Source: Candidatus Altarchaeales archaeon (GTDB lineage Archaea > Altiarchaeota > Altiarchaeia > IMC4 > SCGC-AAA252-I15). From it: a DNA stretch of 64,000 nucleotides. Within the stretch, counting starts at the first letter, position 1; each line of letters opens with the position of its first letter. The notes under the pieces are model-generated. The model was not told the origin of the DNA, ran no database searches, and worked only from the letters and a program-made list of their open reading frames with translations. Of this stretch, positions 1 through 64,000 are shown in pieces. The stretch is taken from NCBI GenBank assembly GCA_014727915.1, contig WJMO01000006.1, positions 391,882 through 455,881 of the forward strand, in the 5' to 3' direction. Position numbers and translations under genes: made by a program.

Positions 1-1352
1 CGCACACTGTCTTAGGATACTACGAGGACCAGGAGATAGTGGATTTCAAGGCCAGGGTGTTGTCCGTCTTCGACGACCATGTTATACTTGACAGGACATT
101 CTTCTACCCTGAGGGAGGAGGGCAGGAGGCGGACAACGGAACCATCGCCGGCAGGAAAGTCAAGCACGTTCAGAAAGTTGGCAGGGTGGTAGTGCACGAC
201 CTGGAGGACGTCAGAGGATTGAATCCGGGGGAGGAGGTCGAGTGCAGAGTAGACGACAAGCGAAGGATTCAGTTGATGCAGCACCACACCGCAACCCATA
301 TAGTGAACGCGGCAGCGCGGAGGGTGTTGGGGCCTCACATATTCCAGGCGGGCGCCCACAAGAGCGAGAAGGTCTCAAGGCTGGACATCACACACTACAA
401 GGCAGTAGAAGGTGCGGAACTGAAGGCTATCGAGGAGGAGGCCAACAGGATTGTAGGGGAATCGCGCCCCGTTACCGTATCATGTATGAGACGAAACGAC
501 GCAGAGGAAAGATACGGGATGGGCATATACCAGGGCGGAGCCGTGCCCGGCACGGAGCTGAGGATAGTGAACGTAGAGGGCGTGGACGTGGAAGCCTGCG
601 GCGGAACCCACCTAAAGAACACAGAGGATGTCGGCCACATCAAGATGCTGTCTGCGAAGAGGATACAGGACGGCGTGGTGCGGCTGGAATTCACGGCAGG
701 GGGAGCTTCAGAGAAGGCAGCCGGGAAAGAGGAGGAATGGTACCGAGATTCGATATCCAATTTCACATTCAAAATCGAAGACCGCGGCTTCGATGTTGAG
801 ATGCTAAAGGCGGCGGCCGCCGTGTTCAGCATAGAGCCGAGGAAACTGCCCCAGGCCATCGACCGCTTCACGAAGGAATGCGAGAGGGACCTGGAGGCGG
901 TTGAGAAGATGGGGGGAGAGGGCATTAGAATCGAGGGAGCATCGGACATCCTCGATGCCAGCAGACAGCTATTCAACGCTTGGAAGACAAACCGGAAAGC
1001 GCTGGAGAAACTCCAGGGCGAAGCCGGCCGCGAAGTGGCAGAAGACATAGAGGCTAAGTTCAAAGACGCGGACATTGTGAGGCATATTACTTCCGGGTTG
1101 GGCGTTAAGGCATTGACTGAACTGGCGAACAAGGCCGTTGAGAAACAAGGCAGGCTTCTGATAGTATTGAACAATGCGGATGAGAAGGTGAACGTCGTCG
1201 TGGCCTCGAGCAGCGGACATAACGCGGCGGAGATATGCGAGAAGCTCAGCAGACAGCTGGGAGGCGGGGGACGGGGCAGAGCAACGCTGGCAATAGGCGG
1301 TGGAAAATCGGATAACGCGGAAAAAACCCTGGAAGAATTTGAGATAGGTTAG
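1..1352 (+). CDS. alaS: Alanyl-tRNA synthetase, C-terminal part (5' end outside window)
   Basis: This is the editing and C-terminal part of AlaRS, which charges tRNA-Ala and hydrolyses mischarged Ser/Gly-tRNA-Ala in the cytoplasm. The frame is open back to base 3, so the catalytic core lies upstream of the window; about 449 residues are visible. It starts in the beta-barrel that precedes the editing domain (YPEGGGQ), continues with the editing zinc/active-site motifs HHTATH (near visible residue 94) and CGGTH (near 200), and ends in a DHHA1 domain with the Gly-rich GGGGRGRATLAIGGG. These are family-defining motifs. A stand-alone AlaX editing protein is less likely because the DHHA1 tail is present and the frame has no start or stop at its left edge. 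Confidence 0.95.
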   Translation, partial: HTVLGYYEDQEIVDFKARVLSVFDDHVILDRTFFYPEGGGQEADNGTIAGRKVKHVQKVGRVVVHDLEDVRGLNPGEEVECRVDDKRRIQLMQHHTATHIVNAAARRVLGPHIFQAGAHKSEKVSRLDITHYKAVEGAELKAIEEEANRIVGESRPVTVSCMRRNDAEERYGMGIYQGGAVPGTELRIVNVEGVDVEACGGTHLKNTEDVGHIKMLSAKRIQDGVVRLEFTAGGASEKAAGKEEEWYRDSISNFTFKIEDRGFDVEMLKAAAAVFSIEPRKLPQAIDRFTKECERDLEAVEKMGGEGIRIEGASDILDASRQLFNAWKTNRKALEKLQGEAGREVAEDIEAKFKDADIVRHITSGLGVKALTELANKAVEKQGRLLIVLNNADEKVNVVVASSSGHNAAEICEKLSRQLGGGGRGRATLAIGGGKSDNAEKTLEEFEIG

Positions 1353-1359
1353 GTGAGGG

Positions 1360-1370
1360 GGTCTTTTTGT
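1360..1370 (+). terminator. Possible U-rich terminator after alaS
   Basis: A run of five T residues follows a G-rich stretch about 10 nt after the alaS stop codon. Archaeal intrinsic termination often needs only a U-run, so this is a plausible but weak terminator. Confidence 0.3.
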
Positions 1371-1418
1371 AATGCGCCAGCACACATGTGAAAGCCCATT
1401 CTTATATGGAAAATGGTT

Positions 1419-1451
1419 ATATTAAGTATTCCGGGCGGGCGGGCTTAATAT
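1419..1451. repeat. Inverted repeat abutting the methyltransferase start codon
   Basis: The two arms ATATTAAG (1419-1426) and CTTAATAT (1444-1451) are perfect 8-bp complements, separated by a 17-nt GC-rich centre; the right arm overlaps the ATG at 1450. It could be an operator or a start-occluding hairpin for the downstream gene. Seen directly; the function is inferred. Confidence 0.45.
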
Positions 1452-2169
1452 GATATTATCCAGGCACATAACCACGAAGATTATCTTCTTGTTTGACCAG
1501 TTGGTCCCGCCGATAGTGAGGGACTCCAAGATCTTCATGTACATACCGTTCCGATTGCTGTTCGGGAAGAGATACGTGAACATGTTCTTCGAATTCAAGG
1601 ATAAAGCCCCGTTCATGACCGAGGAAGAGTACAACAGGACATACGCCGACATAAACCGGGACCTGATAAAGCGCAAGACAGACCTGAACGACGAGTGCGT
1701 GGAAGAGATACTGGACAACCTAACGGGTATTTCGGTCCTGGAAGTCGGATGCGGAAAGGCCTACCTGAGCAACAAGATGGGGAAAAAAGGCTATGACGTG
1801 ACGGGCGTGGACATATACATCGCAGAAGCCACAATAGAGGAGCACAAGAAGATAAAATTCATGAAGGAGAACATAGAGAGCCTCTCTTTCGAAGACAGGT
1901 CATTCGACACCGTCGTCTGCGCCCACACGCTAGAGCACGTACAAGACCTGCAGAAGTCCATAAGCGAGCTGAGAAGGGTCGCGAGAAAGAGGCTGATAAT
2001 AGTCGTGCCAAAGCAGAGACCCTACAGATACACCTTCGACCCGCATCTGCACTTCTTCCCCTACCTGCATTCCTTCCTGCAGGTCATGAGGCCCAGGAAC
2101 AGGCACGTATGCAAGGTCGTTGACATGGACATCTTCTACATGGAAGACACCGAAACAACAGGCGAGTGA
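1450..2169 (+). CDS. Class I SAM-dependent methyltransferase
   Basis: A 239-residue protein with a Rossmann-type methyltransferase domain. The SAM-binding motif I is VLEVGCGKAYLS (around residue 95) followed by GVDI, and the motif-IV region reads FDTVVCAHTLEHV, as in Methyltransf_11 proteins. An about 85-residue N-terminal extension has hydrophobic and basic stretches, and the C-terminal part contains a His/Phe-rich segment (HLHFFPYLHSF) common in methyltransferases linked to cell-surface polysaccharide or lipid modification. The substrate cannot be named. The gene stands alone: alaS ends 97 bp upstream and radB converges from downstream. The ATG at 1450 sits in an inverted repeat. Confidence 0.8.
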   Translation: MILSRHITTKIIFLFDQLVPPIVRDSKIFMYIPFRLLFGKRYVNMFFEFKDKAPFMTEEEYNRTYADINRDLIKRKTDLNDECVEEILDNLTGISVLEVGCGKAYLSNKMGKKGYDVTGVDIYIAEATIEEHKKIKFMKENIESLSFEDRSFDTVVCAHTLEHVQDLQKSISELRRVARKRLIIVVPKQRPYRYTFDPHLHFFPYLHSFLQVMRPRNRHVCKVVDMDIFYMEDTETTGE

Positions 2170-2178
2170 AAAGGAGGG

Positions 2179-2865
2179 TTATTTATCGGCGGCAGGTGTT
2201 GGCTGGTCCAGCCTGCACTCGTTCAACGCCTTGACCCCAGACCGTGTGATCTTGAACTCCACCGTCAGCCCCTCGGGCTTGGTCATGTGCCTGCGCACCA
2301 CAGCATACCTCGAATTGTCATCCCGCCTGCAAAGTTCCACCACGTTCTTGGTGAAGTACTCGCTTATCTGACCGCCGATAGGCCGTATCCTGTTAGTGTC
2401 GTATTCGCTATAAACCTGGTTTGTCAACAACACGGGAAGGTTGTATTTGCGGGCGGCCCTGAGTAGCTGGGCGAGAATCCTGCCGAGCATTCGAACGTCC
2501 TTGTCCTCCTCCATCCTGTAGAGCATGGCTATGCTGTCCACGACAACAAGAGATATCTTCATGGAGGTTATCACCTCATCCAACCTGGCAATGGACAATT
2601 TCTGCTCGTCGAATGTGGTGGGCTCGACCAGCAGTGTGTTGTTCAACACGTCCTCGAATTTCTCGCCGGATATCTGCTTCAACCGGGCGGCGCTGAAACC
2701 GCCCTCTGGGTCGATGTAAACAACCTTCCCCTGCCCCAACGCGTTCGCAGTCGCTATGAGCGCCAGGTTGGTCTTGCCGGACGCGGGCGGCCCGTATATG
2801 TGGGTGACAACACCCTCGCAAAGGCCGTCTGTCAAGTCGTCGAAGCAGTTGTTGAAGAGTATCAT
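2179..2865 (-). CDS. radB: DNA repair and recombination protein RadB
   Basis: RadB is the short euryarchaeal RecA/Rad51 paralogue (about 220-230 residues) that acts with RadA in recombination. Visible are a Walker A motif GPPASGKT at residues 25-32, a YIDPEGGF strand, a Walker B-like strand SLVVVDSIAML, and a LLTNQVY strand typical of the RecA core; the N-terminal helix-hairpin-helix domain of RadA is absent. I place the start at the ATG at 2865, because it overlaps the mre11 stop in an ATGA and matches the usual length; an upstream in-frame codon at 2895 would add 10 residues inside mre11. Its pairing with mre11 fits a double-strand-break repair operon. Confidence 0.9.
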   Translation of the reverse strand: MILFNNCFDDLTDGLCEGVVTHIYGPPASGKTNLALIATANALGQGKVVYIDPEGGFSAARLKQISGEKFEDVLNNTLLVEPTTFDEQKLSIARLDEVITSMKISLVVVDSIAMLYRMEEDKDVRMLGRILAQLLRAARKYNLPVLLTNQVYSEYDTNRIRPIGGQISEYFTKNVVELCRRDDNSRYAVVRRHMTKPEGLTVEFKITRSGVKALNECRLDQPTPAADK

Positions 2866-3938
2866 GCCGCATACCTCTGGAACAGGTCGACACAAAGTTC
2901 CTCCAGTTCCTTGTTGCCGTTCCCAGACTTTTCAAAATACTCGCGTATAAGGTCCTCGCTCAGCTCAACACGCTCGAACTCCAACTCGAATTCGCGGGAG
3001 CGGGGTACCACGTTGACGTCCAGTATTGTGCGACCATGCTCGAATGTGGTCCAGTCCCTGCGGACATCCAACAGGTCTCCCTGCAGGTCCGCGTCCACGT
3101 CAACCCTCAGCAGAGGTACATTGTGTGAGTTGATGACTCCCTCCAGCCTGTTGTTCAGTTCCTCCGGAGAGCCCTTGAACTCGAACCTCACCGACGACAT
3201 CGGAGCGGATTCGACCTTGATGAACCGGGGGCTGTGAAGGTCATCTTCGAAGCATAGGAAGCCGTTCCTGTTATCTGCCTCGTTGAAGCTTATCCTCTCT
3301 GTGGAGCCGCAGTAGTATGCTGGCTTAACCTCCATAAGCTCCTTGATCGGCTGGTGCTTGTGAACATGCCCTGAGACTATAAGGTCGTAGTTGGGCGCCA
3401 CCTCCCTCAACGCGGCCAGGGAGATCTCATATGGGCTAAGGTATCTCTCGATGGCCTGGTGCAGGCAGAGTATGTTAACGTCCCCCTCAAGGTTGGATGA
3501 CAGGCCTCGCAGCTTCTCCTCCGCCCGCTCGCGGTTCCTCGTGTACTCGAAACCGTGGAAGCCATAGGTCTTCCTGCCCACATTCAACAGCACATGCGGG
3601 TTCTCCGAGGACAGCACGTGGATGCGGTCGTGGACTTCACTGTAGATGGGAGAATATGTAGTGCCAAGGTGGCCTTCGATCTCATGGTTGCCGATGCACA
3701 CTATCACCTGGCACTGACTAGCAGCCTCCAACAGCTTCTTCAACACCGTCCGCATGCTCACCGGGTCCGGTTTGGGATGGTGGAGTAGGTCGCCTGTGAA
3801 GACCATGAAGGTGGGCTTCAGGTTCAACGCCTTACGCACCGCCTCCTCGAACGCCTTACTGTAGTCTCTCAGCCTCTGTGACTTGAACCTGTGCCTGTAC
3901 CCCAGGTGCGAGTCGCCGATGAAGACTATGGAGGCCAT
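2862..3938 (-). CDS. mre11: Mre11-like DNA double-strand break repair nuclease
   Basis: A 358-residue calcineurin-type metallophosphoesterase. The five metal-binding motifs are present in order: GDSHLG (8-13), TGDLLHH (about 49), GNHEIEGH (about 82), LCLHQA (about 160), and SGHVHKHQP (about 190). The length and the C-terminal cap domain match archaeal Mre11/SbcD family members. Mre11 normally works with Rad50, but no rad50 gene is in the window; the partner here is the downstream, translationally coupled radB. The start at 3938 overlaps the stop of the upstream membrane-protein gene by one base (TAATG). Confidence 0.88.
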   Translation of the reverse strand: MASIVFIGDSHLGYRHRFKSQRLRDYSKAFEEAVRKALNLKPTFMVFTGDLLHHPKPDPVSMRTVLKKLLEAASQCQVIVCIGNHEIEGHLGTTYSPIYSEVHDRIHVLSSENPHVLLNVGRKTYGFHGFEYTRNRERAEEKLRGLSSNLEGDVNILCLHQAIERYLSPYEISLAALREVAPNYDLIVSGHVHKHQPIKELMEVKPAYYCGSTERISFNEADNRNGFLCFEDDLHSPRFIKVESAPMSSVRFEFKGSPEELNNRLEGVINSHNVPLLRVDVDADLQGDLLDVRRDWTTFEHGRTILDVNVVPRSREFELEFERVELSEDLIREYFEKSGNGNKELEELCVDLFQRYAA

Positions 3939-4300
3939 TATCTGCCTTCTATCTCAGCGTCCACCGCCAGGCCACCGGATAGCTTGACGACGACGTTGAA
4001 GACGAACGCGACTATGACACCCATAAAGAACCCTATTATCGTCGAGGATACCACACCCACCACCGCGGATATGAGGAACCCCACTAAGCCTACCCCTCCG
4101 ACCATCAGCGTGGCTGCGAGCACGTCGAAGCTTCCGCTGCCAAGGCCCAAAAGCACGGACAGGAGGAAATACACTACCCCCATAACAACGCCGATAGCTA
4201 TCAAAACCAGGCTGTATATTAGGGAGAAAACAGCCGCGAACTTGCCCGTAGACATCAAACCCAGATGCTTTATTTTAATGGTTGACTTTGCCATGATCAA
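3938..4300 (-). CDS. Small polytopic membrane protein
   Basis: About 118-120 residues (start at ATG 4300 or, two codons later, ATG 4294). After a short basic N-terminus there are hydrophobic, Gly/Val-rich segments at about 18-50, 60-85 and 85-105, consistent with three or four membrane helices, and a short acidic tail. I do not recognise a family with certainty; it resembles small membrane proteins with Gly-zipper packing. It is the first gene of a mre11-radB operon, but a functional link to DNA repair is only positional. Confidence 0.7.
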   Translation of the reverse strand: MIMAKSTIKIKHLGLMSTGKFAAVFSLIYSLVLIAIGVVMGVVYFLLSVLLGLGSGSFDVLAATLMVGGVGLVGFLISAVVGVVSSTIIGFFMGVIVAFVFNVVVKLSGGLAVDAEIEGR

Positions 4301-4337
4301 TCACCTAACATAATACTGGTCAGTCTATTATATAACT
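4301..4337. promoter_or_regulatory. Divergent promoter region (37 bp)
   Basis: Only 37 bp separate the divergent starts at 4300 and 4338. The AT-rich element TTATATAA at about 4327-4334 lies about 30 nt before the leftward start, as expected for a TATA box. AATACTGG, about 25 nt before the rightward start, is a weaker candidate. Confidence 0.4.
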
Positions 4338-5261
4338 ATGTTCAACCTACCCTACGTGCCCACAGCGGACGACCTCATAGACAAGGCCTTCCGGGCCGGA
4401 GCCAAGAAGAGCAAGACCGTCAGGGGCATGAGCAGGAGGAAGCCTGAGAAGGCCCTCACAGCCGAGATAAAGAGGGTGGAGCAGATCTCGGCCATCGTGG
4501 AAGGCGACCTGAACGCGGTAGTGAAGCATTTCCCAAGCTATGAGGAGCTGAGCGAATTCCACCAGGCCCTGCTGGACCTGAGGGTGAAGAAGGACAGGTA
4601 CAAGAAGAGCCTGGGGGCTGTGAAATGGTGTAGTGACAGGGTCAGCTCATTGAAGAACAAGACCCTCCGGAAGCTGAAGACCCAGAAGGACCTGGGGGAG
4701 AGCAGGGTGTTCCTGGGGAGGGTGAGCTCGTTCATAAAGAGGGTACGGAAGGACCTGGACTACCTGGTGGAAGTCAAGGGTGTGCTGCTCTCCTTCCCGT
4801 TTCTGAAGGACGAGCCCACACTGGTGGTGGCGGGAGTGCCAAATGCGGGGAAGAGCACATTCGTGAGGACGTTGACAGGGTCTAAGGTGAAGATAGCATC
4901 CTACCCGTTCACCACAACCGAGATAATGATCGGCTACCGGAAGGTCAGGTACATGGAATACCAGGTCATCGACTCCCCGGGGATACTGGACAGGCCCATG
5001 GAAGACCGGAACAGGACTGAATTGCAGGCGGTATTGGCCATAGAGCACCTGGCGGACGTGGTGTTGTTCATCATAGACCCTGAATCAGAACTGGAAAACC
5101 AGCTGCGATTGTTGGATGAGATAGAGCAGAACTTCAACCTCAAAGTCCACACGGCAGTCAACGACAAAGGAGGAGAAAACCCCAAAGGCTATGAGACATT
5201 CAACGCGACAAAAGAGGAAGACTGCCTAAGACTATTCAAGGAGTGCATTGGGTTGAAATAA
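4338..5261 (+). CDS. NOG1/Obg-type GTPase, probable ribosome biogenesis factor
   Basis: A 307-residue GTPase of the archaeal NOG1 type, a family implicated in large-subunit assembly. It has a helical N-terminal domain (1-155, rich in Lys/Glu), then G1 GVPNAGKST (about 164-172), a switch I region with the YPFTTTE sequence characteristic of Obg/NOG1 proteins, and G3 DSPG. The usual G4 NKxD is not recognisable: the corresponding strand reads TAVNDKGGE, so nucleotide specificity may differ. The protein is slightly shorter than most family members and ends shortly after the G domain. Confidence 0.82.
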   Translation: MFNLPYVPTADDLIDKAFRAGAKKSKTVRGMSRRKPEKALTAEIKRVEQISAIVEGDLNAVVKHFPSYEELSEFHQALLDLRVKKDRYKKSLGAVKWCSDRVSSLKNKTLRKLKTQKDLGESRVFLGRVSSFIKRVRKDLDYLVEVKGVLLSFPFLKDEPTLVVAGVPNAGKSTFVRTLTGSKVKIASYPFTTTEIMIGYRKVRYMEYQVIDSPGILDRPMEDRNRTELQAVLAIEHLADVVLFIIDPESELENQLRLLDEIEQNFNLKVHTAVNDKGGENPKGYETFNATKEEDCLRLFKECIGLK

Positions 5262-5277
5262 CAAACTCGGAGGTCAG

Positions 5278-5520
5278 TTATTTCTTAGGGTATTTCCTCC
5301 TGAATGCAGCCGGCCTTTCCGTCTTTTCCTTCAACGCCTGAGCTGAGGGAACGTTAAGTGGTTCTCCATCGCTGTTACCATCACCTGAGTGGGAGAGCTC
5401 TATCTTCGCCCGCTCATTCAATCCCACGGCGTCAAGCGCTTCCAACTCGCCACCAGATGTGGGGCGGACAATGCCGTCACCGGCTGAAGAACCCCTCTTC
5501 CTCGTTTTTACAGTGGTCAT
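5278..5520 (-). CDS. Small charged hypothetical protein A (80 aa)
   Basis: An 80-residue hydrophilic protein rich in Lys, Arg, Glu, Gly and Ser, with a basic N-terminus (MTTVKTRKRGSS) and a basic C-terminus (AFRRKYPKK). It has no membrane segment and no Cys, and the family is not recognised. It is preceded by a promoter nearly identical to that of the next small gene (5589-5990). That gene also begins with a Val/Lys/Arg segment and ends in a basic aromatic tail (RRFRKKWSRKK), so the two may be diverged paralogues. Probably intrinsically disordered, possibly nucleic-acid binding (inference). Confidence 0.6.
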   Translation of the reverse strand: MTTVKTRKRGSSAGDGIVRPTSGGELEALDAVGLNERAKIELSHSGDGNSDGEPLNVPSAQALKEKTERPAAFRRKYPKK

Positions 5521-5556
5521 GTAATAAATTGGGAAAAATTAGTATAAAACAGAAAC
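5521..5556 (-). promoter_or_regulatory. Leaderless promoter, copy 1
   Basis: Read on the minus strand, an AGTTTCT element is followed by TTTTATA (TATA box about 28 nt before the ATG at 5520), then TTTCCCA and an AT-rich initiator running straight into ATG. A second copy with the same order and spacing lies at 5991-6029. Their conservation outside the coding region suggests shared regulation or recent duplication. Confidence 0.6.
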
Positions 5557-5588
5557 TAAAAAGGATGATGTGTCGGTTTCATTCTGTT

Positions 5589-5990
5589 TCAGGGTGTTTT
5601 TTTACGGCTCCACTTTTTCCTGAACCGCCTCACAGCCTCTGATTCGTTCACGGACTGGCGCCCTTCCACCTGAGGCGGGATCCTATCAAGGTCCTCGTCC
5701 GAGGGGATTTCATATTCGAAATCACGGGTTTTAGGCTCGTCTATACTGGGTTCTCCCTTCTCCCGCTTTTTCTTCCTCTCCCGGGCCAGCTTTATCAGCT
5801 GAAGCTGGACTGTCGTGAAATGGGGCTCGTAGCCGTCGGCCGCTCCCCGCTCAGCCTCTATGAGGAGCTTATCGCCCAACGCATCCGTATCCACGTCCTG
5901 GATTCCAACGTCAGGGGTCTGGTGTACTTCATAGCCTGGCTCACGGCTATGGTGCTTCCTACCACGCTCCTTGACGACCGCCTTGACCAT
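5589..5990 (-). CDS. Small charged hypothetical protein B (133 aa)
   Basis: A 133-residue hydrophilic protein with no membrane segment. The N-terminal part is His/Arg-rich, a Lys/Arg/Glu helix lies in the middle (LARERKKKREKGE), and an acidic stretch (SDEDLDRIPP) precedes a basic aromatic tail (RRFRKKWSRKK). The family is not recognised. The duplicated promoter and similar termini link it to protein A at 5278-5520. Function unknown; the composition would suit a nucleic-acid or ribosome-associated protein. Confidence 0.6.
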   Translation of the reverse strand: MVKAVVKERGRKHHSREPGYEVHQTPDVGIQDVDTDALGDKLLIEAERGAADGYEPHFTTVQLQLIKLARERKKKREKGEPSIDEPKTRDFEYEIPSDEDLDRIPPQVEGRQSVNESEAVRRFRKKWSRKKTP

Positions 5991-6029
5991 GATAATATAC
6001 TGGGAAATAGTGATATAAAATAGAAACTA
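5991..6029 (-). promoter_or_regulatory. Leaderless promoter, copy 2
   Basis: Minus-strand order AGTTTCT, TTTTATA, TTTCCCA, AT-rich initiator, ATG, matching copy 1 at 5521-5556 with only scattered substitutions. The TATA box lies about 28 nt before the start codon, leaving no room for a leader. Confidence 0.6.
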
Positions 6030-6039
6030 TTGCTTTTTT

Positions 6040-6306
6040 CTATTCCTTTGGGCGGATCACAGTGTACCTGTCCCTCAACTGCCTCAACCTTGGCCTGGCC
6101 TCAAAGTCGTTAGAGAGAATTTCGAACTGTTCACGTGTTATGGGAAGCGGATCATCGGGTTCAGCGTGCTCCATCTCCCTCAACAGAACGTCTATCATCT
6201 CGGCAGACGACCCTATCCTCCCAGTCTGCCTTGGAAAATGGATTTGCCTGCCCCTTTCACCCTCAAGTCCCTGCCTCTTCTTGGGTGATTTATCCTCCAA
6301 TGCCAT
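6040..6306 (-). CDS. Small charged hypothetical protein C (88 aa), downstream of aroC
   Basis: I place the start at ATG 6306, two bases after the aroC stop, because the longer frame would run deep into aroC. The 88-residue product is Arg/Glu-rich and soluble, has a helical middle (AEMIDVLLREMEH) and a C-terminal segment rich in Arg (RPRLRQLRDRY). The DDPLP...RP...RY pattern near its C-terminus loosely resembles that of protein A at 5278-5520. The family is not recognised. It is probably co-transcribed with aroC. Confidence 0.6.
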   Translation of the reverse strand: MALEDKSPKKRQGLEGERGRQIHFPRQTGRIGSSAEMIDVLLREMEHAEPDDPLPITREQFEILSNDFEARPRLRQLRDRYTVIRPKE

Positions 6307-6308
6307 CT

Positions 6309-7400
6309 TCACAGCTTCCGTGGTATATTTCCTGAAATTATCATGTGGTCTGCGAGCACGAGGTTGACCATCGCCTCCACAACCGGAACCGCCCGCGGCA
6401 CTATGCACGGGTCGTGGCGGCCCTCCACCTGTATGTAACTATTCTTCTTAAGGTTCAAGTCCACCGTATGCTGGCGTTTCTTGATCGATGATGTTGGCTT
6501 GAAGGCAGCTCGCAAAACCACGGGCATCCCATTTGTTATGCCGCCCTGGATGCCTCCGCTGTTGTTGGACGTAGTCCTGACAACCCCGCCCGCGTATGTG
6601 AACTCGTCGTTTACCTCGCTGCCAGGCTTGGAAGCAGAATCAAACCCCAAACCGAATTCAACACCCTTTACCCCAGGTATCGAAGCGACCCCAGCAGCCA
6701 AATCCGCCGTCAATTTTCCGAACACCGGCTCCCCCAAGCCGGGAGGGACGTTCAAGGCGACGCACTCGACAACCCCGCCGACGGAATCGCCCTTCTTACG
6801 CGCAACCTTGACCTCATCGACCATCGACCGCGCAACATCAACGTCCAAAGCGCGAACGGGATTTGACTCGATCAGATCGGCCACTCCCTTCATGGAAGAG
6901 TCTAGGACCTCCCCAGACTTCACTCTGCCTATCTGCTTCGTGTAAGCAACCACTTGGACCCTGTGCTTCTGCAATATTTTCTTGGCGACCGCACCCCCGG
7001 CAACCCTGCCGACGGTCTCGCGGGCGCTTGACCTGCCGCCACCCCGCCAGTCCACGTGGCCGTACTTCATCCGCCAAGCAAGGTCAGCGTGGCCGGGCCG
7101 GGGCTTGTAGATGAAATCCCGATACTTGCTGCTGTCCGCATCCCGGTTATGGACTAGCATGCTGACAGGAGTGCCGAGGGTCCGGTCCTCGAAGACACCC
7201 GAGAGGAATTCGACACTGTCCGGCTCGCCCCTTGCGGTAGTAACATCGGACTGGCCGGGCTTCCTGCGGTCTAACTCACACTGGACATCGGCTTCCGTCA
7301 ATTCCAAACCGCTGGGGCATCCGTCCAGCACGCAACCCACCGCAGGGCCGTGACTCTCACCCCAAGTGGACAAGCGGAACAAACGACCAAATGTGTTCAT
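6309..7400 (-). CDS. aroC: Chorismate synthase
   Basis: Chorismate synthase converts 5-enolpyruvylshikimate-3-phosphate to chorismate using reduced FMN, the last shikimate step. The 363-residue protein has the three signature regions: [16 protein letters not shown] near residue 15, [14 protein letters not shown] around 105 leading into [18 protein letters not shown], and a C-terminal RHDPC segment. The length is typical. The preceding-step enzyme gene aroA is 5.5 kb away on the same strand. A TATA-like TTTTATAAT lies upstream in the 7401-7517 divergent spacer. Confidence 0.96.
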
Positions 7401-7517
7401 TGATTGAATGATGGTATTATAAAACTAAAAGCTTTGAAAAAAACGGGAAGACGCGCCCTGTTGAAGGAATAGACATGCGTTTATAACGGGGTATTCTCAG
7501 TGTATTCTTGGATTAAA
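7401..7517. promoter_or_regulatory. Divergent aroC / malic enzyme promoter region
   Basis: This 117-bp spacer holds a minus-strand TATA-like TTTTATAAT about 25 nt before aroC and a plus-strand GTTTATAAC at about 7479-7487, about 31-39 nt before the malic-enzyme ATG at 7518. No other structure stands out. Confidence 0.45.
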
Positions 7518-8789
7518 ATGGACGACGTTGTCAAGTACACGATAGAGGAAGCGTTGGAGTATCACACGGTCAAACGGGGCAAGCTGCAGGTGCTGAGCAA
7601 GACGCCATTGGACAACAAGAAGGATCTTAGCCTCGCTTATTCGCCCGGTGTCGCTGAACCGTGCCGGGACATAGCCAAGGACACTAAAAAAGTCTACCAG
7701 TACACCAACAAGGGGAACGCCGTCGCGGTCGTGACGGACGGCACAGCTGTGCTGGGACTGGGAGACATAGGCCCGGAAGCCGGTTTCCCGGTGATGGAAG
7801 GTAAGGCAGTGCTGTTCAAGATGCTCGCTGGAGTCGACGCATACCCCATATGCCTCCAGACGAAAGACGCGGACGAGATAGTCGAAACCGTCAAGTTCCT
7901 CGAGCCCAGCTTCGGAGGCATAAACCTGGAGGACATAAGCGCGCCCAGATGTTTCGACATAGAAAAAAAACTGAAGGAGGACATGGACATACCTGTGTTC
8001 CACGACGACCAGCACGGAACCGCCATAGTCACGTTGGCCGGGCTCATAAACGCGCTGAAAATCGTCGGGAAGAAGATGGGGGAGGTTAAGATAGTCTTCA
8101 ACGGCGCGGGAGCGTCTGGGATAGCCTGCGCGAAGTTCTACATGTCAGCAGGCGTAAAAGACGTGATAATATGCGACAGCAAGGGCGTCATATACGATGG
8201 GCGTGAGGTCGGCATGAACCCCTACAAGGAGGAGATAGCTAAGGTAACGAACGGTGAGAACATGGCCGGGTCCCTCGAGGACGCCATAAAAGGCGCCGAC
8301 ATATTCGTCGGCATGTCCGTGGGGAACGTCGTCACCGAGGCGATGGTGAAATCCATGGCAGACGACGCCATCGTCTTCGCATGCGCCAACCCCGACCCTG
8401 AGATTAAGCCCGAGAAGGCGGAGAAGGCCGGGGCGAGGGTGGTAGCCACCGGAAGGTCGGACTATCCCAACCAGATAAACAACGTCCTCGGGTTTCCGGG
8501 CATATTCAGGGGAGCGCTTGACGTTCAAGCCTCCGACGTCAACGAGGAGATGAAGCTGGCAGCCGCCCACGCCATAGCCAGCATAATAGAGGAAGACAGA
8601 CTCGACGAGAGGCACATAATCACCAACCCATTGAACCCGGAGGTGATGCCTGTCGAAGCCGCTGCAGTGGCCAGGGCAGCAATGGAAAGCGGCGTGGCAA
8701 GGAAGAAGACAAGACCTGAGGAGGTCGAAACCAACACCAGAATGCTGATCGAGGAGGCTAGGAAGGTATTTAATGCCTCCCGGGGTTAA
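7518..8789 (+). CDS. NAD(P)-dependent malic enzyme (decarboxylating)
   Basis: Catalyses oxidative decarboxylation of malate to pyruvate and CO2. The 423-residue short form has YSPGVAEPC, the VVTDGTAVLGLGDIGP segment (residues about 70-85), the metal/substrate-binding region FHDDQHGTAIV, and an NAD(P)-binding GAGASG motif (near 195). I choose ATG 7518; a GTG 18 nt upstream is in frame but lies too close to the TATA-like element. The following fumarase genes suggest a fumarate-malate-pyruvate route that would feed or drain the 2-oxoacid:ferredoxin oxidoreductase. Confidence 0.95.
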   Translation: MDDVVKYTIEEALEYHTVKRGKLQVLSKTPLDNKKDLSLAYSPGVAEPCRDIAKDTKKVYQYTNKGNAVAVVTDGTAVLGLGDIGPEAGFPVMEGKAVLFKMLAGVDAYPICLQTKDADEIVETVKFLEPSFGGINLEDISAPRCFDIEKKLKEDMDIPVFHDDQHGTAIVTLAGLINALKIVGKKMGEVKIVFNGAGASGIACAKFYMSAGVKDVIICDSKGVIYDGREVGMNPYKEEIAKVTNGENMAGSLEDAIKGADIFVGMSVGNVVTEAMVKSMADDAIVFACANPDPEIKPEKAEKAGARVVATGRSDYPNQINNVLGFPGIFRGALDVQASDVNEEMKLAAAHAIASIIEEDRLDERHIITNPLNPEVMPVEAAAVARAAMESGVARKKTRPEEVETNTRMLIEEARKVFNASRG

Positions 8790-8798
8790 TATTCTGCA

Positions 8799-9632
8799 GT
8801 GGAAGAGTTGAACGAGCTTATAAGGGCGTGCGCCACCGAACTGCCCGAAGACGTCGGGAAGGCGTTGGAAAAGGCATTAGATGATGAGGAAGGCAGCTCA
8901 GCCGACGTTCTGGCGACCATAATAGACAACATAAAGGTCGCGGGGGAGAAGTCAAAGCCCATGTGCCAGGACACGGGAACTCCAATATTCTACATAACAA
9001 CACCGCCTGAAGCCAACCGAGGCCACATAAAGGGGCTTTTGCTCAGCGCGTTGAGGCAGGCCACAGAGTCAGTGCCCTTGAGGCCCAACGCAGTAGACCC
9101 CATCACGCAGTTGAACAGCGGAGACAACACGGGAATAGGATTCCCAGTGTTCAACTTCAGCGAATGGGGGGAGAACACCAGCAAAGTAGAACTCATGCTG
9201 AAAGGAGGAGGCAGCGAGAACATAACCAGGATATACAGCCTACCAGACGAGGCCCTGGAGGCTGGAAGGGACATTGAAGGCATAACAAAGTGCGTGCTCG
9301 ACGCGGTCCACAAGGCCCAGGGCAACGGCTGCCCCCCATACATCATCGGGGTGGGAATAGGAGGGCTGGCTGACGAGACGTTGAAGCTCAGCAAGAAGCA
9401 GCTGATGAGGCGGCTGGACGACGAGAACGACAACACAGAGCTCTCAAAGCTGGAGCACCACCTGTTAAAGGAGATAAACGAGTTGGGCATAGGACCCATG
9501 GGCATGGGGGGTAAGACCACCGCACTATCCGTCAAAGCAGGGAAGCAGCACAGGCACCCGGCCTCATTCTTCGTGGGGGTGAGCTTCATGTGCTGGGCAT
9601 GCCGTAGAAAAAGCGTCGAGGTGAACCTTTGA
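8799..9632 (+). CDS. Class I fumarate hydratase, alpha subunit
   Basis: The N-terminal half of the oxygen-sensitive [4Fe-4S] fumarase, encoded separately as in most archaea; it interconverts fumarate and malate. The 277-residue protein shows MCQDTGTP (first cluster Cys), GGGSEN, NGCPPYIIGVGIGG (second Cys) and the KTTALSVK region. It starts with GTG 8799, 9 nt after malic enzyme. L-tartrate dehydratase alpha belongs to the same family and cannot be excluded, but the malic enzyme neighbour favours fumarase. Confidence 0.92.
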   Translation: MEELNELIRACATELPEDVGKALEKALDDEEGSSADVLATIIDNIKVAGEKSKPMCQDTGTPIFYITTPPEANRGHIKGLLLSALRQATESVPLRPNAVDPITQLNSGDNTGIGFPVFNFSEWGENTSKVELMLKGGGSENITRIYSLPDEALEAGRDIEGITKCVLDAVHKAQGNGCPPYIIGVGIGGLADETLKLSKKQLMRRLDDENDNTELSKLEHHLLKEINELGIGPMGMGGKTTALSVKAGKQHRHPASFFVGVSFMCWACRRKSVEVNL

Positions 9633-10186
9633 AGCTGAAAACCCCTTTGGACGAGGAGACGGTCAGAGGCCTGAAGGTAGGGGACCGGGTAGATCTCAGC
9701 GGCTTAGTCGTGACCGCGAGAGATCGTGCTCACAAATATCTCTACGACGGAGGGGAGGTCCCATTCGAACTAAACGTCATATACCACTGCGGCCCCATAG
9801 TCAAAGACAACAAGATCGTGTCAGCGGGCCCGACCACCTCCATGAGAGAGGAGCCCTACCTCGCCAAGATAATAAACAAGTACAAGATAAGGGCGGTCAT
9901 AGGGAAGGGAGGCATGGGAGAGAAGACGCTGAATTCGCTGAAGAGCAACGGATGCGTCTACCTGGCCGCGGTCGGGGGGGTTGGAGTGCTGTTGGCAGAG
10001 CACGTTAAGAAGGTAAAGGAATCATATAGGCTAGACGAGTTCGGAGCTCCAGAGGCGTTCTGGGTGCTTGAAGTCTACAACATGCCGTTGACAGTCACGA
10101 TGGACTCCCACGGAAACAGCCTATACGAGGACGTGAAGGAGAAGAGCAGGAAAAACCTTGAGAAGATTGTGGGAGGGAAAAGATGA
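9629..10186 (+). CDS. Class I fumarate hydratase, beta subunit
   Basis: The C-terminal-domain partner of the alpha subunit, 185 residues. It has the diagnostic VVTARDRAHK segment (residues 26-35), YHCGPIVK, GPTTSMRE and IGKGGMG motifs of the beta domain that binds substrate carboxylates. Translation starts with TTG 9629, whose last bases overlap the alpha stop (TTGA), so the two subunits are translationally coupled. The stop overlaps the next start (ATGA). Confidence 0.93.
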   Translation: MKLKTPLDEETVRGLKVGDRVDLSGLVVTARDRAHKYLYDGGEVPFELNVIYHCGPIVKDNKIVSAGPTTSMREEPYLAKIINKYKIRAVIGKGGMGEKTLNSLKSNGCVYLAAVGGVGVLLAEHVKKVKESYRLDEFGAPEAFWVLEVYNMPLTVTMDSHGNSLYEDVKEKSRKNLEKIVGGKR

Positions 10187-10530
10187 GGTTGAACCTGTTG
10201 AAGTCGAAGATACACAAGGCAAGGGTGACTGGAGCCAGTGAAGACTACGTGGGAAGCATAACTTTAGACAGGAGGCTAATGGACGCAGCCGGCATAAGAG
10301 CCCATGAGAAGGTGCTCGTCGCGGACATCACCAACGGGAACAGGTTCGAAACATACGCCATAGAAGGGGGAGAAGGAGTGATCGAAGTCAATGGCGCAGC
10401 CGCGAAACTAGCTGACACGGGGGACAGTGTGATAGTCATGGCCTTCGGACAATACAGCGAAGAAGAAGCCAAAGCCCACAAGCCCATGATAGTCCAAGTG
10501 GACGAAGAGAACAGGGTCACATCCCAATGA
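10183..10530 (+). CDS. panD: Aspartate 1-decarboxylase, bacterial pyruvoyl type
   Basis: Makes beta-alanine, a CoA precursor, from aspartate. The 115-residue protein matches bacterial PanD nearly residue for residue at functional sites: K9 and H11 in LKSKIHKA, the self-cleavage pair G24-S25 (serine becomes the pyruvoyl group), R54, T57 and Y58 in NRFETYAI, and NGAAAKL. Many archaea use an unrelated PLP-type MfnA/glutamate decarboxylase-like enzyme for this step, so a bacterial-type PanD suggests lateral acquisition. It is coupled to the fumarase beta gene by ATGA and overlaps the end of the convergent radical SAM gene by 14 bp. Confidence 0.95.
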   Translation: MRLNLLKSKIHKARVTGASEDYVGSITLDRRLMDAAGIRAHEKVLVADITNGNRFETYAIEGGEGVIEVNGAAAKLADTGDSVIVMAFGQYSEEEAKAHKPMIVQVDEENRVTSQ

Positions 10531-11926
10531 CCCGCAAACCTGCCCTTAACTTCCTAGCCATCTCCCCAGCCGACCGTACCCTGCGAACCCTCTCAAGAAT
10601 GTAATAGGGCCTCAGGTAGAAGCGCTTATACGCGCTCTTCATCAGATCAACCAGCTGGTCCCTGCCGAGGTCCTCCTCCCACACCGGCGGTCTGAAACCG
10701 GGAGAAGGACTCTCCGCGAACTTCCGCCAGTAGTCCTCCCCTATGACACCCCGCTCCAATCCGAGCCTGTAAAGGTCCGTGGCCGGGAAGGGAGTCATCA
10801 GAGAGAAATGGGCGAAGTCTGGGTCGAGTTTAAGTGCGAAATCCAAGGTTTCATCGAAGGTCTTCAGAGTCTCGCCGGGCGAGCCGATTATGAAATAGGC
10901 CAGGGTCTCTATGCCAGCCTCAGAAGCCCATCTGAACGCGTCCTCGGCCTGTCGCAACGTTATCCCCTTGCAGAGTGTGTCCAGTACGCCCTGGTTCCCT
11001 GACTCGACCCCATAGTGTATCCGCTCGCAACCCGATCTTGAAAGGGTGGAGAGCATCTCACGGTCCACGCTGTCGGCCCGCGCCCGAATATCCCATCCTA
11101 TGTCCAGCCCACGATCCCGTATCTCGAAGCAGATGTCCAACACCCTCTGGCGGTCCACGGTGAAAGTGTCATCATATACGAGGAACTCCCGGATGCCCAT
11201 TCCGACGCACTCCTCCATCTCATCCACTACATTGGAGGCGGACCTGGCCCGAAAACGCTTCCCCATCTGCGGCCGGTCGCAGAAGAGGCACCTGTAAGGG
11301 CAGCCCCTGCTGGAGAAGAGCGTCGTTATCGGAGACCGCTTGGCAAGCAGTGAAGTGTACTTCCTGTAGGGTGTGAGCTCCCTCGCAGGGAAGGGCAGGC
11401 TGTCCAAGTCCTCGATGAAGGGGGACATTCCATTTTCCACAACCCTGCCGCATTCAACGTATGAGATTCCCCGCACGTCCTTCAACGGCTTGCACCTCTC
11501 AAAACGGTCGACAACCTCCACCATCGTATGCTCCCCCTCACCCGAAACCGCGACGTCCACATGCTCCAGAGACGCAGTCTCGACAGGGTATATGGTGGGG
11601 TGTGGCCCGCCCATGACTACCCTAACCTCCGGGTCGGCTTCCTTGGCCATCTCCGCAGTCAAGAGCGAATCTATCAATGTGAAGGACATGGCAGACAAAC
11701 CCAGGACATCCGGGCTGGACCTGACTATCCGCTTCCTTATATCGCCGTATCCAAGGCCTTCCACCTGGGCATCGACAACTTCCACCTCATGGCCGGCCCA
11801 CACCAGCGAAGAGGCGAGATAGAGCATGCCAAGCTGGGGGTTGCAGCCCCTGGAACGCGACAGTATCTCCGGAACTTCCGTGTCTATCATGTTCTCGTCT
11901 GGAGGATTGATGAAAAGTACCCTCAT
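10517..11926 (-). CDS. B12-binding domain radical SAM protein
   Basis: A 469-residue protein with an N-terminal cobalamin-binding-like Rossmann domain (1-150, INPP motif, VVMGGPHPT), a radical SAM core with CPYRCLFC coordinating the [4Fe-4S] cluster (about 210), the GVESG strand, and a C-terminal helical tail. This class (BchE/HpnP-like) methylates or rearranges unactivated carbons, often in lipids or cofactors. It is coupled by ATGA to the upstream GT2 glycosyltransferase, which suggests a role in modifying a lipid-linked glycan or lipid (inference). The exact substrate is unknown. Confidence 0.88.
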   Translation of the reverse strand: MRVLFINPPDENMIDTEVPEILSRSRGCNPQLGMLYLASSLVWAGHEVEVVDAQVEGLGYGDIRKRIVRSSPDVLGLSAMSFTLIDSLLTAEMAKEADPEVRVVMGGPHPTIYPVETASLEHVDVAVSGEGEHTMVEVVDRFERCKPLKDVRGISYVECGRVVENGMSPFIEDLDSLPFPARELTPYRKYTSLLAKRSPITTLFSSRGCPYRCLFCDRPQMGKRFRARSASNVVDEMEECVGMGIREFLVYDDTFTVDRQRVLDICFEIRDRGLDIGWDIRARADSVDREMLSTLSRSGCERIHYGVESGNQGVLDTLCKGITLRQAEDAFRWASEAGIETLAYFIIGSPGETLKTFDETLDFALKLDPDFAHFSLMTPFPATDLYRLGLERGVIGEDYWRKFAESPSPGFRPPVWEEDLGRDQLVDLMKSAYKRFYLRPYYILERVRRVRSAGEMARKLRAGLRVIGM

Positions 11927-12762
11927 CTTGCTCTCTTAACCACCAGGTCCGCGAGCAAACCGAACAACGCGACCTCGACTGCTGTTACAGTGATAGAAGT
12001 GACGGTTATGTCCATGACCTGCCCCAGGACCATGGTCGAATACATGAACACCAGACCAGCAAGGGATAACATGAGAGCGCTCAAGGGCATGAAGACCTTC
12101 AGGGGGTTGAAGTATAGTATGGTGCGCAGGATCAGGAGTAGGAATCCGAAGCCGTCAGACAACGGGCTTATCTTGGACTTAGAATCGCCTGAGCGGGAGT
12201 GGTAGTCTATTGGAACGTACTTTACCGTGTAGTCGTTGCATAGGAAGGCGAGGGTTATGGTGGTCGTGAAGGAGAAGCCGCGAGGGTACAGGTGTAGGAA
12301 CTCCAACGCCAGCTCCCTTCTGAACACCCTCAATCCGGAGTTCAGGTCAGGGATGTCGAACCCGCTCAAATACTTCGCCAGGGAGGTGAGGAGCCACTTG
12401 GCAGGCCTGCGGACCAATGGTATGCTAACTTCGTCGCCGGTCCTCGACCCCACCACCATGTCATAGTCGCCCTCCAAAAGCGAGGGAATGCGCTCTGCAG
12501 GGTATGTGCCGTCAGCGTCGATAATCAAGACCCGGTCGCCATTCGACCTCAACAGCCCTGTCTTGACGGCTGCGCCATAGCCCATGTTGTAAGGGTGGCG
12601 TATCAGGGCCTCATCATCCACCTCCACAGGTTCATGGCTGCCATCGTCCACGACGATGACCTCGTAGTCTATGAAACCCTCTAAGGCCCTATGAATGCCT
12701 GATAGCACGTCATCCAAGCCCTCTTCATCGTATGCTGGCACCACGCAGGTAAGTGAAACCAT
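11923..12762 (-). CDS. GT2 family glycosyltransferase, DPM1-like, membrane anchored
   Basis: A 279-residue GT-A glycosyltransferase. It has VVPAYDEE at the N-terminus, VVDDGS (about 38), the DADGTYP metal-binding DXD region (about 88), and a substrate loop SGLRVFRR, followed by two C-terminal membrane helices (about 215-275). This is the architecture of dolichol/polyprenyl-phosphate hexose synthases such as DPM1, which load sugars onto a lipid carrier. It would supply the GT-C-type membrane proteins encoded at 14-20 kb. The divergent upstream spacer has a minus-strand TATA-like element. Confidence 0.88.
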   Translation of the reverse strand: MVSLTCVVPAYDEEGLDDVLSGIHRALEGFIDYEVIVVDDGSHEPVEVDDEALIRHPYNMGYGAAVKTGLLRSNGDRVLIIDADGTYPAERIPSLLEGDYDMVVGSRTGDEVSIPLVRRPAKWLLTSLAKYLSGFDIPDLNSGLRVFRRELALEFLHLYPRGFSFTTTITLAFLCNDYTVKYVPIDYHSRSGDSKSKISPLSDGFGFLLLILRTILYFNPLKVFMPLSALMLSLAGLVFMYSTMVLGQVMDITVTSITVTAVEVALFGLLADLVVKRAR

Positions 12763-12795
12763 CCTATCAAATTATACAGAGCGGTTAAATATAGG

Positions 12796-12900
12796 TTAAT
12801 CGCGTTTTGAATCCTTTATCATCGATAGGCCCAGGCGTATCTCGTTCAACCCCAGGTGTACCAGGCTCTTCCACACTTCGAACGCGTCCTTCAGCTTCAA
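12796..12900 (-). CDS. Possible 34-residue protein coupled to aroA
   Basis: A TTG codon overlaps the aroA stop (TTGA) and opens a 34-codon frame ending in TAA at 12796-12798. The peptide has an amphipathic-helix character (starts MKLKDAFEVWKSLV, ends KDSKRD) and uses the AAG/CTG/GAC codons common in neighbouring genes. The fumarase beta gene uses the same TTG start context. There is no homology evidence, so it may be a small protein or chance. Confidence 0.35.
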   Translation of the reverse strand: MKLKDAFEVWKSLVHLGLNEIRLGLSMIKDSKRD

Positions 12901-14165
12901 ACCAACACACCCCCCAAACTCCCGAGGACCTCCTTGAAGTCGGGGAAGGTGACGTCAAGGTGCTCAGCACCGGATATCACCGTCTCACCCTCCGCCTTCA
13001 AGCCTGCCACAGCCAATGACATGATTATCCTGTGGTCCATCCAACCATCGACTTCGGATCCCTTCAGGACGCCTCCTTGTATCAGAAGCCCATCATCCCT
13101 CTCCTCTACTTCACATCCCATCTTGGAAAGCTCGGACGCCATGGCCTCTATGCGGTCGCATTCCTTTAGACGGGCGTGGGCTGCGTTGAAGATCTCCGTC
13201 TCCCCTTCGGAGAGGGCTCCCAGAACGGATACTATGGGAACGAGGTCGGGCGAGTCGGAGAGGTCCGCCCTGATGCCATGAAGGCGGCCATCAGAGACCA
13301 CAGAAACAGAATCATCATTTATTCCTACTTTAGCGCCCATTTTTGATATTATCTCGGCTATTTTCCTGTCGGCCTGTAGCGAATCCCTGAACAGGTTGTT
13401 GACTGTGACTTCAGAGTCCGTCAGCGCCGCAGCCGCGAGTATGAAGGCTCCGCTGCTGTAGTCCCCTTCGACGGTGTAGTCGACCGGACTATATGACTGG
13501 CCCGCAGGCACATGAAAACTTTTGTAGCCGTCATTGTACACTTCCACCTTGAACCTGGCGAGCATGTCCAATGTTAGGTCGACGTAGGGCCTGCTCTTCA
13601 AACCGGTGGTCAGCTCGACCGTGACATCCTCCCCTGCATAGGGTGATGCCATCAGCAGCGCGGTTATGTACTGGCTGCTCACATCACCTGGTATCGAGCA
13701 TAGACCGCCCTCCAACGGACCTTCAACGGTGACCGGCGGAAAGCCAGATTCTGACCGTGAATTCACCCCTAGCTGGGAGAGAGCATCCAACAATGGCTGG
13801 ATGGGACGCCGACATATGGATTCGTCCCCTGTCAACGTAACAGGACCGCCGCAGAGGGATGCTATGGCCGTGGCGATCCTTATGGTCGTGCCCGAGTTGA
13901 GCGCATCTATCTTGGAACCTGGGACCGCAGGTTTTCCACCGACCCCATCTACTTCAACCAGGCCCTCAGCTTCGAGCATCCTGCCGCCTAAAAGCCTGCA
14001 GGCGTTGAAGGCCGCCATGGTGTCGCGTGACACCAGCGGGGAGCGGATCGTCGAGCTGCCGTCGGCGAGCAGCGACGACAGTACCGCGCGTATCGTGTAG
14101 GACTTGCTCGGCGGCGCGGAAACAACACCACCCAACGACTCTGACGGTTTGACCTTCAATTCCAT
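12897..14165 (-). CDS. aroA: 3-phosphoshikimate 1-carboxyvinyltransferase (EPSP synthase)
   Basis: Transfers enolpyruvate from PEP to shikimate-3-phosphate. The 422-residue protein has both inverse alpha/beta domains: PPSKSYTIRA (S3P/PEP site) near residue 18, LNSGTTIR near 90, the DESICRRPIQPL segment, SSQYITALL, and the C-terminal RLKECDRIEAMASEL and DHRIIMSLAVAG signatures. The length is typical. The second archaeal shikimate enzyme in the window, aroC, lies 5.5 kb to the left on the same strand. Confidence 0.96.
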   Translation of the reverse strand: MELKVKPSESLGGVVSAPPSKSYTIRAVLSSLLADGSSTIRSPLVSRDTMAAFNACRLLGGRMLEAEGLVEVDGVGGKPAVPGSKIDALNSGTTIRIATAIASLCGGPVTLTGDESICRRPIQPLLDALSQLGVNSRSESGFPPVTVEGPLEGGLCSIPGDVSSQYITALLMASPYAGEDVTVELTTGLKSRPYVDLTLDMLARFKVEVYNDGYKSFHVPAGQSYSPVDYTVEGDYSSGAFILAAAALTDSEVTVNNLFRDSLQADRKIAEIISKMGAKVGINDDSVSVVSDGRLHGIRADLSDSPDLVPIVSVLGALSEGETEIFNAAHARLKECDRIEAMASELSKMGCEVEERDDGLLIQGGVLKGSEVDGWMDHRIIMSLAVAGLKAEGETVISGAEHLDVTFPDFKEVLGSLGGVLV

Positions 14166-14218
14166 CCTGGTAATGAAGAAATGAACAAATAAATTAAAAT
14201 AGAGGGTAAATCATATCA

Positions 14219-17200
14219 ATGAGTTTCCAAAGGCAGTTACTAGTTCTAGTAGCCACATTGGCACTGTTGTCAGCTTGGGCCTACACCCAATCAAACAGCG
14301 TGGACGGGATAAGATGGTATTACAGCGAAGACAGCGAATGCGGGCCGGGGTCGGATGTAAGTGACGGAACATTCCATGATATAAGCGTCCCCTTCTCCCT
14401 GCCCAAGTCCAAGAGGAGCGTATGCTTCGCAGGAATCATGGAGGGAGTGCCCGCGGACAGCCTAGTGGTCAGAGTAGACGACAAGGTCGTCAGAGCATAC
14501 CTTAACGGCGAGGAGGTGGATACTAGAGAGGCTAGGAGAGGATGGAGGAAAATCAGCCTTGACGGGGGTGACAGGAAAGCAGCCAACACCCTGGTAGTCA
14601 AAGGCCAGAACATAGCTCGCAACATCGACTTTGAAGTCGGAAGGGAGCAGCCCCACAATATAAGGTGGTTGGTCCTCGGCCTGACATTGGCTTTCATCGC
14701 CACATCCAAGGAACTGAGGAAGCCATGGGCTATGGCAGCCGTCATCGCAGTCGTGGTTGCAGCCTACATGCTCCCGGTCATAGGGAGGCTTGGATACTGG
14801 GGCATAAGCGACTGGGACCAGTTCTACACTTTCTACCAGAACGCGCGTGACACGATACTCGGCTATGGGCAGATACCATTCTGGAACCCTTACATCTGCG
14901 GCGGCAACGTGCACCTGGCCTACCCTAACACTACATTCCTGTCCGTCTTCTTCCTTCCCGTTCTCCTACTGGGAGTTCCATCGGGTGTCATGGTCAGCCT
15001 CTTCTTCTACATCCTCGCGGCATGCTTGGGTTGCGTGCTACTATCCAGGGAGATGAGGCTTCCACCCTATTCGACGCTGTTCTTCTCGATCACATTCGCA
15101 CTGTCGGGTTATTTCGCCCACCGGATGAACCAGGGACACATGCCGGCAATGGCGCTTGCATACATTCCGTTCATCCTCTGGGCCTATTGGAAGAGTCAGA
15201 ATGAGTTCAGATACGCTGCGGCGGCTGGCCTGTTCACTGCACTATACGTCTTGGAAGCCCATCCTTTCCTGATAACGCTGATGATAATGTTCCTGGTAGC
15301 GTATCCGACCGCATATTCTGGAATTGAGCTGGCATGGTTTGAGATAAATCACCGGAAAAGATCCAGGAGGCGGGATATTGAGAGGGTATTCAAGCCGTTA
15401 ACAACCGGGATTGCTGTCGCTGTAATAGCCTTCCTGCTGGTGGGGTTTAAGGCCCTGCCGACACTGCATTATGCGGGAGACCGTCCGAGGGAGGTGGACG
15501 ACTACGGGGGTGCTGACTTGATGCTGCTGGTGGAGGCGCTTGCCAGCAGACCATCGGAGCCCAAACACCCGCACAGGTGGGGTTGGCACGAGTACAACGT
15601 CTACATAGGGGGGGTGGCGGTGCTGTTGTCGGTGTATGGGATGTTGAAATCGTTGAGGCAACGCAGGTACGCTGCACTTCTTGCCGTGATGTTGATTATG
15701 ACGCTGTATTCGTTCAATCAGAGCTCTCCAATAAACCTATGGAGCCTATTTCACAATCTGCCCTTGTTCGGCAGCCAGCACGTTCCGTCACGGGCCCTTG
15801 GTTTTGTCATGTTCATATTTTCGGTTTTCGCAGGTTTGGGCATGTCGAGGTTGGAGAGGATGAGCAAGCACGCCGCGCTTTTGGTTCTGGCCTTCACCGT
15901 CTTCAACCTGGTGTCCGTTAACACCTGCCTTTTGGAGGGCGCGTTCAACCAGATTCCGAGGATAGACTACCAAGAAAGCGGAGTAGGCTTCCACCATGTG
16001 AAGGACGTCTACAACGTATACAACCTCAAGTCCAGGAGCATGTACGGTTACGCCCTGGCTGGGGTAGGGGTAACCAACTGCTATGCCCATGGGGGTTTGA
16101 ACAACAGGGCAACGCCCATCAACGCTCACGATTACAGGGGGGAGGCTTATATGGAGGGGGGAGGAACCGCAGAGGTGGTGGGTTTCTCACCCAACCGGGT
16201 GGATGTTAGGATAGAGTCAGAAGCGGATGACATCTTGTATCTTAACATGAACCACTACCCTGGGTGGACCGCGAACGGAAGGCCCGCAGTGGAGAGGAAC
16301 GGCCTGGTCTCCGCGGGCGTGAAGGCGGGAGTGGGGGTGGTCGAGTTCTCCTACACTCCGCCGTTGTTTTGGGAGGGTGTTGCAGCCACTTTGGCTGGGG
16401 TGGCGCTGGCGTTAATTGTGTGGAAGGGGTTATTTAGGAGGGTCTACGAATCCATTAAGAAGATGAGGTACCGGCTGCTGCCCGACAGGATGCATTCTTG
16501 GATTAAGGCGGTGATCATCGTGCTTGTACTGACCTTCACGCTTTCAATCATTCAGATGATCCACAAGGAGAGGGCGGAAGAGCATGCATTCGTCGTTGAA
16601 GCTGTGAAACACACCAGTGACAGCTTCGACTACTGGTACAAGGAGGGGAAGGCCGTGAAAGGATGGGAGGACATTGAGCTTCCCTACAATGAGGGTGACG
16701 GGTACTTCAGGACATACTTCACAACCAACAGGAAGCACGTAACTCTGAAGCTTTACGCAGACGACTGCGTAGAGGAGGTATACTACAACGGCAGGGAGCA
16801 GTTCTACACTAGACAATGCAGCAGGTGCGAACACTGCAATTCGCCGCTTAGGGTCTCATTCGACGTTGACGGGGGCATGGACTCCCACGTCCTGGCCGTT
16901 AAGACGAGGGACCGTGGGGGTATCCAGACGTACTTCTACCTCGAATACGAGCCTGAAGGCTCATACTGGTCTAGTCTGGCGCTTTTATCGGCTGCTGGAG
17001 CGGCCGCAATATTCTATTTGAGCAGGAGGATCGAGGATTTCAGGAAGTCGAAGCCAGGATACCGTAAGCTACTGTTTCTCCTTATGTTCTGCCTGCTGGT
17101 GTTCTCCGCATACATGAAATACCCCCTAGTCTCACAGCCGGAAGTCTACGACCTAAGGATGATATACTATTTCAGCAGGGACCTGAGCAACGGGGAGAAC

Positions 17201-18067
17201 CCCTATAGGATGATGGAGAACACTTCATTGAGCCATGTGGGGGGGCATCCCAGCTACATGCCGCTAGTGTACATTACCGGCGCGGGAATATCAAAACTAG
17301 GCAGTAGCCTGGAGGAGTGGTCCTACCTCATGAGGTTGCTCTCCCTGGTCTGCGACTTGGGCGTGGCCTTTTTGATATTCAAGGCGGCAATGGGCAGGGG
17401 TAACCCGCTGCTGGGGTTGTTCGGAGCCGCATTCTGGTCGTTCAACAGGTTCTCTCTGATAGTCCTGAAAGACGGTCACTGGGACATAATAACCCTCTTC
17501 TTCCTTGTCTGGTCCATACATCTTATGGAGCGGCGTCCGAAGATCGCATGTCTGCTGCTGGGCGCGGCGATTTCCATAAAGCAGTTCCCGGTCGTGCTGG
17601 CTCCAGTCTACGTGCTCATGCTAAGGGAGAGGTTGGGTTTTGTCAAGTCTTCAGCGCTTGTTCTTGCAGTGCCGTTGCTGGTCTCCACACCATTCCTAAT
17701 GTGGAACTCAACAGCCTTCACAAAGGCAATAGGTCAGACTGCAGTGCGGCCTAACAGCGGGGTTAGCATGAGGTTCAGCGACAGCCCGCTGTTGGATTTC
17801 ACCGGCGATAGCGGTATGCTGTCAAGAGCGCCTCTGATCATATTGTATGCGATACTGTATGCCCTAGTTCACATGGGGTGGGTCCGCCCCTACTCTGCGG
17901 CTCTGATATCATTCACCCTCTTCCTCAGCTATAACCCGTACATATACGGAAGGTACTTCACATGGATTATGCCCTTCCTGCCCCTCACTTTGCTAGAGGT
18001 GTTCGAGCGAAAGACCTTAGCCTCGATAGAAGAGTGCGGGGGGAGACCGCCAGGAAAAAGGCCATGA
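14219..18067 (+). CDS. Giant membrane protein with two beta-sandwich + GT-C-like units
   Basis: A 1282-residue polytopic protein. Residues 1-145 carry a leading hydrophobic helix and a beta-rich ectodomain with Cys pairs; 150-520 hold about ten membrane helices with a YWGISDWDQF loop (Asp-rich first loop typical of GT-C/YfhO transferases); 520-740 form another soluble domain; a second cycle then starts with a helix (about 765), a Cys-containing beta-domain (about 790-930) and a second multi-helix block (950-1270) with YFSRDLSNGENPY and LKDGHWD. It probably transfers or polymerises sugars from a lipid carrier at the outer face of the membrane. The doubling may be a gene fusion. The substrate is unknown. 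Confidence 0.75.
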   Translation: MSFQRQLLVLVATLALLSAWAYTQSNSVDGIRWYYSEDSECGPGSDVSDGTFHDISVPFSLPKSKRSVCFAGIMEGVPADSLVVRVDDKVVRAYLNGEEVDTREARRGWRKISLDGGDRKAANTLVVKGQNIARNIDFEVGREQPHNIRWLVLGLTLAFIATSKELRKPWAMAAVIAVVVAAYMLPVIGRLGYWGISDWDQFYTFYQNARDTILGYGQIPFWNPYICGGNVHLAYPNTTFLSVFFLPVLLLGVPSGVMVSLFFYILAACLGCVLLSREMRLPPYSTLFFSITFALSGYFAHRMNQGHMPAMALAYIPFILWAYWKSQNEFRYAAAAGLFTALYVLEAHPFLITLMIMFLVAYPTAYSGIELAWFEINHRKRSRRRDIERVFKPLTTGIAVAVIAFLLVGFKALPTLHYAGDRPREVDDYGGADLMLLVEALASRPSEPKHPHRWGWHEYNVYIGGVAVLLSVYGMLKSLRQRRYAALLAVMLIMTLYSFNQSSPINLWSLFHNLPLFGSQHVPSRALGFVMFIFSVFAGLGMSRLERMSKHAALLVLAFTVFNLVSVNTCLLEGAFNQIPRIDYQESGVGFHHVKDVYNVYNLKSRSMYGYALAGVGVTNCYAHGGLNNRATPINAHDYRGEAYMEGGGTAEVVGFSPNRVDVRIESEADDILYLNMNHYPGWTANGRPAVERNGLVSAGVKAGVGVVEFSYTPPLFWEGVAATLAGVALALIVWKGLFRRVYESIKKMRYRLLPDRMHSWIKAVIIVLVLTFTLSIIQMIHKERAEEHAFVVEAVKHTSDSFDYWYKEGKAVKGWEDIELPYNEGDGYFRTYFTTNRKHVTLKLYADDCVEEVYYNGREQFYTRQCSRCEHCNSPLRVSFDVDGGMDSHVLAVKTRDRGGIQTYFYLEYEPEGSYWSSLALLSAAGAAAIFYLSRRIEDFRKSKPGYRKLLFLLMFCLLVFSAYMKYPLVSQPEVYDLRMIYYFSRDLSNGENPYRMMENTSLSHVGGHPSYMPLVYITGAGISKLGSSLEEWSYLMRLLSLVCDLGVAFLIFKAAMGRGNPLLGLFGAAFWSFNRFSLIVLKDGHWDIITLFFLVWSIHLMERRPKIACLLLGAAISIKQFPVVLAPVYVLMLRERLGFVKSSALVLAVPLLVSTPFLMWNSTAFTKAIGQTAVRPNSGVSMRFSDSPLLDFTGDSGMLSRAPLIILYAILYALVHMGWVRPYSAALISFTLFLSYNPYIYGRYFTWIMPFLPLTLLEVFERKTLASIEECGGRPPGKRP

Positions 18068-20273
18068 ATGAGATTGCATTTAGGAGATGCTGTGATAGTG
18101 GTTTAACGTAATTGAACTCCACGAGATGAGTTCCCGGCTCTATGAAAACCCCTGGGTACTCTGGAGTGACCCTGAGGGTGTCCTTTCTCACGCCGTCCAC
18201 TTCCACCCGCCAGTAAGGGTGGTATCTCATCTTGTATATTAGCAGGCCTGGCTCGTCGGCCTCCACCTTTATGAGCGCAGCGTGGATGGACCTCTTAACA
18301 ACCGTGGTTCTGCTGTTCCGATCTTGGGGGCTTCTCTCCTTTATGGCTCTTCTAACGGTGTTGTGGGGCTGTTCCGTGCCGTTGAAGACCTTGCCCTCGA
18401 AGGCAGCGACCAGTATTGGGTGGGGTTCCCTGTCGTATCGCATCAGATAGGAGTATCTGCTGGGGTCGACGGCCTGTCCGGTATATTCCACTATGAGGGG
18501 AATGTGGTCTCGGCGGCTGTTGTTCTTGTAGTAGTGCAACCACACTTCAGCTATCCTCCGCCATCCCTCCTCCGTGGATGACAGGAGTGCTGGCTGCTTG
18601 TGCGAGAGGAAAGCGTAGCTGAAATCCCCGTCATACCTGAATAGACTGTACTGTCGGTCTGAGTAGACTTTCGTTAGGTCGCCTTCCAGGTTGGGGGGAA
18701 CATCGTATATGGAGCTTGTCACAAGGTATCGTATGTTGAATATGTGGAATATGCTCTCATAGTTTGTTAGGTCTCCCCAGAACCGGGTGGAGTATATGCG
18801 CCTGAAGTAGGGCCGGTCGTACAGCCAGGGCTGGGAGAGGACGACGGGAGCCGACTTGACTCCAGTGTCCGTGTCTCCGTAGACCCTCCCGTCAAAGCCG
18901 TCCCGGTCCATCGCCTCCCCTATGTTCTTTAGGGAGTTAATCCAGTAGTCGATGGTCTCTACCTCCTTCTCGGAGGTGATGAGCCTCTCATTGTAGGGCG
19001 TGTACAGGACAGCCAGCAATATTAGGTAGGACATGGCATACCCGACTTTGCGGGATCCGAGGACTCTCTTTGAAACGTTGGGTATAGATGATAGTATCCA
19101 GTATAGCACGTTGGCTGATAGGGTTATGGAGAAGAACTCCAGAAGGTATATGGTGCGCTTAGGGTTCAGGAAGTCTGAGAAGGGCAGCAGTCTGAGCAGT
19201 GTTATGTCGTCTTTGCCCACGAAGAACAAGAAGGCTATGACCGCCCCGGTTGCGCAGAAGAGGCCGAAGCGCCGTCTGCTCGCTAGGGCGTATGCAAGCC
19301 CGAGGGAGGTCAGTGCTGTAAGCACTGGGAGCCTGCCCCGGCCCATGTTCTTGGGCCATCTGAGGTGTTTGTCCGCATCGAATCCGAAGTTGTCTGACAC
19401 GTCGAGAAGTTCTCCAGAGTAGAACGCTGAAAGCGCGGAATCGACGGAGAAGGAGGATTTGACCGCCTGCATCCTCAGGTTCCTAGGAGCGTATTGGATG
19501 TGCTCGGTGAGGGGGAGTATCCAGAACATGGACATGAGGAAGGTTAATGCCCCGGCTGTCAGGGCGTGTTTGACAGGCTTCATCAGATCCTTCCGCTTGA
19601 GCCCAGGGTATGCGAACAGCAGGTCCAGGAAGCCCACTATTATGAGGAAGTAGGCGTAGTATGGGTGCGCGAAGAATGTTACCGTGAACAGGAGCGAGGT
19701 CCTTCGGATTCCCTTTCCCTCCCTAACCGTCTCATGGAAGCTTCCCAATGCGAGGGGGAAGATGAACGCGCCCAGCACCTGTGAGGTCAGTCCAAGTACG
19801 AAATACGCTGTTGTGGTGTGGCCCCATCCAGATATGGGAAGTGCAGAGAGCAAGGCCGCTATGCCGCACATTATGGGTGGCATCTTAAACTTGTCCAGGG
19901 CATAGTAGACGCTCAGCGGATAGAGCGAGTATATGAGCACCACCATGAGGTTGTGTGCTGACAGCAGCGATATGGCGTCTAAAGACAGTATGTTCAATGC
20001 TGCGACTATGAGGTACATGAGGAACTGGTGGGCGTTGAACCAGGGATAGCCGGTCCCGTATGAGTGGACGAACCCGAATATCATATGCTCTTCCAGTATT
20101 AGCTTCCGCAGATAGTATGTGTGGGAGAAATGGTACTGGTCGTCGCCAGAATCGTTGACACCGTCTGCCAGCAGGGGAGATGTTATGTGCAGGTTGAACA
20201 TGACAGCTGAAGCCAGCAAAACCAGCGAAGCCAACCTCGCGTGCTTCTCCTTTTTAGGCAGTCTAAACCTCAT
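17985..20273 (-). CDS. Polytopic membrane protein, YfhO/GT-C-like
   Basis: A 762-residue protein with an N-terminal signal/anchor helix, a first extracellular loop NDSGDDQYHFSHTYYLR (acidic residues in the position of the GT-C catalytic loop), about a dozen membrane helices up to residue 415, and then a large extracytoplasmic domain ending in a beta-rich segment (YHPYWRVEVDG) like that of bacterial YfhO and a final helix. It is probably a glycosyltransferase or glycan-modifying membrane protein. Its 3' end overlaps that of the convergent giant gene by 83 bp. Its start is coupled (ATGA) to the secreted protein gene upstream. Confidence 0.75.
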   Translation of the reverse strand: MRFRLPKKEKHARLASLVLLASAVMFNLHITSPLLADGVNDSGDDQYHFSHTYYLRKLILEEHMIFGFVHSYGTGYPWFNAHQFLMYLIVAALNILSLDAISLLSAHNLMVVLIYSLYPLSVYYALDKFKMPPIMCGIAALLSALPISGWGHTTTAYFVLGLTSQVLGAFIFPLALGSFHETVREGKGIRRTSLLFTVTFFAHPYYAYFLIIVGFLDLLFAYPGLKRKDLMKPVKHALTAGALTFLMSMFWILPLTEHIQYAPRNLRMQAVKSSFSVDSALSAFYSGELLDVSDNFGFDADKHLRWPKNMGRGRLPVLTALTSLGLAYALASRRRFGLFCATGAVIAFLFFVGKDDITLLRLLPFSDFLNPKRTIYLLEFFSITLSANVLYWILSSIPNVSKRVLGSRKVGYAMSYLILLAVLYTPYNERLITSEKEVETIDYWINSLKNIGEAMDRDGFDGRVYGDTDTGVKSAPVVLSQPWLYDRPYFRRIYSTRFWGDLTNYESIFHIFNIRYLVTSSIYDVPPNLEGDLTKVYSDRQYSLFRYDGDFSYAFLSHKQPALLSSTEEGWRRIAEVWLHYYKNNSRRDHIPLIVEYTGQAVDPSRYSYLMRYDREPHPILVAAFEGKVFNGTEQPHNTVRRAIKERSPQDRNSRTTVVKRSIHAALIKVEADEPGLLIYKMRYHPYWRVEVDGVRKDTLRVTPEYPGVFIEPGTHLVEFNYVKPLSQHLLNAISFMAFFLAVSPRTLLSRLRSFARTPLAK

Positions 20274-21073
20274 TTCCTAAGTTTGAAATATGAATAGGCA
20301 CCTATGACAGAAAGCGACAGGGCGACCGCGAGAATTATATGGGAGTTGCTTGACTCGTTCTTTTTCACAACGACCCTGCCCTTGGTCAGGGTCGACTTGT
20401 AGACCCCGTCCTCAACGTAGTCGATAACCGCCAACACGCCAAAGTCCCCCGGCAAGGCCATGAAGTTGGAGACCGTGTACTCCACCTCCTTCTCGCTTCG
20501 GGGCTCTACCTCAACCTCCCTCAGATCATCGTCCAATGACAGGCTGTGGGGGACCACAACCCTGACGTCAACGTTGTGGGGTATGTCATCAGCGTTCTTC
20601 AGCTTTAGAGTAAGCTTGGCTGATCCGTCGGTGGGCAATTCAGCGGATGACATCTCGGCGAAGACCATCGACACTGACCTCTCTTCCACCATCATGGCAG
20701 ACTCGAATATCATGTAGATGGGATAGTTGTTATTGTCGTGGAATTGCAGCATGAATATGAGGGGGTAGACTCCAGGCTCGGCCTGAGGGTCCAATGATAC
20801 GTTGAGGACCTTGCTGATTGGCTTGTCTGGTTTTATCACGTCGAAGTATAAGGGCTCAGAGTCCAGCTCGTCCGGGAACACCAGAGACGCCTGGCCGTTG
20901 TATGCTATCTCATCCCCTGTGTTAGTTAGCTCGACGGACATTTTAGCCTCGGTTGTGCCGTGGAACTGCAGGGGCTGAATCCGCATGGTCATGGTGAAGC
21001 CGGCGGAAACGCACTGTATGGAAGCTAGAACTAGAAAAGCGGCCAAAGCCAGGACAGTGCGCCTTGAGCTCAT
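20270..21073 (-). CDS. Secreted, membrane-anchored beta-sandwich protein
   Basis: 267 residues from ATG 21073, chosen because it precedes a clear signal peptide (MSSRRTVLALAAFLVLASIQCVSA); longer frames run into trpS. The mature part contains two Ig-like/COG1361-like beta domains (about 30-135 and 140-235; LKLKNADDIPHNVDVRVVVP is typical), followed by one C-terminal membrane helix and a short basic tail. Such proteins are surface-exposed and often accompany envelope glycan machinery. It is coupled to the YfhO-like gene by ATGA and probably works with it. Confidence 0.75.
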   Translation of the reverse strand: MSSRRTVLALAAFLVLASIQCVSAGFTMTMRIQPLQFHGTTEAKMSVELTNTGDEIAYNGQASLVFPDELDSEPLYFDVIKPDKPISKVLNVSLDPQAEPGVYPLIFMLQFHDNNNYPIYMIFESAMMVEERSVSMVFAEMSSAELPTDGSAKLTLKLKNADDIPHNVDVRVVVPHSLSLDDDLREVEVEPRSEKEVEYTVSNFMALPGDFGVLAVIDYVEDGVYKSTLTKGRVVVKKNESSNSHIILAVALSLSVIGAYSYFKLRK

Positions 21074-21107
21074 GTTCAAATATATAGAGGGCCTGCAATA
21101 AAAGGGT

Positions 21108-22208
21108 TTAGAGGAGTTTCTCGGCCTTTTTCCTGGCGGAGGGCAGTTTTTTCTGGTGTTTGAGCAGGAACCGTTCAAGTAGTTCAGCGCATATGCCCTT
21201 GCACTCCCCGCATAGCAGCTTACCCTCCCTGCACTCATGGTATACCCTGCTAAGCTCAAGGTCGTCGTCCATGAGATGATATAGGAGCAGCTCGTATACC
21301 ATGCATTTCTCCGGCTCTCCTCCGCGTTCTTTCTGGTCTTCCACGGTGGTACGCCCGCCGGTCATGGCGGACATTATCTTCTTCCTTGCGGACTTGGGTT
21401 CCTCGCTCAAGGCGACATAACTCTTCGGGTCGGAGGAGCTCATCTTACCTCCTTGTAGTCCGCTCATGAACTTATGGTAGGTTGCGGACGGGGGGATGCA
21501 CTTCATGTCCCTTCCGCTGTCGCGTTTCGCGTTCAACCGGGAGGCGATGTCCCTTGTTAGCCTGATGTGGGGGTCCTGGTCGGCGCCCACGGGGACCACG
21601 ACAGGCTTCGGACCGCCGAAGAGTTCAAGTTGGGGGTGCAGTATGTCCGCGACCTGGGAGAGGACGGACACCAGCTTGCCCGTGGTCATATCCCCATATA
21701 TCGACTGGAGCTCGTTCAACGTCACCCTCTTGGATGAGATGTCCCGGAGCTTGTAGTATTCTGGCACGTAGTCGCTCTGGAACCAGAAGCGCATGCCCCT
21801 CTTCTTCAAGCCCAGAGCGAAATAGTTGGACAGGTACTCTGTCAAAGCGGTCTTCCTGGCGTCCTCGAAGGAAACGTCGCGCATTAGATAGCTCTCCATG
21901 TCGGCGGCGCATATGTAGGTCTCAGCTCCCATCTGCTGGAACCAGATTATCTCGTCAGCGACCATCTTATGCCCCATGTGGAACCTTCCTGACGGCATCA
22001 GCCCGGTCATCATGGCAAAGGGCTTGCCCTTGTCCAACGCCTCGACTATCTTCCCGAAGTCGCGGTGGCCGAATATTATCCCCCTACGGATGTACCTGAA
22101 GCTGTCGAACCTCTGCCTGAAGGCCTCGAAGGATTCCATCCCGAAATCCTCGATGAGCTTGCCGTAGTCTTTTATCTCGCCGACGCTCCAGGGGTCAAAG
22201 TCCTTCAT
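21108..22208 (-). CDS. trpS: Tryptophanyl-tRNA synthetase
   Basis: Charges tRNA-Trp. The 366-residue class Ic synthetase has GRFHMGH as its HIGH motif (about 74), GADQDPHIRLTRD in the tryptophan/ATP pocket (about 211), and GKMSSS as its KMSKS loop (about 256). The archaeal/eukaryotic-type N-terminus (DPWSVGEIKDYGKLIEDFG) is distinct from bacterial TrpRS. A CGECKGIC Cys cluster near the C-terminus is seen in archaeal TrpRS. Its start overlaps the stop of the upstream MazG-like gene (ATGA). Confidence 0.96.
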   Translation of the reverse strand: MKDFDPWSVGEIKDYGKLIEDFGMESFEAFRQRFDSFRYIRRGIIFGHRDFGKIVEALDKGKPFAMMTGLMPSGRFHMGHKMVADEIIWFQQMGAETYICAADMESYLMRDVSFEDARKTALTEYLSNYFALGLKKRGMRFWFQSDYVPEYYKLRDISSKRVTLNELQSIYGDMTTGKLVSVLSQVADILHPQLELFGGPKPVVVPVGADQDPHIRLTRDIASRLNAKRDSGRDMKCIPPSATYHKFMSGLQGGKMSSSDPKSYVALSEEPKSARKKIMSAMTGGRTTVEDQKERGGEPEKCMVYELLLYHLMDDDLELSRVYHECREGKLLCGECKGICAELLERFLLKHQKKLPSARKKAEKLL

Positions 22209-22489
22209 TTTTTCTCATATCTCTCTTCAAGCCTATTCCAGCCCTCGTCCAGGTCCAAACCCAGCAGGTTGCCTAGCTTGAAGGTAAGGTAGATGAGGTC
22301 CGATATCTCGTCGTTTACCTCCTCCCCGTCGAATGTTTCTTTCCTATATCCTGTCTTCCTAAGTATGTTCCGTGATATCTCTCCCAGCTCCTCCTGCATG
22401 TGGAGGAGCGTATGCTCTGGAACGTCCCCCGCCCATCCGAAGCGCCTGTCAAATTCCCTCACCTGCTCTTGCAGTTCATATAAGCCCAT
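22205..22489 (-). CDS. MazG-like nucleotide pyrophosphohydrolase
   Basis: 94 residues from ATG 22489 (upstream in-frame codons lie inside divergent truD). An all-alpha NTP-PPase fold with the metal-binding pattern EELGEISR (about 30-37) and NDEISDLIYL (about 60-69), i.e. ExxxE followed by ExxD. Such proteins hydrolyse noncanonical or excess nucleoside triphosphates. Its coupling to trpS is positional; no shared pathway is obvious. Confidence 0.8.
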   Translation of the reverse strand: MGLYELQEQVREFDRRFGWAGDVPEHTLLHMQEELGEISRNILRKTGYRKETFDGEEVNDEISDLIYLTFKLGNLLGLDLDEGWNRLEERYEKK

Positions 22490-22504
22490 GCAAAATATAA
22501 TGTG

Positions 22505-23665
22505 ATGTCCACAATAAAACCTCCGCCGGAGGAGGTATACGTCGGTTTGGAGGAGTACAAAAGTAGTTGCGAGGGAATCGGCGGGACCTTGAAACGGGAA
22601 CCGGGGGATTTCATCGTCCGTGAGATAACAGAGGAGGATAAGGTCCTGGAGCTGGACTCGGACGTGAGCGGGGACATGCTCCCAGGCGACTACACCCACT
22701 TCACACTGGTAAAGGAGAACTGGGACACAATGAGGGCCGTGAAGGAGATCTCAAAGGCGCTTGGTGTGAGCAGGAAACGGCTGGCCTTCGCAGGAACGAA
22801 GGACAGGAGGGCGGTTACCGCCCAGAGGATAAGCGCCTACAAGGTGCCGGTTGAAAAGCTCCGAGGGATAAGGATAAAGGACCTGACCCTGAAGGATTTC
22901 GGCTACAGCGACGAGAGCCTCGGGCTGGGCTCGTTGAGGGGAAACAGGTTCACGGTAAAGGTCAGGGGAGTATGCAGTGGAGCGGATGAGAGGATAGGGA
23001 AGATTGCAGGGGAGATATCCTCCGGGTTCCCCAACTACTATGGGAGGCAGAGGTTCGGAGAGGCGAGGCCCATAACACACGAGGTCGGATCTTTCATACT
23101 GAAGGGGGACCTGGAGTCAGCGGTAATGACATACCTTGCCAAATCATTCCCGGGGGAGGATGAAGGCGTGAGAGCCCTCAGAGAGGAACTATGGCGTAGC
23201 CGGGACTTCCAGGCCGCGTTGAACAGTTTCCCAGCTAGTATGGGATACGAGAAGGCGATTCTGAACCACCTGATACAATATGAAGAAGACTACGAGGGGG
23301 CCTTGAAGGCCCTGCCCAAGAGCCTGCAGAGGATGTTCGTCCACGCCTACCAGAGCTACCTGTTCAACCGGGCCCTAAGCCGGTGCATCCGGGAGAGCTA
23401 TACAGTGGAGAAGCTGCCGTTGGTGGGGTTTGAAGTAGGGGCGGACGATATCTCTGCGGGCATAATGGAGGCGGACGGGATAGAACAGGCCGACTTCGAG
23501 GTTGATGGCATGCGGGACCTGAAGAGCAGGGGGGAGTATAGGCTGTGCTTCGAAGCTGCCAAGGGTATCGAATGGAGGGTGGACGGGGACGATGCTGTAT
23601 TCAGCTTCAGCCTCTCCAAGGGATCCTATGCCACCGTGGTAATCCGGGAGTTCACAAAGAACTGA
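22505..23665 (+). CDS. truD: tRNA pseudouridine synthase D
   Basis: TruD isomerises a uridine in tRNA (U13 in E. coli; archaeal members also act at U35). The 386-residue protein has the GTKDRRAVTAQ motif containing the catalytic Asp (about residue 98), NYYGRQRFGEARP (about 178), and an inserted TRUD domain, then FVHAYQSYLFNRALSR. The ATG at 22505 follows an in-frame GTG by one codon; ATG is preferred. It is divergent from the MazG-trpS pair with a 15-bp gap. Confidence 0.95.
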   Translation: MSTIKPPPEEVYVGLEEYKSSCEGIGGTLKREPGDFIVREITEEDKVLELDSDVSGDMLPGDYTHFTLVKENWDTMRAVKEISKALGVSRKRLAFAGTKDRRAVTAQRISAYKVPVEKLRGIRIKDLTLKDFGYSDESLGLGSLRGNRFTVKVRGVCSGADERIGKIAGEISSGFPNYYGRQRFGEARPITHEVGSFILKGDLESAVMTYLAKSFPGEDEGVRALREELWRSRDFQAALNSFPASMGYEKAILNHLIQYEEDYEGALKALPKSLQRMFVHAYQSYLFNRALSRCIRESYTVEKLPLVGFEVGADDISAGIMEADGIEQADFEVDGMRDLKSRGEYRLCFEAAKGIEWRVDGDDAVFSFSLSKGSYATVVIREFTKN

Positions 23666-23915
23666 AAAACAGCATATAAACCTGTGAGTCCATACCCGAG
23701 AAAAACATATTCACCAAAGGTTGATACTGGTCAAACATGCGAAAACGAGCATGTAACCCCATCGTTAGTACGATATTCAAATGATTTAGACAGTATAGGA
23801 GTGGGTGCTGCCAAACGTCGGGTTTGTATTTCGGGAGCACAGCAACACCCTGATATTACCGCATAATAACTGGTGAAATCTATCGGGATTAAATACGCAC
23901 ACTGGGATTATTTAA
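23666..23915. other. Gene-free stretch downstream of truD
   Basis: Part of a 400-bp region (23666-24065) without a convincing gene. The short frames here lack coding-like composition, and I see no tRNA, CRISPR repeat or C/D box arrangement. An AT-rich ATTAAATAC at about 23889-23897 could be a TATA box for the structured segment that follows. Confidence 0.5.
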
Positions 23916-24016
23916 TTGAGGTTGGGGTAAAAGGTTGAGGATGAGTTTCTTTCTCACCCCCCTAGATGAGAAGGACACCGTTTAACAAAAGGACACCTCC
24001 CAAAAAAACCCCAACC
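23916..24016 (+). ncRNA. Candidate structured RNA between truD and the MATE gene
   Basis: A perfect 9-bp long-range pair, GGTTGGGGT (23920-23928) with ACCCCAACC (24008-24016), encloses an inner hairpin TTCTCA/TGAGAA (23951-23956 and 23967-23972, loop mainly C) and two copies of AGGACACC. A TATA-like ATTAAATAC lies about 27 nt before the first arm. It may be a small RNA, a truD terminator structure or chance. No known RNA family is recognised. Confidence 0.35.
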
Positions 24017-24030
24017 CCCCCCATTCTAAT

Positions 24031-24040
24031 GCTGTTATTT
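24031..24040 (+). promoter_or_regulatory. TATA-like box of the MATE gene
   Basis: TTATTTATCC lies about 26-35 nt before the ATG at 24066, the spacing seen for leaderless archaeal genes elsewhere in this window. Confidence 0.45.
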
Positions 24041-24065
24041 ATCCAATGTTTCGTATTCCTATGGT

Positions 24066-25433
24066 ATGGGTAAGGACCTGACCGAAGGCAACATCTCAAG
24101 GACCATAATAGAGACTTCCGTGCCTTTGATGGTCGCTTTTGTCTTGCAAAGCGCATTCAACATAGCGGATGCCTTTTTCGTGGGTAAGATAAGCGCTGAA
24201 GCCCTTGCCGCGGTCAGCATAAGCTTCCCCGTGGTATTCCTCATAATCGCCCTTGGAACCGGTATAGGGGCTGGCACCACCTCCGTGGTAGCCAGATACA
24301 TAGGGGCAAAAGACTACGACAACGCGGATAACGCGGCTGAACACGCCCTTATATCCTCTGGTTTTGTGGGTTTGGGGCTTGGCATAGCAGGTTTCCTGAT
24401 TTCACCGTACCTGTTCGACATAATAGGCGCGGAAGGCAGCCTTAAGGCTCTCGCGCTCGAGTACATAAACATACTGTTGTTCTTCACGGTCTTCATGATG
24501 TTCGCCTTCGTCGGGAATAGCATACTCAGGGGTGAGGGGGACATGAAGACGCCCATGAAGATAATGGGTTTGTCCTCCATACTAAACATAGTGTTCGACC
24601 CGTTCTTCATCTTCCCTGGCGGCTATCATCTGCCCTTCGGCCTGGTTCTTCCGTTCGGTTTGGGCCTGGGAGTCCGGGGGGCTGCCATCGCCACGCTCAC
24701 CGCCCGGGGAATCGGGATGTCATGGCTCACATGGCACATACTGACAGGCAGATCCTGGGTAAAACTGGACTTCAGGCACTTCAGATACGATTTCAGCCAC
24801 GTTAAGAACATATTCTTCGTGGGGGTGCCGGCTTCATTGATAAACGTCACCATGAGCGTTGGCATGTTCCTGTGGACTGTCATAGTCGGGATGCACGGTA
24901 CGGCTGCGTTGGCGGCCTACGGCATCGGTTTCAGGTTGGACACTGTCGCGTTGCTGCCTGCCATGGGAGTATCGGTCGCGGTTATAAGCATAGTAGGCCA
25001 GAACATCGGGGCCGGTAAGCTTGGCCGCGCGAGGCAGGCAACCTACAAGGCAGGGATGATGGCTTCAGGTTTCATGGTCTTTATAGGGATATTGTTCAAC
25101 CTTTTCTCTGTGCAGATAATATCTGCTTTCAACACCGACCCCGAGGTGGTGGGTTATGGCGTTTCTTTTCTGCGCATAATACCCTGGAGCTATATCTTCG
25201 TGGGGTTGGCCATGTGCATATCCTCCGCCTTCGTGGGTTCCGGCCAGGCATTGCTGGCTCTGCTCATAACCATCATGAGGATCATCGTGTTCTCTGTTCC
25301 CCTGGCCTACCTGATATCCCTGGCCTATGGCGTCAGCGGCATTTGGATGGGCATAGCCGCTGGATCCATACTGGGGTCCCTATTCGCGCTTTTGCTGTTC
25401 AAGAGATGCTGCACACTCAAATATACAGCCTAA
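24066..25433 (+). CDS. MATE family multidrug/metabolite exporter
   Basis: A 455-residue inner-membrane antiporter with twelve predicted helices in two pseudo-symmetric halves. Family signatures include VAFVLQSAFNIADAFFVGKIS in the first half and the matching VPASLINVTMSVGMFLWTVIV in the second, each followed by an AALAA(V/Y)SI(G)F-type stretch. It exports cationic compounds using Na+ or H+ gradients in characterised members; the substrate here is unknown. Monocistronic, between the truD spacer and cdc48. Confidence 0.92.
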   Translation: MGKDLTEGNISRTIIETSVPLMVAFVLQSAFNIADAFFVGKISAEALAAVSISFPVVFLIIALGTGIGAGTTSVVARYIGAKDYDNADNAAEHALISSGFVGLGLGIAGFLISPYLFDIIGAEGSLKALALEYINILLFFTVFMMFAFVGNSILRGEGDMKTPMKIMGLSSILNIVFDPFFIFPGGYHLPFGLVLPFGLGLGVRGAAIATLTARGIGMSWLTWHILTGRSWVKLDFRHFRYDFSHVKNIFFVGVPASLINVTMSVGMFLWTVIVGMHGTAALAAYGIGFRLDTVALLPAMGVSVAVISIVGQNIGAGKLGRARQATYKAGMMASGFMVFIGILFNLFSVQIISAFNTDPEVVGYGVSFLRIIPWSYIFVGLAMCISSAFVGSGQALLALLITIMRIIVFSVPLAYLISLAYGVSGIWMGIAAGSILGSLFALLLFKRCCTLKYTA

Positions 25434-25451
25434 CCCATGGGTAATCACAAG

Positions 25452-25460
25452 GTATTTAAA
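25452..25460 (+). promoter_or_regulatory. TATA-like box of the cdc48 gene
   Basis: GTATTTAAA lies about 33-41 nt before the ATG at 25493; a second AT-rich CTATATAT lies nearer the start. A short leader with GGAT before the ATG is possible. Confidence 0.4.
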
Positions 25461-25492
25461 GGTGTTGTGTTCTATATATCTACCAATCTAGG

Positions 25493-27670
25493 ATGTCAGA
25501 GCATATTATAGAACTCAAGGTCGCGGAGGCGCTGCAGAACGACGTCGGCAGAGGCATCGTGAGGATAGACTCTGAGTCGGCGAGGAAGCTGGACGTGACG
25601 ACGGGAGACATCGTCGAAGTAAGCGGCGGCAGGACGACAGCCGCCAAAGTCTGGCAGAGCCACCAGGAAGACGAGGGCAAGGACATCATAAGGATGGACG
25701 GGCTGCTAAGGCAGAACTCGGGCTCAACCCTGGGGGACAAGGTGAAGGTGAGGAAGGCAGAGCTTAAGAGCGCAAAGAAGGTCGTGATAGCCCCGACACG
25801 CCACGAGATAAGCTTTGGAGAGGACTTCTCCAGCTACGTGAAGCAAAGGGTCCTCATGGGTCGGCCGCTCATCAGCGGCGACGCATTCTACATAACCGTC
25901 CTGGGCCAGGCCATATCCTTCACCGTCGCGAGCACTAAACCCAACGGGATAGTCAAGATAACAGAGTACACAAACCTGGAAGTCAAGAGCAAACCCATGT
26001 CCGTAACCTCTGTCCCCGGCCTGGCGGTACGGTACGAGGACATCGGCGGACTCCGGGACGAGGTAGGACGGGTTAGAGAGATGGTGGAACTCCCAATGAA
26101 ACACCCGGAACTATTCGAAAAACTCGGGATAAAACCCCCGAAGGGAGTCCTACTATACGGTCCCCCTGGAACTGGAAAGACCCTGCTCGCCAAAGCGGTC
26201 GCCTCAGAGTCGAATGCGAACTTCATGCACTTGAACGGGCCGGAGATAATGGACAAGTTCTACGGGGAATCGGAGCGGAAGTTGCGGGACATATTCGAGG
26301 AAGCCCAGCAGAACGCACCATCCATAATATTCATCGACGAGATCGACAGCATCGCGCCCAAGAGGGACGAGACGAAGGGAGAGGTTGAGAGGAGGGTGGT
26401 GGCCCAGTTGCTCGCTCTCATGGACGGGCTCGCATCAAGGGGCAACGTGATAGTCGTGGCAGCCACCAACCGACCGGACAGCCTGGATCCCGCACTGAGG
26501 AGGCCGGGAAGGTTCGACCGTGAGATAGAGATAGGAGTACCGGACGTGAACGGAAGGAAGGAGATACTGCAGATACACACGCGAGGCATGCCATTGGACG
26601 ACGACGTGGACCTGGAGAAGATAGGGAGGATAACCCACGGGTTCGTCGGAGCGGACATAGAAGCCATCGCGAGAGAGGCCGCAATGCACGCGCTGAAGAG
26701 GAACCTGCCAAGGATAGACCTTGAAAGCGACTCCATACCGGCCGAAGTGCTTGAAAGCCTAAAGGTCACAAGGGAGGACTTCTCCGAGGCCATGAAGATC
26801 GTGGACCCCTCTGCGTTGAGGGAAGTCATGGTAGAGGTGCCGAACGTCAAATGGAACGACATAGGAGGTTTGAAGAGGGTAAAGCAGGAGCTTGTCGAGG
26901 CGGTAGAATGGCCGCTGAAGAAGCCCGATACATTCAAGAAGCTCGGGATAAAAGCGCCCAATGCCGTGCTGCTATACGGGCCGCCCGGGTGCGGCAAGAC
27001 CATGCTGGCAAAGGCTGTCGCCACCGAATCCGAGGCCAACTTCATAGCAGTCAAGGGCCCAGAGCTCCTGTCGATGTGGGTGGGAGAGTCAGAGCGGGGA
27101 GTCAGGGAGATATTCAAGAAAGCAAGGCAGACCGCGCCAACGATAATATTCTTCGACGAAATAGACGCCATCGCGCCCCGGAGGGGAACCAGCTTCGGCA
27201 GCCACGTGACCGAAACGGTCGTCAACCAGATACTGACCGAGATAGACGGGATAGAACGGCTGGAGAACGTAATGATAATCGGAGCCAGCAACCGGCCTGA
27301 CATACTAGACCCCAGCCTTCTCAGACCCGGAAGGTTCGACCGGCTAGTACTGGTGCCATTGCCGGACCGCGAGGCAAGGGAGGAAGTTTTCAAGGTTCAC
27401 ACGAAGGGCATGCCACTGAGGGGAGTCAACATAGAGGACCTGGCCAAGAAGACCGAAGGATACACCGGCGCAGACATAGAATCGCTCTGCAGGGAGGCGG
27501 CCATGAACTCCCTCAGAGAGGACATGGAAGCCGGTTACGTGGACAGAAAACACTTCGAACACGCCCTCGAGGAGATAACACCCTCAGTGACAGCGGAGGA
27601 AGCCAAGAGCTACGAGAACAACCTTCGCAGAGGCAGGAGAAAAGACGAGCAGCTGCCAGCCTACGGGTGA
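25493..27670 (+). CDS. Cdc48/VAT AAA+ ATPase
   Basis: A 725-residue type II AAA+ unfoldase, the archaeal p97/VAT. The N-domain double-psi barrel (1-185) starts with a [19 protein letters not shown] segment. D1 has Walker A GPPGTGKT (about 222), Walker B IIFIDEID (about 277) and an SRH with NRPD/RRPGRFD; D2 has GPPGCGKT (about 499), IIFFDEID (about 552) and its own SRH. It forms hexamers that extract and unfold proteins, in archaea typically feeding the proteasome. The C-terminus (QLPAYG) lacks the HbYX proteasome-docking tail of some homologues. Confidence 0.97.
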
Positions 27671-27675
27671 AACGA

Positions 27676-29061
27676 TTAAATGGTGAATTTTTCCTCATTT
27701 AACACATAATATGCCCCCCTATATTTCCCAATTTTCCTAATGAATTTGAAACGTATTAACTCCCTTAAGTCATTTACAGCTGTGGGGACAGAAATATCAT
27801 TTATAGAAGCATAAGTCTTGGATTTTATGCTCTGGTTCTGTTTGAGATAATCAATCGCTTTTATTTGTCTCTCATTTAAGTCTCCCATACCCTCGACCGG
27901 CTTTAAAACACCACGTAAGTTCATTAGGACAACAATGAAGAAATTGCCGGAATAATCGAATAATGGGTCTTTCAGGCCGGCTTTTCGCATTTCATTTCGC
28001 ATCCTAGGAATGCCGGTTCCAAGACCCTCAACATATCCAAGATCACGTAGTAATCTATACGTAAGCGGATTTCTCTGAACGGATAGAAATCCCAGTTTAT
28101 CTGGCGACATGCCAGACGGTAGTGATCCCGGGCTGATTATTTCTATTCTATCATCAAATATGTTTACTTGAATTGCATCCTTACTGAAATAATCTCTGTG
28201 TGCTACTGCATTTACAATTGACTCGCGAATCACGGTCAACGGATATTCGTATATCTCTGTTCTTATTGCTGATTCTGATGTTGGTTTAAGTCGTGTTATT
28301 ATGTTTTCTTTTATGAAAGAATATGCCAACTCAATTTGTTCAATTGGATCGCTTTTAACCAGTTTATAAGAGATTATATCTACCGCCTCGGTACCAGAAT
28401 ATTTCACAAGCTTTAGTTCAGCCTGTGGGACAAATTGGCTTAGATTTTTTGAGAAGAATAATGCTGCTGCATTTTTTATTTTCAGATGATCATTTTGATG
28501 CGCCAGTCGATTGCTTAATAGAAAATTATCTATTGAATTTTCAATCAGAAATTCTCCTTGCCCTCTTATTTTCAAAAATTTTTTTATTTTTTCTTCGTCT
28601 AAGTCTTCCAAGTTAGCTTCGCTTATGGCTTCGTCAAAACATAAGATTTGCCTGTCCCGGAGGTAATCCAACATAGAATGACCTTCTAATTTATGGACAG
28701 TGCTGCCAATTCTGACATAAATTAGTCCCTTAAAGGTGTGAAAATTGCCCTGGTTAGCCCGATGGATTATGACAAGTAATAAAGGTTTTCCGTCGATTTG
28801 TATGACTTCTTGGGAGATAAGAGGTGGAGAGCTGATGTCCTGAGATATTAATGAAATTTTTTGTTGTGCAGTATCTAAATCGCCTTCTAATCCAACAATT
28901 TTCCTTTTTCTATTTACCCCGAATACTATGGTTCCACCGTTAGTGTTTGCAAATGCACATATTTGTTTTGCTATCTTTTCTTTGCTCTGTAAAGATTCCT
29001 TAAATTCAACTTCTTGATTTTCTCCGGATTCAATAAGCCTTTTGACTTCGTCATAGTTCAT
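27676..29061 (-). CDS. AlbA_2-domain ATP-binding transcriptional regulator (AT-rich, acquired)
   Basis: 461 residues from ATG 29061 (a GTG three codons upstream is in frame). The N-terminal AlbA_2/Schlafen-type domain has VEFKES (about 18) and FANTNGGTIVFGV (about 38). A GHKL-like ATPase region has IRESIVNAVAHRDY with GTGIPRMRNEM, and a C-terminal winged helix follows (about 390-460). This is the COG2865 architecture. Base composition is far more AT-rich than its neighbours and codon use differs (many TTT, ATT, AAA), which suggests lateral acquisition. It ends 5 bp from the convergent cdc48. Two 38-bp direct repeats upstream are likely binding sites. Confidence 0.85.
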   Translation of the reverse strand: MNYDEVKRLIESGENQEVEFKESLQSKEKIAKQICAFANTNGGTIVFGVNRKRKIVGLEGDLDTAQQKISLISQDISSPPLISQEVIQIDGKPLLLVIIHRANQGNFHTFKGLIYVRIGSTVHKLEGHSMLDYLRDRQILCFDEAISEANLEDLDEEKIKKFLKIRGQGEFLIENSIDNFLLSNRLAHQNDHLKIKNAAALFFSKNLSQFVPQAELKLVKYSGTEAVDIISYKLVKSDPIEQIELAYSFIKENIITRLKPTSESAIRTEIYEYPLTVIRESIVNAVAHRDYFSKDAIQVNIFDDRIEIISPGSLPSGMSPDKLGFLSVQRNPLTYRLLRDLGYVEGLGTGIPRMRNEMRKAGLKDPLFDYSGNFFIVVLMNLRGVLKPVEGMGDLNERQIKAIDYLKQNQSIKSKTYASINDISVPTAVNDLRELIRFKFIRKIGKYRGAYYVLNEEKFTI

Positions 29062-29073
29062 ATAAATCACTTG

Positions 29074-29111
29074 ATATAAGTTATAAGTAACTTAAAGTAT
29101 TTAAAAGTATT
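29074..29111. repeat. 38-bp direct repeat, copy 1
   Basis: Matches 29142-29179 at 36 of 38 positions with a 68-bp period. It contains the perfect palindrome TAAGTAACTTA and the string AAAGTATTTAAAAGTATT. Probably an operator for the adjacent winged-helix regulator (inference). Confidence 0.75.
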
Positions 29112-29141
29112 CAAGATTTTTAGGAAATCAAAAAACACCTT

Positions 29142-29179
29142 ATATAAATTATAAGTAAATTAAAGTATTTAAAAGTATT
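29142..29179. repeat. 38-bp direct repeat, copy 2
   Basis: Second copy of the 29074-29111 repeat, differing at two bases (G to A and C to A); the second change breaks the central palindrome to TAAGTAAATTA. Confidence 0.75.
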
Positions 29180-29230
29180 TAAAGCGGAAGAATTAACCTT
29201 AATAAATATAGATAAAACCACTATTCATTG

Positions 29231-30580
29231 ATGGACTCCAGAGCCTTGGACCTCAACGCAGTATGGTTGGGCGTGCCGTTGGAGCGTTTGATGGAGAATG
29301 CCGGAGCAGCTGTAGCCCGAGAATGCGCTGGATTCAAGAGGATAGCAATATTCTGCGGGCGGGGGAACAACGGCGGCGACGGGCTCGTGGCAGCGCGGAT
29401 ACTGCACGAGGACGGAGTAGATGTCACCGTGTTCGCCCTGGAAGGAGACCGCACAAAACTGAATCAAAACAATTTGGGAAAAATCCCGGATAGCTTGAAG
29501 AAAATCATAGATAATCGTGAAGACTTCGAACTGGAGGGTTTTGACCTCATCGTCGACGCCCTGGTGGGCGTGGGTTTGGAGGGTGAAGCCCGTGAGCCGT
29601 TGAAAGGAGTAATAGAGAAGATGAACGAGTCGCACGCCCACAAGATCTCCGTTGATACGCCATCGGCTGGGATCGTGGAGGCTGACGCGGTAGTTTCACT
29701 CCACACTGCCAAGGTGCCGGGGGCGATAGTGGCGGACATAGGCATACCAGCCGAGGCGGAACGCTACTGCGGACCGGGAGACGTGGCAGTAGCGCTTCCG
29801 CGCAGGAAGAGCGATTCTCGCAAGGGAGACCACGGAAGGCTCATCGTCATGGGAGGGTGCAGGGAATACATCGGCACGCCAACACTGGTAGCGCAGGCCG
29901 CGTTGAAATCCGGCGTCGACCTCGTGACTGTCTGCGTCCCACAGTATGTCGCGGACAAGATGCCCTTCGACCCCAACCTCATAGTCCACCCGCTGAAGAG
30001 CAGTGACGCCATAACAGCAGAGGACGTGAAGGAGGTTCTAGGCATGAAATGCGACGCAATAGTCTTCGGCAACGGCCTGGGACGTGAGAGCAGAGAGGCT
30101 GCGAAGTGGCTGATGGAGAAATCTAAGGTTCCGCTGGTATTGGACGCGGACGCGCTGAGCCTCGCGAAAAAGAGATGGCTAAAGGATAATATGATAGTCA
30201 CCCCGCACGAGGCAGAGTATAGGAGGCTGTTCGGGAGATTGGAGGACAGGGAAGAGAACGTCCTAGCAGACTCCAGGGAGACCGGCGCGGTCATAGTGTT
30301 GAAGGGGAGTGAGGACACCATATCAGACGGCGAGACTGTCAGGTTGAACAGGACGGGAGACCCTAACATGACCGTCGGCGGCACAGGGGACGTGCTCGCG
30401 GGGGTGATAGGCTCCCTACTCGCACAGACAGGGGACCGGATGAAGGCAGCATGCGCTGGAGCATACCTCACCGGCAGGTCAGGGGAACTGGCCTCCGAGG
30501 AGCTGGGAGTATCCATGACAGCCACCGATGTGATAGCGAAGATACCGGAGGCCATAGGGGAAGTGAGGGATCTAGGGTGA
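29231..30580 (+). CDS. Bifunctional NAD(P)H-hydrate epimerase / ADP-dependent dehydratase
   Basis: Repairs damaged NADHX/NADPHX. The N-terminal NnrE domain (1-205) has LMENAGAAVA and GRGNNGGDGLVAAR; the C-terminal NnrD ribokinase-like domain (210-449) has GDHGRLIVMGG, the GNGLG loop, DADALSL, TPHEAE and the anion-hole GGTGDVLAGV. The two-domain fusion of about 450-490 residues is common in prokaryotes. ATG 29231 is preferred over an in-frame TTG one codon earlier. The stop overlaps the next start (GTGA). Confidence 0.95.
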   Translation: MDSRALDLNAVWLGVPLERLMENAGAAVARECAGFKRIAIFCGRGNNGGDGLVAARILHEDGVDVTVFALEGDRTKLNQNNLGKIPDSLKKIIDNREDFELEGFDLIVDALVGVGLEGEAREPLKGVIEKMNESHAHKISVDTPSAGIVEADAVVSLHTAKVPGAIVADIGIPAEAERYCGPGDVAVALPRRKSDSRKGDHGRLIVMGGCREYIGTPTLVAQAALKSGVDLVTVCVPQYVADKMPFDPNLIVHPLKSSDAITAEDVKEVLGMKCDAIVFGNGLGRESREAAKWLMEKSKVPLVLDADALSLAKKRWLKDNMIVTPHEAEYRRLFGRLEDREENVLADSRETGAVIVLKGSEDTISDGETVRLNRTGDPNMTVGGTGDVLAGVIGSLLAQTGDRMKAACAGAYLTGRSGELASEELGVSMTATDVIAKIPEAIGEVRDLG

Positions 30581-30981
30581 AAGACGCCATCAAAGACATG
30601 GAAGGCCTGCGGGAGCACATGAAATCCACGGACCTGAAGTTCAGAGAAGCCATCCTAGAATACTACAGGAAACTCGGGGAAAAACAGGGTTTCACCGTAG
30701 TCCAGGGAAGCAGCGCCATAAGGAAGGCAGTGAACTTCGGGAAGTTGGACCTGGCATGGGTCGAGCCGAACATAGTCTTCACCAGCGAATTCGGATTGTT
30801 AGACGACATCTACAAGCACCTTTGGAGGGTGATGGTGTTGAAGCCGTGCATTGCAGTTCTGCTGTTGAGCGGCAACAGCAGATGCAACCCGGGAAGGGTG
30901 AAGGAGATAGTTGAAAAGACGGAGGAACTGAACGATGTGGAATTCATAATATTGGACGTGTCAAACTACAAGGCCTTCTAA
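30577..30981 (+). CDS. Conserved-looking hypothetical protein (134 aa), possible nuclease-like fold
   Basis: Starts at GTG 30577 overlapping the nnr stop (GTGA); longer frames are shadows within nnr. The soluble 134-residue protein has a Lys/Glu-rich helix, then FTVVQG, GKLDLAWVEPNIVFTSEFG, and a hydrophobic strand IAVLLLSGNSR. The order D...W-E...strand...E resembles the PD-(D/E)XK nuclease core, but the ExK lysine is not evident. I do not recognise a named family. It is probably co-expressed with the NAD(P)HX repair enzyme. Confidence 0.65.
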   Translation: MKDAIKDMEGLREHMKSTDLKFREAILEYYRKLGEKQGFTVVQGSSAIRKAVNFGKLDLAWVEPNIVFTSEFGLLDDIYKHLWRVMVLKPCIAVLLLSGNSRCNPGRVKEIVEKTEELNDVEFIILDVSNYKAF

Positions 30982-31535
30982 CGCAGCATCTCGATCTGGT
31001 AAACTTCCACCCTAGTAACAGGGCATATCTTCTTTATGTCCTTGTATATCTCAGTGCCTAGCTTCCCGAACAATGCAGCCTGCAGCACCTTGTCCCGGCT
31101 ATCGGTATGCTTTTCAAGGATCCGGGTTATGCTCTTCTTTATGTCAGCCTTCTGGACCTCACTTACCTTGTGCCTTGAAAGCACCATAATCTTGAAGCGC
31201 ATCATATCCCCCTCTACCTCCATCTCGCGGCCGTAGTCGATCTTAAGGGTCTTCTTACGAACCTTGGAGCGGAGGTAACCAGTTGGTATGAAGAACTTCT
31301 TGAATCTTGTCAGGGCCTTGTCCCCCTTTACGTCGTAGACTTCGAACCTCAGGTTCAGGTAGTTCTTGCTCCTGTCATTCATGAGGTCGCCGAGGGAAAC
31401 CTGCACCGTCCTACCGGCCAGCTTCTCCGGGTCGGCAGACAGAGTGGTCCCGATCTCCTTCTTGTCGAAGTTATCAGGGGCCTGGAGTATGTAGAGCTTC
31501 TTGCTCTTCCATGAGGTGACGGTCTTCTTAGCCAT
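30978..31535 (-). CDS. rps3ae: 30S ribosomal protein eS1 (S3Ae)
   Basis: A 185-residue archaeal/eukaryotic small-subunit protein, recognised by WKSKKLYILQAPDNFD near the N-terminus, the GRTVQVSLGDL segment, LRSKVRKKTLKID and the C-terminal IYKDIKKICPVTRVEVYQIE. It sits on the platform near the mRNA exit in the 30S. It is the last gene of the uS15-pcc1-eS1 operon, a conserved archaeal arrangement, and overlaps the convergent upstream gene end by 4 bp. Confidence 0.96.
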   Translation of the reverse strand: MAKKTVTSWKSKKLYILQAPDNFDKKEIGTTLSADPEKLAGRTVQVSLGDLMNDRSKNYLNLRFEVYDVKGDKALTRFKKFFIPTGYLRSKVRKKTLKIDYGREMEVEGDMMRFKIMVLSRHKVSEVQKADIKKSITRILEKHTDSRDKVLQAALFGKLGTEIYKDIKKICPVTRVEVYQIEMLR

Positions 31536-31755
31536 TATCTATCATGCTCTCCGAGGTTATCTGGCACCTCAAAAGGTCGTCTAAAGTAGAGAGTAGAGTG
31601 TTCAGCGAATCTGATCTGATCTCAGATGTCACCCTGTTCCCCGAAAGCGAAGTTTCCACTGACAGGGAGTTCATGACGACATTATCCGTGTTAAGAGACT
31701 CTGACACCGCAGCAGAACCCGCGGACTCCGTGACAAGCTTGGCGTAGCAAATCAT
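31528..31755 (-). CDS. pcc1: KEOPS complex subunit Pcc1
   Basis: 75 residues from ATG 31755, chosen because it overlaps the uS15 stop (ATGA). Pcc1 is the small dimerising subunit of KEOPS, which makes t6A37 on ANN-decoding tRNAs with Kae1, Bud32 and Cgi121. The alternating polar/hydrophobic strand, the [24 protein letters not shown] region and the position between uS15 and eS1 match archaeal Pcc1. Small size and modest conservation keep certainty below that of the neighbours. Confidence 0.85.
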
Positions 31756-32210
31756 TTTGAAACCAGTAACCTCGCCTTCTCCGGATCGTATCTCCAATCT
31801 TCCGGGAGCTTGCCGGATTTCTTGTAGTATTTTGTCAATCTCCTGATCTTGGACTCGACCAAGTGCAGCCCCCTCTTGTTGTGCTTGTCGTGGGAGTGCT
31901 TCTCAACGTGCACCCTCAACGCGACCGCCTTGTTTATGAGGCTCTGAAGGTCCTCGGGCAGCCTGGGCGCGATACCGTTCTTAGCCAGCACCTTCGTCAG
32001 CTTGGAGCCGAGCAGGGGCCTGACATCGGGGATTCCATACTGGTCCCTGAGTATGAGGCCTATCTTGCTGGGGCTGTGACCGTCCTTCGATAGCTTGACT
32101 ATGATCTCCTCCACCTCGTCCTTGGTGTAGCCCACCCACTCGGGAACGCCCATTGACTCGGGCTTCTTGGACTTGCTCCTGCCTTTCTTGCGTGCGTGCA
32201 TACGAGCCAT
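31752..32210 (-). CDS. rps15: 30S ribosomal protein uS15
   Basis: 152 residues from ATG 32210, preceding the archaeal start [17 protein letters not shown]; the upstream in-frame extension is noncoding spacer. Archaeal uS15 has an N-terminal extension (1-65) with [17 protein letters not shown], followed by the conserved helix bundle [21 protein letters not shown] that binds 16S rRNA. Length and motifs are typical. First gene of the uS15-pcc1-eS1 operon. Confidence 0.97.
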
Positions 32211-32317
32211 TGTAAGAGTATTTGTGGTGTTAGTGCTTTCCTTGGCGCAGCCCAGACGAATCCAGCCTGCCCAGAAAAAAAGGTAGATAATAACCAAGTA
32301 AAACATGTATATAAATC

Positions 32318-33127
32318 ATGAGGATTGGAGTGTCCACGAGGCTGCTGTGGGAGAGGGAGCAGAACATCTACGTGATATTGGATTTCATACGAAAGCATGC
32401 GGAGTCGGCGGAGATATGGGTGATGCCCCCGTTCTTCCCCTACTGGAGGACCAGCCAGATGAAGGGAGAGCTGGACAGGATCAGAGAAGTGTTGGAAGTA
32501 TACGGGCTGTCTTCGACGGTGCACGCGCCACATCACGACCTCAACCTCAGCTCGCTCAACCCAAGGGCGTCCAAGGCAGCCTACGAGGACGTGTTGAAGA
32601 GCCTTGAATCAGCGGACATAATGGGGTCGGAGACCGTGACATTCCACCCCGGCGGCGTCAGGTACGGGCGTGAAAGGGGATTGGAGATTTTGAAGGAGAG
32701 CCTGAAACGGCTGGACAAAAAAGCCGAAGAATACAATGCATTGTTGTGCCTGGAGAACCTGGTAGACGAGCACATGTATTGCAGGACCAGCGGTGAAGTG
32801 TTGGATGTGCTGGAGGGTTTGGAGAGCATCCACATCACATTGGACCTGGCCCACGCACTGGTGCAGGAGGAGGATATAGGAGACTACATCGGCATGCTGG
32901 GTGATAGGATAAGGCATGTGCACATCAGCGACTTCAAAGGCCTAGAACACCTCCACCTCCCGATCGGCAGAGGAGACCTGGACTTCACAGACGCTCTGAA
33001 GGCGCTGAAGAAGACAGGATACAAGGGCGTCTTCAGCCTTGAAGGCGTTCCACAAAACCCGTTCACGGCCATACCGGAAGAGACAGAGGAGTTGAGGAAT
33101 ATACTAGGCGAAGCAGGTTTCAAATGA
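32318..33127 (+). CDS. Endonuclease IV-like / xylose isomerase-type TIM barrel protein
   Basis: A 269-residue AP_endonuc_2 family protein. The barrel's metal-binding strands are visible: VHAPHHDLN (about 70), TFHPGG (about 110), LCLENL (about 147), LDLAHAL (about 180), VHISDF (about 206) and SLEGVP near the end. Endonuclease IV cuts abasic sites using three zinc ions, but this family also includes sugar isomerases, so a DNA-repair role is likely but not certain. The start lies 107 bp from the divergent uS15. Confidence 0.82.
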   Translation: MRIGVSTRLLWEREQNIYVILDFIRKHAESAEIWVMPPFFPYWRTSQMKGELDRIREVLEVYGLSSTVHAPHHDLNLSSLNPRASKAAYEDVLKSLESADIMGSETVTFHPGGVRYGRERGLEILKESLKRLDKKAEEYNALLCLENLVDEHMYCRTSGEVLDVLEGLESIHITLDLAHALVQEEDIGDYIGMLGDRIRHVHISDFKGLEHLHLPIGRGDLDFTDALKALKKTGYKGVFSLEGVPQNPFTAIPEETEELRNILGEAGFK

Positions 33128-33135
33128 GGCTGTTC

Positions 33136-34533
33136 CTATTTCACCTGTTCGCCGAACAGTGTGTCCACGATATTCAGGAATTCTTTTAGTTTTTCTCTTG
33201 GGACTCTTGCCCCGGCTGCGATGTCGTGGCCGCCTCCTTCTCCGCCGAGCTTCCGACTGCATTCGCGCATGGCATTCCCTAGGTGTAGGCCGCGCCTCAC
33301 CAGCCCCCAGTTGGCCCTCGCAGAAACCTTGAGGAAGCCCGGGTCGTCACGGTCCTCCGCGAACGCGAGTATGGGCTTACCAGGAGGTATGATACGCGCG
33401 CCATAGGCCATCCCAGCGACAACACCGATGATCGACTCCTTTATGACCCCGCCGGCGTCGAAGTACCGTAGGTTGGACATGTCCTCAGTGCCATTTTCGG
33501 AGAGCCATTCGATGCCCTCCCTCAGGAGTTTCCTGTGCCTTTCAAGCATTCCCTGCGCCTTCTTCCACTGGCTCCCCCTGTCGCCAAGGCATACTTTCAC
33601 TCCCAAGTCTGGCTGTTCCTGGCGGCCGCATGCGTTCAACACGGTCGCGAACTCCTTGGAGTCCCTCAGCTCGGACTTGAACTCCTCCCTCACGAGAGTG
33701 TAGACCTCGCCGAACATGCCGTGTATTATGAAGTCCGGAGTGTTCAAGTCCACCAATTTCATGTACAGTGCACTGGTCAGCTTCTCACGCTCGGCCTGCG
33801 AAAGCTCGACATATGAGCGGTAGTCTCCGTTGTCCCGCAAGGGGATGCCGAGCGACTCTATGAACTGGGCGCACGCCTGCTGGTTCCCCGTCAAACCCGG
33901 TATGACAGGATCGGAGGAGTAAGCTATCATCTGCGTCAGGCTCCGGGACTGACGGCCGAACATGCGAATGTCATTCTCGACCCCCATAAGCCCTGCATCC
34001 ACGGCGTCACCCAGTATTAGCCTGTTTATCGACTCGAGCGCTCCGTTACTGTCCTGCATGTCCCCGACCGCACCCACCACCGCAACAGCCGCCATGGCAG
34101 TCCTGCCGAGGGATTTGGCGACGAAATAGGCCATGCCAGCGCCGCTCACCTCCCCACCGCCGTCGTAGCCGAAGTAGTGGGGATTTATCTGGCGGGAATA
34201 TTCCATCTCAGGGGGATGATGGTCTATTACAAAATAGTCCTTTACGCCGTGTTCAGCCAGGAGAGAATGATGGCCGCTGCCAAAGTCCGTGAGCACGAGG
34301 GTGCTGCCGTCGTATTCCCTAATCTTCTCCACAGTGACGGAGTCTATCTGCTTCATGCACGCGTAGTCCACGTTCTTACCGAGGGAACGCAAAAGGTCCA
34401 CGGTGACAGAGCAGCTTGTTATGCCATCGGCGTCATGGTGGCTCAAAACGAAGTAGTCGTCGTTTTCCGAAAGCTCCGAGGAGAACTCACGTAGCGCCTT
34501 CTCAAACTCTGGACTGAGCGTCTCATTGGACAT
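33136..34533 (-). CDS. RecJ-like DHH-family phosphoesterase
   Basis: A 465-residue single-strand nuclease/phosphoesterase of the archaeal RecJ family (GAN/RecJ2-like). The DHH domain has HHDADG (32-37), LTDFGSGHH (about 82-90) and DHHPPE (about 104); the C-terminal DHHA1 substrate domain has GGEGGGHDIAAGARV. Archaeal homologues bind GINS/MCM or act in RNA/DNA end processing. It converges with the endonuclease IV-like gene, 8 bp apart. Confidence 0.9.
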   Translation of the reverse strand: MSNETLSPEFEKALREFSSELSENDDYFVLSHHDADGITSCSVTVDLLRSLGKNVDYACMKQIDSVTVEKIREYDGSTLVLTDFGSGHHSLLAEHGVKDYFVIDHHPPEMEYSRQINPHYFGYDGGGEVSGAGMAYFVAKSLGRTAMAAVAVVGAVGDMQDSNGALESINRLILGDAVDAGLMGVENDIRMFGRQSRSLTQMIAYSSDPVIPGLTGNQQACAQFIESLGIPLRDNGDYRSYVELSQAEREKLTSALYMKLVDLNTPDFIIHGMFGEVYTLVREEFKSELRDSKEFATVLNACGRQEQPDLGVKVCLGDRGSQWKKAQGMLERHRKLLREGIEWLSENGTEDMSNLRYFDAGGVIKESIIGVVAGMAYGARIIPPGKPILAFAEDRDDPGFLKVSARANWGLVRRGLHLGNAMRECSRKLGGEGGGHDIAAGARVPREKLKEFLNIVDTLFGEQVK

Positions 34534-34556
34534 AGGAGAAGAAATAGGTTTTAATC

Positions 34557-35090
34557 CTATAAATTAGCAGCCCTCTCATTCAGCACTTCAGCCAGCTTCT
34601 CCAGCCAAGCAACCGGATTGTCAACGTACAACATGACCTCCGCGAACTGTAGGTTGACGTCCATGTACCTTACCCTCAGACCGTTCTGGTGGATCGCGAA
34701 CTCTGATATCCTGTCCAAGGGTATGAACAACGAAGCCTCCCCGCTGTTGGACGTCTCAGCCATCAAACCCAGGTTTGTCAGGTAGATTATCGCCTTGGTG
34801 GGTGAGAAGGGAAAGTCCTTCTCGCCGATGCTAACGATAACGAAGTGTGAGCTGGGAGACGCGGAACGGAGGATTATCTCCTCTTCCTCGTGGAGTTCCA
34901 GCGTCTTCTCCTGGCTTATGGAGAGGTATATGTAGTATGCTGACACTATGCCCGCCACCACCCCGAACCCGAGAGCCAGCGCCTCGAACTTCAGAGAGGG
35001 GCCAGATAGATAAGCATATGAGAGGGCAAGCAACAGCACAGCGATGGCGACATACGGAAGGGCCCGCCCTATAATGGAGTCAAAGTCCAT
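34557..35090 (-). CDS. Membrane protein with two N-terminal helices and a cytoplasmic beta domain
   Basis: 177 residues. Two hydrophobic helices at about 10-28 and 33-56 form a hairpin anchor. The rest is a soluble alpha/beta domain (VIVSIGEKDFPFSPTKAIIYLTNLGLMAE..., then IPLDRISEFAIHQNGLRVRY) that resembles PH/GRAM-like domains of prokaryotic membrane proteins. No enzyme motif is seen. It lies 24 bp upstream of the recJ-like gene on the same strand. Function unknown. Confidence 0.7.
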   Translation of the reverse strand: MDFDSIIGRALPYVAIAVLLLALSYAYLSGPSLKFEALALGFGVVAGIVSAYYIYLSISQEKTLELHEEEEIILRSASPSSHFVIVSIGEKDFPFSPTKAIIYLTNLGLMAETSNSGEASLFIPLDRISEFAIHQNGLRVRYMDVNLQFAEVMLYVDNPVAWLEKLAEVLNERAANL

Positions 35091-35128
35091 CGTTTAATAT
35101 TTAGCCTCCCCCATAAAAAGTAGATAAC

Positions 35129-35632
35129 ATGAAGCTGCTATGGTGCATAACAGGAGGAGAATACCATCTGGAAGAGTGTGTCGAATATATCGAAGGATTA
35201 AATGACATTACATTAGTATTCTCCCAGGCAGGGATGGAAGTCACTGCAATGTACGGTCTAATGGAGAGGATAAGGAATCTGGGCTGTGAGATAGTCCATG
35301 AGAAAGACCAGGGCAGTTCAGCGCCAATAATAAGGAGGCTGCGCCAGTACGGGAAAGTGGTTGTAGCCCCTTGCACAGCCAACACGGCTGCCAAGATAGC
35401 GAACGGCATCGCCGACAGCCTGGTTTCCAACATCGTCTCACAGGGCCTTAAGATGGGATTGGAGATAATAGTGTTGCCTACAGACTCGGCCGAGGAAGTT
35501 AAGGGAAAGGCTGTTGACGGGAGCGAAGTTAGCATAAGGTGCAGGGACATAGACCTGGAGAACGTAGATAAGATCAGAGGAGAGGTATTGGTAGTGTCAG
35601 AGCCAGGACACCTGGGAGAAGCACTGGGCTAG
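35129..35632 (+). CDS. Archaeoflavoprotein AfpA / dihydromethanopterin reductase-like flavoprotein
   Basis: A 167-residue homo-oligomeric FMN-binding flavoprotein (HFCD superfamily). It shows the N-terminal LLWCITGGEYHLEE loop, and the signature APCTANTAAKIANGIADSLVSN (about 84-105), which binds FMN. Relatives include archaeoflavoprotein AfpA (electron carrier from ferredoxin) and DmrB. A role as electron acceptor of ferredoxin would fit the porCDAB operon in this genome. The exact substrate is open. Confidence 0.82.
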   Translation: MKLLWCITGGEYHLEECVEYIEGLNDITLVFSQAGMEVTAMYGLMERIRNLGCEIVHEKDQGSSAPIIRRLRQYGKVVVAPCTANTAAKIANGIADSLVSNIVSQGLKMGLEIIVLPTDSAEEVKGKAVDGSEVSIRCRDIDLENVDKIRGEVLVVSEPGHLGEALG

Positions 35633-35901
35633 CGCCTCTTCTTCCAGACGGCAATGCCTGCCAGGGTTACGAATGCTATGGCAAGGGATGATGTGAGGGT
35701 GTTTATGGGCATGCCTAGGTTTTTCGTGAGGAAATAGAGGAGTAACTGAGGAGCCAGGCCGAATATGAGGCTCAGTCCAAGCCTCTCAGACCATGTTAGG
35801 CCGCGCTTCTTTGGGAACAACGCCAGGGTCACAGCCAAGCCTGGAACGAACACAAGCAGCACAAGAAAAGCCGACACCCATATTATCTGAAATGCCTCCA
35901 T
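35629..35901 (-). CDS. Small membrane protein, DUF1616-like N-terminus
   Basis: 90 residues from ATG 35901 (an in-frame TTG at 35916 would add five). Three hydrophobic helices: IIWVSAFLVLLVFVPGLAVTLALF, LGLSLIFGLAPQLLLYFL and TSSLAIAFVTLAGIAVW. The FVPGLAV...PKKRGLTWSERLGLS pattern resembles the N-terminus of DUF1616 membrane proteins found near archaeal glycosylation genes; the rest of that family is missing here. It overlaps the end of the flavoprotein gene by 4 bp. Confidence 0.65.
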   Translation of the reverse strand: MEAFQIIWVSAFLVLLVFVPGLAVTLALFPKKRGLTWSERLGLSLIFGLAPQLLLYFLTKNLGMPINTLTSSLAIAFVTLAGIAVWKKRR

Positions 35902-35933
35902 GTATAGAGATAACAACAGCTTAAAATAAAACC

Positions 35934-37019
35934 TTAAATCATGTCCGCCAGGAGGTGGGGCATGTTAAAGAGGGCTTTGAACAGGAAACGGGGGTTTTTC
36001 ATGAGTGCTGACAACGTCTTGGAAGCTAAGTCCATGTCACCCCCGGACTCAAGGGAAGCAGTGCCCTCCCTAGCAGCCCTGAACATGCGGTCCTTCGTGT
36101 CGTCAGACATCCTGCAGAGCATCCTGTGTATCATCAGATGCAACCTCAACTCTCCGCCCAGTTCACGCCTCCAACACGCCTCATAGTCGGGTCTGCACGA
36201 GTAGGCCGCTGAAATACCGCCAAAAACCACACCACCGCCCGTGGAGGCCTTTACTTGGCCTGCAGCATCCCCGACCGTTACGATGTTGTCATACTGTGTT
36301 CGCAGGGAAGGTTCGTGGATGGGTATTATGCCAAAAGACTCTGAATGCCTACTGTCAGACCGCACCCTACCAGCCGACTTCAGGCGTTTCACGAAATCAT
36401 CCAGGTAAGGCCGTGGATTGGACTTCACGCACAAACCCACCCTGGCGACATCCCCCGCAGGTATCACCCATGCGAAGAAGTCAGGAACTGTGAAGTGGAG
36501 CTCCACAAAGTCAGGGTCGCAGTCCACCTTCATCTCATACTGCCCTCCGATGAGGAAGTCACGGGGCATTTCAACGCCGCGCTGTCGGTGCAGGGTGTAG
36601 TCAGTGCCTGTCGCCAGCACTATCCGGTCGGCCTTCAACTCTCCTCCAAACCTCAGGTTCACACCACCGTTCAAAGAAGACACCCAGTCCTCAACATAGG
36701 TGGCACCGGCTTTCAGCGCCTTGTCCTGCAATCGCATGTCAAACCCGGGCCTGTCCAAGGCGTAGGCTTTGGTTCGTCGCCCGTCTATCTCAACCTCGAC
36801 TTTGCCTGGAGAGTACATGCGTGCGCCCCGGACCTTGTTCAGAACCGTATCCCCCGGGCTGGCATCAATCCTCTCCAAACCTGATTTGCTTATCAGCCCA
36901 GCGCACTGCATCCGCCTTATGCCTGTGCCCACCAACGCGACCTCATTGGCCGAGCAACCACGCTCGGCTGCTATGCAACCCGCGGGTCCGTTGCCCACCA
37001 CAGCAACATCGTATCTCAT
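35934..37019 (-). CDS. Geranylgeranyl reductase-family FAD enzyme
   Basis: A 361-residue flavoprotein with the N-terminal dinucleotide-binding motif VAVVGNGPAGCIAAERG, a CAGLISKSGLERID segment like that of archaeal GGRs, the sheet with LDRPGFDMRLQDKA, and the second FAD motif TVGDAAGQVKASTGGGVVFG (about 250-270). Archaeal GGR saturates the geranylgeranyl chains of membrane lipids. Other members of this oxidoreductase family exist, so the substrate is inferred. Coupled (ATGA) to the upstream coiled-coil gene. Confidence 0.87.
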   Translation of the reverse strand: MRYDVAVVGNGPAGCIAAERGCSANEVALVGTGIRRMQCAGLISKSGLERIDASPGDTVLNKVRGARMYSPGKVEVEIDGRRTKAYALDRPGFDMRLQDKALKAGATYVEDWVSSLNGGVNLRFGGELKADRIVLATGTDYTLHRQRGVEMPRDFLIGGQYEMKVDCDPDFVELHFTVPDFFAWVIPAGDVARVGLCVKSNPRPYLDDFVKRLKSAGRVRSDSRHSESFGIIPIHEPSLRTQYDNIVTVGDAAGQVKASTGGGVVFGGISAAYSCRPDYEACWRRELGGELRLHLMIHRMLCRMSDDTKDRMFRAAREGTASLESGGDMDLASKTLSALMKNPRFLFKALFNMPHLLADMI

Positions 37020-37648
37020 CTTTTCTTAAGCAGCTTGTCGGAGGCGACCAACGTCTTCTCCCTTGCGCCCTCAACCCTCACATAGCCCTTTTTCTCAAGG
37101 CCTTCAGCCCATTTTACTATTGTCTCCTGGCTGACATCCAATAGCAGGGAGGCATCATACAATTTTATCCGCCCCATTCGCTGGATCAGCTGTATGAAAT
37201 CCTTCACATTGTTCCGGGGCTTATCCCTCTTCGGGGGGTGGGACTCTGATATCGTCGACTCCAACAGGCTGTCAAGCTCGTCGTCGGAGGGGAGCCCACC
37301 GACCCCGAACCTCTGGCCTCCCAATCCCCCCTCCAACGAAGCGGACTCCTCCTTGAATTCCCTGAAATCTCTCTCTCGCTTCTTCAGCTTACGCTCCAAC
37401 GCCTTGGCCTTGGCTTCAGCCGACTCGATCTTCCTCTCCTTTTCGCTGAGCTTCTTCTGCAATTCGGTTATCTGCTGCCTGCACTTCAACAGGTGGAATG
37501 TGAGAGACTCCATCTGCTGGGCTTGGACGGTCATGGCCAGCTGCTCGGGGGTGAGCCTGTCGATTGCGGACTGATGCCATGCTGAAAGCTCCTCCTCCAG
37601 CTTGATACGCCTGATCCTCTCCTCTTCAAGCTCCTTACTCGCGTCCAT
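37016..37648 (-). CDS. Coiled-coil protein with C-terminal winged helix
   Basis: 210 residues from ATG 37648; the start lies inside the last 14 bp of purA. Residues 1-110 form a long Lys/Glu coiled coil, 110-140 a Gly/Ser-rich linker, and 145-210 a wHTH domain (IQRMGRIKLYDASLLLDVSQETIVKWAEGLEKKGYVRVEG), as in archaeal transcription or chromatin-associated proteins. No named family is recognised. Probably a DNA-binding regulator or structural DNA-associated protein (inference). Confidence 0.7.
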   Translation of the reverse strand: MDASKELEEERIRRIKLEEELSAWHQSAIDRLTPEQLAMTVQAQQMESLTFHLLKCRQQITELQKKLSEKERKIESAEAKAKALERKLKKRERDFREFKEESASLEGGLGGQRFGVGGLPSDDELDSLLESTISESHPPKRDKPRNNVKDFIQLIQRMGRIKLYDASLLLDVSQETIVKWAEGLEKKGYVRVEGAREKTLVASDKLLKKR

Positions 37649-38714
37649 CCCTAAAGTCAACCACGTCAAAGACATCAGGTCCCGTTGAAATCAATGTTGC
37701 CTTGACTCCAAGCTTCTCCTCGATGCCCCCAACATGGGATATCGCATCCTCGGAGAGCCTGTCATAATCCTTAACACCAGAGCACTCGGGGAACAGCTTG
37801 TCCAAGCATGTGATGCATATCTGCGTTGCGCCATTTACCCGGGAACTGTAGCGTGCCAGGTCATAGTCGAAGGAGCCTATCTTCCTGGGCCTGCCGGTCA
37901 CGGTCCCCACCTCCCCAAGGTGCTTGGCGAGCATCTCGTTGGTTGTGCCCTCATGACCCTCTGCTTTCGCACGCTCCAACAACGCAGTCCACATGCTGCT
38001 CTTCTCCACCTCCTCGTCCGTGAGGTAGTGTATGTACGGGTCCTCGCCGACCCGGCTCATATACGCCTTGAATATAACGTAGACGTCGTTGACACGGGTT
38101 GGGCCAACGCCCATGTCCGCCGCCGCCGTTGAGGCGGAGGTGTCCTTGCTCGTAACATAAGGGTAGTTCCCGTAGTATAGGCTGAGCCCGAAGCCCTGGC
38201 TCGCCTCTATGAGCACGTCCTCTCCGCCGTCTATGGCATCGTTAATCAACTGCGGCACGTCAGCAATGTAGCCTTCCAGTTCCTTGAAGTCCTTCGCCTG
38301 CCTGGCTACCCTGTTGACCCGGGCCGCGTTCGCGGGACCGCAGCCGGACCCGGTGGTGCCTATCTTCTTGCTGTTCGCTGAATGGTCCGCGTCCTTGTGC
38401 TCCTGCTCGATGACAGCGCACCGCCTGTCCACCTTTATCCTGTCCCCCACGCCGGTCATCTCAACCTCCTCAAGGAAACGCTGTATGTCGACTAGTACTC
38501 CAGCACCTATCAGGAGGTGTGAGTTTGGGTTGACGAAACCGCAGGTTATCATCCTCAGCCCGTATTTCTTCCCGTCCTTGTATACCGTGTGGCCTGCGTT
38601 AGGGCCGACCCCAGCCCTTCCTATGTATGCTGGCTTGTCTTTCAAAGCCAGGTACGAAACCATCTTACCCTTTCCCTCGTCTCCGTAATGCCCGCCAACG
38701 ACAACTGATACCAT
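37635..38714 (-). CDS. purA: Adenylosuccinate synthetase (short archaeal form)
   Basis: Commits IMP to AMP by GTP-dependent ligation of aspartate. GHYGDEGKGK forms the P-loop (about 8-17), GPNAGHT the IMP loop (about 37), and GTTGSGCGPANAAR the switch region; the C-terminal half has SQGFGLSLYYGNYPYVTSKDTS and RPRKIGSFD. At 359 residues it is the short form seen in many archaea (bacterial enzymes are about 430). It complements the purSLQ operon 2 kb downstream. Confidence 0.96.
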   Translation of the reverse strand: MVSVVVGGHYGDEGKGKMVSYLALKDKPAYIGRAGVGPNAGHTVYKDGKKYGLRMITCGFVNPNSHLLIGAGVLVDIQRFLEEVEMTGVGDRIKVDRRCAVIEQEHKDADHSANSKKIGTTGSGCGPANAARVNRVARQAKDFKELEGYIADVPQLINDAIDGGEDVLIEASQGFGLSLYYGNYPYVTSKDTSASTAAADMGVGPTRVNDVYVIFKAYMSRVGEDPYIHYLTDEEVEKSSMWTALLERAKAEGHEGTTNEMLAKHLGEVGTVTGRPRKIGSFDYDLARYSSRVNGATQICITCLDKLFPECSGVKDYDRLSEDAISHVGGIEEKLGVKATLISTGPDVFDVVDFRDGRE

Positions 38715-38824
38715 GTTATTTCACCTAATCTCAAAGACAAGTTATACTAAGTGAAACGGTATATTAATGCTTGAAAACAAGCCGGGCAACGTATTTAACA
38801 TGCGCATGACATGAATAAGGGAAG

Positions 38825-39403
38825 ATGATAGACGAGAAGGAGCTGGAGTCCATAAGAGACGACCTCAGCAGGCTGTCAAACGACAAGATAGAGCAGACCA
38901 AGGCCAGCCGAGACGTTGTTAAGAAGAGCAAGGAGCTCATCTACAGCATCCACCGGGGTGACATGGAGACTGCAAAGGACAAGGCCGCAGAGATAGAAGA
39001 GATGCGTAAAAAACTGGATGAGATGGCGAAGACAGAGAAGCTCCGGGGACAGCACAGCTACAGCATCGCAGTCCAAGAGTACGTGGAAGCGGTCACATAC
39101 CATGAGGTCATGACCAGCAAGCGGCTGCCCACCAGAAAGCAGTTGAACGCGGACACGGAGCTCTACCTGATGGGATTGTCAGACCTCACCGGGGAACTCG
39201 TACGAAAGGCCGTTGACGACATGGTAAAAGAGAACTACGACCGCGCAACATGGCTGCGGGACGTGGTCTCGGAAATATACGGGGCGATACTCTCCCTCGA
39301 CTTCGAAGGAGGGGAAGCCCGGCGTAAAAGCGACCAGATCAAATGGAACCTCAACAAACTCGAAGACCTAGTATACGACGCCAAAATCAGGGGGAAAATC
39401 TGA
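38825..39403 (+). CDS. Translin family protein
   Basis: A 192-residue all-helical protein. The signature stretch EYVEAVTYHEVMTSKRLPTRKQLN, the LYLMGLSDLTGELVRKAVDD segment and the C-terminal YDAKIRGKI match archaeal translin homologues, which form ring-like RNA/ssDNA-binding oligomers, some with RNase activity. TATTTAAC about 31 nt before the ATG is a good TATA box. Its C-terminus converges with the helical-repeat gene. Confidence 0.9.
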   Translation: MIDEKELESIRDDLSRLSNDKIEQTKASRDVVKKSKELIYSIHRGDMETAKDKAAEIEEMRKKLDEMAKTEKLRGQHSYSIAVQEYVEAVTYHEVMTSKRLPTRKQLNADTELYLMGLSDLTGELVRKAVDDMVKENYDRATWLRDVVSEIYGAILSLDFEGGEARRKSDQIKWNLNKLEDLVYDAKIRGKI

Positions 39404-39411
39404 ACCGTTCG

Positions 39412-40650
39412 CTAATGCGGTTTCAGCCTGTTCTTGGGTTGGCCACCGCCATCGGGTTTTAGTTCCATCCGGGTTGTAGGAGGCCCGGCAGCAAGCAGTT
39501 CATCGACTGTAGCTACCAAATCTGTTTTTCCGTCAGCACGCCACGACCCGCCAGCAGATTCGAGCGCCTGCCTCATACCCTGCGGGTCCTTTTTCAACTG
39601 GCCGCGTATCACCTGTCCAGCAAGTTCCCTGTTCTCCCCGCTCTCGTCGTTGAGGGTGAACGCCAGCTGCTCCTGCATCTCCGTTGGAAAACGCTGGCGC
39701 CCACATATCCTGGAAAGACGTTCCAGGCTGGATTTCCTCATGAAATCATCCTGATGGGATAAGTCAGCTCCAAAATCCTGGATGGCCTCAACCGGCAGTT
39801 CCTGCTTGTCGCTCAGGTTTATCAAAGCCCGTGAGGAGGCATTACTTGAATGTCTCGTCCCCTCCTGGGATATAAGGTGAAGCCTTCGGACTACATCCTC
39901 CGGGAAAGCCTGTATCTCGGCAGCGTCAGCCAACGCCTCCCCAGCCAGCCTGTTAACCTCCACATCAGGGTCGCCCCTCATGGGAATGCCGTTTGAAAGC
40001 CCTCCCTGGCATACGCCCCCCTCACCAGTTGAACAGCCCATGAGGCTTGCAACATGCCTAAGATAAGGTTCCGGGAGCTCCCGCTTGCCAGCCATGTACA
40101 TGAAAAACGCCACCCCGTACCTGCGGAACCAATAGTCCTTATCCCTCAACAGCTCCACCATGGGACGCAGGACCGTGTCCTCGGGGAAGTCCCGGGCGTA
40201 AACATCCCTCAACTGCACACCCCTGCCGGCAGCCACCTGGTGTATGCCCCGGTAGTCGAGGAATAGCGTGTCATCTCTCCCGCATTGAGCCCTCAGATCA
40301 GAGTTAACATCCTCTACGGAAATTCCGCCTTCTTCTGCTATTCTATCAATCATGCCTTTCTTGCCGTTTCCACGGCCTGCATTATGGGTCGCGTTAAGGG
40401 CATGCTCTCTAACCTGCGTCAGTTTCCCGCGATCGCTGTAAGGAATCTCGGCAAGAATTTCTCCGGGTGGAATATGGGTGGGGGGGTATTCATCGACTGG
40501 TGTCGCGTCAAAACGCAAGGCAATCAAACCCTGCAAAACAGGCAGGGGCAACCTAGCCTGTTCAGCGTGTTTTTCCGCATCCCTGCATGCCGCCACGCGC
40601 ACATAAGGATCAGATGACCTAAGCCCCTCTAGGACCGAAGCCTCGTCCAT
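39412..40650 (-). CDS. HEAT/ARM-like helical repeat protein
   Basis: A 412-residue soluble protein made of helical pairs with HEAT-like spacing, e.g. DPYVRVAACRDAEKHAEQ near the N-terminus, VNRLAGEALADAAEIQAFPEDVVRRL, and FMRKSSLERLSRICGRQRFPTEM, each followed by a Pro-containing turn. A Cys-containing loop (SLMGCSTGEGGVCQGG) interrupts the middle. The C-terminal tail is disordered (PDGGGQPKNRLKPH). Probably a scaffold or protein-binding factor. No specific family is recognised. Leaderless promoter: TTATAAAAC about 26 nt upstream. Confidence 0.7.
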   Translation of the reverse strand: MDEASVLEGLRSSDPYVRVAACRDAEKHAEQARLPLPVLQGLIALRFDATPVDEYPPTHIPPGEILAEIPYSDRGKLTQVREHALNATHNAGRGNGKKGMIDRIAEEGGISVEDVNSDLRAQCGRDDTLFLDYRGIHQVAAGRGVQLRDVYARDFPEDTVLRPMVELLRDKDYWFRRYGVAFFMYMAGKRELPEPYLRHVASLMGCSTGEGGVCQGGLSNGIPMRGDPDVEVNRLAGEALADAAEIQAFPEDVVRRLHLISQEGTRHSSNASSRALINLSDKQELPVEAIQDFGADLSHQDDFMRKSSLERLSRICGRQRFPTEMQEQLAFTLNDESGENRELAGQVIRGQLKKDPQGMRQALESAGGSWRADGKTDLVATVDELLAAGPPTTRMELKPDGGGQPKNRLKPH

Positions 40651-40670
40651 GTCATTTAAGAAATAGGCAA

Positions 40671-40680
40671 GGTTTTATAA
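40671..40680 (-). promoter_or_regulatory. TATA-like box of the helical-repeat gene
   Basis: Minus-strand TTATAAAACC lies about 26 nt before the ATG at 40650, indicating a leaderless transcript. Confidence 0.5.
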
Positions 40681-40727
40681 TATGTTGAAAAATGAGGCCT
40701 TGGCAGGTGATTTAATACCTCTTTTTC

Positions 40728-40749
40728 TATATGATAAACCTTGAGGTTT
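40728..40749 (+). promoter_or_regulatory. purSLQ promoter with palindromic operator candidate
   Basis: A TATA-like TATATGA (40728-40734) lies 27 nt before the purS ATG. The palindrome AAACCT-TG-AGGTTT (40736-40749) sits exactly between the TATA box and the expected start of a leaderless mRNA, where a repressor would block transcription. Seen directly; the regulatory role is inferred. Confidence 0.5.
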
Positions 40750-40754
40750 AGGCG

Positions 40755-40997
40755 ATGGACTACACGGTTGAAGTGAGGGTTGAACTGAAGCACGGGGTGT
40801 TGGACGCTGAAGGAGAGACCGTGCAGAAGAGCCTTGGACTCCTGGGCTTCAATGTGGACAAGGTCGAGACGGTGAAGGTCTACAAGGTGATGTTGAAGGC
40901 TGACAGCGAGGAGAAGGCGTTGAAGACGATGAAGCAGGCCTGTGAAAAGCTCCTGGCCAACCCTGTGATACAGGATTACAGCGTCAAGGTGGTATGA
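40755..40997 (+). CDS. purS: Phosphoribosylformylglycinamidine synthase subunit PurS
   Basis: An 80-residue small bridging subunit of FGAM synthase. The fold starts with VEVRVELKHGVLDAEGETVQKSLGLLG, the conserved PurS sequence, followed by VDKVETVKVYKV and the C-terminal LANPVIQDYSV. PurS dimerises and channels ammonia between PurQ and PurL. First gene of purS-purL-purQ. Confidence 0.95.
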   Translation: MDYTVEVRVELKHGVLDAEGETVQKSLGLLGFNVDKVETVKVYKVMLKADSEEKALKTMKQACEKLLANPVIQDYSVKVV

Positions 40998-43307
40998 TTG
41001 TACAAGAAGCTCACAGACGACGTTTATGAAGTTGAGATACTGGAGGCGTCAAAGGAGGAGCTGGAGACCATAAGCAGGGAGCGGAACATCGGATTGTCCG
41101 ACGACGAGATGGTGATGGTCCAAACCCACTTCAAAAAAGAGGGCCGGAACCCCACGGACATAGAGTTGGAGGCCATCGCCCAGAGCTGGAGCGAACACTG
41201 CTGCTACAAGAGCAGCAAACCCATACTCAAGGAGACCGTGTTCAACATCGAGGCACCCCAGAACATCTGCGTCATAAGCGAGGACGCGGGCGTCGTAGAC
41301 TTCGACGAAGACCACGCCTACGTGGTAGCATTGGAATCACATAATCACCCGTCCGCCTTGGATCCCTACGGCGGCGCAGCCACGGGAGTCGGCGGCATAT
41401 TGAGGGATGTCGTCTGCATGGGCGCCCAGCCCATCGCGTTGATAGACCCATTGTTCTTCGGGCCGCTCGACTACGACGATAAGAAGCTGCCAGCGGGGAC
41501 GAAACACCCCAAGTACCTCTTCCACGGCGTCGTGTCAGGCATCGCAGACTACGGGAACCGCGTGGGCATACCTACGGTCGCAGGCATGGTATGCTTCGAC
41601 GAGAGCTACGTAAGCAATTGCCTGGTGAACGTCGGGTGCATCGGCATAGTGCCGAAGGACGAGATAATACACAGCTACGCCGGAGGCGCGGGCGACAAGC
41701 TCATACTGGCAGGTGGGAAGACAGGGAGGGACGGCATACACGGGGTAACATTCGCAAGCGCGGAACTGGACGAGAGCAGCGAATCAGAGTCACGCCCTGC
41801 AGTACAGCTGGGATATGCGATCATGAAGGAGCCGCTGATGCACGCCTGCCTAGAAGCCAACCGGAAGAAACTGCTGACTGGTATGAAGGACTTCGGCGGC
41901 GGCGGACTGAGCTGCGTGTCGGCGGAGATGGCCCACGCAGCCGGATTGGGAGCCACCATAGACCTGGACAGGATAGCATTGAAGGAGCCGGGCGTGAAGC
42001 CATGGGAGATATGGGTGTCGGAAAGCCAGGAGAGGATGATGGTCTCGGTCAAACCGGAGGACGTGGACAAGGTATTGGAGATATTCGACTTCTGGGACGT
42101 CCCAGCCGCGGTGGTCGGGGAAGTAGACGAATCAACGAGGATCAAAGCCACCCACGGGGGGGTTAAGGTGTTGGACATGGACCTGGAATTCCTGATAAAA
42201 GGCGTTTGCTACACCCGCCCCTATAAGAAGGCTCCCGCCTGCATAGACGAAACAGATTTCAAGATGCCCGACCTGGAGAAGGCATGCCTGGACCTGCTGA
42301 ACCTGGAGAACGTCGGCAGCAGGGAATCGGTTATCAGGAGGTACGACCATGAGGTCCGCGCCAACACCATATTGAAGCCCATGCAGGGCATCGTGAACAG
42401 GCAAACCCACGGGGACGCGGCGGTCATTAAGCCGTTGGACGAATCATACCGGGGACTGTCCATAACATCGGACGTGAACCCCTTCCTATGCAGGGCAGAC
42501 CCCTACTGGGGCTCCGCGTCGGCGGTTGAGGAGGCGATAAGGAACCTTGTGGCAGTCAACAGCGCGCCCCATTCCATGGCCGACTGCCTCAACTTCGGGA
42601 ACCCGGAGAAGGAAGACCGGCTTGGGGAGTTCGCGGCCGCGGCCGAAGGCCTCTACTTCGTAGCGAATGCCTTCGGGATACCGTTCGTGTCGGGGAACGT
42701 CAGCCTATACAACGAAGGACCCACCGGACCCATCGCACCCACCCCAACCCTATTGGGCGTCGGGATAGTCGAGGACGTGCGGAAATGCGTCACCTCCGAC
42801 TTGAAAGGGTCGGGCAACAACATATACCTGGTTGGGGAGACCAGAAAGGAGATGAGGGGGTCACAGTATTACAGGATGATGGGTTTGGACGGCGGGTGCG
42901 TGCCAACAGTGGAGCCAGAGAAGACCAAAGAGAAGGTGAATGGGTTGTTGAAGGCCATGGAGAAGGAGCTGGTGAAGAGCTGCCACGATCCCTCGGAGGG
43001 CGGGTTGTTCATCGCGCTCGCAGAGATGTGCCTCGGAGGAGAAATGGGAGTAGAAGCCGACATCACACCCTTAGGAGAGCTGAGATCAGACTTCAAGCTG
43101 TTCAGCGAATCCAACGGGCGGTGGCTGGTGGAAGTCGCGGACGAGGACAGGAAGGAGTTCGAGAAGACCGTTGAGTGTGTGAAGATAGGAACCACAAAAG
43201 ATGATAAAAAAATCAAAATAATTGATAGAAAAGTTGAAATAGTTTTGAATTTGGATGATGTGAGGGGCGTTTGGTCGTCTGCAATTGAGCGGGAGGTGCC
43301 GGAATGA
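40998..43307 (+). CDS. purL: Phosphoribosylformylglycinamidine synthase subunit PurL
   Basis: The 769-residue ATP-dependent synthetase subunit (small PurL form, with PurQ separate). Motifs include [11 protein letters not shown] near residue 55, [25 protein letters not shown] (ATP/Mg site, about 110-134), and the second pseudo-repeat with [11 protein letters not shown]-type sequence ([11 protein letters not shown]). Translation begins with TTG 40998 immediately after the purS stop. A short, more AT-rich stretch (about 43190-43260) encodes a Lys/Ile-rich segment just before the end. Confidence 0.95.
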
Positions 43308-44104
43308 AAGCGGCCATCCTGGTGATAGAGGGGACCAACTGCGAGGACGAAGGCAGCAAAGCATTCGAGAAGGTCGGCTTCGAAACCGAGAAGGTCCACC
43401 TGAAGCAGCTGACAAAAGACTGCAGTAGAGAGAGGCATAGGACTCTTTCCGACTATGACGTCCTGTTCATCCCCGGAGGCTGGAGCGCCGGCGACTACAT
43501 ACGGGCGGGAGCCATATTCGGAGCGAGGATGAAGAGCACGCTCGGAGACGAACTACAGGAGTTCATCGACGATGAAAAAATCATAGTCGGCGTCTGCAAT
43601 GGGTTCCAGGTCCTGGTAGAGTCGGGGATCCTGCCGGGCGTCAACGGCATCAGCGAAAAGGCGGAGGGAGTTCTAACCATAAACGCGAACGGCAGGTTCC
43701 AGTGCAGGCCGACATACCTAAAACATGAGAACGCGTGCAGGATAACAGAAGGCATCGGCGTGGGCGAAATAATGCAGGTGCCCGTCGCACATGCAGAGGG
43801 CAGGCTCACATTCGGTGATAGGGACGATGAGATGCTCGGAATGCTAGAGAAGAACGGACAGATAGTTTTCACCTACTGCCGCCCGGACGGAAGGCCGGCT
43901 GAGGGGATAGTCCCCTGGAACCCCAACGGGTCGCTGGCGGACATCGCAGGCATATGCAACCCAAAGGGGAACGTGCTTGGCATGATGCCCCACCCAGAGA
44001 GGGTGATGGAATCCATACAGCAGGCCGAGTGGACAAGAAGATGCTACGTTGGCGGGGACGGGCTCAAACTATTCAAGAGCATAGCAGACAATCTGAAACC
44101 CTAG
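43304..44104 (+). CDS. purQ: Phosphoribosylformylglycinamidine synthase subunit PurQ
   Basis: The glutaminase subunit of FGAM synthase, 266 residues, class I amidotransferase fold. Visible are [11 protein letters not shown] (oxyanion region, about 56), the nucleophile in GVCNGFQVL (about 96), VAHAEGR, and the catalytic His/Glu pair in MPHPER near residue 228. It is coupled to purL by ATGA and overlaps the end of the convergent envelope gene by 4 bp. Confidence 0.96.
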
Positions 44105-45297
44105 TTCGCAAGCAGGATCATAGTCTTGTTAAGCCACTTGCCCATGCCTTCAGACTCATAGGAGACCATTACGTCGAACTCGTAGGCAACACCGGGGAAG
44201 ACCTCGTCCGCCAGGTCGAAATCGAACTCTTCGAGGGAGTAGGGTTCCATTCTCGAGTCAGCGACCTGAGTGTGAGACCTGCCATCTATGAAAACCTTAA
44301 CGTCCTTGACCAAAACATCCTTGTCCGCGTTTGAGACTGCCAGGGTAAGGCTGCCATCCTGCATCTTGGAGGACATCCAGGAGACCAGAAGATCAGATTC
44401 CGAATATGAGAAGTCGAGGTAGTATGAGTCCTCGGAGGTTGCAAGCGAGAGCGTATGGTCACCCTCAGGTATGTGGCCGTCGACTATTATGAAGGGGTAT
44501 ATCACGTATTTTCCCTTTACAGAGCCGTCCACTGCTATCCTGCTGCCCCAAAGCTTATTCTCGGGTATGTTATACAGCAAGAGAAACGTCTTGTTGTACT
44601 GGGGGTAATATGCAAGGTACAGTATCCCCTCCCAAGGGCTCTCACCGTCCAAGACACTCTCTACAAAAGATGTGCGGGCCAGGAAGACAGAGTAGGTCTT
44701 CGCTATATCGGCAACGAGCATGTGATGCTCCAAGTTGTTGTATTCGCTGCACTTGTCCTCGAAGAGGTACAGGGAGTTGCCCCCTGCCATGTCAGTCAAG
44801 GTTATCCAGTTCAGCGAGCTCAGCAGCAGGCTCTTACCCCGCATGCCAGCCCACCGGGTCTTGAAGAGGTGAGTGGTCTCGGGGAATGGTGATTTCTCGA
44901 CCGGGAAGAACTGCGAGGCCACTGCGGCAGGCCTGTACCTGTGCCATATCCTGAGGTACTCGCTCCTGGAGAGGTTCCTGCCATCACATGCGGAGAATAC
45001 GCCCGTATCCCATAGGTTTATGCCCATCTTGACCGAGTCGGTGTTCCACCAACCCACGAGAGTCAGCTTGTAAAGCCCGGCGTAGGGGTCGGCAGCCCTG
45101 GGCCTGTTGGCATAGTAGGCTTTGTAGGTTCCCGATATCAGGTAATCGTATATGGGGTCCCTGAACTTCATGGTCCCCTTGGAGACCATCTGGTCTAGGT
45201 TGCCCTCGCCTAGGAGGGGGCTCGACTCCACATAGTAGAGTTCGCCCAATGTCAGCAGTAAGCTGAAGGCGAACACTGATAAGAGTATCTTTTTCAT
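44101..45297 (-). CDS. Secreted protein of unknown family
   Basis: 398 residues from ATG 45297, preceding a signal peptide (MKKILLSVFAFSLLLTLGELYYV). The mature part is a globular, Trp/Tyr-rich extracytoplasmic domain with only two Cys (FSACDG and EDKCSEY) and a beta-sandwich-like C-terminal domain (about 290-395, SLTLAVSNADKDVLVKDVKVFIDG). No second membrane segment is obvious. The family is not recognised. It lies 1 bp after a membrane-protein gene on the same strand, so the pair probably works together at the cell surface. Confidence 0.65.
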   Translation of the reverse strand: MKKILLSVFAFSLLLTLGELYYVESSPLLGEGNLDQMVSKGTMKFRDPIYDYLISGTYKAYYANRPRAADPYAGLYKLTLVGWWNTDSVKMGINLWDTGVFSACDGRNLSRSEYLRIWHRYRPAAVASQFFPVEKSPFPETTHLFKTRWAGMRGKSLLLSSLNWITLTDMAGGNSLYLFEDKCSEYNNLEHHMLVADIAKTYSVFLARTSFVESVLDGESPWEGILYLAYYPQYNKTFLLLYNIPENKLWGSRIAVDGSVKGKYVIYPFIIVDGHIPEGDHTLSLATSEDSYYLDFSYSESDLLVSWMSSKMQDGSLTLAVSNADKDVLVKDVKVFIDGRSHTQVADSRMEPYSLEEFDFDLADEVFPGVAYEFDVMVSYESEGMGKWLNKTMILLAN

Positions 45298-45298
45298 A

Positions 45299-46012
45299 TT
45301 ATATGCCGAACGAGTTGAACATGACCTCCACTGCATTGTTTACCGCGAACAGGTGGAAGTATATCCACCAGACCGGCCATATGATATTCAACGCGACCAT
45401 AACTGATAGGGGAGCGACTGACATCCTAGCCCGCCTACCATCCAATGCCCCTATGAACTTGAGCCTCTCACCCACCGTGACATAGTATATCACCCACCCG
45501 AATGCGCTAGTTACCACCGTGTTCAAAAGCGATATGTTCCCTATGTAGTGGTAGGAGACCACGTTTAACAAGACCGGGAATGCGAAAACAACAACGGGTA
45601 TTATGAGCAGCGAGACCATCACCTGAAGTACCTTTATGAAATTGATGCTAGAACCCAGCAGCCGCATGATAAGATAGAGTATGGATGATATGGCGAGCGT
45701 CTCGGAAAGCTTCCCTGCGAAGGTGAACAATCCCATGTCAATGCTCGAGTTGAGTATGTCAGCTTCGAAACCCCAGAGCACCACGCCAATGTCTTCGAGG
45801 GAGTACCCCTGGCCCTGCATCGAGAGCACCGCCACATCCACGAGGTAGTTGAACTTGCTGTACCCTAGGACGTAAGAGTTGACTCCGTGAAGAATTCCGA
45901 GAGAAAGAGAGAAGAAGAATGCGAGTGTTAGCAGGTTGAACATGCTGGGCCGCTCCTCCTCCAAGAGTATGTAGAAGCTCTCAAGGTCTTTCAGCATAAG
46001 ACCATAGTCCAT
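45299..46012 (-). CDS. Polytopic membrane protein, Yip1-like
   Basis: 237 residues from ATG 46012 (an in-frame TTG at 46018 is an alternative). A cytoplasmic N-terminus with an acidic helix (LKDLESFYILLEEERPS) is followed by about five or six membrane helices, the layout of Yip1-domain membrane proteins that are common in archaea. Assignment is by architecture only. It sits between a secreted Cys-rich protein gene and a secreted globular protein gene on the same strand. Confidence 0.6.
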   Translation of the reverse strand: MDYGLMLKDLESFYILLEEERPSMFNLLTLAFFFSLSLGILHGVNSYVLGYSKFNYLVDVAVLSMQGQGYSLEDIGVVLWGFEADILNSSIDMGLFTFAGKLSETLAISSILYLIMRLLGSSINFIKVLQVMVSLLIIPVVVFAFPVLLNVVSYHYIGNISLLNTVVTSAFGWVIYYVTVGERLKFIGALDGRRARMSVAPLSVMVALNIIWPVWWIYFHLFAVNNAVEVMFNSFGI

Positions 46013-46040
46013 GTTCAAATATCGTCAGCAATAAATATAA

Positions 46041-46517
46041 TTACCAGCTGACTGGTATCTCCTCTGGTAGGAAGCTCGAGTACGTCCGGTTTTCATCCAT
46101 TCTTATGTCAAAGCCGCATTGGAGGTCGTAGCACCTGAATACCGCATCCTCAAAGACCAAACCCTTCTTCATCACAATAGGCAGCGGAACGCCTTCGGAA
46201 GATAGAACATCCCCCCCAACAGTCTTCAGAGAACATTGTCCGCCGCATTCCACCAGAAGGATGTCTACTGGATAGCATTCGAGAGGGCATTTCTGACATC
46301 TTTTCACGCATATGTCCGAAGAAACATGCTTGGAGGCGCCTGACAGGGATATGCGAGTCTCAGAACCTGAAATGGCATGTACCGCGTATCTTTCAGGTGC
46401 TGTAAGCCCGTAAACGTAGAACCCACCATCATATAACGCGTAAAACCCTAGCAGGACGTGGGGAGCCAATACCACGGCTATGAGAGTGAATCCCTTTCTC
46501 AGACGGTCATCCATCAT
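46041..46517 (-). CDS. Membrane-anchored Cys-rich extracytoplasmic protein
   Basis: 158 residues; the start ATG 46517 overlaps the PCNA stop (ATGA). An N-terminal helix (about 9-32) anchors an extracytoplasmic domain with seven Cys, arranged as ICVKRCQKCPLECYP, ECGGQC, and RCYDLQC; this suggests disulfides or metal binding. The family is not recognised. The coupling to pcn is positional. Confidence 0.65.
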   Translation of the reverse strand: MMDDRLRKGFTLIAVVLAPHVLLGFYALYDGGFYVYGLTAPERYAVHAISGSETRISLSGASKHVSSDICVKRCQKCPLECYPVDILLVECGGQCSLKTVGGDVLSSEGVPLPIVMKKGLVFEDAVFRCYDLQCGFDIRMDENRTYSSFLPEEIPVSW

Positions 46518-47254
46518 ACGGACTCTATCCTAGGGGCAAGGTAGTATATGACACGCCCGTCTCCTATGCTGTACTCCACCTTGAGGGGTGCGTCGGTCTT
46601 CAGGCTGATCATCACGACACTCGGTATCTCAGCAGACTTGAGGATGTTGTTCAGGTAGTCGAGGGAATATACTGAGCGGGCCGGGGACTTCACGCTTATG
46701 CTCAGCAGCTTGTCCTCCGGGAACTCGATATCGGCGGAGCCCGTGTCTCCGTCGCTCTTGATGTTGAATCCCTTTTCCAGCTTCAGGGCAACGTGGTTGC
46801 TGATGAGCTCCGCATCCTTCAGCGCGTCCTTGATCATGTTCGGGGCTATCTTAACGTCAGCTGTGAACTCTATCTTCGGCTCCTTCGGGGGGTTGCCTGT
46901 GGAGTCGATTATTGCGGTGGTGAACTGCCTCCTCGTCTCGCCCTTAAAGACCATCTTGAGCCTGTTCTCGGCGAGCTTAAGCTCTATCTTGTCCTCGGGC
47001 TTGGAGCGTTTGGTGATCTTGCTGAGCTCAGAGAAGTCAACACCCAAGGATATGGGATTTTCGCACTTGAACTTCTCGAACGCCTTCGACGGGATCTCGA
47101 AGTCGACCAGGGCTATCTGGCTTGGGTCCATCGCCCTCAGCTTTATCCCTGAGGAGTCCACCTGGAAGGTTCCCTCGTCGATAAGCGCAGCGATGGCCTC
47201 AATGCTGTTACGCCAGGATTTGGTATCGTTTATTACCGCTTCAAACAACTGCAT
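46514..47254 (-). CDS. pcn: DNA polymerase sliding clamp (PCNA)
   Basis: The 246-residue homotrimeric clamp that tethers polymerase, FEN1 and ligase to DNA. It shows the two-domain PCNA fold: LFEAVINDTKSWRNSIEAIAALIDEG at the start, the RAMDPSQIALVDFEIP loop (about 40-55), the interdomain connector region after residue 115, and the C-terminal VIYYLAPRIESV. ATG 47254 is preferred over an in-frame GTG one codon earlier. Confidence 0.96.
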   Translation of the reverse strand: MQLFEAVINDTKSWRNSIEAIAALIDEGTFQVDSSGIKLRAMDPSQIALVDFEIPSKAFEKFKCENPISLGVDFSELSKITKRSKPEDKIELKLAENRLKMVFKGETRRQFTTAIIDSTGNPPKEPKIEFTADVKIAPNMIKDALKDAELISNHVALKLEKGFNIKSDGDTGSADIEFPEDKLLSISVKSPARSVYSLDYLNNILKSAEIPSVVMISLKTDAPLKVEYSIGDGRVIYYLAPRIESV

Positions 47255-47296
47255 CACCCCTGAAATTGTTAGGTATATGGAAGTGGGGGTTAAAAA

Positions 47297-48835
47297 TCAA
47301 CCGCCTCTAAAGCGGGCTACGATGTGCTCTCTGCCCAGGCTGAGCATGAAAGCCGCAGCCTTGGGGCCCCGGTCATTTCCGATGAGCACCCTGTATATTG
47401 CCTTGAACAGTTTAGGCGGCTTAACACCGTTGGACCTGGCGACCTCGTATATTTTCTTGTGGAATTCCTCCGAGCTCCAATCACCATCCAGAAGACCCAC
47501 AATCTCCTCCAGGCACTTTCGCTCGGAGTCAGATAGGCTGTCCCTCTCCCTACCAGCCTCTCCCTCCGAGTTCAACGTGAAGCGCAGATGATCGGGGCCG
47601 TATTTTTGAACCCAGTTGCCAGCCAACCTAACACGCCTATTAAGCCTTTCAACGTCGAATCCAGCGTATCCCATAGACTCCGCCTTGGAGGAGTACTCGC
47701 CTTCGAACGCCACTTGAGCTAGAACCGCGCATAGGGTGAAGGGAACATTAAGATACTTGGGTTCGCCCACTTGAGCGAGGTCGTACATCCTCGCCAGACC
47801 CATATCACCTTCCTGTCTCTTGTGGTATATCCGCTCGGCCTCGTCGTACTCGTCTGTGAGGTTGGATAGCAGGGATAGGTTAATGTCCCGCTGCTTCATG
47901 AGCCGCTTGTACATGAAGTACTTAAGCACCTCCGGCTCGGCTATCACCAGCCAGTCAGCCAAGGTTATGACGTTACCCTTCGAGCTGGATATCTTCTCGC
48001 CGTTCAAGGTGAAGAACTCATATACCAGGGGGACGGGGGGCGTCCAGTCGAACACCTCCTCCGATATTATCTTGCTGGTCTCATACGAGCCCCCTGCGGC
48101 AGCATGGTCTTTGCCGAAGGGTTCGCAGGTTACCTTGAACCGCCTCCACCGGGCAGCCCACTCAACCCTCCACGGCAGCTTACCCATGCCCTTGGAGGCG
48201 TCGCTGACGCCCTTGTGGCCGCATCCCTCGACTTCGCCGCCGGACACACCGGTTGAAACGCACTCGTAATCCGCCTTTAACCCATCGACTCCAAAGACTT
48301 TTGTGGTGCTTATCTTCCCGCATTTCTCGCATATGGGAGTCCAGGGCAGATAATCCTCTGGCAGGGGATCACGCCGGAATCTGTTCAATATATCCCTGAT
48401 TTCAACCCTCTTCTCAAACGCTGTTCTGATCTCCTCCACCAACTCCCCGTTCCTATAGAGGTCGGTGCCAGAGTGGACTTTAGGTTTTACGCCGAACTCT
48501 GACAAGTCCTGTATAAAGGGTTGGGCGAAGTGGTCGACGAAGTTACTGTGGCATCCGTCCAGGTCGGGGAGGTCCTTGACGGGGAACCCAAGATAATCAT
48601 CTAATCCTTCCATTCCAGCGGGCACCTTCCGGAAGGGGTCGCTGTCGTCGCTTATCCAGATCAACTCCGCCTTGAGACCCGACTCCAACGCAGCCTTCCG
48701 TATGCAGTCCCCGCGGATGACATCGCTTGCATTACCGATCTGAGGACGCCCAGATATGGAAGTGCCGGTGGCTATGACATGCTCCCCGCCCCGCTCTTCC
48801 AGCAGGCTGACAACATCGTCGCTCCAGTGCAACAT
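47297..48835 (-). CDS. lysK: Lysyl-tRNA synthetase, class I
   Basis: The 512-residue class I LysRS found in most archaea, unrelated to bacterial class II LysS. The HIGH-equivalent is PQIGN in TGTSISGRPQIGNASDV (about 21-37), with WISDDSDPFRKVP, paired Cys (CEKCGK, CVSTG...GCGHKG), and KISSSKGN as the KMSKS loop (about 281). The C-terminal anticodon-binding helical domain is complete. A divergent spacer with the C/D sRNA lies upstream. Confidence 0.97.
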   Translation of the reverse strand: MLHWSDDVVSLLEERGGEHVIATGTSISGRPQIGNASDVIRGDCIRKAALESGLKAELIWISDDSDPFRKVPAGMEGLDDYLGFPVKDLPDLDGCHSNFVDHFAQPFIQDLSEFGVKPKVHSGTDLYRNGELVEEIRTAFEKRVEIRDILNRFRRDPLPEDYLPWTPICEKCGKISTTKVFGVDGLKADYECVSTGVSGGEVEGCGHKGVSDASKGMGKLPWRVEWAARWRRFKVTCEPFGKDHAAAGGSYETSKIISEEVFDWTPPVPLVYEFFTLNGEKISSSKGNVITLADWLVIAEPEVLKYFMYKRLMKQRDINLSLLSNLTDEYDEAERIYHKRQEGDMGLARMYDLAQVGEPKYLNVPFTLCAVLAQVAFEGEYSSKAESMGYAGFDVERLNRRVRLAGNWVQKYGPDHLRFTLNSEGEAGRERDSLSDSERKCLEEIVGLLDGDWSSEEFHKKIYEVARSNGVKPPKLFKAIYRVLIGNDRGPKAAAFMLSLGREHIVARFRGG

Positions 48836-48858
48836 CAGTATAGATAATAAAATGAAGC

Positions 48859-48866
48859 TATTAAAG
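48859..48866 (+). promoter_or_regulatory. TATA-like box of the box C/D sRNA
   Basis: TATTAAAG lies about 25-30 nt before the predicted 5' end of the guide RNA (48886-48889), consistent with independent transcription. Confidence 0.55.
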
Positions 48867-48888
48867 GAATGCGTCGCTAATCATAAAC

Positions 48889-48948
48889 GGCGGTGTGATG
48901 ACGCGAACAACCTCTGACATATGATGAGTGATGGGCGACCTGACCGCC
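48889..48948 (+). ncRNA. Box C/D guide sRNA (rRNA 2'-O-methylation)
   Basis: All elements of an archaeal C/D sRNA occur in order: terminal stem GGCGG (48889-48893), box C GTGATGA (48895-48901), a 12-nt guide CGCGAACAACCT, box D' CTGA (48914-48917), a 3-nt spacer, box C' ATGATGA (48921-48927), a 12-nt guide GTGATGGGCGAC, box D CTGA (48940-48943), and terminal stem CCGCC (48944-48948). Both guides have the standard 12-nt length. By the +5 rule, the D' guide points to U2552 of the 23S A-loop and the D guide to C1402 of 16S (E. coli numbering, recalled rRNA sequence). It would direct fibrillarin with Nop5 and L7Ae. Confidence 0.88.
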
Positions 48949-48949
48949 A
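48923..48949 (+). repeat. 27-nt direct repeat, copy 1 (within the C/D sRNA)
   Basis: Identical to 49025-49051; covers the C' core, second guide, box D and 3' stem of the sRNA. Confidence 0.95.
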
Positions 48950-49024
48950 AAAAAAGGTCACAAGCACTTCACAGGTGCGTCCCGTGAACGCGGGATGCGC
49001 CGTTTGTCGTCGGCAAACTCCGAC
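48950..49024 (+). other. Hairpin-rich spacer between the two repeat copies
   Basis: Contains an 11-bp stem (GGTGCGTCCCG paired with CGGGATGCGCC through a 6-nt loop, two G-U pairs) and then TCGTCGG-CAAACT-CCGACGA, a perfect 7-bp hairpin that runs into the second repeat copy. No coding potential is evident. It may be a second structured RNA or the leader of the downstream gene. Confidence 0.4.
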
Positions 49025-49051
49025 GATGAGTGATGGGCGACCTGACCGCCA
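49025..49051 (+). repeat. 27-nt direct repeat, copy 2 (partial C/D module)
   Basis: Exact copy, 102 bp downstream, of the C'-guide-D-stem part of the sRNA. Box C' here reads ACGATGA (one mismatch from consensus), then the same guide GTGATGGGCGAC and CTGA. No matching C, first guide and D' precede it, so it looks like a partial or decaying duplicate. Confidence 0.8.
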
Positions 49052-49073
49052 TTTGAAGTTATGTTATGATAAG

Positions 49074-49952
49074 ATGAAGGACGAGATCAAGAGGAGCATC
49101 GATCATATGCTGGAGACGTCGCCGATCCGGAGGACCTTCTGGCACCAGGACGAGAAGGTGGAGGGCCTCAGGTATGGGATACAGCAGGGCGACGACGGAG
49201 CCGTGGTCGGAGACCTCGTGTACAACATGGAAGGCCCCTACCCCTTGAAAACCGGGCGGAAAACCGGTTTACTCCACAGTATAACCGATATCATCGGCAT
49301 GGGCGCAAGGCCACTTTACGCGTTCAATGCCATGCAGGTGGACAGCATAAAAGAGGCGGTTGAGGTTTCTGAGGACCTGAAGAAGCAGGCCAACGGAATC
49401 GGCGTTCCCATCATCGGCGGGAACACCCAGATGGAGAACGACCTGAAGCCGTGCATAAGCTTCGTCGTAGTTGGCAAGCTCATCCGGGAGCCATTGGCCG
49501 ACTGCGGCTGCAGGATAGGGGACAAGATAGTCATGGTAGGCCATGTTATGGACGGCACCCTTGGGGAGAGGGTGTACCGGGCGAAGGTCAAGTACAAGAC
49601 AATGCTCGAACTCTACGATGAAGCGGTGGATATCCATGCGGTCAAGGACGCGAGCCGGGGAGGGTGGTTCGGGAACCTGGCTGAGATGCTGGTGAAGAGC
49701 AAGCGGGGATTCAAGATAACGGCAGTGCCATACGCGAGCCCGACTAGGTACATGGGCACTTACATGATAAGCGTCCCCAAAAAGGAAGTGGACAAGGTGG
49801 TGTCAGTGGCAGCCAGGAACAAGTGCCCATGCGTGGAAGTCGGGCAGGTGATGAAAGGACTTTACATAAAGCTCGGAGACGAGATGCTGGTAACTGAGGC
49901 TAGGATGAAGAAGCTGATAAGGGGAATGCCCTACCGGAAGCCGAAAAAATAG
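49074..49952 (+). CDS. AIR synthase-related protein (PurM/ThiL/SelD superfamily)
   Basis: 292 residues from ATG 49074; the longer frame upstream reads through the duplicated RNA repeat and is rejected. Superfamily features are GDDGAVVGD near residue 37, the HSITDIIGMGARPLYAFNAM segment binding ATP/Mg (about 65-84), GGNTQ, GDKIVMVG and KDASRGGWFGNLAEML (about 190). It resembles the archaeal AIR-synthase-related proteins of unknown substrate (including the methanogenesis-marker-2 group) rather than PurM itself, since the PurM motifs are incomplete. Confidence 0.8.
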   Translation: MKDEIKRSIDHMLETSPIRRTFWHQDEKVEGLRYGIQQGDDGAVVGDLVYNMEGPYPLKTGRKTGLLHSITDIIGMGARPLYAFNAMQVDSIKEAVEVSEDLKKQANGIGVPIIGGNTQMENDLKPCISFVVVGKLIREPLADCGCRIGDKIVMVGHVMDGTLGERVYRAKVKYKTMLELYDEAVDIHAVKDASRGGWFGNLAEMLVKSKRGFKITAVPYASPTRYMGTYMISVPKKEVDKVVSVAARNKCPCVEVGQVMKGLYIKLGDEMLVTEARMKKLIRGMPYRKPKK

Positions 49953-49959
49953 TTTTTTA
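49944..49959. terminator. Bidirectional A/T-run terminator candidate
   Basis: AAAAAATAGTTTTTTA lies between two convergent stops (49952 and 49957), supplying a U-run for the RNA of either strand. Confidence 0.5.
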
Positions 49960-50874
49960 TTCTATGAAGTTGTTGCGCGTGTACTTGTTCTGGCACTTGC
50001 CCTCCCCATCACGTGAGATGAAGCACTGTTGCATGGGACCGCAGGGCTCCACCAGCTCCTCCACAACGTTGGTTTCACAGCTTGAAGCCCTTGTTTCCGG
50101 GTTTTTGCAGAAATGGGAGATAGTAACCCTGAAAAGGTCATTTTCCCTGCACTCATACTCTGTCCTTATGGACCCGCAGTCGCCGTCGTCGTTGCAGCGG
50201 ATGTAATCCGCCAATGTGGTGGTAGTCGACTCGTCCGCCTCGTCCTGGTCGCAGATGGTGTTGTTGTTCAAGTCAAGGCAGCACCCCAGGCCGAATCTCA
50301 TGTAAGGCGGCGCACAAACAATCTGTGGGAGAGTCGTCGTAGAGTCGGTCGTTGACGTTGTCGAGGTTGAAGTTGTTGAAGTTGTTGACACTGTAGTTGA
50401 TGTCTCGATCATCTGACTCTCTTCTATTGTCGAGTTGGATTCAACCACGACCGCCTCCGGTTGGCTGTGGGTCAAAGCTAGGACGATGGATATGAGGAAC
50501 ATCCCGCCAAACACTGTAACCAGCAAAAGGAATATGAAGATCAGAGAGTACTTCAACGGCTCTGGCATCCGGGAGAGTCTGCGATATGGGTCGGAGTGTT
50601 TGATCTCATCAACGCTTGACCTGGCCCAAGTTGAAGCTTCATCTGCGAAGGACTTGGCCTGCACCTTCTTCTCTTCAACCTCCAACGCAAGCAGTTGCTT
50701 CTTCAACTGCTTCTTTTTCAACCTAATCTCGGAGGATTTACTCTCCAGAGGGGTTTCACCATCGGAGACAGGGTTTTCAGGAGCCTTCTTGGACTTGCCT
50801 GCCGTCTTTTTCTTTGCCTTCTTTTTAGCCTTCTTACGGCTCTTCTTGGCTTTTTTCGCTTTTTTAGCAGCCAT
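49957..50874 (-). CDS. Type II membrane protein with Lys/Ala tail, Thr/Ser stalk and Cys-rich ectodomain
   Basis: 305 residues from ATG 50874. The cytoplasmic N-terminus is a Lys/Ala-rich, histone-tail-like stretch (1-40) followed by a coiled coil. One membrane helix lies at about 113-137. A Thr/Ser-rich stalk (STTSTTST type, about 158-180) leads to a Cys-rich extracellular domain with CCLDLNNNTICDQDEAD, an EF-hand/dockerin-like DxNxN calcium loop. The stalk would be a target for O-glycosylation. The family is not recognised. A similar stalk occurs in the next gene downstream in coordinate order. Confidence 0.7.
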   Translation of the reverse strand: MAAKKAKKAKKSRKKAKKKAKKKTAGKSKKAPENPVSDGETPLESKSSEIRLKKKQLKKQLLALEVEEKKVQAKSFADEASTWARSSVDEIKHSDPYRRLSRMPEPLKYSLIFIFLLLVTVFGGMFLISIVLALTHSQPEAVVVESNSTIEESQMIETSTTVSTTSTTSTSTTSTTDSTTTLPQIVCAPPYMRFGLGCCLDLNNNTICDQDEADESTTTTLADYIRCNDDGDCGSIRTEYECRENDLFRVTISHFCKNPETRASSCETNVVEELVEPCGPMQQCFISRDGEGKCQNKYTRNNFIE

Positions 50875-50943
50875 CGTACCCCACAGAGAAGAAAAATAAG
50901 TTATAAGATATAGTAAATAAGTCATAAAAAATAAGTCATGGGG

Positions 50944-51516
50944 TTATTTTGTGGTTGTGGAGGCTAGAGAATCGCCTCCGCATGCTCCGCCGCTGCAACC
51001 TCCCCCGCATATGATATCTATCACCTTTATGAACCCGTCATCACAGTAGTACTCGTATATCCTGTCACCGACACAGTAGTCGTAGTATTGGATGCCCTCA
51101 AAATCAACCCATCCCTTGATGTCAGTGTTGATGAGGCCTTCAGCTCCGTCGGAGTCGACGCATACCATACCTGCTGAGGTGGTGGCTGATAGGAGGTCGG
51201 GCATTAGTGGAACATGAACATCTTCGTCAAGCGCACTCGTGGAAGATGAAGGCTTAACTTCAGCTGAGGACTTCGAAGTCGCCACACCAGGTTGTGTTGT
51301 TGAAGTGGTAGCGTGCGACACCGGCCTGCGGAGAGTGTCCATTGATGTTGAAGTAGACACTACTATCTCGAAGTTGTCCCGTTCTCTTGGAGTTTCTATG
51401 GTGGTTGTTGACTCGTTGCCATAGAAGGTGACAGAGTGCACTTTTGGTTCTGGCTGGTAGCAGCAGCACAGGCACCCCGACAACAATACCAGGAAGGACA
51501 GGACCAGATACCTCAT
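50944..51516 (-). CDS. Secreted Thr/Ser-rich, Cys-rich lipoprotein-like protein
   Basis: 190 residues from ATG 51516. The N-terminal signal ends in LLSGCLCCC, a lipobox-like sequence. A long Thr/Ser-rich low-complexity stretch follows (about 35-105), then a small domain with a repeated Tyr/Asp pattern (YYDYCVGDRIYEYYC) and a C-terminal CGGGCSGGACGG cluster. The family is not recognised; the stalk resembles that of the neighbouring gene at 49957-50874, so both may be surface proteins of one system. Confidence 0.65.
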   Translation of the reverse strand: MRYLVLSFLVLLSGCLCCCYQPEPKVHSVTFYGNESTTTIETPRERDNFEIVVSTSTSMDTLRRPVSHATTSTTQPGVATSKSSAEVKPSSSTSALDEDVHVPLMPDLLSATTSAGMVCVDSDGAEGLINTDIKGWVDFEGIQYYDYCVGDRIYEYYCDDGFIKVIDIICGGGCSGGACGGDSLASTTTK

Positions 51517-51664
51517 CTCAGTTAGTGGATTGGAATAAATAAAGATAAACACAGTATTCAACAGCCAAACCCCCAAGACACGGAAGGGCGATAATCGTGG
51601 TTAAACGCGCCTTTTAAGTGGTTTTTGGGTATTTTGGTTTTTCAGGCTTTGATTTTGGGGTTCG

Positions 51665-52120
51665 ATGACGGTCAGGGTAAGGCGGTTCAGGGATGGGGAC
51701 GCGAGGAAGGCTTCTGACATGATACGGAAGACCCAGAGGGAAGTCAATAGTAGATACTACAGTAGGAGCGTCATCGAAAGACTATGCAAGACCATGACAC
51801 CAGGCAAGATGAAGGAGTACTCGGAGGAGAGGATCTTCTACGTCGCGGTCGACGGAGAAAAAATAGTCGGGACTGTGACGTTGGCAGAAGACAATCACAT
51901 CGGCACATTATTCGTGCACCCACGATACCATAACATGGGCGTGGGAAGGAAGCTGATGGAGAAGATTGAGGAAGTTGCGCGAAAGAGAGGTGTGAAGAGG
52001 ATGCGCTTGAGCGCGGCAGTGAACGCCGTCGGATTCTACAAAAGGATAGGATACAAGCATCCGAGAAAATTCAAAGACAAATGCTGCAGCACAGTATACA
52101 AGATGAGCAAGAAACTCTGA
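51665..52120 (+). CDS. GNAT family N-acetyltransferase
   Basis: 151 residues. The acetyl-CoA-binding motif A is LFVHPRYHNMGVGRKLMEKIEEVARKRG (about 82-110), preceded by the IVGTVTLAEDNHIGT strands, and followed by AVGFYKRIGYK. It is a typical soluble GNAT fold; the acceptor (protein N-terminus, lysine or small molecule) cannot be told. CCTTTTAAGTG about 50 nt upstream is a possible TATA element. Confidence 0.88.
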   Translation: MTVRVRRFRDGDARKASDMIRKTQREVNSRYYSRSVIERLCKTMTPGKMKEYSEERIFYVAVDGEKIVGTVTLAEDNHIGTLFVHPRYHNMGVGRKLMEKIEEVARKRGVKRMRLSAAVNAVGFYKRIGYKHPRKFKDKCCSTVYKMSKKL

Positions 52121-52137
52121 CAGGGAAAAAATGGTTT

Positions 52138-52149
52138 TTTGCCGCCGGC
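52138..52149. repeat. 12-nt duplicate of the tRNA-Phe 3' end (att-like)
   Basis: TTTGCCGCCGGC is identical to 52779-52790, which covers the last nine stem bases of the tRNA-Phe 3' region, the discriminator base and two downstream bases. The pair bounds an AT-rich 0.63-kb segment, as expected for an integrated element at a tRNA 3' end. No integrase is present, so chance is possible. Confidence 0.45.
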
Positions 52150-52207
52150 CTAAACCGCGAGGCTACCGCCCCCCAGTTTCAAGTTCTTCCTGACCCCCGA
52201 AACGAAA

Positions 52208-52228
52208 TGTGCCATCTACGATGGCACA
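52208..52228. terminator. Perfect 8-bp hairpin
   Basis: TGTGCCAT (52208-52215) and ATGGCACA (52221-52228) pair perfectly around CTACG. It lies between the GNAT gene and the small AT-rich ORF end, where it may serve as a terminator or RNA-stability element. Confidence 0.45.
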
Positions 52229-52254
52229 GAATGCATTATCTAACGAATAACTAA

Positions 52255-52473
52255 TTACTTTTTCGGATTTTCAATCAGAAAATCATAAACAAAGGGAAAC
52301 AACAAAAAGATCACCGCAGTTAAAATAACACCCAATAACTCCCAAAAACGTGGGTAAAACAGGTTTAATATCAATGGGGAAAAAATGAGATACACTATTC
52401 CAACGAATAATCTTCTGTTTTTATCAACAAAAACAATACCTCCACCAATTAATCCGCCGATATAGAAGCCCAA
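52255..52473 (-). CDS. Small AT-rich membrane protein
   Basis: 72 residues from TTG 52473; reading further upstream (GKQLDNSQKR) looks protein-like but offers no better start. Two or three hydrophobic helices: FYIGGLIGGGIVFV, FVGIVYLIFSPLILNLFY, and LLGVILTAVIFLLFPFVYDFL. The base composition is far more AT-rich than the flanks. Family not recognised. Possibly cargo of a small integrated element, or a decaying gene that has lost its normal start. Confidence 0.45.
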   Translation of the reverse strand: MGFYIGGLIGGGIVFVDKNRRLFVGIVYLIFSPLILNLFYPRFWELLGVILTAVIFLLFPFVYDFLIENPKK

Positions 52474-52510
52474 ACGTTTTTGACTATTGTCTAACTGTTT
52501 TCCTATAAAA

Positions 52511-52708
52511 TTAACCTATGATGGTACTTCCATTAATTAGGGCTAATGATGAAAGAAAAAATACTGATAAAAGTATTATTAGAACCGGTGTGATATTTTT
52601 GAAATAAACAATAGTATTAGGAATTCCTAAAAAGAAAACAGCAGCAATCAGGGTTATTTCAAGATTATTAATTCTATCAGCAGTTGTATAGTCCTTGATT
52701 TTCTTCAT
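52511..52708 (-). CDS. Small AT-rich membrane protein
   Basis: 65 residues from ATG 52708 (the longer frame begins inside the tRNA gene and is rejected). It starts with a Lys-rich segment (MKKIKDY), then two hydrophobic helices (LEITLIAAVFFLGIPNTIVYF and PVLIILLSVFFLSSLALI). AT-rich like the next ORF, 37 bp away on the same strand; the two could be one operon. Family not recognised. Confidence 0.5.
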   Translation of the reverse strand: MKKIKDYTTADRINNLEITLIAAVFFLGIPNTIVYFKNITPVLIILLSVFFLSSLALINGSTIIG

Positions 52709-52725
52709 TGTTGGTAGTGCGTTCG

Positions 52726-52747
52726 GTGGGGTCTTTAGACCCCACTG
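52726..52747. terminator. Strong GC-rich hairpin downstream of tRNA-Phe
   Basis: GTGGGGTC and GACCCCAC pair perfectly around a short TTTA loop, about 35 nt beyond the tRNA 3' end on the minus strand. Further palindromes (AAACGG...CCGTTT) lie between it and the tRNA. Probably a processing or termination structure. Confidence 0.45.
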
Positions 52748-52778
52748 TACTCGCTGCGCGTGTAAACGGAGCGAGCCG

Positions 52779-52790
52779 TTTGCCGCCGGC
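52779..52790. repeat. tRNA-Phe 3' end, partner of the 52138 duplicate
   Basis: TTTGCCGCCGGC, the tRNA-side copy of the 12-nt direct repeat. Confidence 0.45.
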
Positions 52791-52877
52791 GAGATTTGAA
52801 CTCGCGACACCTCGGTTTCTACGCATTCGAGTTTTTGCGCTTCAGCCGAGTGCTCTCCCAGTCTGAGCTACAGCGGC
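52781..52877 (-). tRNA. tRNA-Phe (GAA) with a 23-nt intron
   Basis: A full cloverleaf folds on the minus strand: 7-bp acceptor stem GCCGCTG/CGGCGGC (one G-U), D arm GCTC/GAGC, anticodon stem CTCGG/CCGAG, anticodon GAA (52841-52843), T arm GCGAG-TTCAAAT-CTCGC, and discriminator A at 52781. A 23-nt intron (52817-52839) interrupts the loop after position 37, the canonical archaeal site; it forms its own CGCA/TGCG stem. CCA is not encoded. Confidence 0.95.
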
Positions 52878-52918
52878 GATTTGTGAATTGGCTGGAGTGT
52901 TATTTGTAGGTTTGTTTG

Positions 52919-52926
52919 GTATAAAA
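52919..52926 (+). promoter_or_regulatory. TATA-like box of the 52950 gene
   Basis: GTATAAAA lies about 25-30 nt before GTG 52950, which supports that GTG as the start of a leaderless mRNA rather than the TTG at 52929. Confidence 0.5.
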
Positions 52927-52949
52927 GTTTGTCATTCGGATATTTTAAC

Positions 52950-53705
52950 GTGGCTCGTCAGTTGGAGTTTTGGGACCGGCGAACAGGGGGGCACAGTGAT
53001 GATGCGCTGCGCTTGATTGAGGAGTTGAGGGAAGGAAAGGTCGAGGACATGGGGCCCATAATGGATGGGGAGGCGATCGTCGGCCGGGAGTGGGTTTTCG
53101 GGATTGGAAAGAGCAGGGTTGCGTTGAGGATGCGAGTCGACAAAGAGGGGAGTAGTGGGGAGTCACCGGCTTATGTGTTCACAATGAGGGATGCAGTCAG
53201 GTATCCGATAGCCGAGGAAGAGGGCGGCCCATACAGGTTGTTGGTCGACAGGAAGGACGAAAGCCCTGTTGAGGTGCCTGTGATGTTCGCGGGAAGCATA
53301 AAGTTGAGGAGGGGAAGCGGTTGGGAGGGCAGCCAACAGCCGAACACATGGGACATGGAAGTCACCCTACCGAACGGCCTCAAAGATCTTGACGAAGACA
53401 AAGCCACCCTTTCAAGGGCCGCGTTAAAGAGGTTGGCTAACGTCTGCGATAGCAGGGCAAAGAAGATATGGGCCGGCACCGAGAGGAAGCCAGCCATAGT
53501 CTGCAGATACAGTGAAGAAAGCCCCGGGGGGGATGAACGAACGGAATTTCTCACCGATGTTCTTGGATTCAGGGAGATATATCGGCTTGGGGGTAGCCAG
53601 AAGGGCATGACAAGGGAGGACGACATAGGCGACCAGGTGACGCTAATCTACAACCTGAACGTAGGACCTGATAGGAGGGGAAGGCCTCCGCAAAAACCGC
53701 GGTAG
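52950..53705 (+). CDS. Hypothetical soluble protein (251 aa), paralogue of 61548-62162
   Basis: Starts at GTG 52950 by promoter spacing. A hydrophilic alpha/beta protein with no membrane segment; Arg/Glu/Gly-rich, ending in a basic Pro-rich tail (RRGRPPQKPR). Segments resembling the product of 61548-62162 are LKRLANVCDSRAKKIWAG and TEFLTDV...LGG, plus the shared strand-rich end. No known family is recognised. It ends 4 bp from convergent rpl35ae. Confidence 0.65.
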   Translation: MARQLEFWDRRTGGHSDDALRLIEELREGKVEDMGPIMDGEAIVGREWVFGIGKSRVALRMRVDKEGSSGESPAYVFTMRDAVRYPIAEEEGGPYRLLVDRKDESPVEVPVMFAGSIKLRRGSGWEGSQQPNTWDMEVTLPNGLKDLDEDKATLSRAALKRLANVCDSRAKKIWAGTERKPAIVCRYSEESPGGDERTEFLTDVLGFREIYRLGGSQKGMTREDDIGDQVTLIYNLNVGPDRRGRPPQKPR

Positions 53706-53709
53706 AAGT

Positions 53710-53967
53710 TTATTTTATCTCTGCTTTGGTGCCGACTGCCTGCCCTGGAAGGCCGGGGTTGAACTGGGCGAGGACCGCGCCCTTGCTGCCGTGGGGTTTG
53801 CTCACTTTCCCCGCCATCTTCTTCCCGGAGGAGGTGGTCCACTCAACGGTCTTGCCCACCAGCTTCTCAGCATCGTCCTTGCTTTTGCTGTCTTTGGGCT
53901 GGAGTATCATCTGATTCGTGTTCTGGGTCCTCCGACCACGCCTATAGTTAACGATAACAGCATCCAT
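53710..53967 (-). CDS. rpl35ae: 50S ribosomal protein eL33 (L35Ae)
   Basis: 85 residues. The small beta-barrel has the hallmark GKKMAGKVSKPHGSKGAVLAQF and GLPGQAVGTKAEI; the N-terminus reads VIVNYRRGRRTQNTNQMIL, as in archaeal L35Ae. Binds 23S rRNA at the periphery of the large subunit. Monocistronic, converging on the 52950 gene; the divergent porC promoter region lies to its right. Confidence 0.93.
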   Translation of the reverse strand: MDAVIVNYRRGRRTQNTNQMILQPKDSKSKDDAEKLVGKTVEWTTSSGKKMAGKVSKPHGSKGAVLAQFNPGLPGQAVGTKAEIK

Positions 53968-54080
53968 CTTGAGATCAAATGGGTTTTATTATAATGCAGA
54001 GGTAGTTTAAAAAGGGCTGGTAAGTGGCGTCTTTGACACTAACTCTTTTTTAAGCTCGTTTTCATAATCTAAAACCCACG

Positions 54081-54617
54081 ATGGAGGAGATACGCTTTCA
54101 CGGGCGGGGCGGCCAGGGAGCCGTCACAGCCGCCATGATACTAGCCGTCGGGGCTTTCAAGGACGGCAAGTACACTCAGGCGTTCCCCAAGTTCGGAGTG
54201 GAGCGGCGCGGCGCCCCCGTGGAGGCGTTCACCAGGATTTCTGAGGATTTCATCAGGAGGAAGAGCCAGGTATACGAGCCCAATTACCTGGTCGTCTTGG
54301 ACAGCACACTGTTCGGTGCCGTTGACATAACCGCCGGTTTGAAAGAGGGCGGCATGGTCATAGTCAACACCAACCAGAGCCCGGAAGACCTTGGGCTGAA
54401 AGGTTTGAACGTGAAGACACTGGACGTTTCCAAACTCGCACTGGACATGCTAGGCAGGGACATCGTGAACACCGCCATGCTCGGAGCATTCGGGGGATTC
54501 ACCGGTTTAGTATCGCTTGAAGGGCTGTTCGCTGGCGTAGACGAGCACTTCTCAGGGTCGCTGGCGGAGAAGAACAAGAAACTCGTGGAAGAGGTTTACA
54601 ATCAATCGAAAAAATAA
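54081..54617 (+). CDS. porC: 2-oxoacid (pyruvate):ferredoxin oxidoreductase, gamma subunit
   Basis: 178 residues. The gamma domain begins [19 protein letters not shown], then [20 protein letters not shown], the family's conserved segments that contact CoA and the alpha/beta core. First gene of a four-subunit porCDAB operon that oxidises pyruvate (or a related 2-oxoacid) to acetyl-CoA, CO2 and reduced ferredoxin, or runs in reverse. The specific oxoacid is inferred from subunit order and AB sequence. Confidence 0.93.
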
Positions 54618-54618
54618 G

Positions 54619-54915
54619 ATGGTCGACATAGGCAAGAAGAAGGTCGGGGACGTGGAGGTCACAACCGGTTGCGTGCTACCCAGCGACGGGAGCACCCAGA
54701 AGAACAAAACCGGCGGATGGAGGGCACTGCGTCCTGTTACGGACCATGAGAAATGCACCGCCTGCGGCATATGCTGGGTGTACTGCCCGGACGCCTCGCG
54801 GATGAAATCGGACGACGGCAAATACGACTATGTTGAAGACTACTGCAAAGGGTGCGGGATATGCGCGGACGTGTGCCCCGTCAAATGCATCGAGATGGTG
54901 GTGGAAGAGAAATGA
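54619..54915 (+). CDS. porD: 2-oxoacid:ferredoxin oxidoreductase, delta (ferredoxin) subunit
   Basis: 98 residues with two [4Fe-4S] motifs: CTACGICWVYCP (residues about 52-63) and CKGCGICADVCP (about 80-91). An N-terminal extension (1-45) precedes the clusters, as usual for PorD. It relays electrons from the TPP centre to ferredoxin. One base separates it from porC; its stop overlaps the ATG of the small ORF that follows. Confidence 0.94.
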   Translation: MVDIGKKKVGDVEVTTGCVLPSDGSTQKNKTGGWRALRPVTDHEKCTACGICWVYCPDASRMKSDDGKYDYVEDYCKGCGICADVCPVKCIEMVVEEK

Positions 54916-55010
54916 CCGTCAACTTCACAGGCATGTCAGGGTGGCTAAGCGAAGCGCGCGCCGCCCATTTTGATGAAACTTTTGGAAAAGTTTCGGTGGA
55001 GGAGAAATGA
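54912..55010 (+). CDS. Possible 32-residue protein between porD and porA
   Basis: The ATG at 54912 overlaps the porD stop (ATGA) and the TGA at 55008-55010 overlaps the porA start (ATGA), so this frame bridges the gap with coupling at both ends. The peptide has a neutral N-terminus (MTVNFTGMSGWLSEARAA) and an acidic C-terminus ending VEEK; it has no Cys. The usual archaeal operon has porD directly before porA. The segment also encodes a 9-bp hairpin and the porA ribosome binding site GGAGG. It may be a small subunit, a leader peptide or chance. Confidence 0.5.
   Translation: MTVNFTGMSGWLSEARAAHFDETFGKVSVEEK
54975..54994 (+). promoter_or_regulatory. Perfect 9-bp hairpin before the porA ribosome binding site
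   Basis: GAAACTTTT and AAAAGTTTC pair perfectly around GG, ending a few bases before the GGTGGAGG ribosome binding site of porA. It could modulate porA/porB translation or mRNA processing relative to porCD. Confidence 0.5.
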
Positions 55011-56179
55011 AGGACGTGATGGAGGCAAGCCATGCCGTGTCAGAGGCTGTGAAAGCCATCGAACCCGACGTAATAGCAGCCTACCCTATAACCCCGCAGA
55101 CGCACATTGTCGAGCGGATCAGCGAGTTCGTCGCCAACGGCGAGATAAAATCAGAGTACATACGGGTTGAGAGCGAGTTCAGCGCCATATCAGCCTGCCT
55201 CGGAGCTTCAGCCGCTGGGACCCGGGCCTACACGTCAACTTCCTCCCAGGGGCTGGCGTTGATGCACGAGGTACTGTTCATAGTCTCGGGCATGAGATTG
55301 CCAGTGTGCATGAGCGTCGTGAACAGGGCTTTGAGCGCGCCCATCAACATATGGAACGACCACCAAGACAGCATATCAGAGAGGGACACCGGGTGGATAC
55401 AGTTGTACGTTGAGACCGCGCAGGAAGCCTATGACATGACCATCATGCAGCACAGGATAAGCGAAGACCCGAGGGTACTGCTTCCGTCGATGGTGTGCAT
55501 GGACGGATTCACACTATCGCACGTTTACGAGGCAGCGGACATACACGACAAGAAGGACGTGGACTCGTTCCTGCCAAAGTACAAGCCGGTTCATGCGGTG
55601 TTGGACCCGAAGGAGCCATTGACGCAGGGGCCCATCGGATTTCCAAGCCACTATATGGAGTTCAGGAGCGAACTATGCAAGGCAATCGACGGTTCGCTCG
55701 ACGTCATCGAAGAGGTCATGAAGGATTACAGCAAGAAATTCCCCTGCACCATCGAGAACTCAAGACCCAAGGAATACTACCACGTGGAAGAGCACAGGAT
55801 GGAAGACGCGGACGTGGTGTTAGTCGCCATGGGATCCGTATGCGGCACCATAAAGGTCGTCATAGACGAGCTAAGGGAGAAAGGAGTCAAGGCGGGTTTG
55901 TTGAAGCTCATAACCTACAGGCCGTTCCCGGCCGAACTGCTGAAGGAAAAGCTCAAGGGTGCGGGCAAGGTCGCCGTAGTCGAGAAGGCACTTTCTCCGG
56001 GTCTTGGAGGCCCATTGTACCATGAGATATCCTCCGCCCTATACGAGTGCGAGGAAAGGCCTGAACTGAGGAACTTCATCGTGGGCTTGGGCGGGAAGGA
56101 CGTGCGGCTCGACCATGTCGAGAAGATCATAGACATGACAATGAAAGGCGAAGGAAAAAGGGAGGAGTGGATGTTCTAA
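55007..56179 (+). CDS. porA: 2-oxoacid (pyruvate):ferredoxin oxidoreductase, alpha subunit
   Basis: 390 residues. The domain order matches PorA: an N-terminal pyrimidine-binding-like domain with AAYPITPQTHIVERISEF (about 22-40) and EFSAISACLGASAAGTRAYTSTSSQGLALM (about 62-91), then a C-terminal domain with VVLVAMGSVCGTIK and RPFPAELL. The pyruvate-specific AYPITPQT and the NRALSAPINIWNDHQDS loop favour pyruvate over 2-oxoglutarate or indolepyruvate. A good GGAGG site precedes the ATG. Confidence 0.95.
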   Translation: MKDVMEASHAVSEAVKAIEPDVIAAYPITPQTHIVERISEFVANGEIKSEYIRVESEFSAISACLGASAAGTRAYTSTSSQGLALMHEVLFIVSGMRLPVCMSVVNRALSAPINIWNDHQDSISERDTGWIQLYVETAQEAYDMTIMQHRISEDPRVLLPSMVCMDGFTLSHVYEAADIHDKKDVDSFLPKYKPVHAVLDPKEPLTQGPIGFPSHYMEFRSELCKAIDGSLDVIEEVMKDYSKKFPCTIENSRPKEYYHVEEHRMEDADVVLVAMGSVCGTIKVVIDELREKGVKAGLLKLITYRPFPAELLKEKLKGAGKVAVVEKALSPGLGGPLYHEISSALYECEERPELRNFIVGLGGKDVRLDHVEKIIDMTMKGEGKREEWMF

Positions 56180-56180
56180 G

Positions 56181-57095
56181 ATGGCCATACTAGGATTGGA
56201 CGAGAAGGAGTATTTCGCCCGCGGGCACAGGGCATGCGCAGGATGCGGGGAGGCACTGGCCCTGAGGCTGGCCATGAAGGTGGCGGGCGAGAACACGGTC
56301 GTGGTCCAGTGCACAGGCTGCATGGAAGTGGTGTCCACACCCTACCCTGAGACCGCATGGGAGGTCCCATGGGTCCACGGAGCCTTCGAGAACAACGCCT
56401 CAATAGCATCAGGGGTCGAGAGAGCATTAAAGGTGCTCGGCAAAGAGGACGTGAACGTCATGGTCTTGGGAGGCGACGGAGGAACCTACGACATCGGATT
56501 CAGAGGACTCTCAGGCGCCTTCGAGAGAGGCCACAACATAACATACATTTGCACAGACAACGAAGCCTACATGAACACGGGGATACAGCGTAGCGGGGCG
56601 ACACCATACGGGGCGTCAACCACCACGTCCCCGGCAGGGAAGGTCATACCGGGGAAGGAAGAGCAGAAGAAGGACCTGGTAAGCATAATCGCGGCTCACG
56701 GGTCGCCTTATGTGGCGACCGCGTCGGTCGGATACCACGCAGACCTCGTTAGGAAGGTGAAGACCGCGTTGGAGACGAAGGGGCCGACGTTCGTCAACAT
56801 ATACAGCCCCTGCGTGCCGGGTTGGAGGACCGACCCAGCCAAGAGCATCACAATCGCCAAACTAGGAGTGGAAACCGGGGCAACACCATTGTTCGAGATA
56901 ATAGACGGGAAGCACGTTCTGAACATGCCCCAGAACCCGGAGAACCTCAAACCAGTGGAAGAATACCTGAAGCTCCAGGGAAGGTTCAGGCACCTGTTCA
57001 GGCCGGAGAAGAACGAGGAAATACTGTCATCCATAGAGGCGCACGCCAAAGAGAACCTTAAGAGGATAAAGGAGCTCGCGGAAAAGGGCTGCTGA
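56181..57095 (+). CDS. porB: 2-oxoacid (pyruvate):ferredoxin oxidoreductase, beta subunit
   Basis: 304 residues, the TPP-binding subunit. An N-terminal CAGCGE motif (about 14-19) and further Cys (CTGCME, about 54) bind the proximal [4Fe-4S] cluster, and the TPP motif starts GGDGGTYDIGF and ends with DNEAYMNTGIQRSGATP (about 130). Its C-terminal extension wraps over the active site. It follows porA by one base and ends the operon. Confidence 0.96.
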   Translation: MAILGLDEKEYFARGHRACAGCGEALALRLAMKVAGENTVVVQCTGCMEVVSTPYPETAWEVPWVHGAFENNASIASGVERALKVLGKEDVNVMVLGGDGGTYDIGFRGLSGAFERGHNITYICTDNEAYMNTGIQRSGATPYGASTTTSPAGKVIPGKEEQKKDLVSIIAAHGSPYVATASVGYHADLVRKVKTALETKGPTFVNIYSPCVPGWRTDPAKSITIAKLGVETGATPLFEIIDGKHVLNMPQNPENLKPVEEYLKLQGRFRHLFRPEKNEEILSSIEAHAKENLKRIKELAEKGC

Positions 57096-57102
57096 AGCTA
57101 TG

Positions 57103-57108
57103 TTTTTT
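57103..57108 (+). terminator. U-run terminator after porB
   Basis: Six T residues begin 8 nt after the porB stop codon, consistent with archaeal U-rich termination before the ftsZ promoter. Confidence 0.4.
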
Positions 57109-57136
57109 AAGGTATGGTTTCAATAGTAATAGACGT

Positions 57137-57160
57137 TTACGTTTGTTTTTTACTACGTAA
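57137..57160 (+). promoter_or_regulatory. Inverted repeat in the ftsZ upstream region
   Basis: TTACGT (57137-57142) and ACGTAA (57155-57160) pair around a T-rich 12-nt spacer, ending 14 nt before the ftsZ ATG. Could be an operator or a leader hairpin. Confidence 0.35.
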
Positions 57161-57174
57161 GTGGGGTGTAACTG

Positions 57175-58320
57175 ATGGATTCGATAGTCCAGGAAGCGAT
57201 TAACAAGGCGAATGCGGGAGGCAGTGAAAGTACAAGCAGACAAGGTCCCCAGGGCAGAGGCTCCGACAGCGATGAAGAGCTGCGGAGGATAGTCGAAGGG
57301 ATCAAGACTTCAATAAAGGTTGTGGGCTGCGGAGGAGCAGGCTGCAACACCATAGACAGGCTGTTGGACATGGGCGTGGAAGGCGGCGAAGTCATAACAG
57401 TAAACACTGACGCACTGCACCTACTGTACTCAAAGGCCCCCAGCAAGATACTCATAGGCACCAGCGTGACAGGCGGTGTGGGAGCAGGCAACGACCCGGA
57501 GATAGGGGAACAGTGCGCTGAAGCAGATGTTGACAAGATATCAAGCGCATTGCAGGGCGCGGACCTTGTTTTCGTGACCTGCGGCCTGGGCGGAGGCACC
57601 GGAACAGGCAGCGCCCCGGTAGTCGCTGAAATCGCCAAGGAACTGCAGGCACTTACAATAGCGATCGTTACACTCCCGTTCAGCGTGGAAGGGCATGTTA
57701 GAGCAGAAAACGCGCTTAAAGGCCTTAAGAAGCTGAGGAAATACGCGGACACAGTGATAGTCATACCCAACGACCGGCTCTTGGACATAGCACCCAACCT
57801 GCCGTTGAACGCCGCTTTCAAGGTCGCGGACGAGCTGTTGAGCAACAGCGTCAAGGGAATAACGGAGATGGTCACCAAGCCAGGACTGGTCAACCTGGAC
57901 TTCGCGGACGTCCGCGCAATCATGAAGGACGGCGGGACAGCGATGATAGGCTTGGGCGCCTCATCAAAGGACACGTCAATGGAGGCGAGGAGCAGGGAGT
58001 CCGTCGAGAAGGCGCTGACATCGCCGCTGCTGGACACGGACATAAGCAACGCCGTGGGAGCGCTGATAAACATCATAGGCTCGAGGGACATGACACTGGA
58101 GGAGTCCGAGGAGATCGTGAGGATAGTCTCTGAGAGGATAAGCCCCGACGCAGAGATAATATGGGGGGCCCAGATCGAGGAAGGCCTCGAGAGGAACGTC
58201 ATAAAGACGCTGCTTATTCTGTCGGGAGTCAGCGTCCCAGGCTACGAGGAGGAGCTTGAGGACAAGGTCGAACGGCATGAGGGCAAGGGAGGCGCAGACA
58301 TAGGGTTAAAGAGCCTCTGA
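57175..58320 (+). CDS. ftsZ: Cell division GTPase FtsZ
   Basis: 381 residues; polymerises into the cytokinetic ring. The tubulin-type core has [15 protein letters not shown] (about 44), NTDALHL, and the GTP-binding [13 protein letters not shown] (about 138-150), followed by NDRLLD (T6) and NAAFKVADE, with the catalytic T7 region [15 protein letters not shown]. The N-terminal 35 residues and the C-terminal tail are charged. It resembles archaeal FtsZ1/FtsZ2; the exact clade is not assigned. It precedes secE, an order common in euryarchaea. Confidence 0.96.
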
Positions 58321-58384
58321 AACGCGGTATGAGCGTTTTAGGGAGGTTTTTATACCCTTACTTCCTTATAGTTGGAGTCAGAGT

Positions 58385-58549
58385 ATGATAGCTAAGGCCA
58401 TCAGCGAGACACGGAGGATACTGAGGCTAACGAGGAAACCCAAGTCCTCTGAGTTCAACGAGAGCAGCAAGATATGCGCGGCAGGCATACTCTTGACAGG
58501 ATTCGTAGGATTCATAATATTCCTGATTTTCAGGGTATTATTCGACTAA
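58385..58549 (+). CDS. secE: Preprotein translocase subunit SecE (Sec61 gamma)
   Basis: A 54-residue gene short enough to be missed by ORF callers. It has an amphipathic N-terminal helix rich in Arg/Lys (RRILRLTRKPKSSEFNESS) followed by one membrane helix (AAGILLTGFVGFIIFLIF), the exact layout of archaeal SecE/Sec61 gamma, which clamps SecY in the membrane. It sits 1 bp before spt5 in the classic ftsZ-secE-spt5-rpl11 order. A TATA-like TTTTTATACC (about 58347-58356) lies about 30 nt upstream. Confidence 0.92.
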   Translation: MIAKAISETRRILRLTRKPKSSEFNESSKICAAGILLTGFVGFIIFLIFRVLFD

Positions 58550-58550
58550 A

Positions 58551-59060
58551 ATGAGCGAGAACCCGAAGATATACGCTGTGAAGGCGACCGCCGGCCAGGA
58601 GCGCGTGGTAGCCGAGCTCCTATACCGGGAGGCCAACAACAAGAGAGACATGATAAAGGCCGAGGGAGGCGCCATATACAGCGTACTATACACCACCGGA
58701 CTTAAAGGATATGTTCTGGTGGAGGCGAACAGCCCGGGCGTAGTGGACGACCTCGCGAGAGAGGTTCCTAAGACAAGGGGTCTGCTATTGAAGGAGAAGG
58801 GCAACCTGGAGAGCGCCGGGATAATACCCATCGAAGACCTGGAGAAAACACTGACTCCGACTTCGATAGTCTCTGAGGTGTCTCGCGGAGACCTGATAGA
58901 GCTGATAGCCGGCCCGTTCAAGGGTGAGAAGGCCAGGGTCGCCAGGATAGACAAGGACAAGAACGAGATAACGGTAGAGTTGATCGAAGCCGCCGTCCCC
59001 ATACCGGTGATAGTGAGCGGAGACGACATCAAAGTGTTGGTGAGGGAGAAGGATGACTAA
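58551..59060 (+). CDS. spt5: Transcription elongation factor Spt5 (NusG)
   Basis: 169 residues. The NGN domain (1-95) begins IYAVKATAGQERVVAELL and has YVLVEANSPGVVDDLAREV; the KOW domain (105-165) has SRGDLIELIAGPFKGEKARVARID. Spt5 with Spt4 binds the RNA polymerase clamp and promotes processivity; no spt4 is in this window. It overlaps rpl11 by 8 bp. Confidence 0.96.
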   Translation: MSENPKIYAVKATAGQERVVAELLYREANNKRDMIKAEGGAIYSVLYTTGLKGYVLVEANSPGVVDDLAREVPKTRGLLLKEKGNLESAGIIPIEDLEKTLTPTSIVSEVSRGDLIELIAGPFKGEKARVARIDKDKNEITVELIEAAVPIPVIVSGDDIKVLVREKDD

Positions 59061-59715
59061 GAAGGAGACAGTCAAGATACTGGTCGACGGCGGAGCCGCC
59101 ACCGCAGGACCGCCGCTAGGCCCAGCACTGGGCCCCATGGGAGTAAACGCCCAGAAGGTGGTCGAAGAGATCAACAAGGCCACGGAATCGTTCAAGGGCA
59201 TGAAAGTCCCTGTGGAGGTCATAGTGGACCCCAGCACCAAGGAGTTCGAGGTCAAGATAGGCAGCCCGCCAACGTCAGCCCTACTGCTAAAGGCACTGGG
59301 CGCTGAGAAGGGAAGCGGATCAAAGGACGCGACCGGCGACCTGAGCTTCGACCAGGTCCTGGAAGTGGCCAAGGGCAAGCAGGGCAGCATACTAGCCAAC
59401 AGCCTGAAAGGGGCTGTGTTGGAGATCGTAGGCACCTGCCAGAGCCTCAACATCACAATAAACGGTTTGACCCCTAAGGAGATGACAGCCGCCTTGAAGG
59501 AGGGCAAGCTGGACGACTACATCTCAGGCAAGACCGACAAGCTACCAGCACTAACACACCACGAGGAGGAGAAGGTAAAGATCGTGGGCATGGAAGAGAG
59601 GAAACCCGAGGAGAAACCAGCAGAGGAAGAAGGGGAGACGAAGGAGGGGGAAACCCCGGAAGAAGGTAAGGAAAAGGACGATAAAGCCCCAGAGAAGGGG
59701 GAAAAGAAGGGATAA
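59053..59715 (+). CDS. rpl11: 50S ribosomal protein uL11 with long acidic tail
   Basis: 220 residues. The core is standard: VKILVDGGAATAGPPLGPALGPMGVN, the C-terminal rRNA-binding helices with KGSILANSLKGAVLEIVGTCQSLNITINGLTPKEM (to about 165). A roughly 50-residue Glu/Lys/Pro-rich tail (MEERKPEEKPAEEEGE...) follows; archaeal uL11 is usually about 160-165 residues. uL11 forms the GTPase-associated centre with uL10. The tail composition resembles that of the uL10 tail in this operon. Confidence 0.96.
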   Translation: MTKKETVKILVDGGAATAGPPLGPALGPMGVNAQKVVEEINKATESFKGMKVPVEVIVDPSTKEFEVKIGSPPTSALLLKALGAEKGSGSKDATGDLSFDQVLEVAKGKQGSILANSLKGAVLEIVGTCQSLNITINGLTPKEMTAALKEGKLDDYISGKTDKLPALTHHEEEKVKIVGMEERKPEEKPAEEEGETKEGETPEEGKEKDDKAPEKGEKKG

Positions 59716-59755
59716 TTTTTAAAGGAGTATTACGTAGTGTTTTAAGCCCGTTTCA

Positions 59756-59777
59756 CCAGCCGGCTCTATCTGGCTGG
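59756..59777 (+). promoter_or_regulatory. Hairpin in the rpl1 leader, candidate L1 autoregulation site
   Basis: CCAGCCGG and CTGGCTGG pair (one G-U) around CTCTAT, ending 13 nt before the rpl1 ATG; GGGAGGGAGC follows. In Methanococcus, L1 represses its own mRNA by binding a 23S-mimicking hairpin near the L1 start. A similar role is plausible but the L1-specific internal loop is not obvious. TTTTTAAA at 59716-59723 would be the promoter. Confidence 0.4.
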
Positions 59778-59790
59778 GAGGGAGCAAACC

Positions 59791-60420
59791 ATGGAGAAGG
59801 ATCAGATAAAACCCAAGATCGAGGACGCACTGTCCAAGAGGACAGAGCGAAAGTTCAAACAGTCAGTTGAGGTGATATTCAACTTCTCCGACGTCAACGT
59901 CGAAGGAGAGCACAAGCTGAACCTAAACGTCCAACTGCCAAGGGGAAGGGGGAAGGACGTTGAAGTGGGTGTCTTCGCCGACGGCGACATGAACGTGCGC
60001 GCCAAGAAGGTGAGCAAGCACGTACTCAGCAAATCCGAACTGGAGGAATACGCGAAAGACAAGAGAGAGATGAGGAAGTTCGCGGGCAGATGCTACAGTT
60101 TCATAGCCCAGCCGGACCTGATGGCAACCATCGGTAAGTCCTGGGGCATCGTGTTGGGCCCGAGGGGCAAGATGCCCCAGCCGGTACCGCCCAACGCGAA
60201 CATCGACGATGCCATGGAGAAGGTCAAGAACACCGTCAGGGTAAAGACCAAGAAGATGCCTAACGTCCAGGTTCCCGTGGGAACGGAGGACATGACCCCG
60301 GACGACCTTGCGGAAAACATAATGGCCGTTTACACGGCAGTAGAGCGTGTGATACACGTCGACCATATTTCCTCGGTATATGTGAAGACGACCATGGGGG
60401 AGGCGGTGCAGATATGGTAG
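59791..60420 (+). CDS. rpl1: 50S ribosomal protein uL1
   Basis: 209 residues, typical archaeal length. The L1 fold is clear: RKFKQSVEVIFNFSDVN at the start, LPRGRGKDVEVGVFADGD, domain II with LVLGPRGKMPQPVPPNANI (about 128-148), and VKTTMGEAVQIW at the end. Forms the L1 stalk and may autoregulate its operon. The stop overlaps the rpl10 start. Confidence 0.97.
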   Translation: MEKDQIKPKIEDALSKRTERKFKQSVEVIFNFSDVNVEGEHKLNLNVQLPRGRGKDVEVGVFADGDMNVRAKKVSKHVLSKSELEEYAKDKREMRKFAGRCYSFIAQPDLMATIGKSWGIVLGPRGKMPQPVPPNANIDDAMEKVKNTVRVKTKKMPNVQVPVGTEDMTPDDLAENIMAVYTAVERVIHVDHISSVYVKTTMGEAVQIW

Positions 60421-61466
60421 CCCCCTGGAAGAAGGACATGGTAAAGGAGGCGGCCAAGAGGATAAAATCCCGCAAGGTAGTGGGAGTAGTCAAGATCAGC
60501 GGCGTTCCATCAAAGCAGATGCAGGACATGAGGAAGAAGCTCAAAGGGGACGCGGACATCATAGTCTCAAGGAGCACCATATTGAAGAGGGCCCTGGAGA
60601 AGGCGGGTGTGAAGGGCCTGGAAGAGTATCTTAAAGGCCCCTCAGGGCTTATATTGTCGGACCTCAACCCGTTCCAGCTTGAGAAGCTGCTTTACAGCAA
60701 CAGATCAAAAGCCCCAGCAAAGCCGGGGAACATCGCACCATACGACCTAACAGTCCCCGAGGGTGACACTGGACTGCCTGCGGGGCCGGTGATCGGAGAC
60801 CTCCAGGGCGCGGGAGTGAAAGCCAAGATACAAGGCGGGAAGATCATGGTGACCGAGGATTCTCTTCTCGTAAATGGGGGTGATCCCGTTAACGAGAAGG
60901 TCGCGACCGTGCTCGCGAGGCTCGGCATCGAGCCCATGGAGATCATGCTCAAACTTAACGCCGCCCACGAGGACGGAACGGTATACTCCGGTGACGTCCT
61001 GCACATCGACGAAGCTGAGACGCTCGCCAGATTCCAGGACGCCCACAGGAAGGCGTTCAACCTCAGCTACCACGCGAGGATATTCAACAAGCACGTGGTC
61101 GAGGTGCTGCTGACCGAAGCCGTCTGCAACGCCAGGAACCTTATGGTGAACGCGGAGATAATCAACAAGGACACCATCGAGCTCTTCCTCGGTAAGGCGG
61201 ACGCCCACGCCAAAGCATTGAGGAGCGCACTGCCCCCGGAGGCCTTCGACGGAAAGAAAGAAGAAGCTCCAGTTGACGGGAAGAAGGAGGACGCTCCGGC
61301 AGAAGAGAAAGAGACAGCGGCTGAGGAAAAGAAAGAGGAAGCTCTGGCAGAGGATAAAAAGGAGGATAAGCCAGCCGAGGAAAAGAAAGATGAGTCCCCG
61401 GATGCCGACGAGAAACCCGATCCCCCAGAAGAAAAGCCAGCCGAACCCGAGAAAAAAGACGAGTAA
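60414..61466 (+). CDS. rpl10: 50S ribosomal protein uL10 (P0) with atypical C-terminus
   Basis: 350 residues. The rRNA-binding N-domain has WKKDMVKEAAKRIKSRKVVGVVKISGVPSKQMQDMRKKLKG, then the insertion domain (about 110-180), and helices for P1/L12 dimers (IFNKHVVEVLLTEAVCNARNLMVNAEIINKDTIELFL, about 225-265). The last 70 residues are a Glu/Lys/Pro/Ala-rich tail ending PEKKDE; the usual archaeal terminal factor-recruiting motif (GLGALFG/GFGLFD type) is missing. No rpl12 follows, although L1-L10-L12 is the usual archaeal order. Confidence 0.95.
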   Translation: MVAPWKKDMVKEAAKRIKSRKVVGVVKISGVPSKQMQDMRKKLKGDADIIVSRSTILKRALEKAGVKGLEEYLKGPSGLILSDLNPFQLEKLLYSNRSKAPAKPGNIAPYDLTVPEGDTGLPAGPVIGDLQGAGVKAKIQGGKIMVTEDSLLVNGGDPVNEKVATVLARLGIEPMEIMLKLNAAHEDGTVYSGDVLHIDEAETLARFQDAHRKAFNLSYHARIFNKHVVEVLLTEAVCNARNLMVNAEIINKDTIELFLGKADAHAKALRSALPPEAFDGKKEEAPVDGKKEDAPAEEKETAAEEKKEEALAEDKKEDKPAEEKKDESPDADEKPDPPEEKPAEPEKKDE

Positions 61467-61547
61467 AAACTATTTGGGTTTTTCTTCAAATAATTTATAA
61501 AAATTTTCTATTTGTTTTAATTCTCGTGTTTCCCCAAGTTTTAACAT
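61467..61547 (+). terminator. U-rich terminator region after rpl10
   Basis: An 81-bp AT-rich spacer with T-runs (GGGTTTTTCTTC at 61476-61487, TTTATAAAAATTTTC) after the rpl10 stop. TTTATAAAA at 61495-61503 is a possible promoter element; the next gene starts at 61548. No rpl12 coding sequence is present. Confidence 0.45.
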
Positions 61548-62162
61548 ATGCCGGAGACAGTATACCGTATGATCAACTGCACCAGCCTGGTGGGTAACAT
61601 CTGCGGCCGGGGAGAGGACGCGCTACTCTACCTCGCAGACGAAGTCCGGAAGAGAGATGGCAGCCTCCCAGGTGACGGCATGTTCGGGCTTATGGGATTC
61701 GAACGGGATAGGGTAGAGTTGAACGTGGAGGAGGGCAGGAAAGCCGACGCCATGGTGACGAACACCATCTTCTACAGGTGCCCGGCAGCTTATGTTGCAA
61801 TACCACGCCAGGAAGTTGGAGGATCAGGTGTTGGATTGAGCGTGTACCTGAACCGGCCCAGAACGGGGAGGAACCTGGAGAAGATATGCGACATAGCCAG
61901 CGAGGAAGTAGAACGCATATGGGACGCTGGTGACCTCAACCCTGATTTCGCAGAGCGTGTTAAGCAAGGACCGGTCTACCACCGGGATGGGGACAGCATG
62001 GTAAGGTTCAGGCACAATAGAAAGGGAGAGCAGAGACCACAATCGACGGAAACATTAAAGGAAGACGTGATAACAGAGGAGCGGTGGACGTTGGATGGGA
62101 GGGGAGGGGCGACCATCACCCTGAAATCATACACGCCGGAAGGCAGGAGAAGACAGGGATAA
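61548..62162 (+). CDS. Hypothetical soluble protein (204 aa), paralogue of 52950-53705
   Basis: A hydrophilic alpha/beta protein with Cys near the N-terminus (NCTSLVGNICGRG) and no membrane segment. The segments ALLYLADEVRKRDG, NLEKICDIASEEVERIWDAG and TETLKEDV, followed by a strand-rich, Arg-rich C-terminus (EGRRRQG), correspond in order to parts of the 52950-53705 product. No known family is recognised. The lineage-specific pair is spread over 9 kb and flanks translation genes. Confidence 0.6.
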   Translation: MPETVYRMINCTSLVGNICGRGEDALLYLADEVRKRDGSLPGDGMFGLMGFERDRVELNVEEGRKADAMVTNTIFYRCPAAYVAIPRQEVGGSGVGLSVYLNRPRTGRNLEKICDIASEEVERIWDAGDLNPDFAERVKQGPVYHRDGDSMVRFRHNRKGEQRPQSTETLKEDVITEERWTLDGRGGATITLKSYTPEGRRRQG

Positions 62163-62163
62163 T

Positions 62164-62478
62164 ATGGACTACATAGACGGATTCGGGTGGATAGGGATAA
62201 CGTTGCTTGCGTTGATGTTAGTATACAGGCTTCTTCAGAGGATACTATTCACCCCCGAGGACGAGTTCGTGCCTGATGGATTGCTGGTCTGCCCCGCATG
62301 CGGGAGCAGGAACATATCAGGCCTGAAACACAATAAAAACTGGCTGAAACGGTTCGGGCCCATAATGGGAGTGTACACGTGCCAGGACTGCGACTACGAC
62401 GGCCTGCCCCTGCAGGTGAACACTGAAAGGGACCAGCAGCTTTTGGAGGACATGAAAAAGGATGAAGATAGAGTTTGA
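62164..62478 (+). CDS. Membrane protein with zinc ribbon
   Basis: 104 residues. One N-terminal membrane helix (WIGITLLALMLVYRLLQRILF) is followed by a short spacer and a zinc ribbon: CPACGSRN (about 43-50) and CQDCDYDG (about 73-80). An acidic C-terminal helix follows (QLLEDMKKDED). Topology puts the ribbon in the cytoplasm if the N-terminus is outside. Function unknown. It overlaps the NFACT-R gene by 17 bp, which suggests coordinated expression. Confidence 0.7.
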   Translation: MDYIDGFGWIGITLLALMLVYRLLQRILFTPEDEFVPDGLLVCPACGSRNISGLKHNKNWLKRFGPIMGVYTCQDCDYDGLPLQVNTERDQQLLEDMKKDEDRV

Positions 62479-63229
62479 CCTGAGGAAGACCGTTCCAGAG
62501 AACGCGACAGAACACTACAGCAGGTCCAAGAAGTACAAGAGGAAGCTACCAGGTATGGAGAAGGCCATAGCCGACACCAAAAAGAAACTGGAGAACGTGG
62601 TCGAAGACGCGCCGGAAGAGCCCAGGATGAGGAGGAAGGTAGAGCGCAGGTGGTATGAGAAGTTCCGGTGGTTCAGGAGCAGCGACGGCCTCCTCGTGCT
62701 AGGAGGGAGGGATGCGACCACCAACGACATACTCGTGAAAAAGCACCTTGAAGCAAACGACTTGGTCTTCCACGCCAACGTCCAGGGCGCGCCCTTCATC
62801 GTCGTCAAGAACGAGAGGGGAGGCGAAGTGCCTGAGAGGACGATAACAGAGGCTGCGACCGCTGCCGCATCCTACAGCAAGGCCTGGAGCCGGGGGATGG
62901 GCAGCTGCGACGTCTACCAGGTGAACCCCGACCAGGTGAGCAAAACACCTCCAAGCGGCGAATACCTCCCCAAGGGGGCTTTCATGATATACGGGGAGAA
63001 GACCTGGCACAAGAACACACCCCTGGAAGTGGCGGTAGGACTATTGGATGATAATGTCATCGGAGGGCCGGCGGAGGCCGTGAAATCCCGGACAGACAAC
63101 TATGTAACCGTCGGCGTTGGTGATGTTAAGCAGGGAGCCCTCGCCAAACAAGTCCGCAGCAGGCTCGGAGGCGGAGACTTGGAAGAGATACAACGGCACC
63201 TGCCCGGAGGAAGCGGAAAAATAAAATGA
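62462..63229 (+). CDS. Free-standing NFACT-R (RqcH-type) domain protein
   Basis: 255 residues. A basic coiled-coil segment (YSRSKKYKRKLPGMEKAIADTKKKLENV) precedes an NFACT-R domain: WYEKFRWFRSSDGLLVLGGRDATTNDILVKKHL (about 60-93), DLVFHANVQGAPFIVVKN, and AWSRGMGSCDVYQVNPDQVSKTPPSGEYLPKGAFMIYG. Full RqcH/Rqc2 proteins (ribosome-associated quality control) have an additional N-terminal NFACT-N domain and HhH, giving 550-700 residues; that half is absent here. It may pair with an NFACT-N protein encoded elsewhere or act alone. It is coupled (ATGA) to the next gene. Confidence 0.85.
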   Translation: MKIEFDLRKTVPENATEHYSRSKKYKRKLPGMEKAIADTKKKLENVVEDAPEEPRMRRKVERRWYEKFRWFRSSDGLLVLGGRDATTNDILVKKHLEANDLVFHANVQGAPFIVVKNERGGEVPERTITEAATAAASYSKAWSRGMGSCDVYQVNPDQVSKTPPSGEYLPKGAFMIYGEKTWHKNTPLEVAVGLLDDNVIGGPAEAVKSRTDNYVTVGVGDVKQGALAKQVRSRLGGGDLEEIQRHLPGGSGKIK

Positions 63230-63432
63230 ACCCTGTTTTGCTGATAATAGGATTCATGCTTGTTGTTGCTGGCAGCGGGAATTTTCTGATAAAGAAACAT
63301 TTCCTTGACAAGATGGAGTCAACGCCCATTCCAATATTCAAAGGAGATTTAGCAGGCAGAATACACACGATAGGTTCCATAATGATCATATCGGTTGGAT
63401 TATCATTTATTGCTCTTGGAGTAGTCAGTTAG
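63226..63432 (+). CDS. Small membrane protein (68 aa)
   Basis: Two hydrophobic helices, NPVLLIIGFMLVVAGSGNFLI and IGSIMIISVGLSFIALGVV, with a polar loop containing KMESTPIPIFKGDLAGRIH. The start overlaps the NFACT-R stop (ATGA). Family not recognised. The end overlaps the convergent membrane-protein gene by 4 bp. Confidence 0.65.
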   Translation: MNPVLLIIGFMLVVAGSGNFLIKKHFLDKMESTPIPIFKGDLAGRIHTIGSIMIISVGLSFIALGVVS

Positions 63433-64000
63433 GTCTGTTTTGCTAGTCTCGTCTTCCGGGGTTTGAATATCAGGTACGCTATCAGAAGCACTGCAGCTGC
63501 TGCCAGGGCAGCCAACCTTATGCCCCTGGTTTCCAGCAGGAGCTGATATGCTAGCAGAGATGATGTTACAGGTATCGTCTTGGCTATGCCCTTTATCTCC
63601 GATAGCTTGATTGCGACGAAGGCGAGTGGTATTGCTATTAGGAGGAGCGAAGTGGACAGTAACAGCACTATTACCGTGAACTTCAACGCTATTGCAACAT
63701 ATGATGCGAGCTGGCCTTGAACCTGTTCGACTGGGAAGTAACCCTGGGATGTGAACACCAGCGCCGCCAGGAACGCAAGGAAGAACACCGCACTGAACAG
63801 GTTCTTAGAGAGTGAGCCAAATGATCCTCTGAAGTCAACGCTGCTGGGGGCGGCCCCAACTGCAAAGCAGAACTGCAGATAGATGAATAGGAACACAACA
63901 GGCTGGGTGAAATCCAACCGTGAAGCAGAGTCAACCATCAATGAGATGATGGAGGATGATAGGGCAAGTGCATCGCCAGAATTCCCTATGGGATCTGGAT
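63429..64000 (-). CDS. Polytopic membrane protein (5' end outside window)
   Basis: An open frame with no stop to the right edge of the window, so the start lies beyond 64000 (an internal ATG at about 63938 is unlikely to be the true start because upstream sequence is protein-like). About five membrane helices are visible, including VVFLFIYLQFCFAVGAAPSSVDFRGSFGS, LFSAVFFLAFLAALVF and ALKFTVIVLLLSTSLLLIAIPLAFVAI. The family is not identified. Convergent with the small membrane-protein gene. Confidence 0.6.
   Translation of the reverse strand, partial: PDPIGNSGDALALSSSIISLMVDSASRLDFTQPVVFLFIYLQFCFAVGAAPSSVDFRGSFGSLSKNLFSAVFFLAFLAALVFTSQGYFPVEQVQGQLASYVAIALKFTVIVLLLSTSLLLIAIPLAFVAIKLSEIKGIAKTIPVTSSLLAYQLLLETRGIRLAALAAAAVLLIAYLIFKPRKTRLAKQT

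Follow-up and report, generated by a model that had tools for sequence, protein, structure and literature searches.

Two neighbouring genes of a Candidatus Altarchaeales archaeon raise the question of how nearly the same upstream sequence came to stand before two small proteins that barely resemble each other. They lie in a stretch of 64,000 nucleotides of contig WJMO01000006.1, called the window below, whose coordinates we use unless another contig is named. On the minus strand the order is aroC, an 88-codon ORF, a 133-codon ORF and an 80-codon ORF, and the gene of a NOG1-type GTPase on the plus strand converges on them:

4338..5261, plus strand: NOG1-type GTPase, the convergent neighbour (PF17835 NOG1_N, E 8.2e-24)
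5278..5520, minus strand: ORF of 80 codons for a small charged orphan protein with basic ends and an acidic middle (best of six frames)
5518..5558, minus strand: twin promoter block A, reading TAGTTTCT, G, TTTTATA (5543-5549), 6 nt, TTTCCCA (5530-5536), 9 nt, ATG (5518-5520)
5589..5990, minus strand: ORF of 133 codons for a small charged orphan protein whose middle is predicted to form a two-helix hairpin (best of six frames)
5988..6029, minus strand: twin promoter block B, reading TAGTTTCT, A, TTTTATA (6014-6020), 6 nt, TTTCCCA (6001-6007), 10 nt, ATG (5988-5990)
6040..6306, minus strand: ORF of 88 codons, following aroC after a gap of 2 nt, the best reading of a third small protein, with 88 residues
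6309..7400, minus strand: aroC, chorismate synthase (PF01264, E 1.3e-138; NCBIfam NF003793, E 2e-142)

Twin upstream blocks and their products

The 80- and 133-codon genes are each preceded by a block of about 42 bases in which 34 of 42 aligned columns are identical, confirming the twin promoters of a preliminary description of this DNA. The consensus common to both upstream regions is TAGTTTCT-N-TTTTATA-N6-TTTCCCA-(9/10 nt)-ATG. The same description had AGTTTCT, TTTTATA, TTTCCCA and the ATG follow one another at the same spacing; within AGTTTCT-N-TTTTATA-N6-TTTCCCA the spacing is indeed equal in blocks A and B, but the distance to the ATG is off by 1 nt, with TTTTATA starting at 29 and 30 nt because of a 1-nt indel after TTTCCCA. 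The alignment of the two regions ends at the ATG. Four of the seven mismatches fall within the spacer of 6 nt that separates TATA from TTTCCCA (a count made post hoc, after viewing the alignment), which is the pattern expected if the elements are under selection.

Judged by codon usage, the three small ORFs are probably genes, the 133-codon ORF most clearly; translation of the 80- and 133-codon ORFs is presumed. In each case the proposed frame is the best of six, with log-odds per codon of 0.135 (80 codons), 0.234 (133 codons) and 0.155 (88 codons), where the 201 called genes used as reference have a mean of 0.337 and 1203 shadow ORFs a mean of -0.186 (99th percentile 0.214). The value of the 80-codon ORF is under this percentile, as is that of aroC (0.199), and codon-usage support for the 80-codon gene is therefore modest.

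The promoters had been said to be more alike than the products, and this is what we found: set against the 34 identical columns upstream, the coding DNA of the twins has no similarity (score 18 versus a shuffle mean of 19.3). The two proteins had further been described as alike in their basic ends only. Their best local match does lie in the C-terminal basic end, but it is weak: nominally significant in 1000 plain shuffles (k = 38 for local and k = 4 for global alignment), it loses significance when the charge layout is kept (k = 114 and k = 89 of 2000, respectively), suggesting that the similarity is about what a basic-acidic-basic layout yields. The charge layout of the 80-residue protein is +3/-5/+6.

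Neither product has an informative relative in the databases searched. For the 80-residue protein there were no families in Pfam, NCBIfam or PADLOC at E 1, one PHROG match (E 0.21) and no match in 40 other genomes at E 0.1; its structural model, with a pTM of 0.17, has low confidence and is uninformative. The 133-residue protein gave nothing convincing in Pfam, NCBIfam, PHROGs, PADLOC, PDB sequences or IMG/VR. Its weak matches were the Pfam family FAM219A (E 0.087, below cut-off) and one genome of the 40 others (E 0.0865), the latter taken as chance. A single-sequence AlphaFold2 model of this protein, made without Met1 and with residue numbering off by one, has a mean pLDDT of 68 and blocks of residues 31-70 at pLDDT 79-90; it predicts, fairly confidently, a helical hairpin mid-protein between low-confidence ends. 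A fold search with the model returned no match (best E 2.6), and an Rfam scan of 5200-6400 gave one match far under the gathering score (E 0.14).

Probable copying of a leaderless core promoter

We consider it probable that blocks A and B both stem from a single ordinary leaderless archaeal core promoter, copied by local duplication. A duplication at the convergent aroC-NOG1 junction, of gene and promoter together or of the promoter alone, would have produced the two blocks. TBP would sit on TTTTATA, with TFB touching the DNA immediately upstream of it. Initiation by RNA polymerase would fall at or a few bases from the ATG, giving leaderless mRNA. Each small gene would have its own transcript and both would be expressed together. 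The short charged coding parts would have diverged beyond recognition, or never have been related, with the promoter elements retained.

In archaea the TATA box precedes the transcription start by about 25-30 nt. In Haloferax volcanii, leaderless transcripts with TATA/BRE promoters have been mapped, and genes for proteins of 100 residues or fewer account for 16% of protein-coding transcripts (PMC4983044). As in the leaderless transcripts described there, the ATG of each twin stands at the expected transcription start behind the TATA box, but the Haloferax starts were mapped whereas those of the twins are predicted from sequence.

Copying is favoured because the twin genes are adjacent (and co-oriented), because their similarity has a sharp end at the ATG, and because a comparable promoter pair with homologous products exists elsewhere in the genome. 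This second pair (L081 / L132, G000:C3:115542-115573, and L084 / L133, G000:C4:4451-4482, both on the minus strand) shares 36 identical bases from TATA onward, and a genome search for its 25-base core, allowing up to 3 mismatches, gives exactly two sites. At each site the identity extends into an ORF of about 60 codons that starts with GTG. The two ORFs are homologous yet diverged, and more homologous DNA, seemingly integrase-like, follows them. This pair agrees with the twins in having a promoter more conserved than the product, so promoter copies that diverge less than their products do arise in this genome. It differs in that its products and the DNA behind them are clearly homologous and lie on different contigs, whereas the twins are neighbours with products not clearly related.

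Dissimilar coding DNA and a protein similarity no better than the charge layout permits argue against duplication of the whole gene, which is thus not demonstrated. With coding similarity lacking, the event would be either a very old duplication with fast-evolving products or a copying of the promoter only. Among the 23 other genomes of the order, there was no relative with the block in single copy by which the event could be dated or polarised. The twins are a clean but modest case of promoters that resemble each other more than their products do, a pair that has outlasted, or never had, clear product likeness. They provide two matched natural promoters usable to test the importance of individual bases near an archaeal TATA box.

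Uniqueness of the block and competing explanations

A search of the whole genome (1,808,974 bases in 13 contigs) for the complete composite, with up to 3 mismatches allowed, found two sites in 1.81 Mb, both of them the twins, and none in the control. At the same threshold it was absent from all 23 other genomes of the order, none of which is from the same genus. The leaderless layout as such appears to be common in this genome, as is known from certain other archaea (PMC4983044), and hence not special to the twins, because exact TTTTATA occurs 28-31 nt before an ATG at 41 sites genome-wide, against 6 for the reversed pattern, every such ATG being counted whether or not it starts a gene. TTTCCCA is present in two of these 41 sites, which are the twins. 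What distinguishes the twins is that they have AGTTTCT and TTTCCCA in common: in a 324-kb sample these words occur 24 and 23 times, respectively, and within 90 nt upstream of its 538 candidate ATGs each is found at the twins only (their reversed words occur four times and once in the same zones).

Half-motifs searched under relaxed conditions do not clearly exceed their controls. With 2 mismatches allowed and the twins included, AGTTTCTNTTTTATA has 13 matches versus 17 in the reversed control and TTTTATAN6TTTCCCA has 26 versus 18. Of the 11 non-twin AGTTTCTNTTTTATA matches, 3 (L068, L070 and L075, with ORFs of 54, 323 and 279 codons) have an ATG at a distance of exactly 29 nt from the start of TATA, as do 3 of the 24 non-twin TTTTATAN6TTTCCCA matches (L089, L090 and L097, with ORFs of at least 497 codons, open at the locus end, 437 and 264 codons), a scoring confined to the real matches. 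None of the six comes within 3 mismatches of the whole composite, and we rejected them as members. L070 and L075 have AGTTTCT unchanged with a poorer TATA and lie outside the 324-kb sample. Given such matches at promoter distance, two of them with exact AGTTTCT, a small wider set of genes using one of the elements is possible; they are the main hint against the copying of an ordinary promoter.

The preliminary description had gone further and proposed that the two genes are co-regulated, perhaps by a factor using AGTTTCT or TTTCCCA. As near-identical promoters, in the usual leaderless position, should respond alike, co-regulation of the two genes is possible. Wide use of such a factor finds no backing in a genome and 23 others of the order that hold no third composite. 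A genome-wide regulon with a shared operator was likewise rejected, the composite occurring at the twins only and the half-motifs giving the counts above; the searches do not support a wide regulon or a widely used binding site.

A narrower possibility, which we regard as unlikely though deserving of some weight, is that AGTTTCT, next to TATA on its upstream side, and/or TTTCCCA, shortly ahead of the predicted start site, form an operator for a repressor or activator of these two genes, perhaps an encoded protein acting on its own promoter. Conserved elements between variable spacers would fit an operator, as would the confinement of both words to the twins in the 324 kb and of TTTCCCA to the twins among the 41 TATA sites, and the exact AGTTTCT with an ATG at the same distance at L070 and L075. 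AGTTTCT is, moreover, not A-rich, unlike the BRE as described in PMC7289017. By comparison with the leaderless promoters known elsewhere, TTTCCCA is an additional common element. The bases preceding TATA in the twins are AGTTTCTG and AGTTTCTA; in the 33 other promoters of this genome, A stands at any of the 12 positions before TATA in at most 11. An operator sits poorly with the absence of a third composite, with half-motif counts not clearly higher than in the controls, and with the lack of a DNA-binding family match for either protein in Pfam and NCBIfam. Its most specific form, a self-contained and lineage-peculiar autoregulated module in which one orphan protein binds AGTTTCT and/or TTTCCCA and sets both genes, seems very unlikely. 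Should these elements turn out to serve as a dedicated operator, the two orphan genes would form a new small regulatory module, but nothing in the present evidence calls for one.

The T-rich blocks might instead combine terminator and promoter, their conservation stemming from 3'-end formation of one transcript as well as initiation of the following one, which we think improbable. Each block falls in the short intergenic stretch (49 or 68 nt) that separates it from the stop codon of the preceding gene on the same strand. The coding strand of both stretches consists of 41% T and 6-7% G. Archaeal RNA polymerase can terminate at short U-tracts, and hairpin-free U-rich termination is described in PMC7289017. 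Termination of this kind does not, however, require an exact sequence such as TTTCCCA. The sequence would accommodate either this explanation or an operator.

A chance likeness of AT-rich upstream regions is very unlikely, for although one other upstream pair scores 39 versus 42 and another equals the twins on the spacer, the twins are both adjacent and the top pair of 43,948, with a score unmatched in 20,000 TATA-fixed shuffles. These values come from several comparisons. Of 201 called genes, 35 have a TTTTATA-like heptamer (up to 1 mismatch, at the tested distances), and removal of two with short spacers left 33 promoters as the comparison set. Outside TATA the twins agree at 22 of 29 positions, where 528 other pairs have a mean of 8.2 (sd 2.5) and a maximum of 16; on the 21-nt spacer alone they agree at 15 of 21, tied for best with one other pair among 820. 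The local DNA score is 42, whereas none of 300 dinucleotide shuffles exceeded 31; the largest TATA-fixed shuffle reached 36 against an observed 39 (scored without the ATG). The upstream pairs were drawn from 298 genes of the 324-kb sample, with starts taken from the longest ORFs, some of which will be wrong, with 305 of 44,253 pairs skipped as opposite-strand neighbours, and with the 88-codon gene absent from the genes listed around the twins.

The runner-up, TATTACAATACAAAC-TAGTATATAAAG, belongs to two distant genes, one site being near 357885 of G000:C3 (plus strand) and the other preceding a gene on the minus strand at about 523489-524496 (contig positions calculated from offsets).

The third small gene and the aroC-NOG1 junction

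A third small charged protein had been placed directly downstream of aroC, and its ORF does start 2 nt after the aroC stop. Co-transcription with aroC is therefore the simplest reading and, judged from this arrangement, the most likely one for the 88-codon gene. As a sibling of the pair the third protein fared less well: no twin-type promoter stands before its gene, and in pairwise shuffle tests of the three proteins, plain and with charges kept, its resemblance to the other two was not significant and homology was not established. Its charge layout (+1/-5/+4) is weaker than that of the pair. Nothing convincing was found for it in Pfam, NCBIfam, PHROGs, PADLOC, PDB sequences or IMG/VR (the Pfam and NCBIfam scans used a 122-codon version of the ORF), and its one match in the 23 other genomes of the order (E 0.0724) was taken as chance.

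The junction varies among relatives. All seven other genomes of the family have aroC. Four of them (G003, G004, G005 and G007) carry it next to NOG1 on the same contig, in convergent orientation; G006 has the two genes on separate contigs, and in G001 and G002 the GTPase matches are weaker and partial only. Nothing lies between the two genes in G003, where the ORFs overlap by 9 bases, and G005 has an ORF of 270 codons. G004 and G007 have what we take to be a glutamine synthetase-like ORF, and G007 two further ORFs that seem to resemble a HEPN/nucleotidyltransferase pair; the junction content among L020, L022, L023 and L024 also includes an ORF that we assume to be GNAT-like. Inspection by eye of the DNA after aroC in G001 and G006 (about 1.5-1.6 kb) and G002 (0.4 kb) found nothing like the small ORFs. 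Junction content thus differs between genera in a way that suggests tolerance of change, and the small genes, all three, appear to be lineage-specific content of it.

Some other features of the window were noted. One neighbouring gene exceeds the threshold of the NCBIfam model for RadB (207.9 bits versus 172.4), an archaeal protein, which like the TATA promoters speaks for an archaeal genome. At 27676-29070 on the minus strand, an ORF of 464 codons, which we take to resemble an AlbA_2-type ATP-binding regulator, lies in an AT-rich stretch (GC 0.43 at 28001-30000 versus 0.52-0.56 in most of the window) that was perhaps acquired. A tRNA match at 52781-52877 on the minus strand extends over 97 bases, a length that would suggest an intron.

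Follow-up and report, generated by a model that had tools for sequence, protein, structure and literature searches.

The sRNA locus

The window, a 64 kb stretch of DNA, is part of contig 3 in an archaeal genome of 1.8 Mb that is 90.6% complete (G000). Within it, a class I lysyl-tRNA synthetase gene and an AIR-synthase-related gene enclose a 60-nt candidate box C/D sRNA gene, a dispersed repeat and a partial duplicate of the sRNA. The nearest relatives of the synthetase share 61-62% identity and include proteins from Candidatus Altiarchaeota/Altiarchaeales. The features of the locus are:

47297-48835, minus strand: class I lysyl-tRNA synthetase gene, a divergent and conserved neighbour (Pfam PF01921, E=1.3e-110)
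48857-48866, plus strand: putative promoter element of the sRNA, TATA-like and AT-rich, proposed from the sequence
48889-48893, plus strand: 5' strand of the terminal stem, GGCGG, pairing with 48944-48948
48895-48901, plus strand: box C, GTGATGA, with positions 2-7 (TGATGA) invariant (n=13 sequences)
48902-48913, plus strand: D' guide, CGCGAACAACCT, predicted target 23S A-loop with +5 on the U2552 equivalent (pairing and compensatory changes)
48914-48917, plus strand: box D', CTGA (sequence and alignment)
48921-48927, plus strand: box C', ATGATGA (sequence and alignment)
48928-48939, plus strand: D guide, GTGATGGGCGAC, predicted target 16S with +5 on the C1402 equivalent (pairing and comparison)
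48940-48943, plus strand: box D, CTGA (sequence and alignment)
48944-48948, plus strand: 3' strand of the terminal stem, CCGCC (compensatory changes)
48950-49024, plus strand: dispersed repeat of 75 nt directly 3' of the sRNA, with a hairpin (48974-49001) and an H-type pseudoknot (49003-49024)
49025-49051, plus strand: exact 27-bp duplicate of 48923-48949, with what is left of C', the D guide, box D and the stem, from sequence
49074-49952, plus strand: AIR-synthase-related gene, the conserved downstream neighbour (Pfam PF00586/PF02769)

The 60 nt at 48889-48948 read GGCGG-T-GTGATGA-CGCGAACAACCT-CTGA-CAT-ATGATGA-GTGATGGGCGAC-CTGA-CCGCC, and our re-reading of the boxes, guides, spacer and stem bore out exactly the layout and coordinates claimed in an earlier sequence-only reading of this DNA. 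The C and C' boxes conform to RUGAUGA and the D and D' boxes to CUGA, the length lies within the 50-70 nt of archaeal box C/D sRNAs, both 12-nt guides lie within the 10-12 nt of archaeal rRNA guides and are paired at the +5 position, and a terminal stem of 5 bp closes the C/D k-turn. This strict architecture occurs once in the window, compared with zero occurrences in 100 dinucleotide shuffles. The same genome carries a fibrillarin gene (G000:C3:355666-356289, E=1.7e-79), and TTTAT-like boxes are found ~30 nt upstream of the sRNA in relatives too. At gathering scores an Rfam search assigned no family to the locus, all C/D families falling below threshold; the best match, to sR2 (RF01139), scored 32.4 bits (E=1.3e-5) against a gathering score of 42. 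ARAGORN called nothing at the locus, and a viral origin of the sRNA is unsupported, with 0 matches in a viral search. Judged by its sequence, the RNA at 48889-48948 is a textbook case of the archaeal box C/D sRNA, and the genome around it is Altiarchaeota-like. Elsewhere in the window, a tRNA gene at 52781-52877 (minus strand) is matched by Rfam without an ARAGORN call, probably because it has an intron after the anticodon.

Pairing of the guides with rRNA

The guides were compared with the 16S and 23S genes of the same genome, with E. coli numbering assigned from the local sequence. The D' guide forms 11 contiguous pairs, including one G-U, with 23S positions 2525-2536 (GGGUUGUUCGCC), placing +5 on U2529, the first U of U-GUUC and the equivalent of E. 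coli U2552. The D guide forms 10 contiguous pairs, again including one G-U, with 16S positions 1357-1368 (ACCGCCCGUCAC), placing +5 on C1361, the equivalent of E. coli C1402. Both guides thus pair in the organism's own rRNA with +5 on the sites that the sequence-only reading had named. Positions 1 and 2 of the D guide, beside box D, are unpaired with 16S, and the A at position 2, opposite C1399, is kept in most carriers. In most archaea C1399 faces an A of the C1402 guide and G1405 a U, though a perfect complement is only 1-2 mutations away.

When the guides were shuffled, 0.7% of trials with the D' guide and 12% with the D guide reached the observed score at some place in the rRNA; at the single named sites the corresponding frequencies were 4.5e-5 and 1.8e-4. 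The original argument was that two independent hits make chance unlikely, but the hit of the D guide taken alone is not statistically unlikely (12%), and 23S C2558 fits this guide about equally well. The 16S assignment of the D guide is favoured instead by comparison across archaea, considered below.

Conservation and guide order

We searched 394 archaeal genomes with guide patterns allowing one mismatch, using reversed patterns as the control. The genomes are draft assemblies. The 16S guide was found in 150 of them, with zero matches for the reversed pattern; the A-loop guide turned up in 54, and its control gave one stray match among the genomes listed. The Altiarchaeota-like set comprises 29 genomes (G000-G028), and 22 of them have both guides within one RNA. 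No such linkage was found outside this set among the 394 archaea, the guides there being far apart or one of them missing. Sixteen of these 22 have the lysyl-tRNA synthetase gene and/or the AIR-synthase-like gene next to the sRNA, so that the search for a syntenic sRNA beside lysK in relatives, proposed in the earlier reading, recovers a shared locus.

The terminal stem is paired in 100% of cells of the alignment (n=13 sequences), with compensatory changes at three of its five pairs, and pairing falls to 18-65% if one strand is slid. The base beside box D is variable across relatives, the boxes are invariant and the guide cores are nearly constant. Where the A-loop guide does change it covaries with the 23S rRNA: GCGAACAACC occurs with GGUUGUUCGC, GATGAACAACC with GGUUGUUCAUC in G025 and G027, and GTGAACACCC with GGGUGUUCAC in G055 and G075, two genomes that we label Thermococcus-like by inference.

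In 13 of the 22 two-guide genomes the A-loop guide precedes the 16S guide, and in the other 9 it follows. Since both orders occur at the same locus (the A-loop guide leads in G000, G007, G009 and others, the 16S guide in G001, G004, G005 and G006), the order has been swapped in place with the guides kept together.

Some sRNAs depart from this plan. Extra A-loop guides with long or hairpin D'-C' linkers are present at L152 (reverse strand 1348-1595, G007) and L156 (G024), where the partner guide is another one, such as ACCTTATGAGCA. In the f7 lineage of Altiarchaeota (L123 in G027 and L135 in G026), the sRNA lies shortly after a T-arm-like sequence ending CCGGCCCCA. This sequence possibly marks a tRNA gene cotranscribed with the sRNA; despite it, ARAGORN called no tRNA upstream of the f7 sRNAs.

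Relationship between the A-loop guide and RlmE

The protein methylase RlmE/FtsJ was sought at two cut-offs, E<1e-25 for strong matches and 1e-15 for weaker ones. Strong matches are present in 152 of the 394 archaea. Not one of the 29 Altiarchaeota-like genomes has a match even at 1e-15, and full-length FtsJ/RlmE is absent from the genome of the window, where the best match covers 49 of 181 positions (E=2.4e-6). Its absence, which the sequence-only reading had suggested checking, thus extends from the window's genome to its relatives, and a U2552 guide that replaces RlmE would be found in just such a genome.

Across the 394 archaea, a strong FtsJ match occurs in one of the 54 genomes with the A-loop guide, against 20.8 expected (Fisher p 1.7e-11), and outside Altiarchaeota in 1 against 12.9 expected (p 6e-7), p values that overstate the evidence because shared ancestry is left in; the mutual exclusivity with RlmE is partly a reflection of that ancestry. 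At 1e-15 the overlap is 3 genomes. The sole strong overlap, G284, is a one-mismatch pattern match with the mismatch inside the guide core (GAAACAGCC), and its A-loop guide match may be spurious. From these distributions, the sRNA appears to do at U2552 the job that a protein methylase does in other archaea.

A dispersed element downstream of the sRNA

The repeat directly 3' of the sRNA consists of a variable hairpin followed by TTTG-TC-GTCGG-CAAA-CT-CCGAC, and can form an H-type pseudoknot (TTTGTCGTCGGCAAACTCCGAC). Over 32 copies, the two strands of pseudoknot stem 1 vary in a compensatory manner (TTTG/CAAA, TTAG/CTAA and TTTC/GAAA) and stem 2 is nearly constant; the length ranges over ~60-110 nt. 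The pattern matches 7 times in the window's genome and 51 times across 11 of 30 genomes, all of them Altiarchaeota-like, with zero control matches. Further copies are at L087, L088, L090, L098, L099, L103, L225, L236, L238 and others. Two viral matches lie within or next to predicted coding frames, on unrelated contigs.

In 22 of 32 copies at least 13 bases of adjoining sequence recur in the flanks of the element, compared with 59 of 1000 random positions. Exact direct repeats of 14-85 bp, matching the end of a gene (tRNA, C/D sRNA or protein gene), often flank it. The 27-bp copy at 49025-49051 follows the element in this way; we rejected it as a second sRNA, since it lacks a C box, a D' guide and the 5' strand of the stem. 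A different C/D sRNA at L087 (1352-1575, G008) is likewise followed by the same element and then by a partial second copy of itself. At L088 (reverse strand 1401-1706, G002) two successive insertions accompany three copies of a gene 3' end, all encoding ITYYLVDRVRF-stop by different synonymous codons, as if each insertion had supplied a replacement gene end.

A link to TnpB and omega-RNA was considered because the layout of the element is guide-like, and was rejected: 8 of the 11 carriers, including the window's genome, have no TnpB domain match. The copies and their flanks suggest a possible small mobile element, one whose insertion would duplicate a gene end or supply it anew. It may be more novel than the sRNA.

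Proposed function and alternatives

Taken together, these data indicate that the locus is very probably a functional box C/D sRNA gene directing methylation of 23S U2552 and 16S C1402 and replacing RlmE in Altiarchaeota. In this scheme the gene would be transcribed and the RNA would fold into a C/D k-turn closed by a terminal stem and a C'/D' k-loop, and would form an RNP with L7Ae, Nop5 and the genome's own fibrillarin. The D' guide would then direct 2'-O-methylation of U2552 in the A-loop and the D guide that of C1402 in the decoding centre/P site, and in Altiarchaeota the sRNA would take the place of RlmE/FtsJ at U2552. The retention of both guides in one RNA raises the further idea, speculative and on balance unlikely, that the decoding centre and the A-loop are modified in a coupled way by a single RNP, which might for instance serve as a cross-subunit maturation checkpoint. 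Were this so, the in-place swap of order would imply selection on the linkage of the guides and not on their position.

Since a shuffled D guide so often scores as well as the real one, its target needs comparative evidence, and the site to be weighed against 16S C1402 is 23S C2558, six bases downstream of U2552, which the guide might address instead of, or besides, the 16S site. In G000 and most Altiarchaeota, guide positions 2-11 pair with 23S UUCGCCCAUUAA with no mismatch and one G-U, placing +5 on C2558, and the duplex energies for 23S and 16S are close (-16.7 vs -19.3 kcal/mol in G000; -17.0 vs -17.4 kcal/mol in G004). Variation in the guide nevertheless follows 16S. Several lineages have GACGGGCGG or GACGGGCGA in place of GATGGGCGA, giving better 16S pairing and a C opposite A in 23S, and those with C at guide position 8 (some also with G at position 2) improve the match to 16S while breaking that to 23S. 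The Thermococcus-like G055 and G075 retain TGATGGGCGA although their own 23S reads UUCACC, which breaks the alternative site; the D guide of the f7 Altiarchaeota, in which both guides are still present, fits 16S only; and Pyrococcus abyssi is listed with a Cm at the C1402 equivalent (PMC11542601). Because the guide variants, G055/G075 and f7 all fit 16S and not 23S, comparison across archaea favours 16S C1402 as the conserved target, and we consider it improbable that the guide is aimed at C2558. An additional effect at C2558 may nonetheless occur in the window's own organism.

The role of the RNA could also be sought outside methylation. A folding chaperone that holds the 16S and 23S segments, with methylation secondary, would be in keeping with the bridging proposed for archaeal dual-guide sRNAs (PMC4644070, PMC7994747) and with the persistence of two guides in one RNA across Altiarchaeota. 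The U2552 guide, however, appears to stand in for a methylase and is nearly confined to genomes that lack RlmE. This points to the methyl group as the selected product and makes a chiefly chaperone function very unlikely in our view. That the locus is a chance C/D-like sequence or a decayed copy is suggested by the repeat element and truncated duplicate directly 3' of it; but no box, guide or stem strand is damaged, 22 genomes conserve them, and the shuffled sequences yielded no strict architecture, so we give this reading almost no credence. A methylation guide for U2552 and C1402 remains our preferred interpretation of the sRNA.

Comparison with known systems

For C/D sRNAs, a guide length of 10-12 nt, the +5 rule and an RNP of L7Ae, Nop5 and fibrillarin are established (PMC7994747), and gene rearrangement and varied guide pairing are known in archaea (PMC4644070, PMC7994747). 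U2552 is predicted to be guide-methylated in 5 of 7 archaea (PMC4644070), P. abyssi sR25 being predicted to guide 23S U2669, the equivalent of U2552 (PMC2584109), and P. abyssi is listed with both Cm1369 (= Cm1402) and Um2669 (= Um2552) (PMC11542601 Table 2). The earlier statement that both nucleotides are 2'-O-methylated in other organisms is thus borne out within a single archaeon. Haloferax 16S Cm1352 was ruled out as a C1402 equivalent; PMC2584109 has it as an unidentified modification aligned with C1404.

Neither target is therefore new for a C/D guide, both having been reported in Pyrococcus, which shares with the window's sRNA the two target nucleotides, the RNA class and the +5 rule. 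In the Thermococcus-like genomes, however, each of the two guides has an RNA of its own, encoded at distant places on the chromosome, whereas the Altiarchaeota sRNA joins them in one. In G110 and G049, homologues that share the TGATGGGCGA D guide pass the sR2 gathering score, but the D' guide of sR2 is unrelated to that of the window's sRNA. In eukaryotes the same positions are RNA-guided by U43 snoRNA (plant 18S Cm1645 = C1402) and yeast snR52 (Um2921 = U2552) (PMC11542601; PMC2584109); these are separate RNAs, and the likeness lies in the target positions. Bacteria methylate the same U2552 and C1402 with RlmE/FtsJ and RsmI (PMC11542601 Table 1), protein-only enzymes of which RlmE is absent from the window's genome.

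Against this background, what is new here is the conserved linkage of the two guides in Altiarchaeota, the in-place swap of their order and the mutual exclusion with RlmE, for none of which did we find a report in the open literature, to which our search was limited. The pairing of guides has been kept through the order swap across an uncultured archaeal phylum. An RNA guide and the protein enzyme RlmE appear to be alternatives for one near-universal ribosomal methylation, and their mutual exclusion is a domain-wide, testable pattern.
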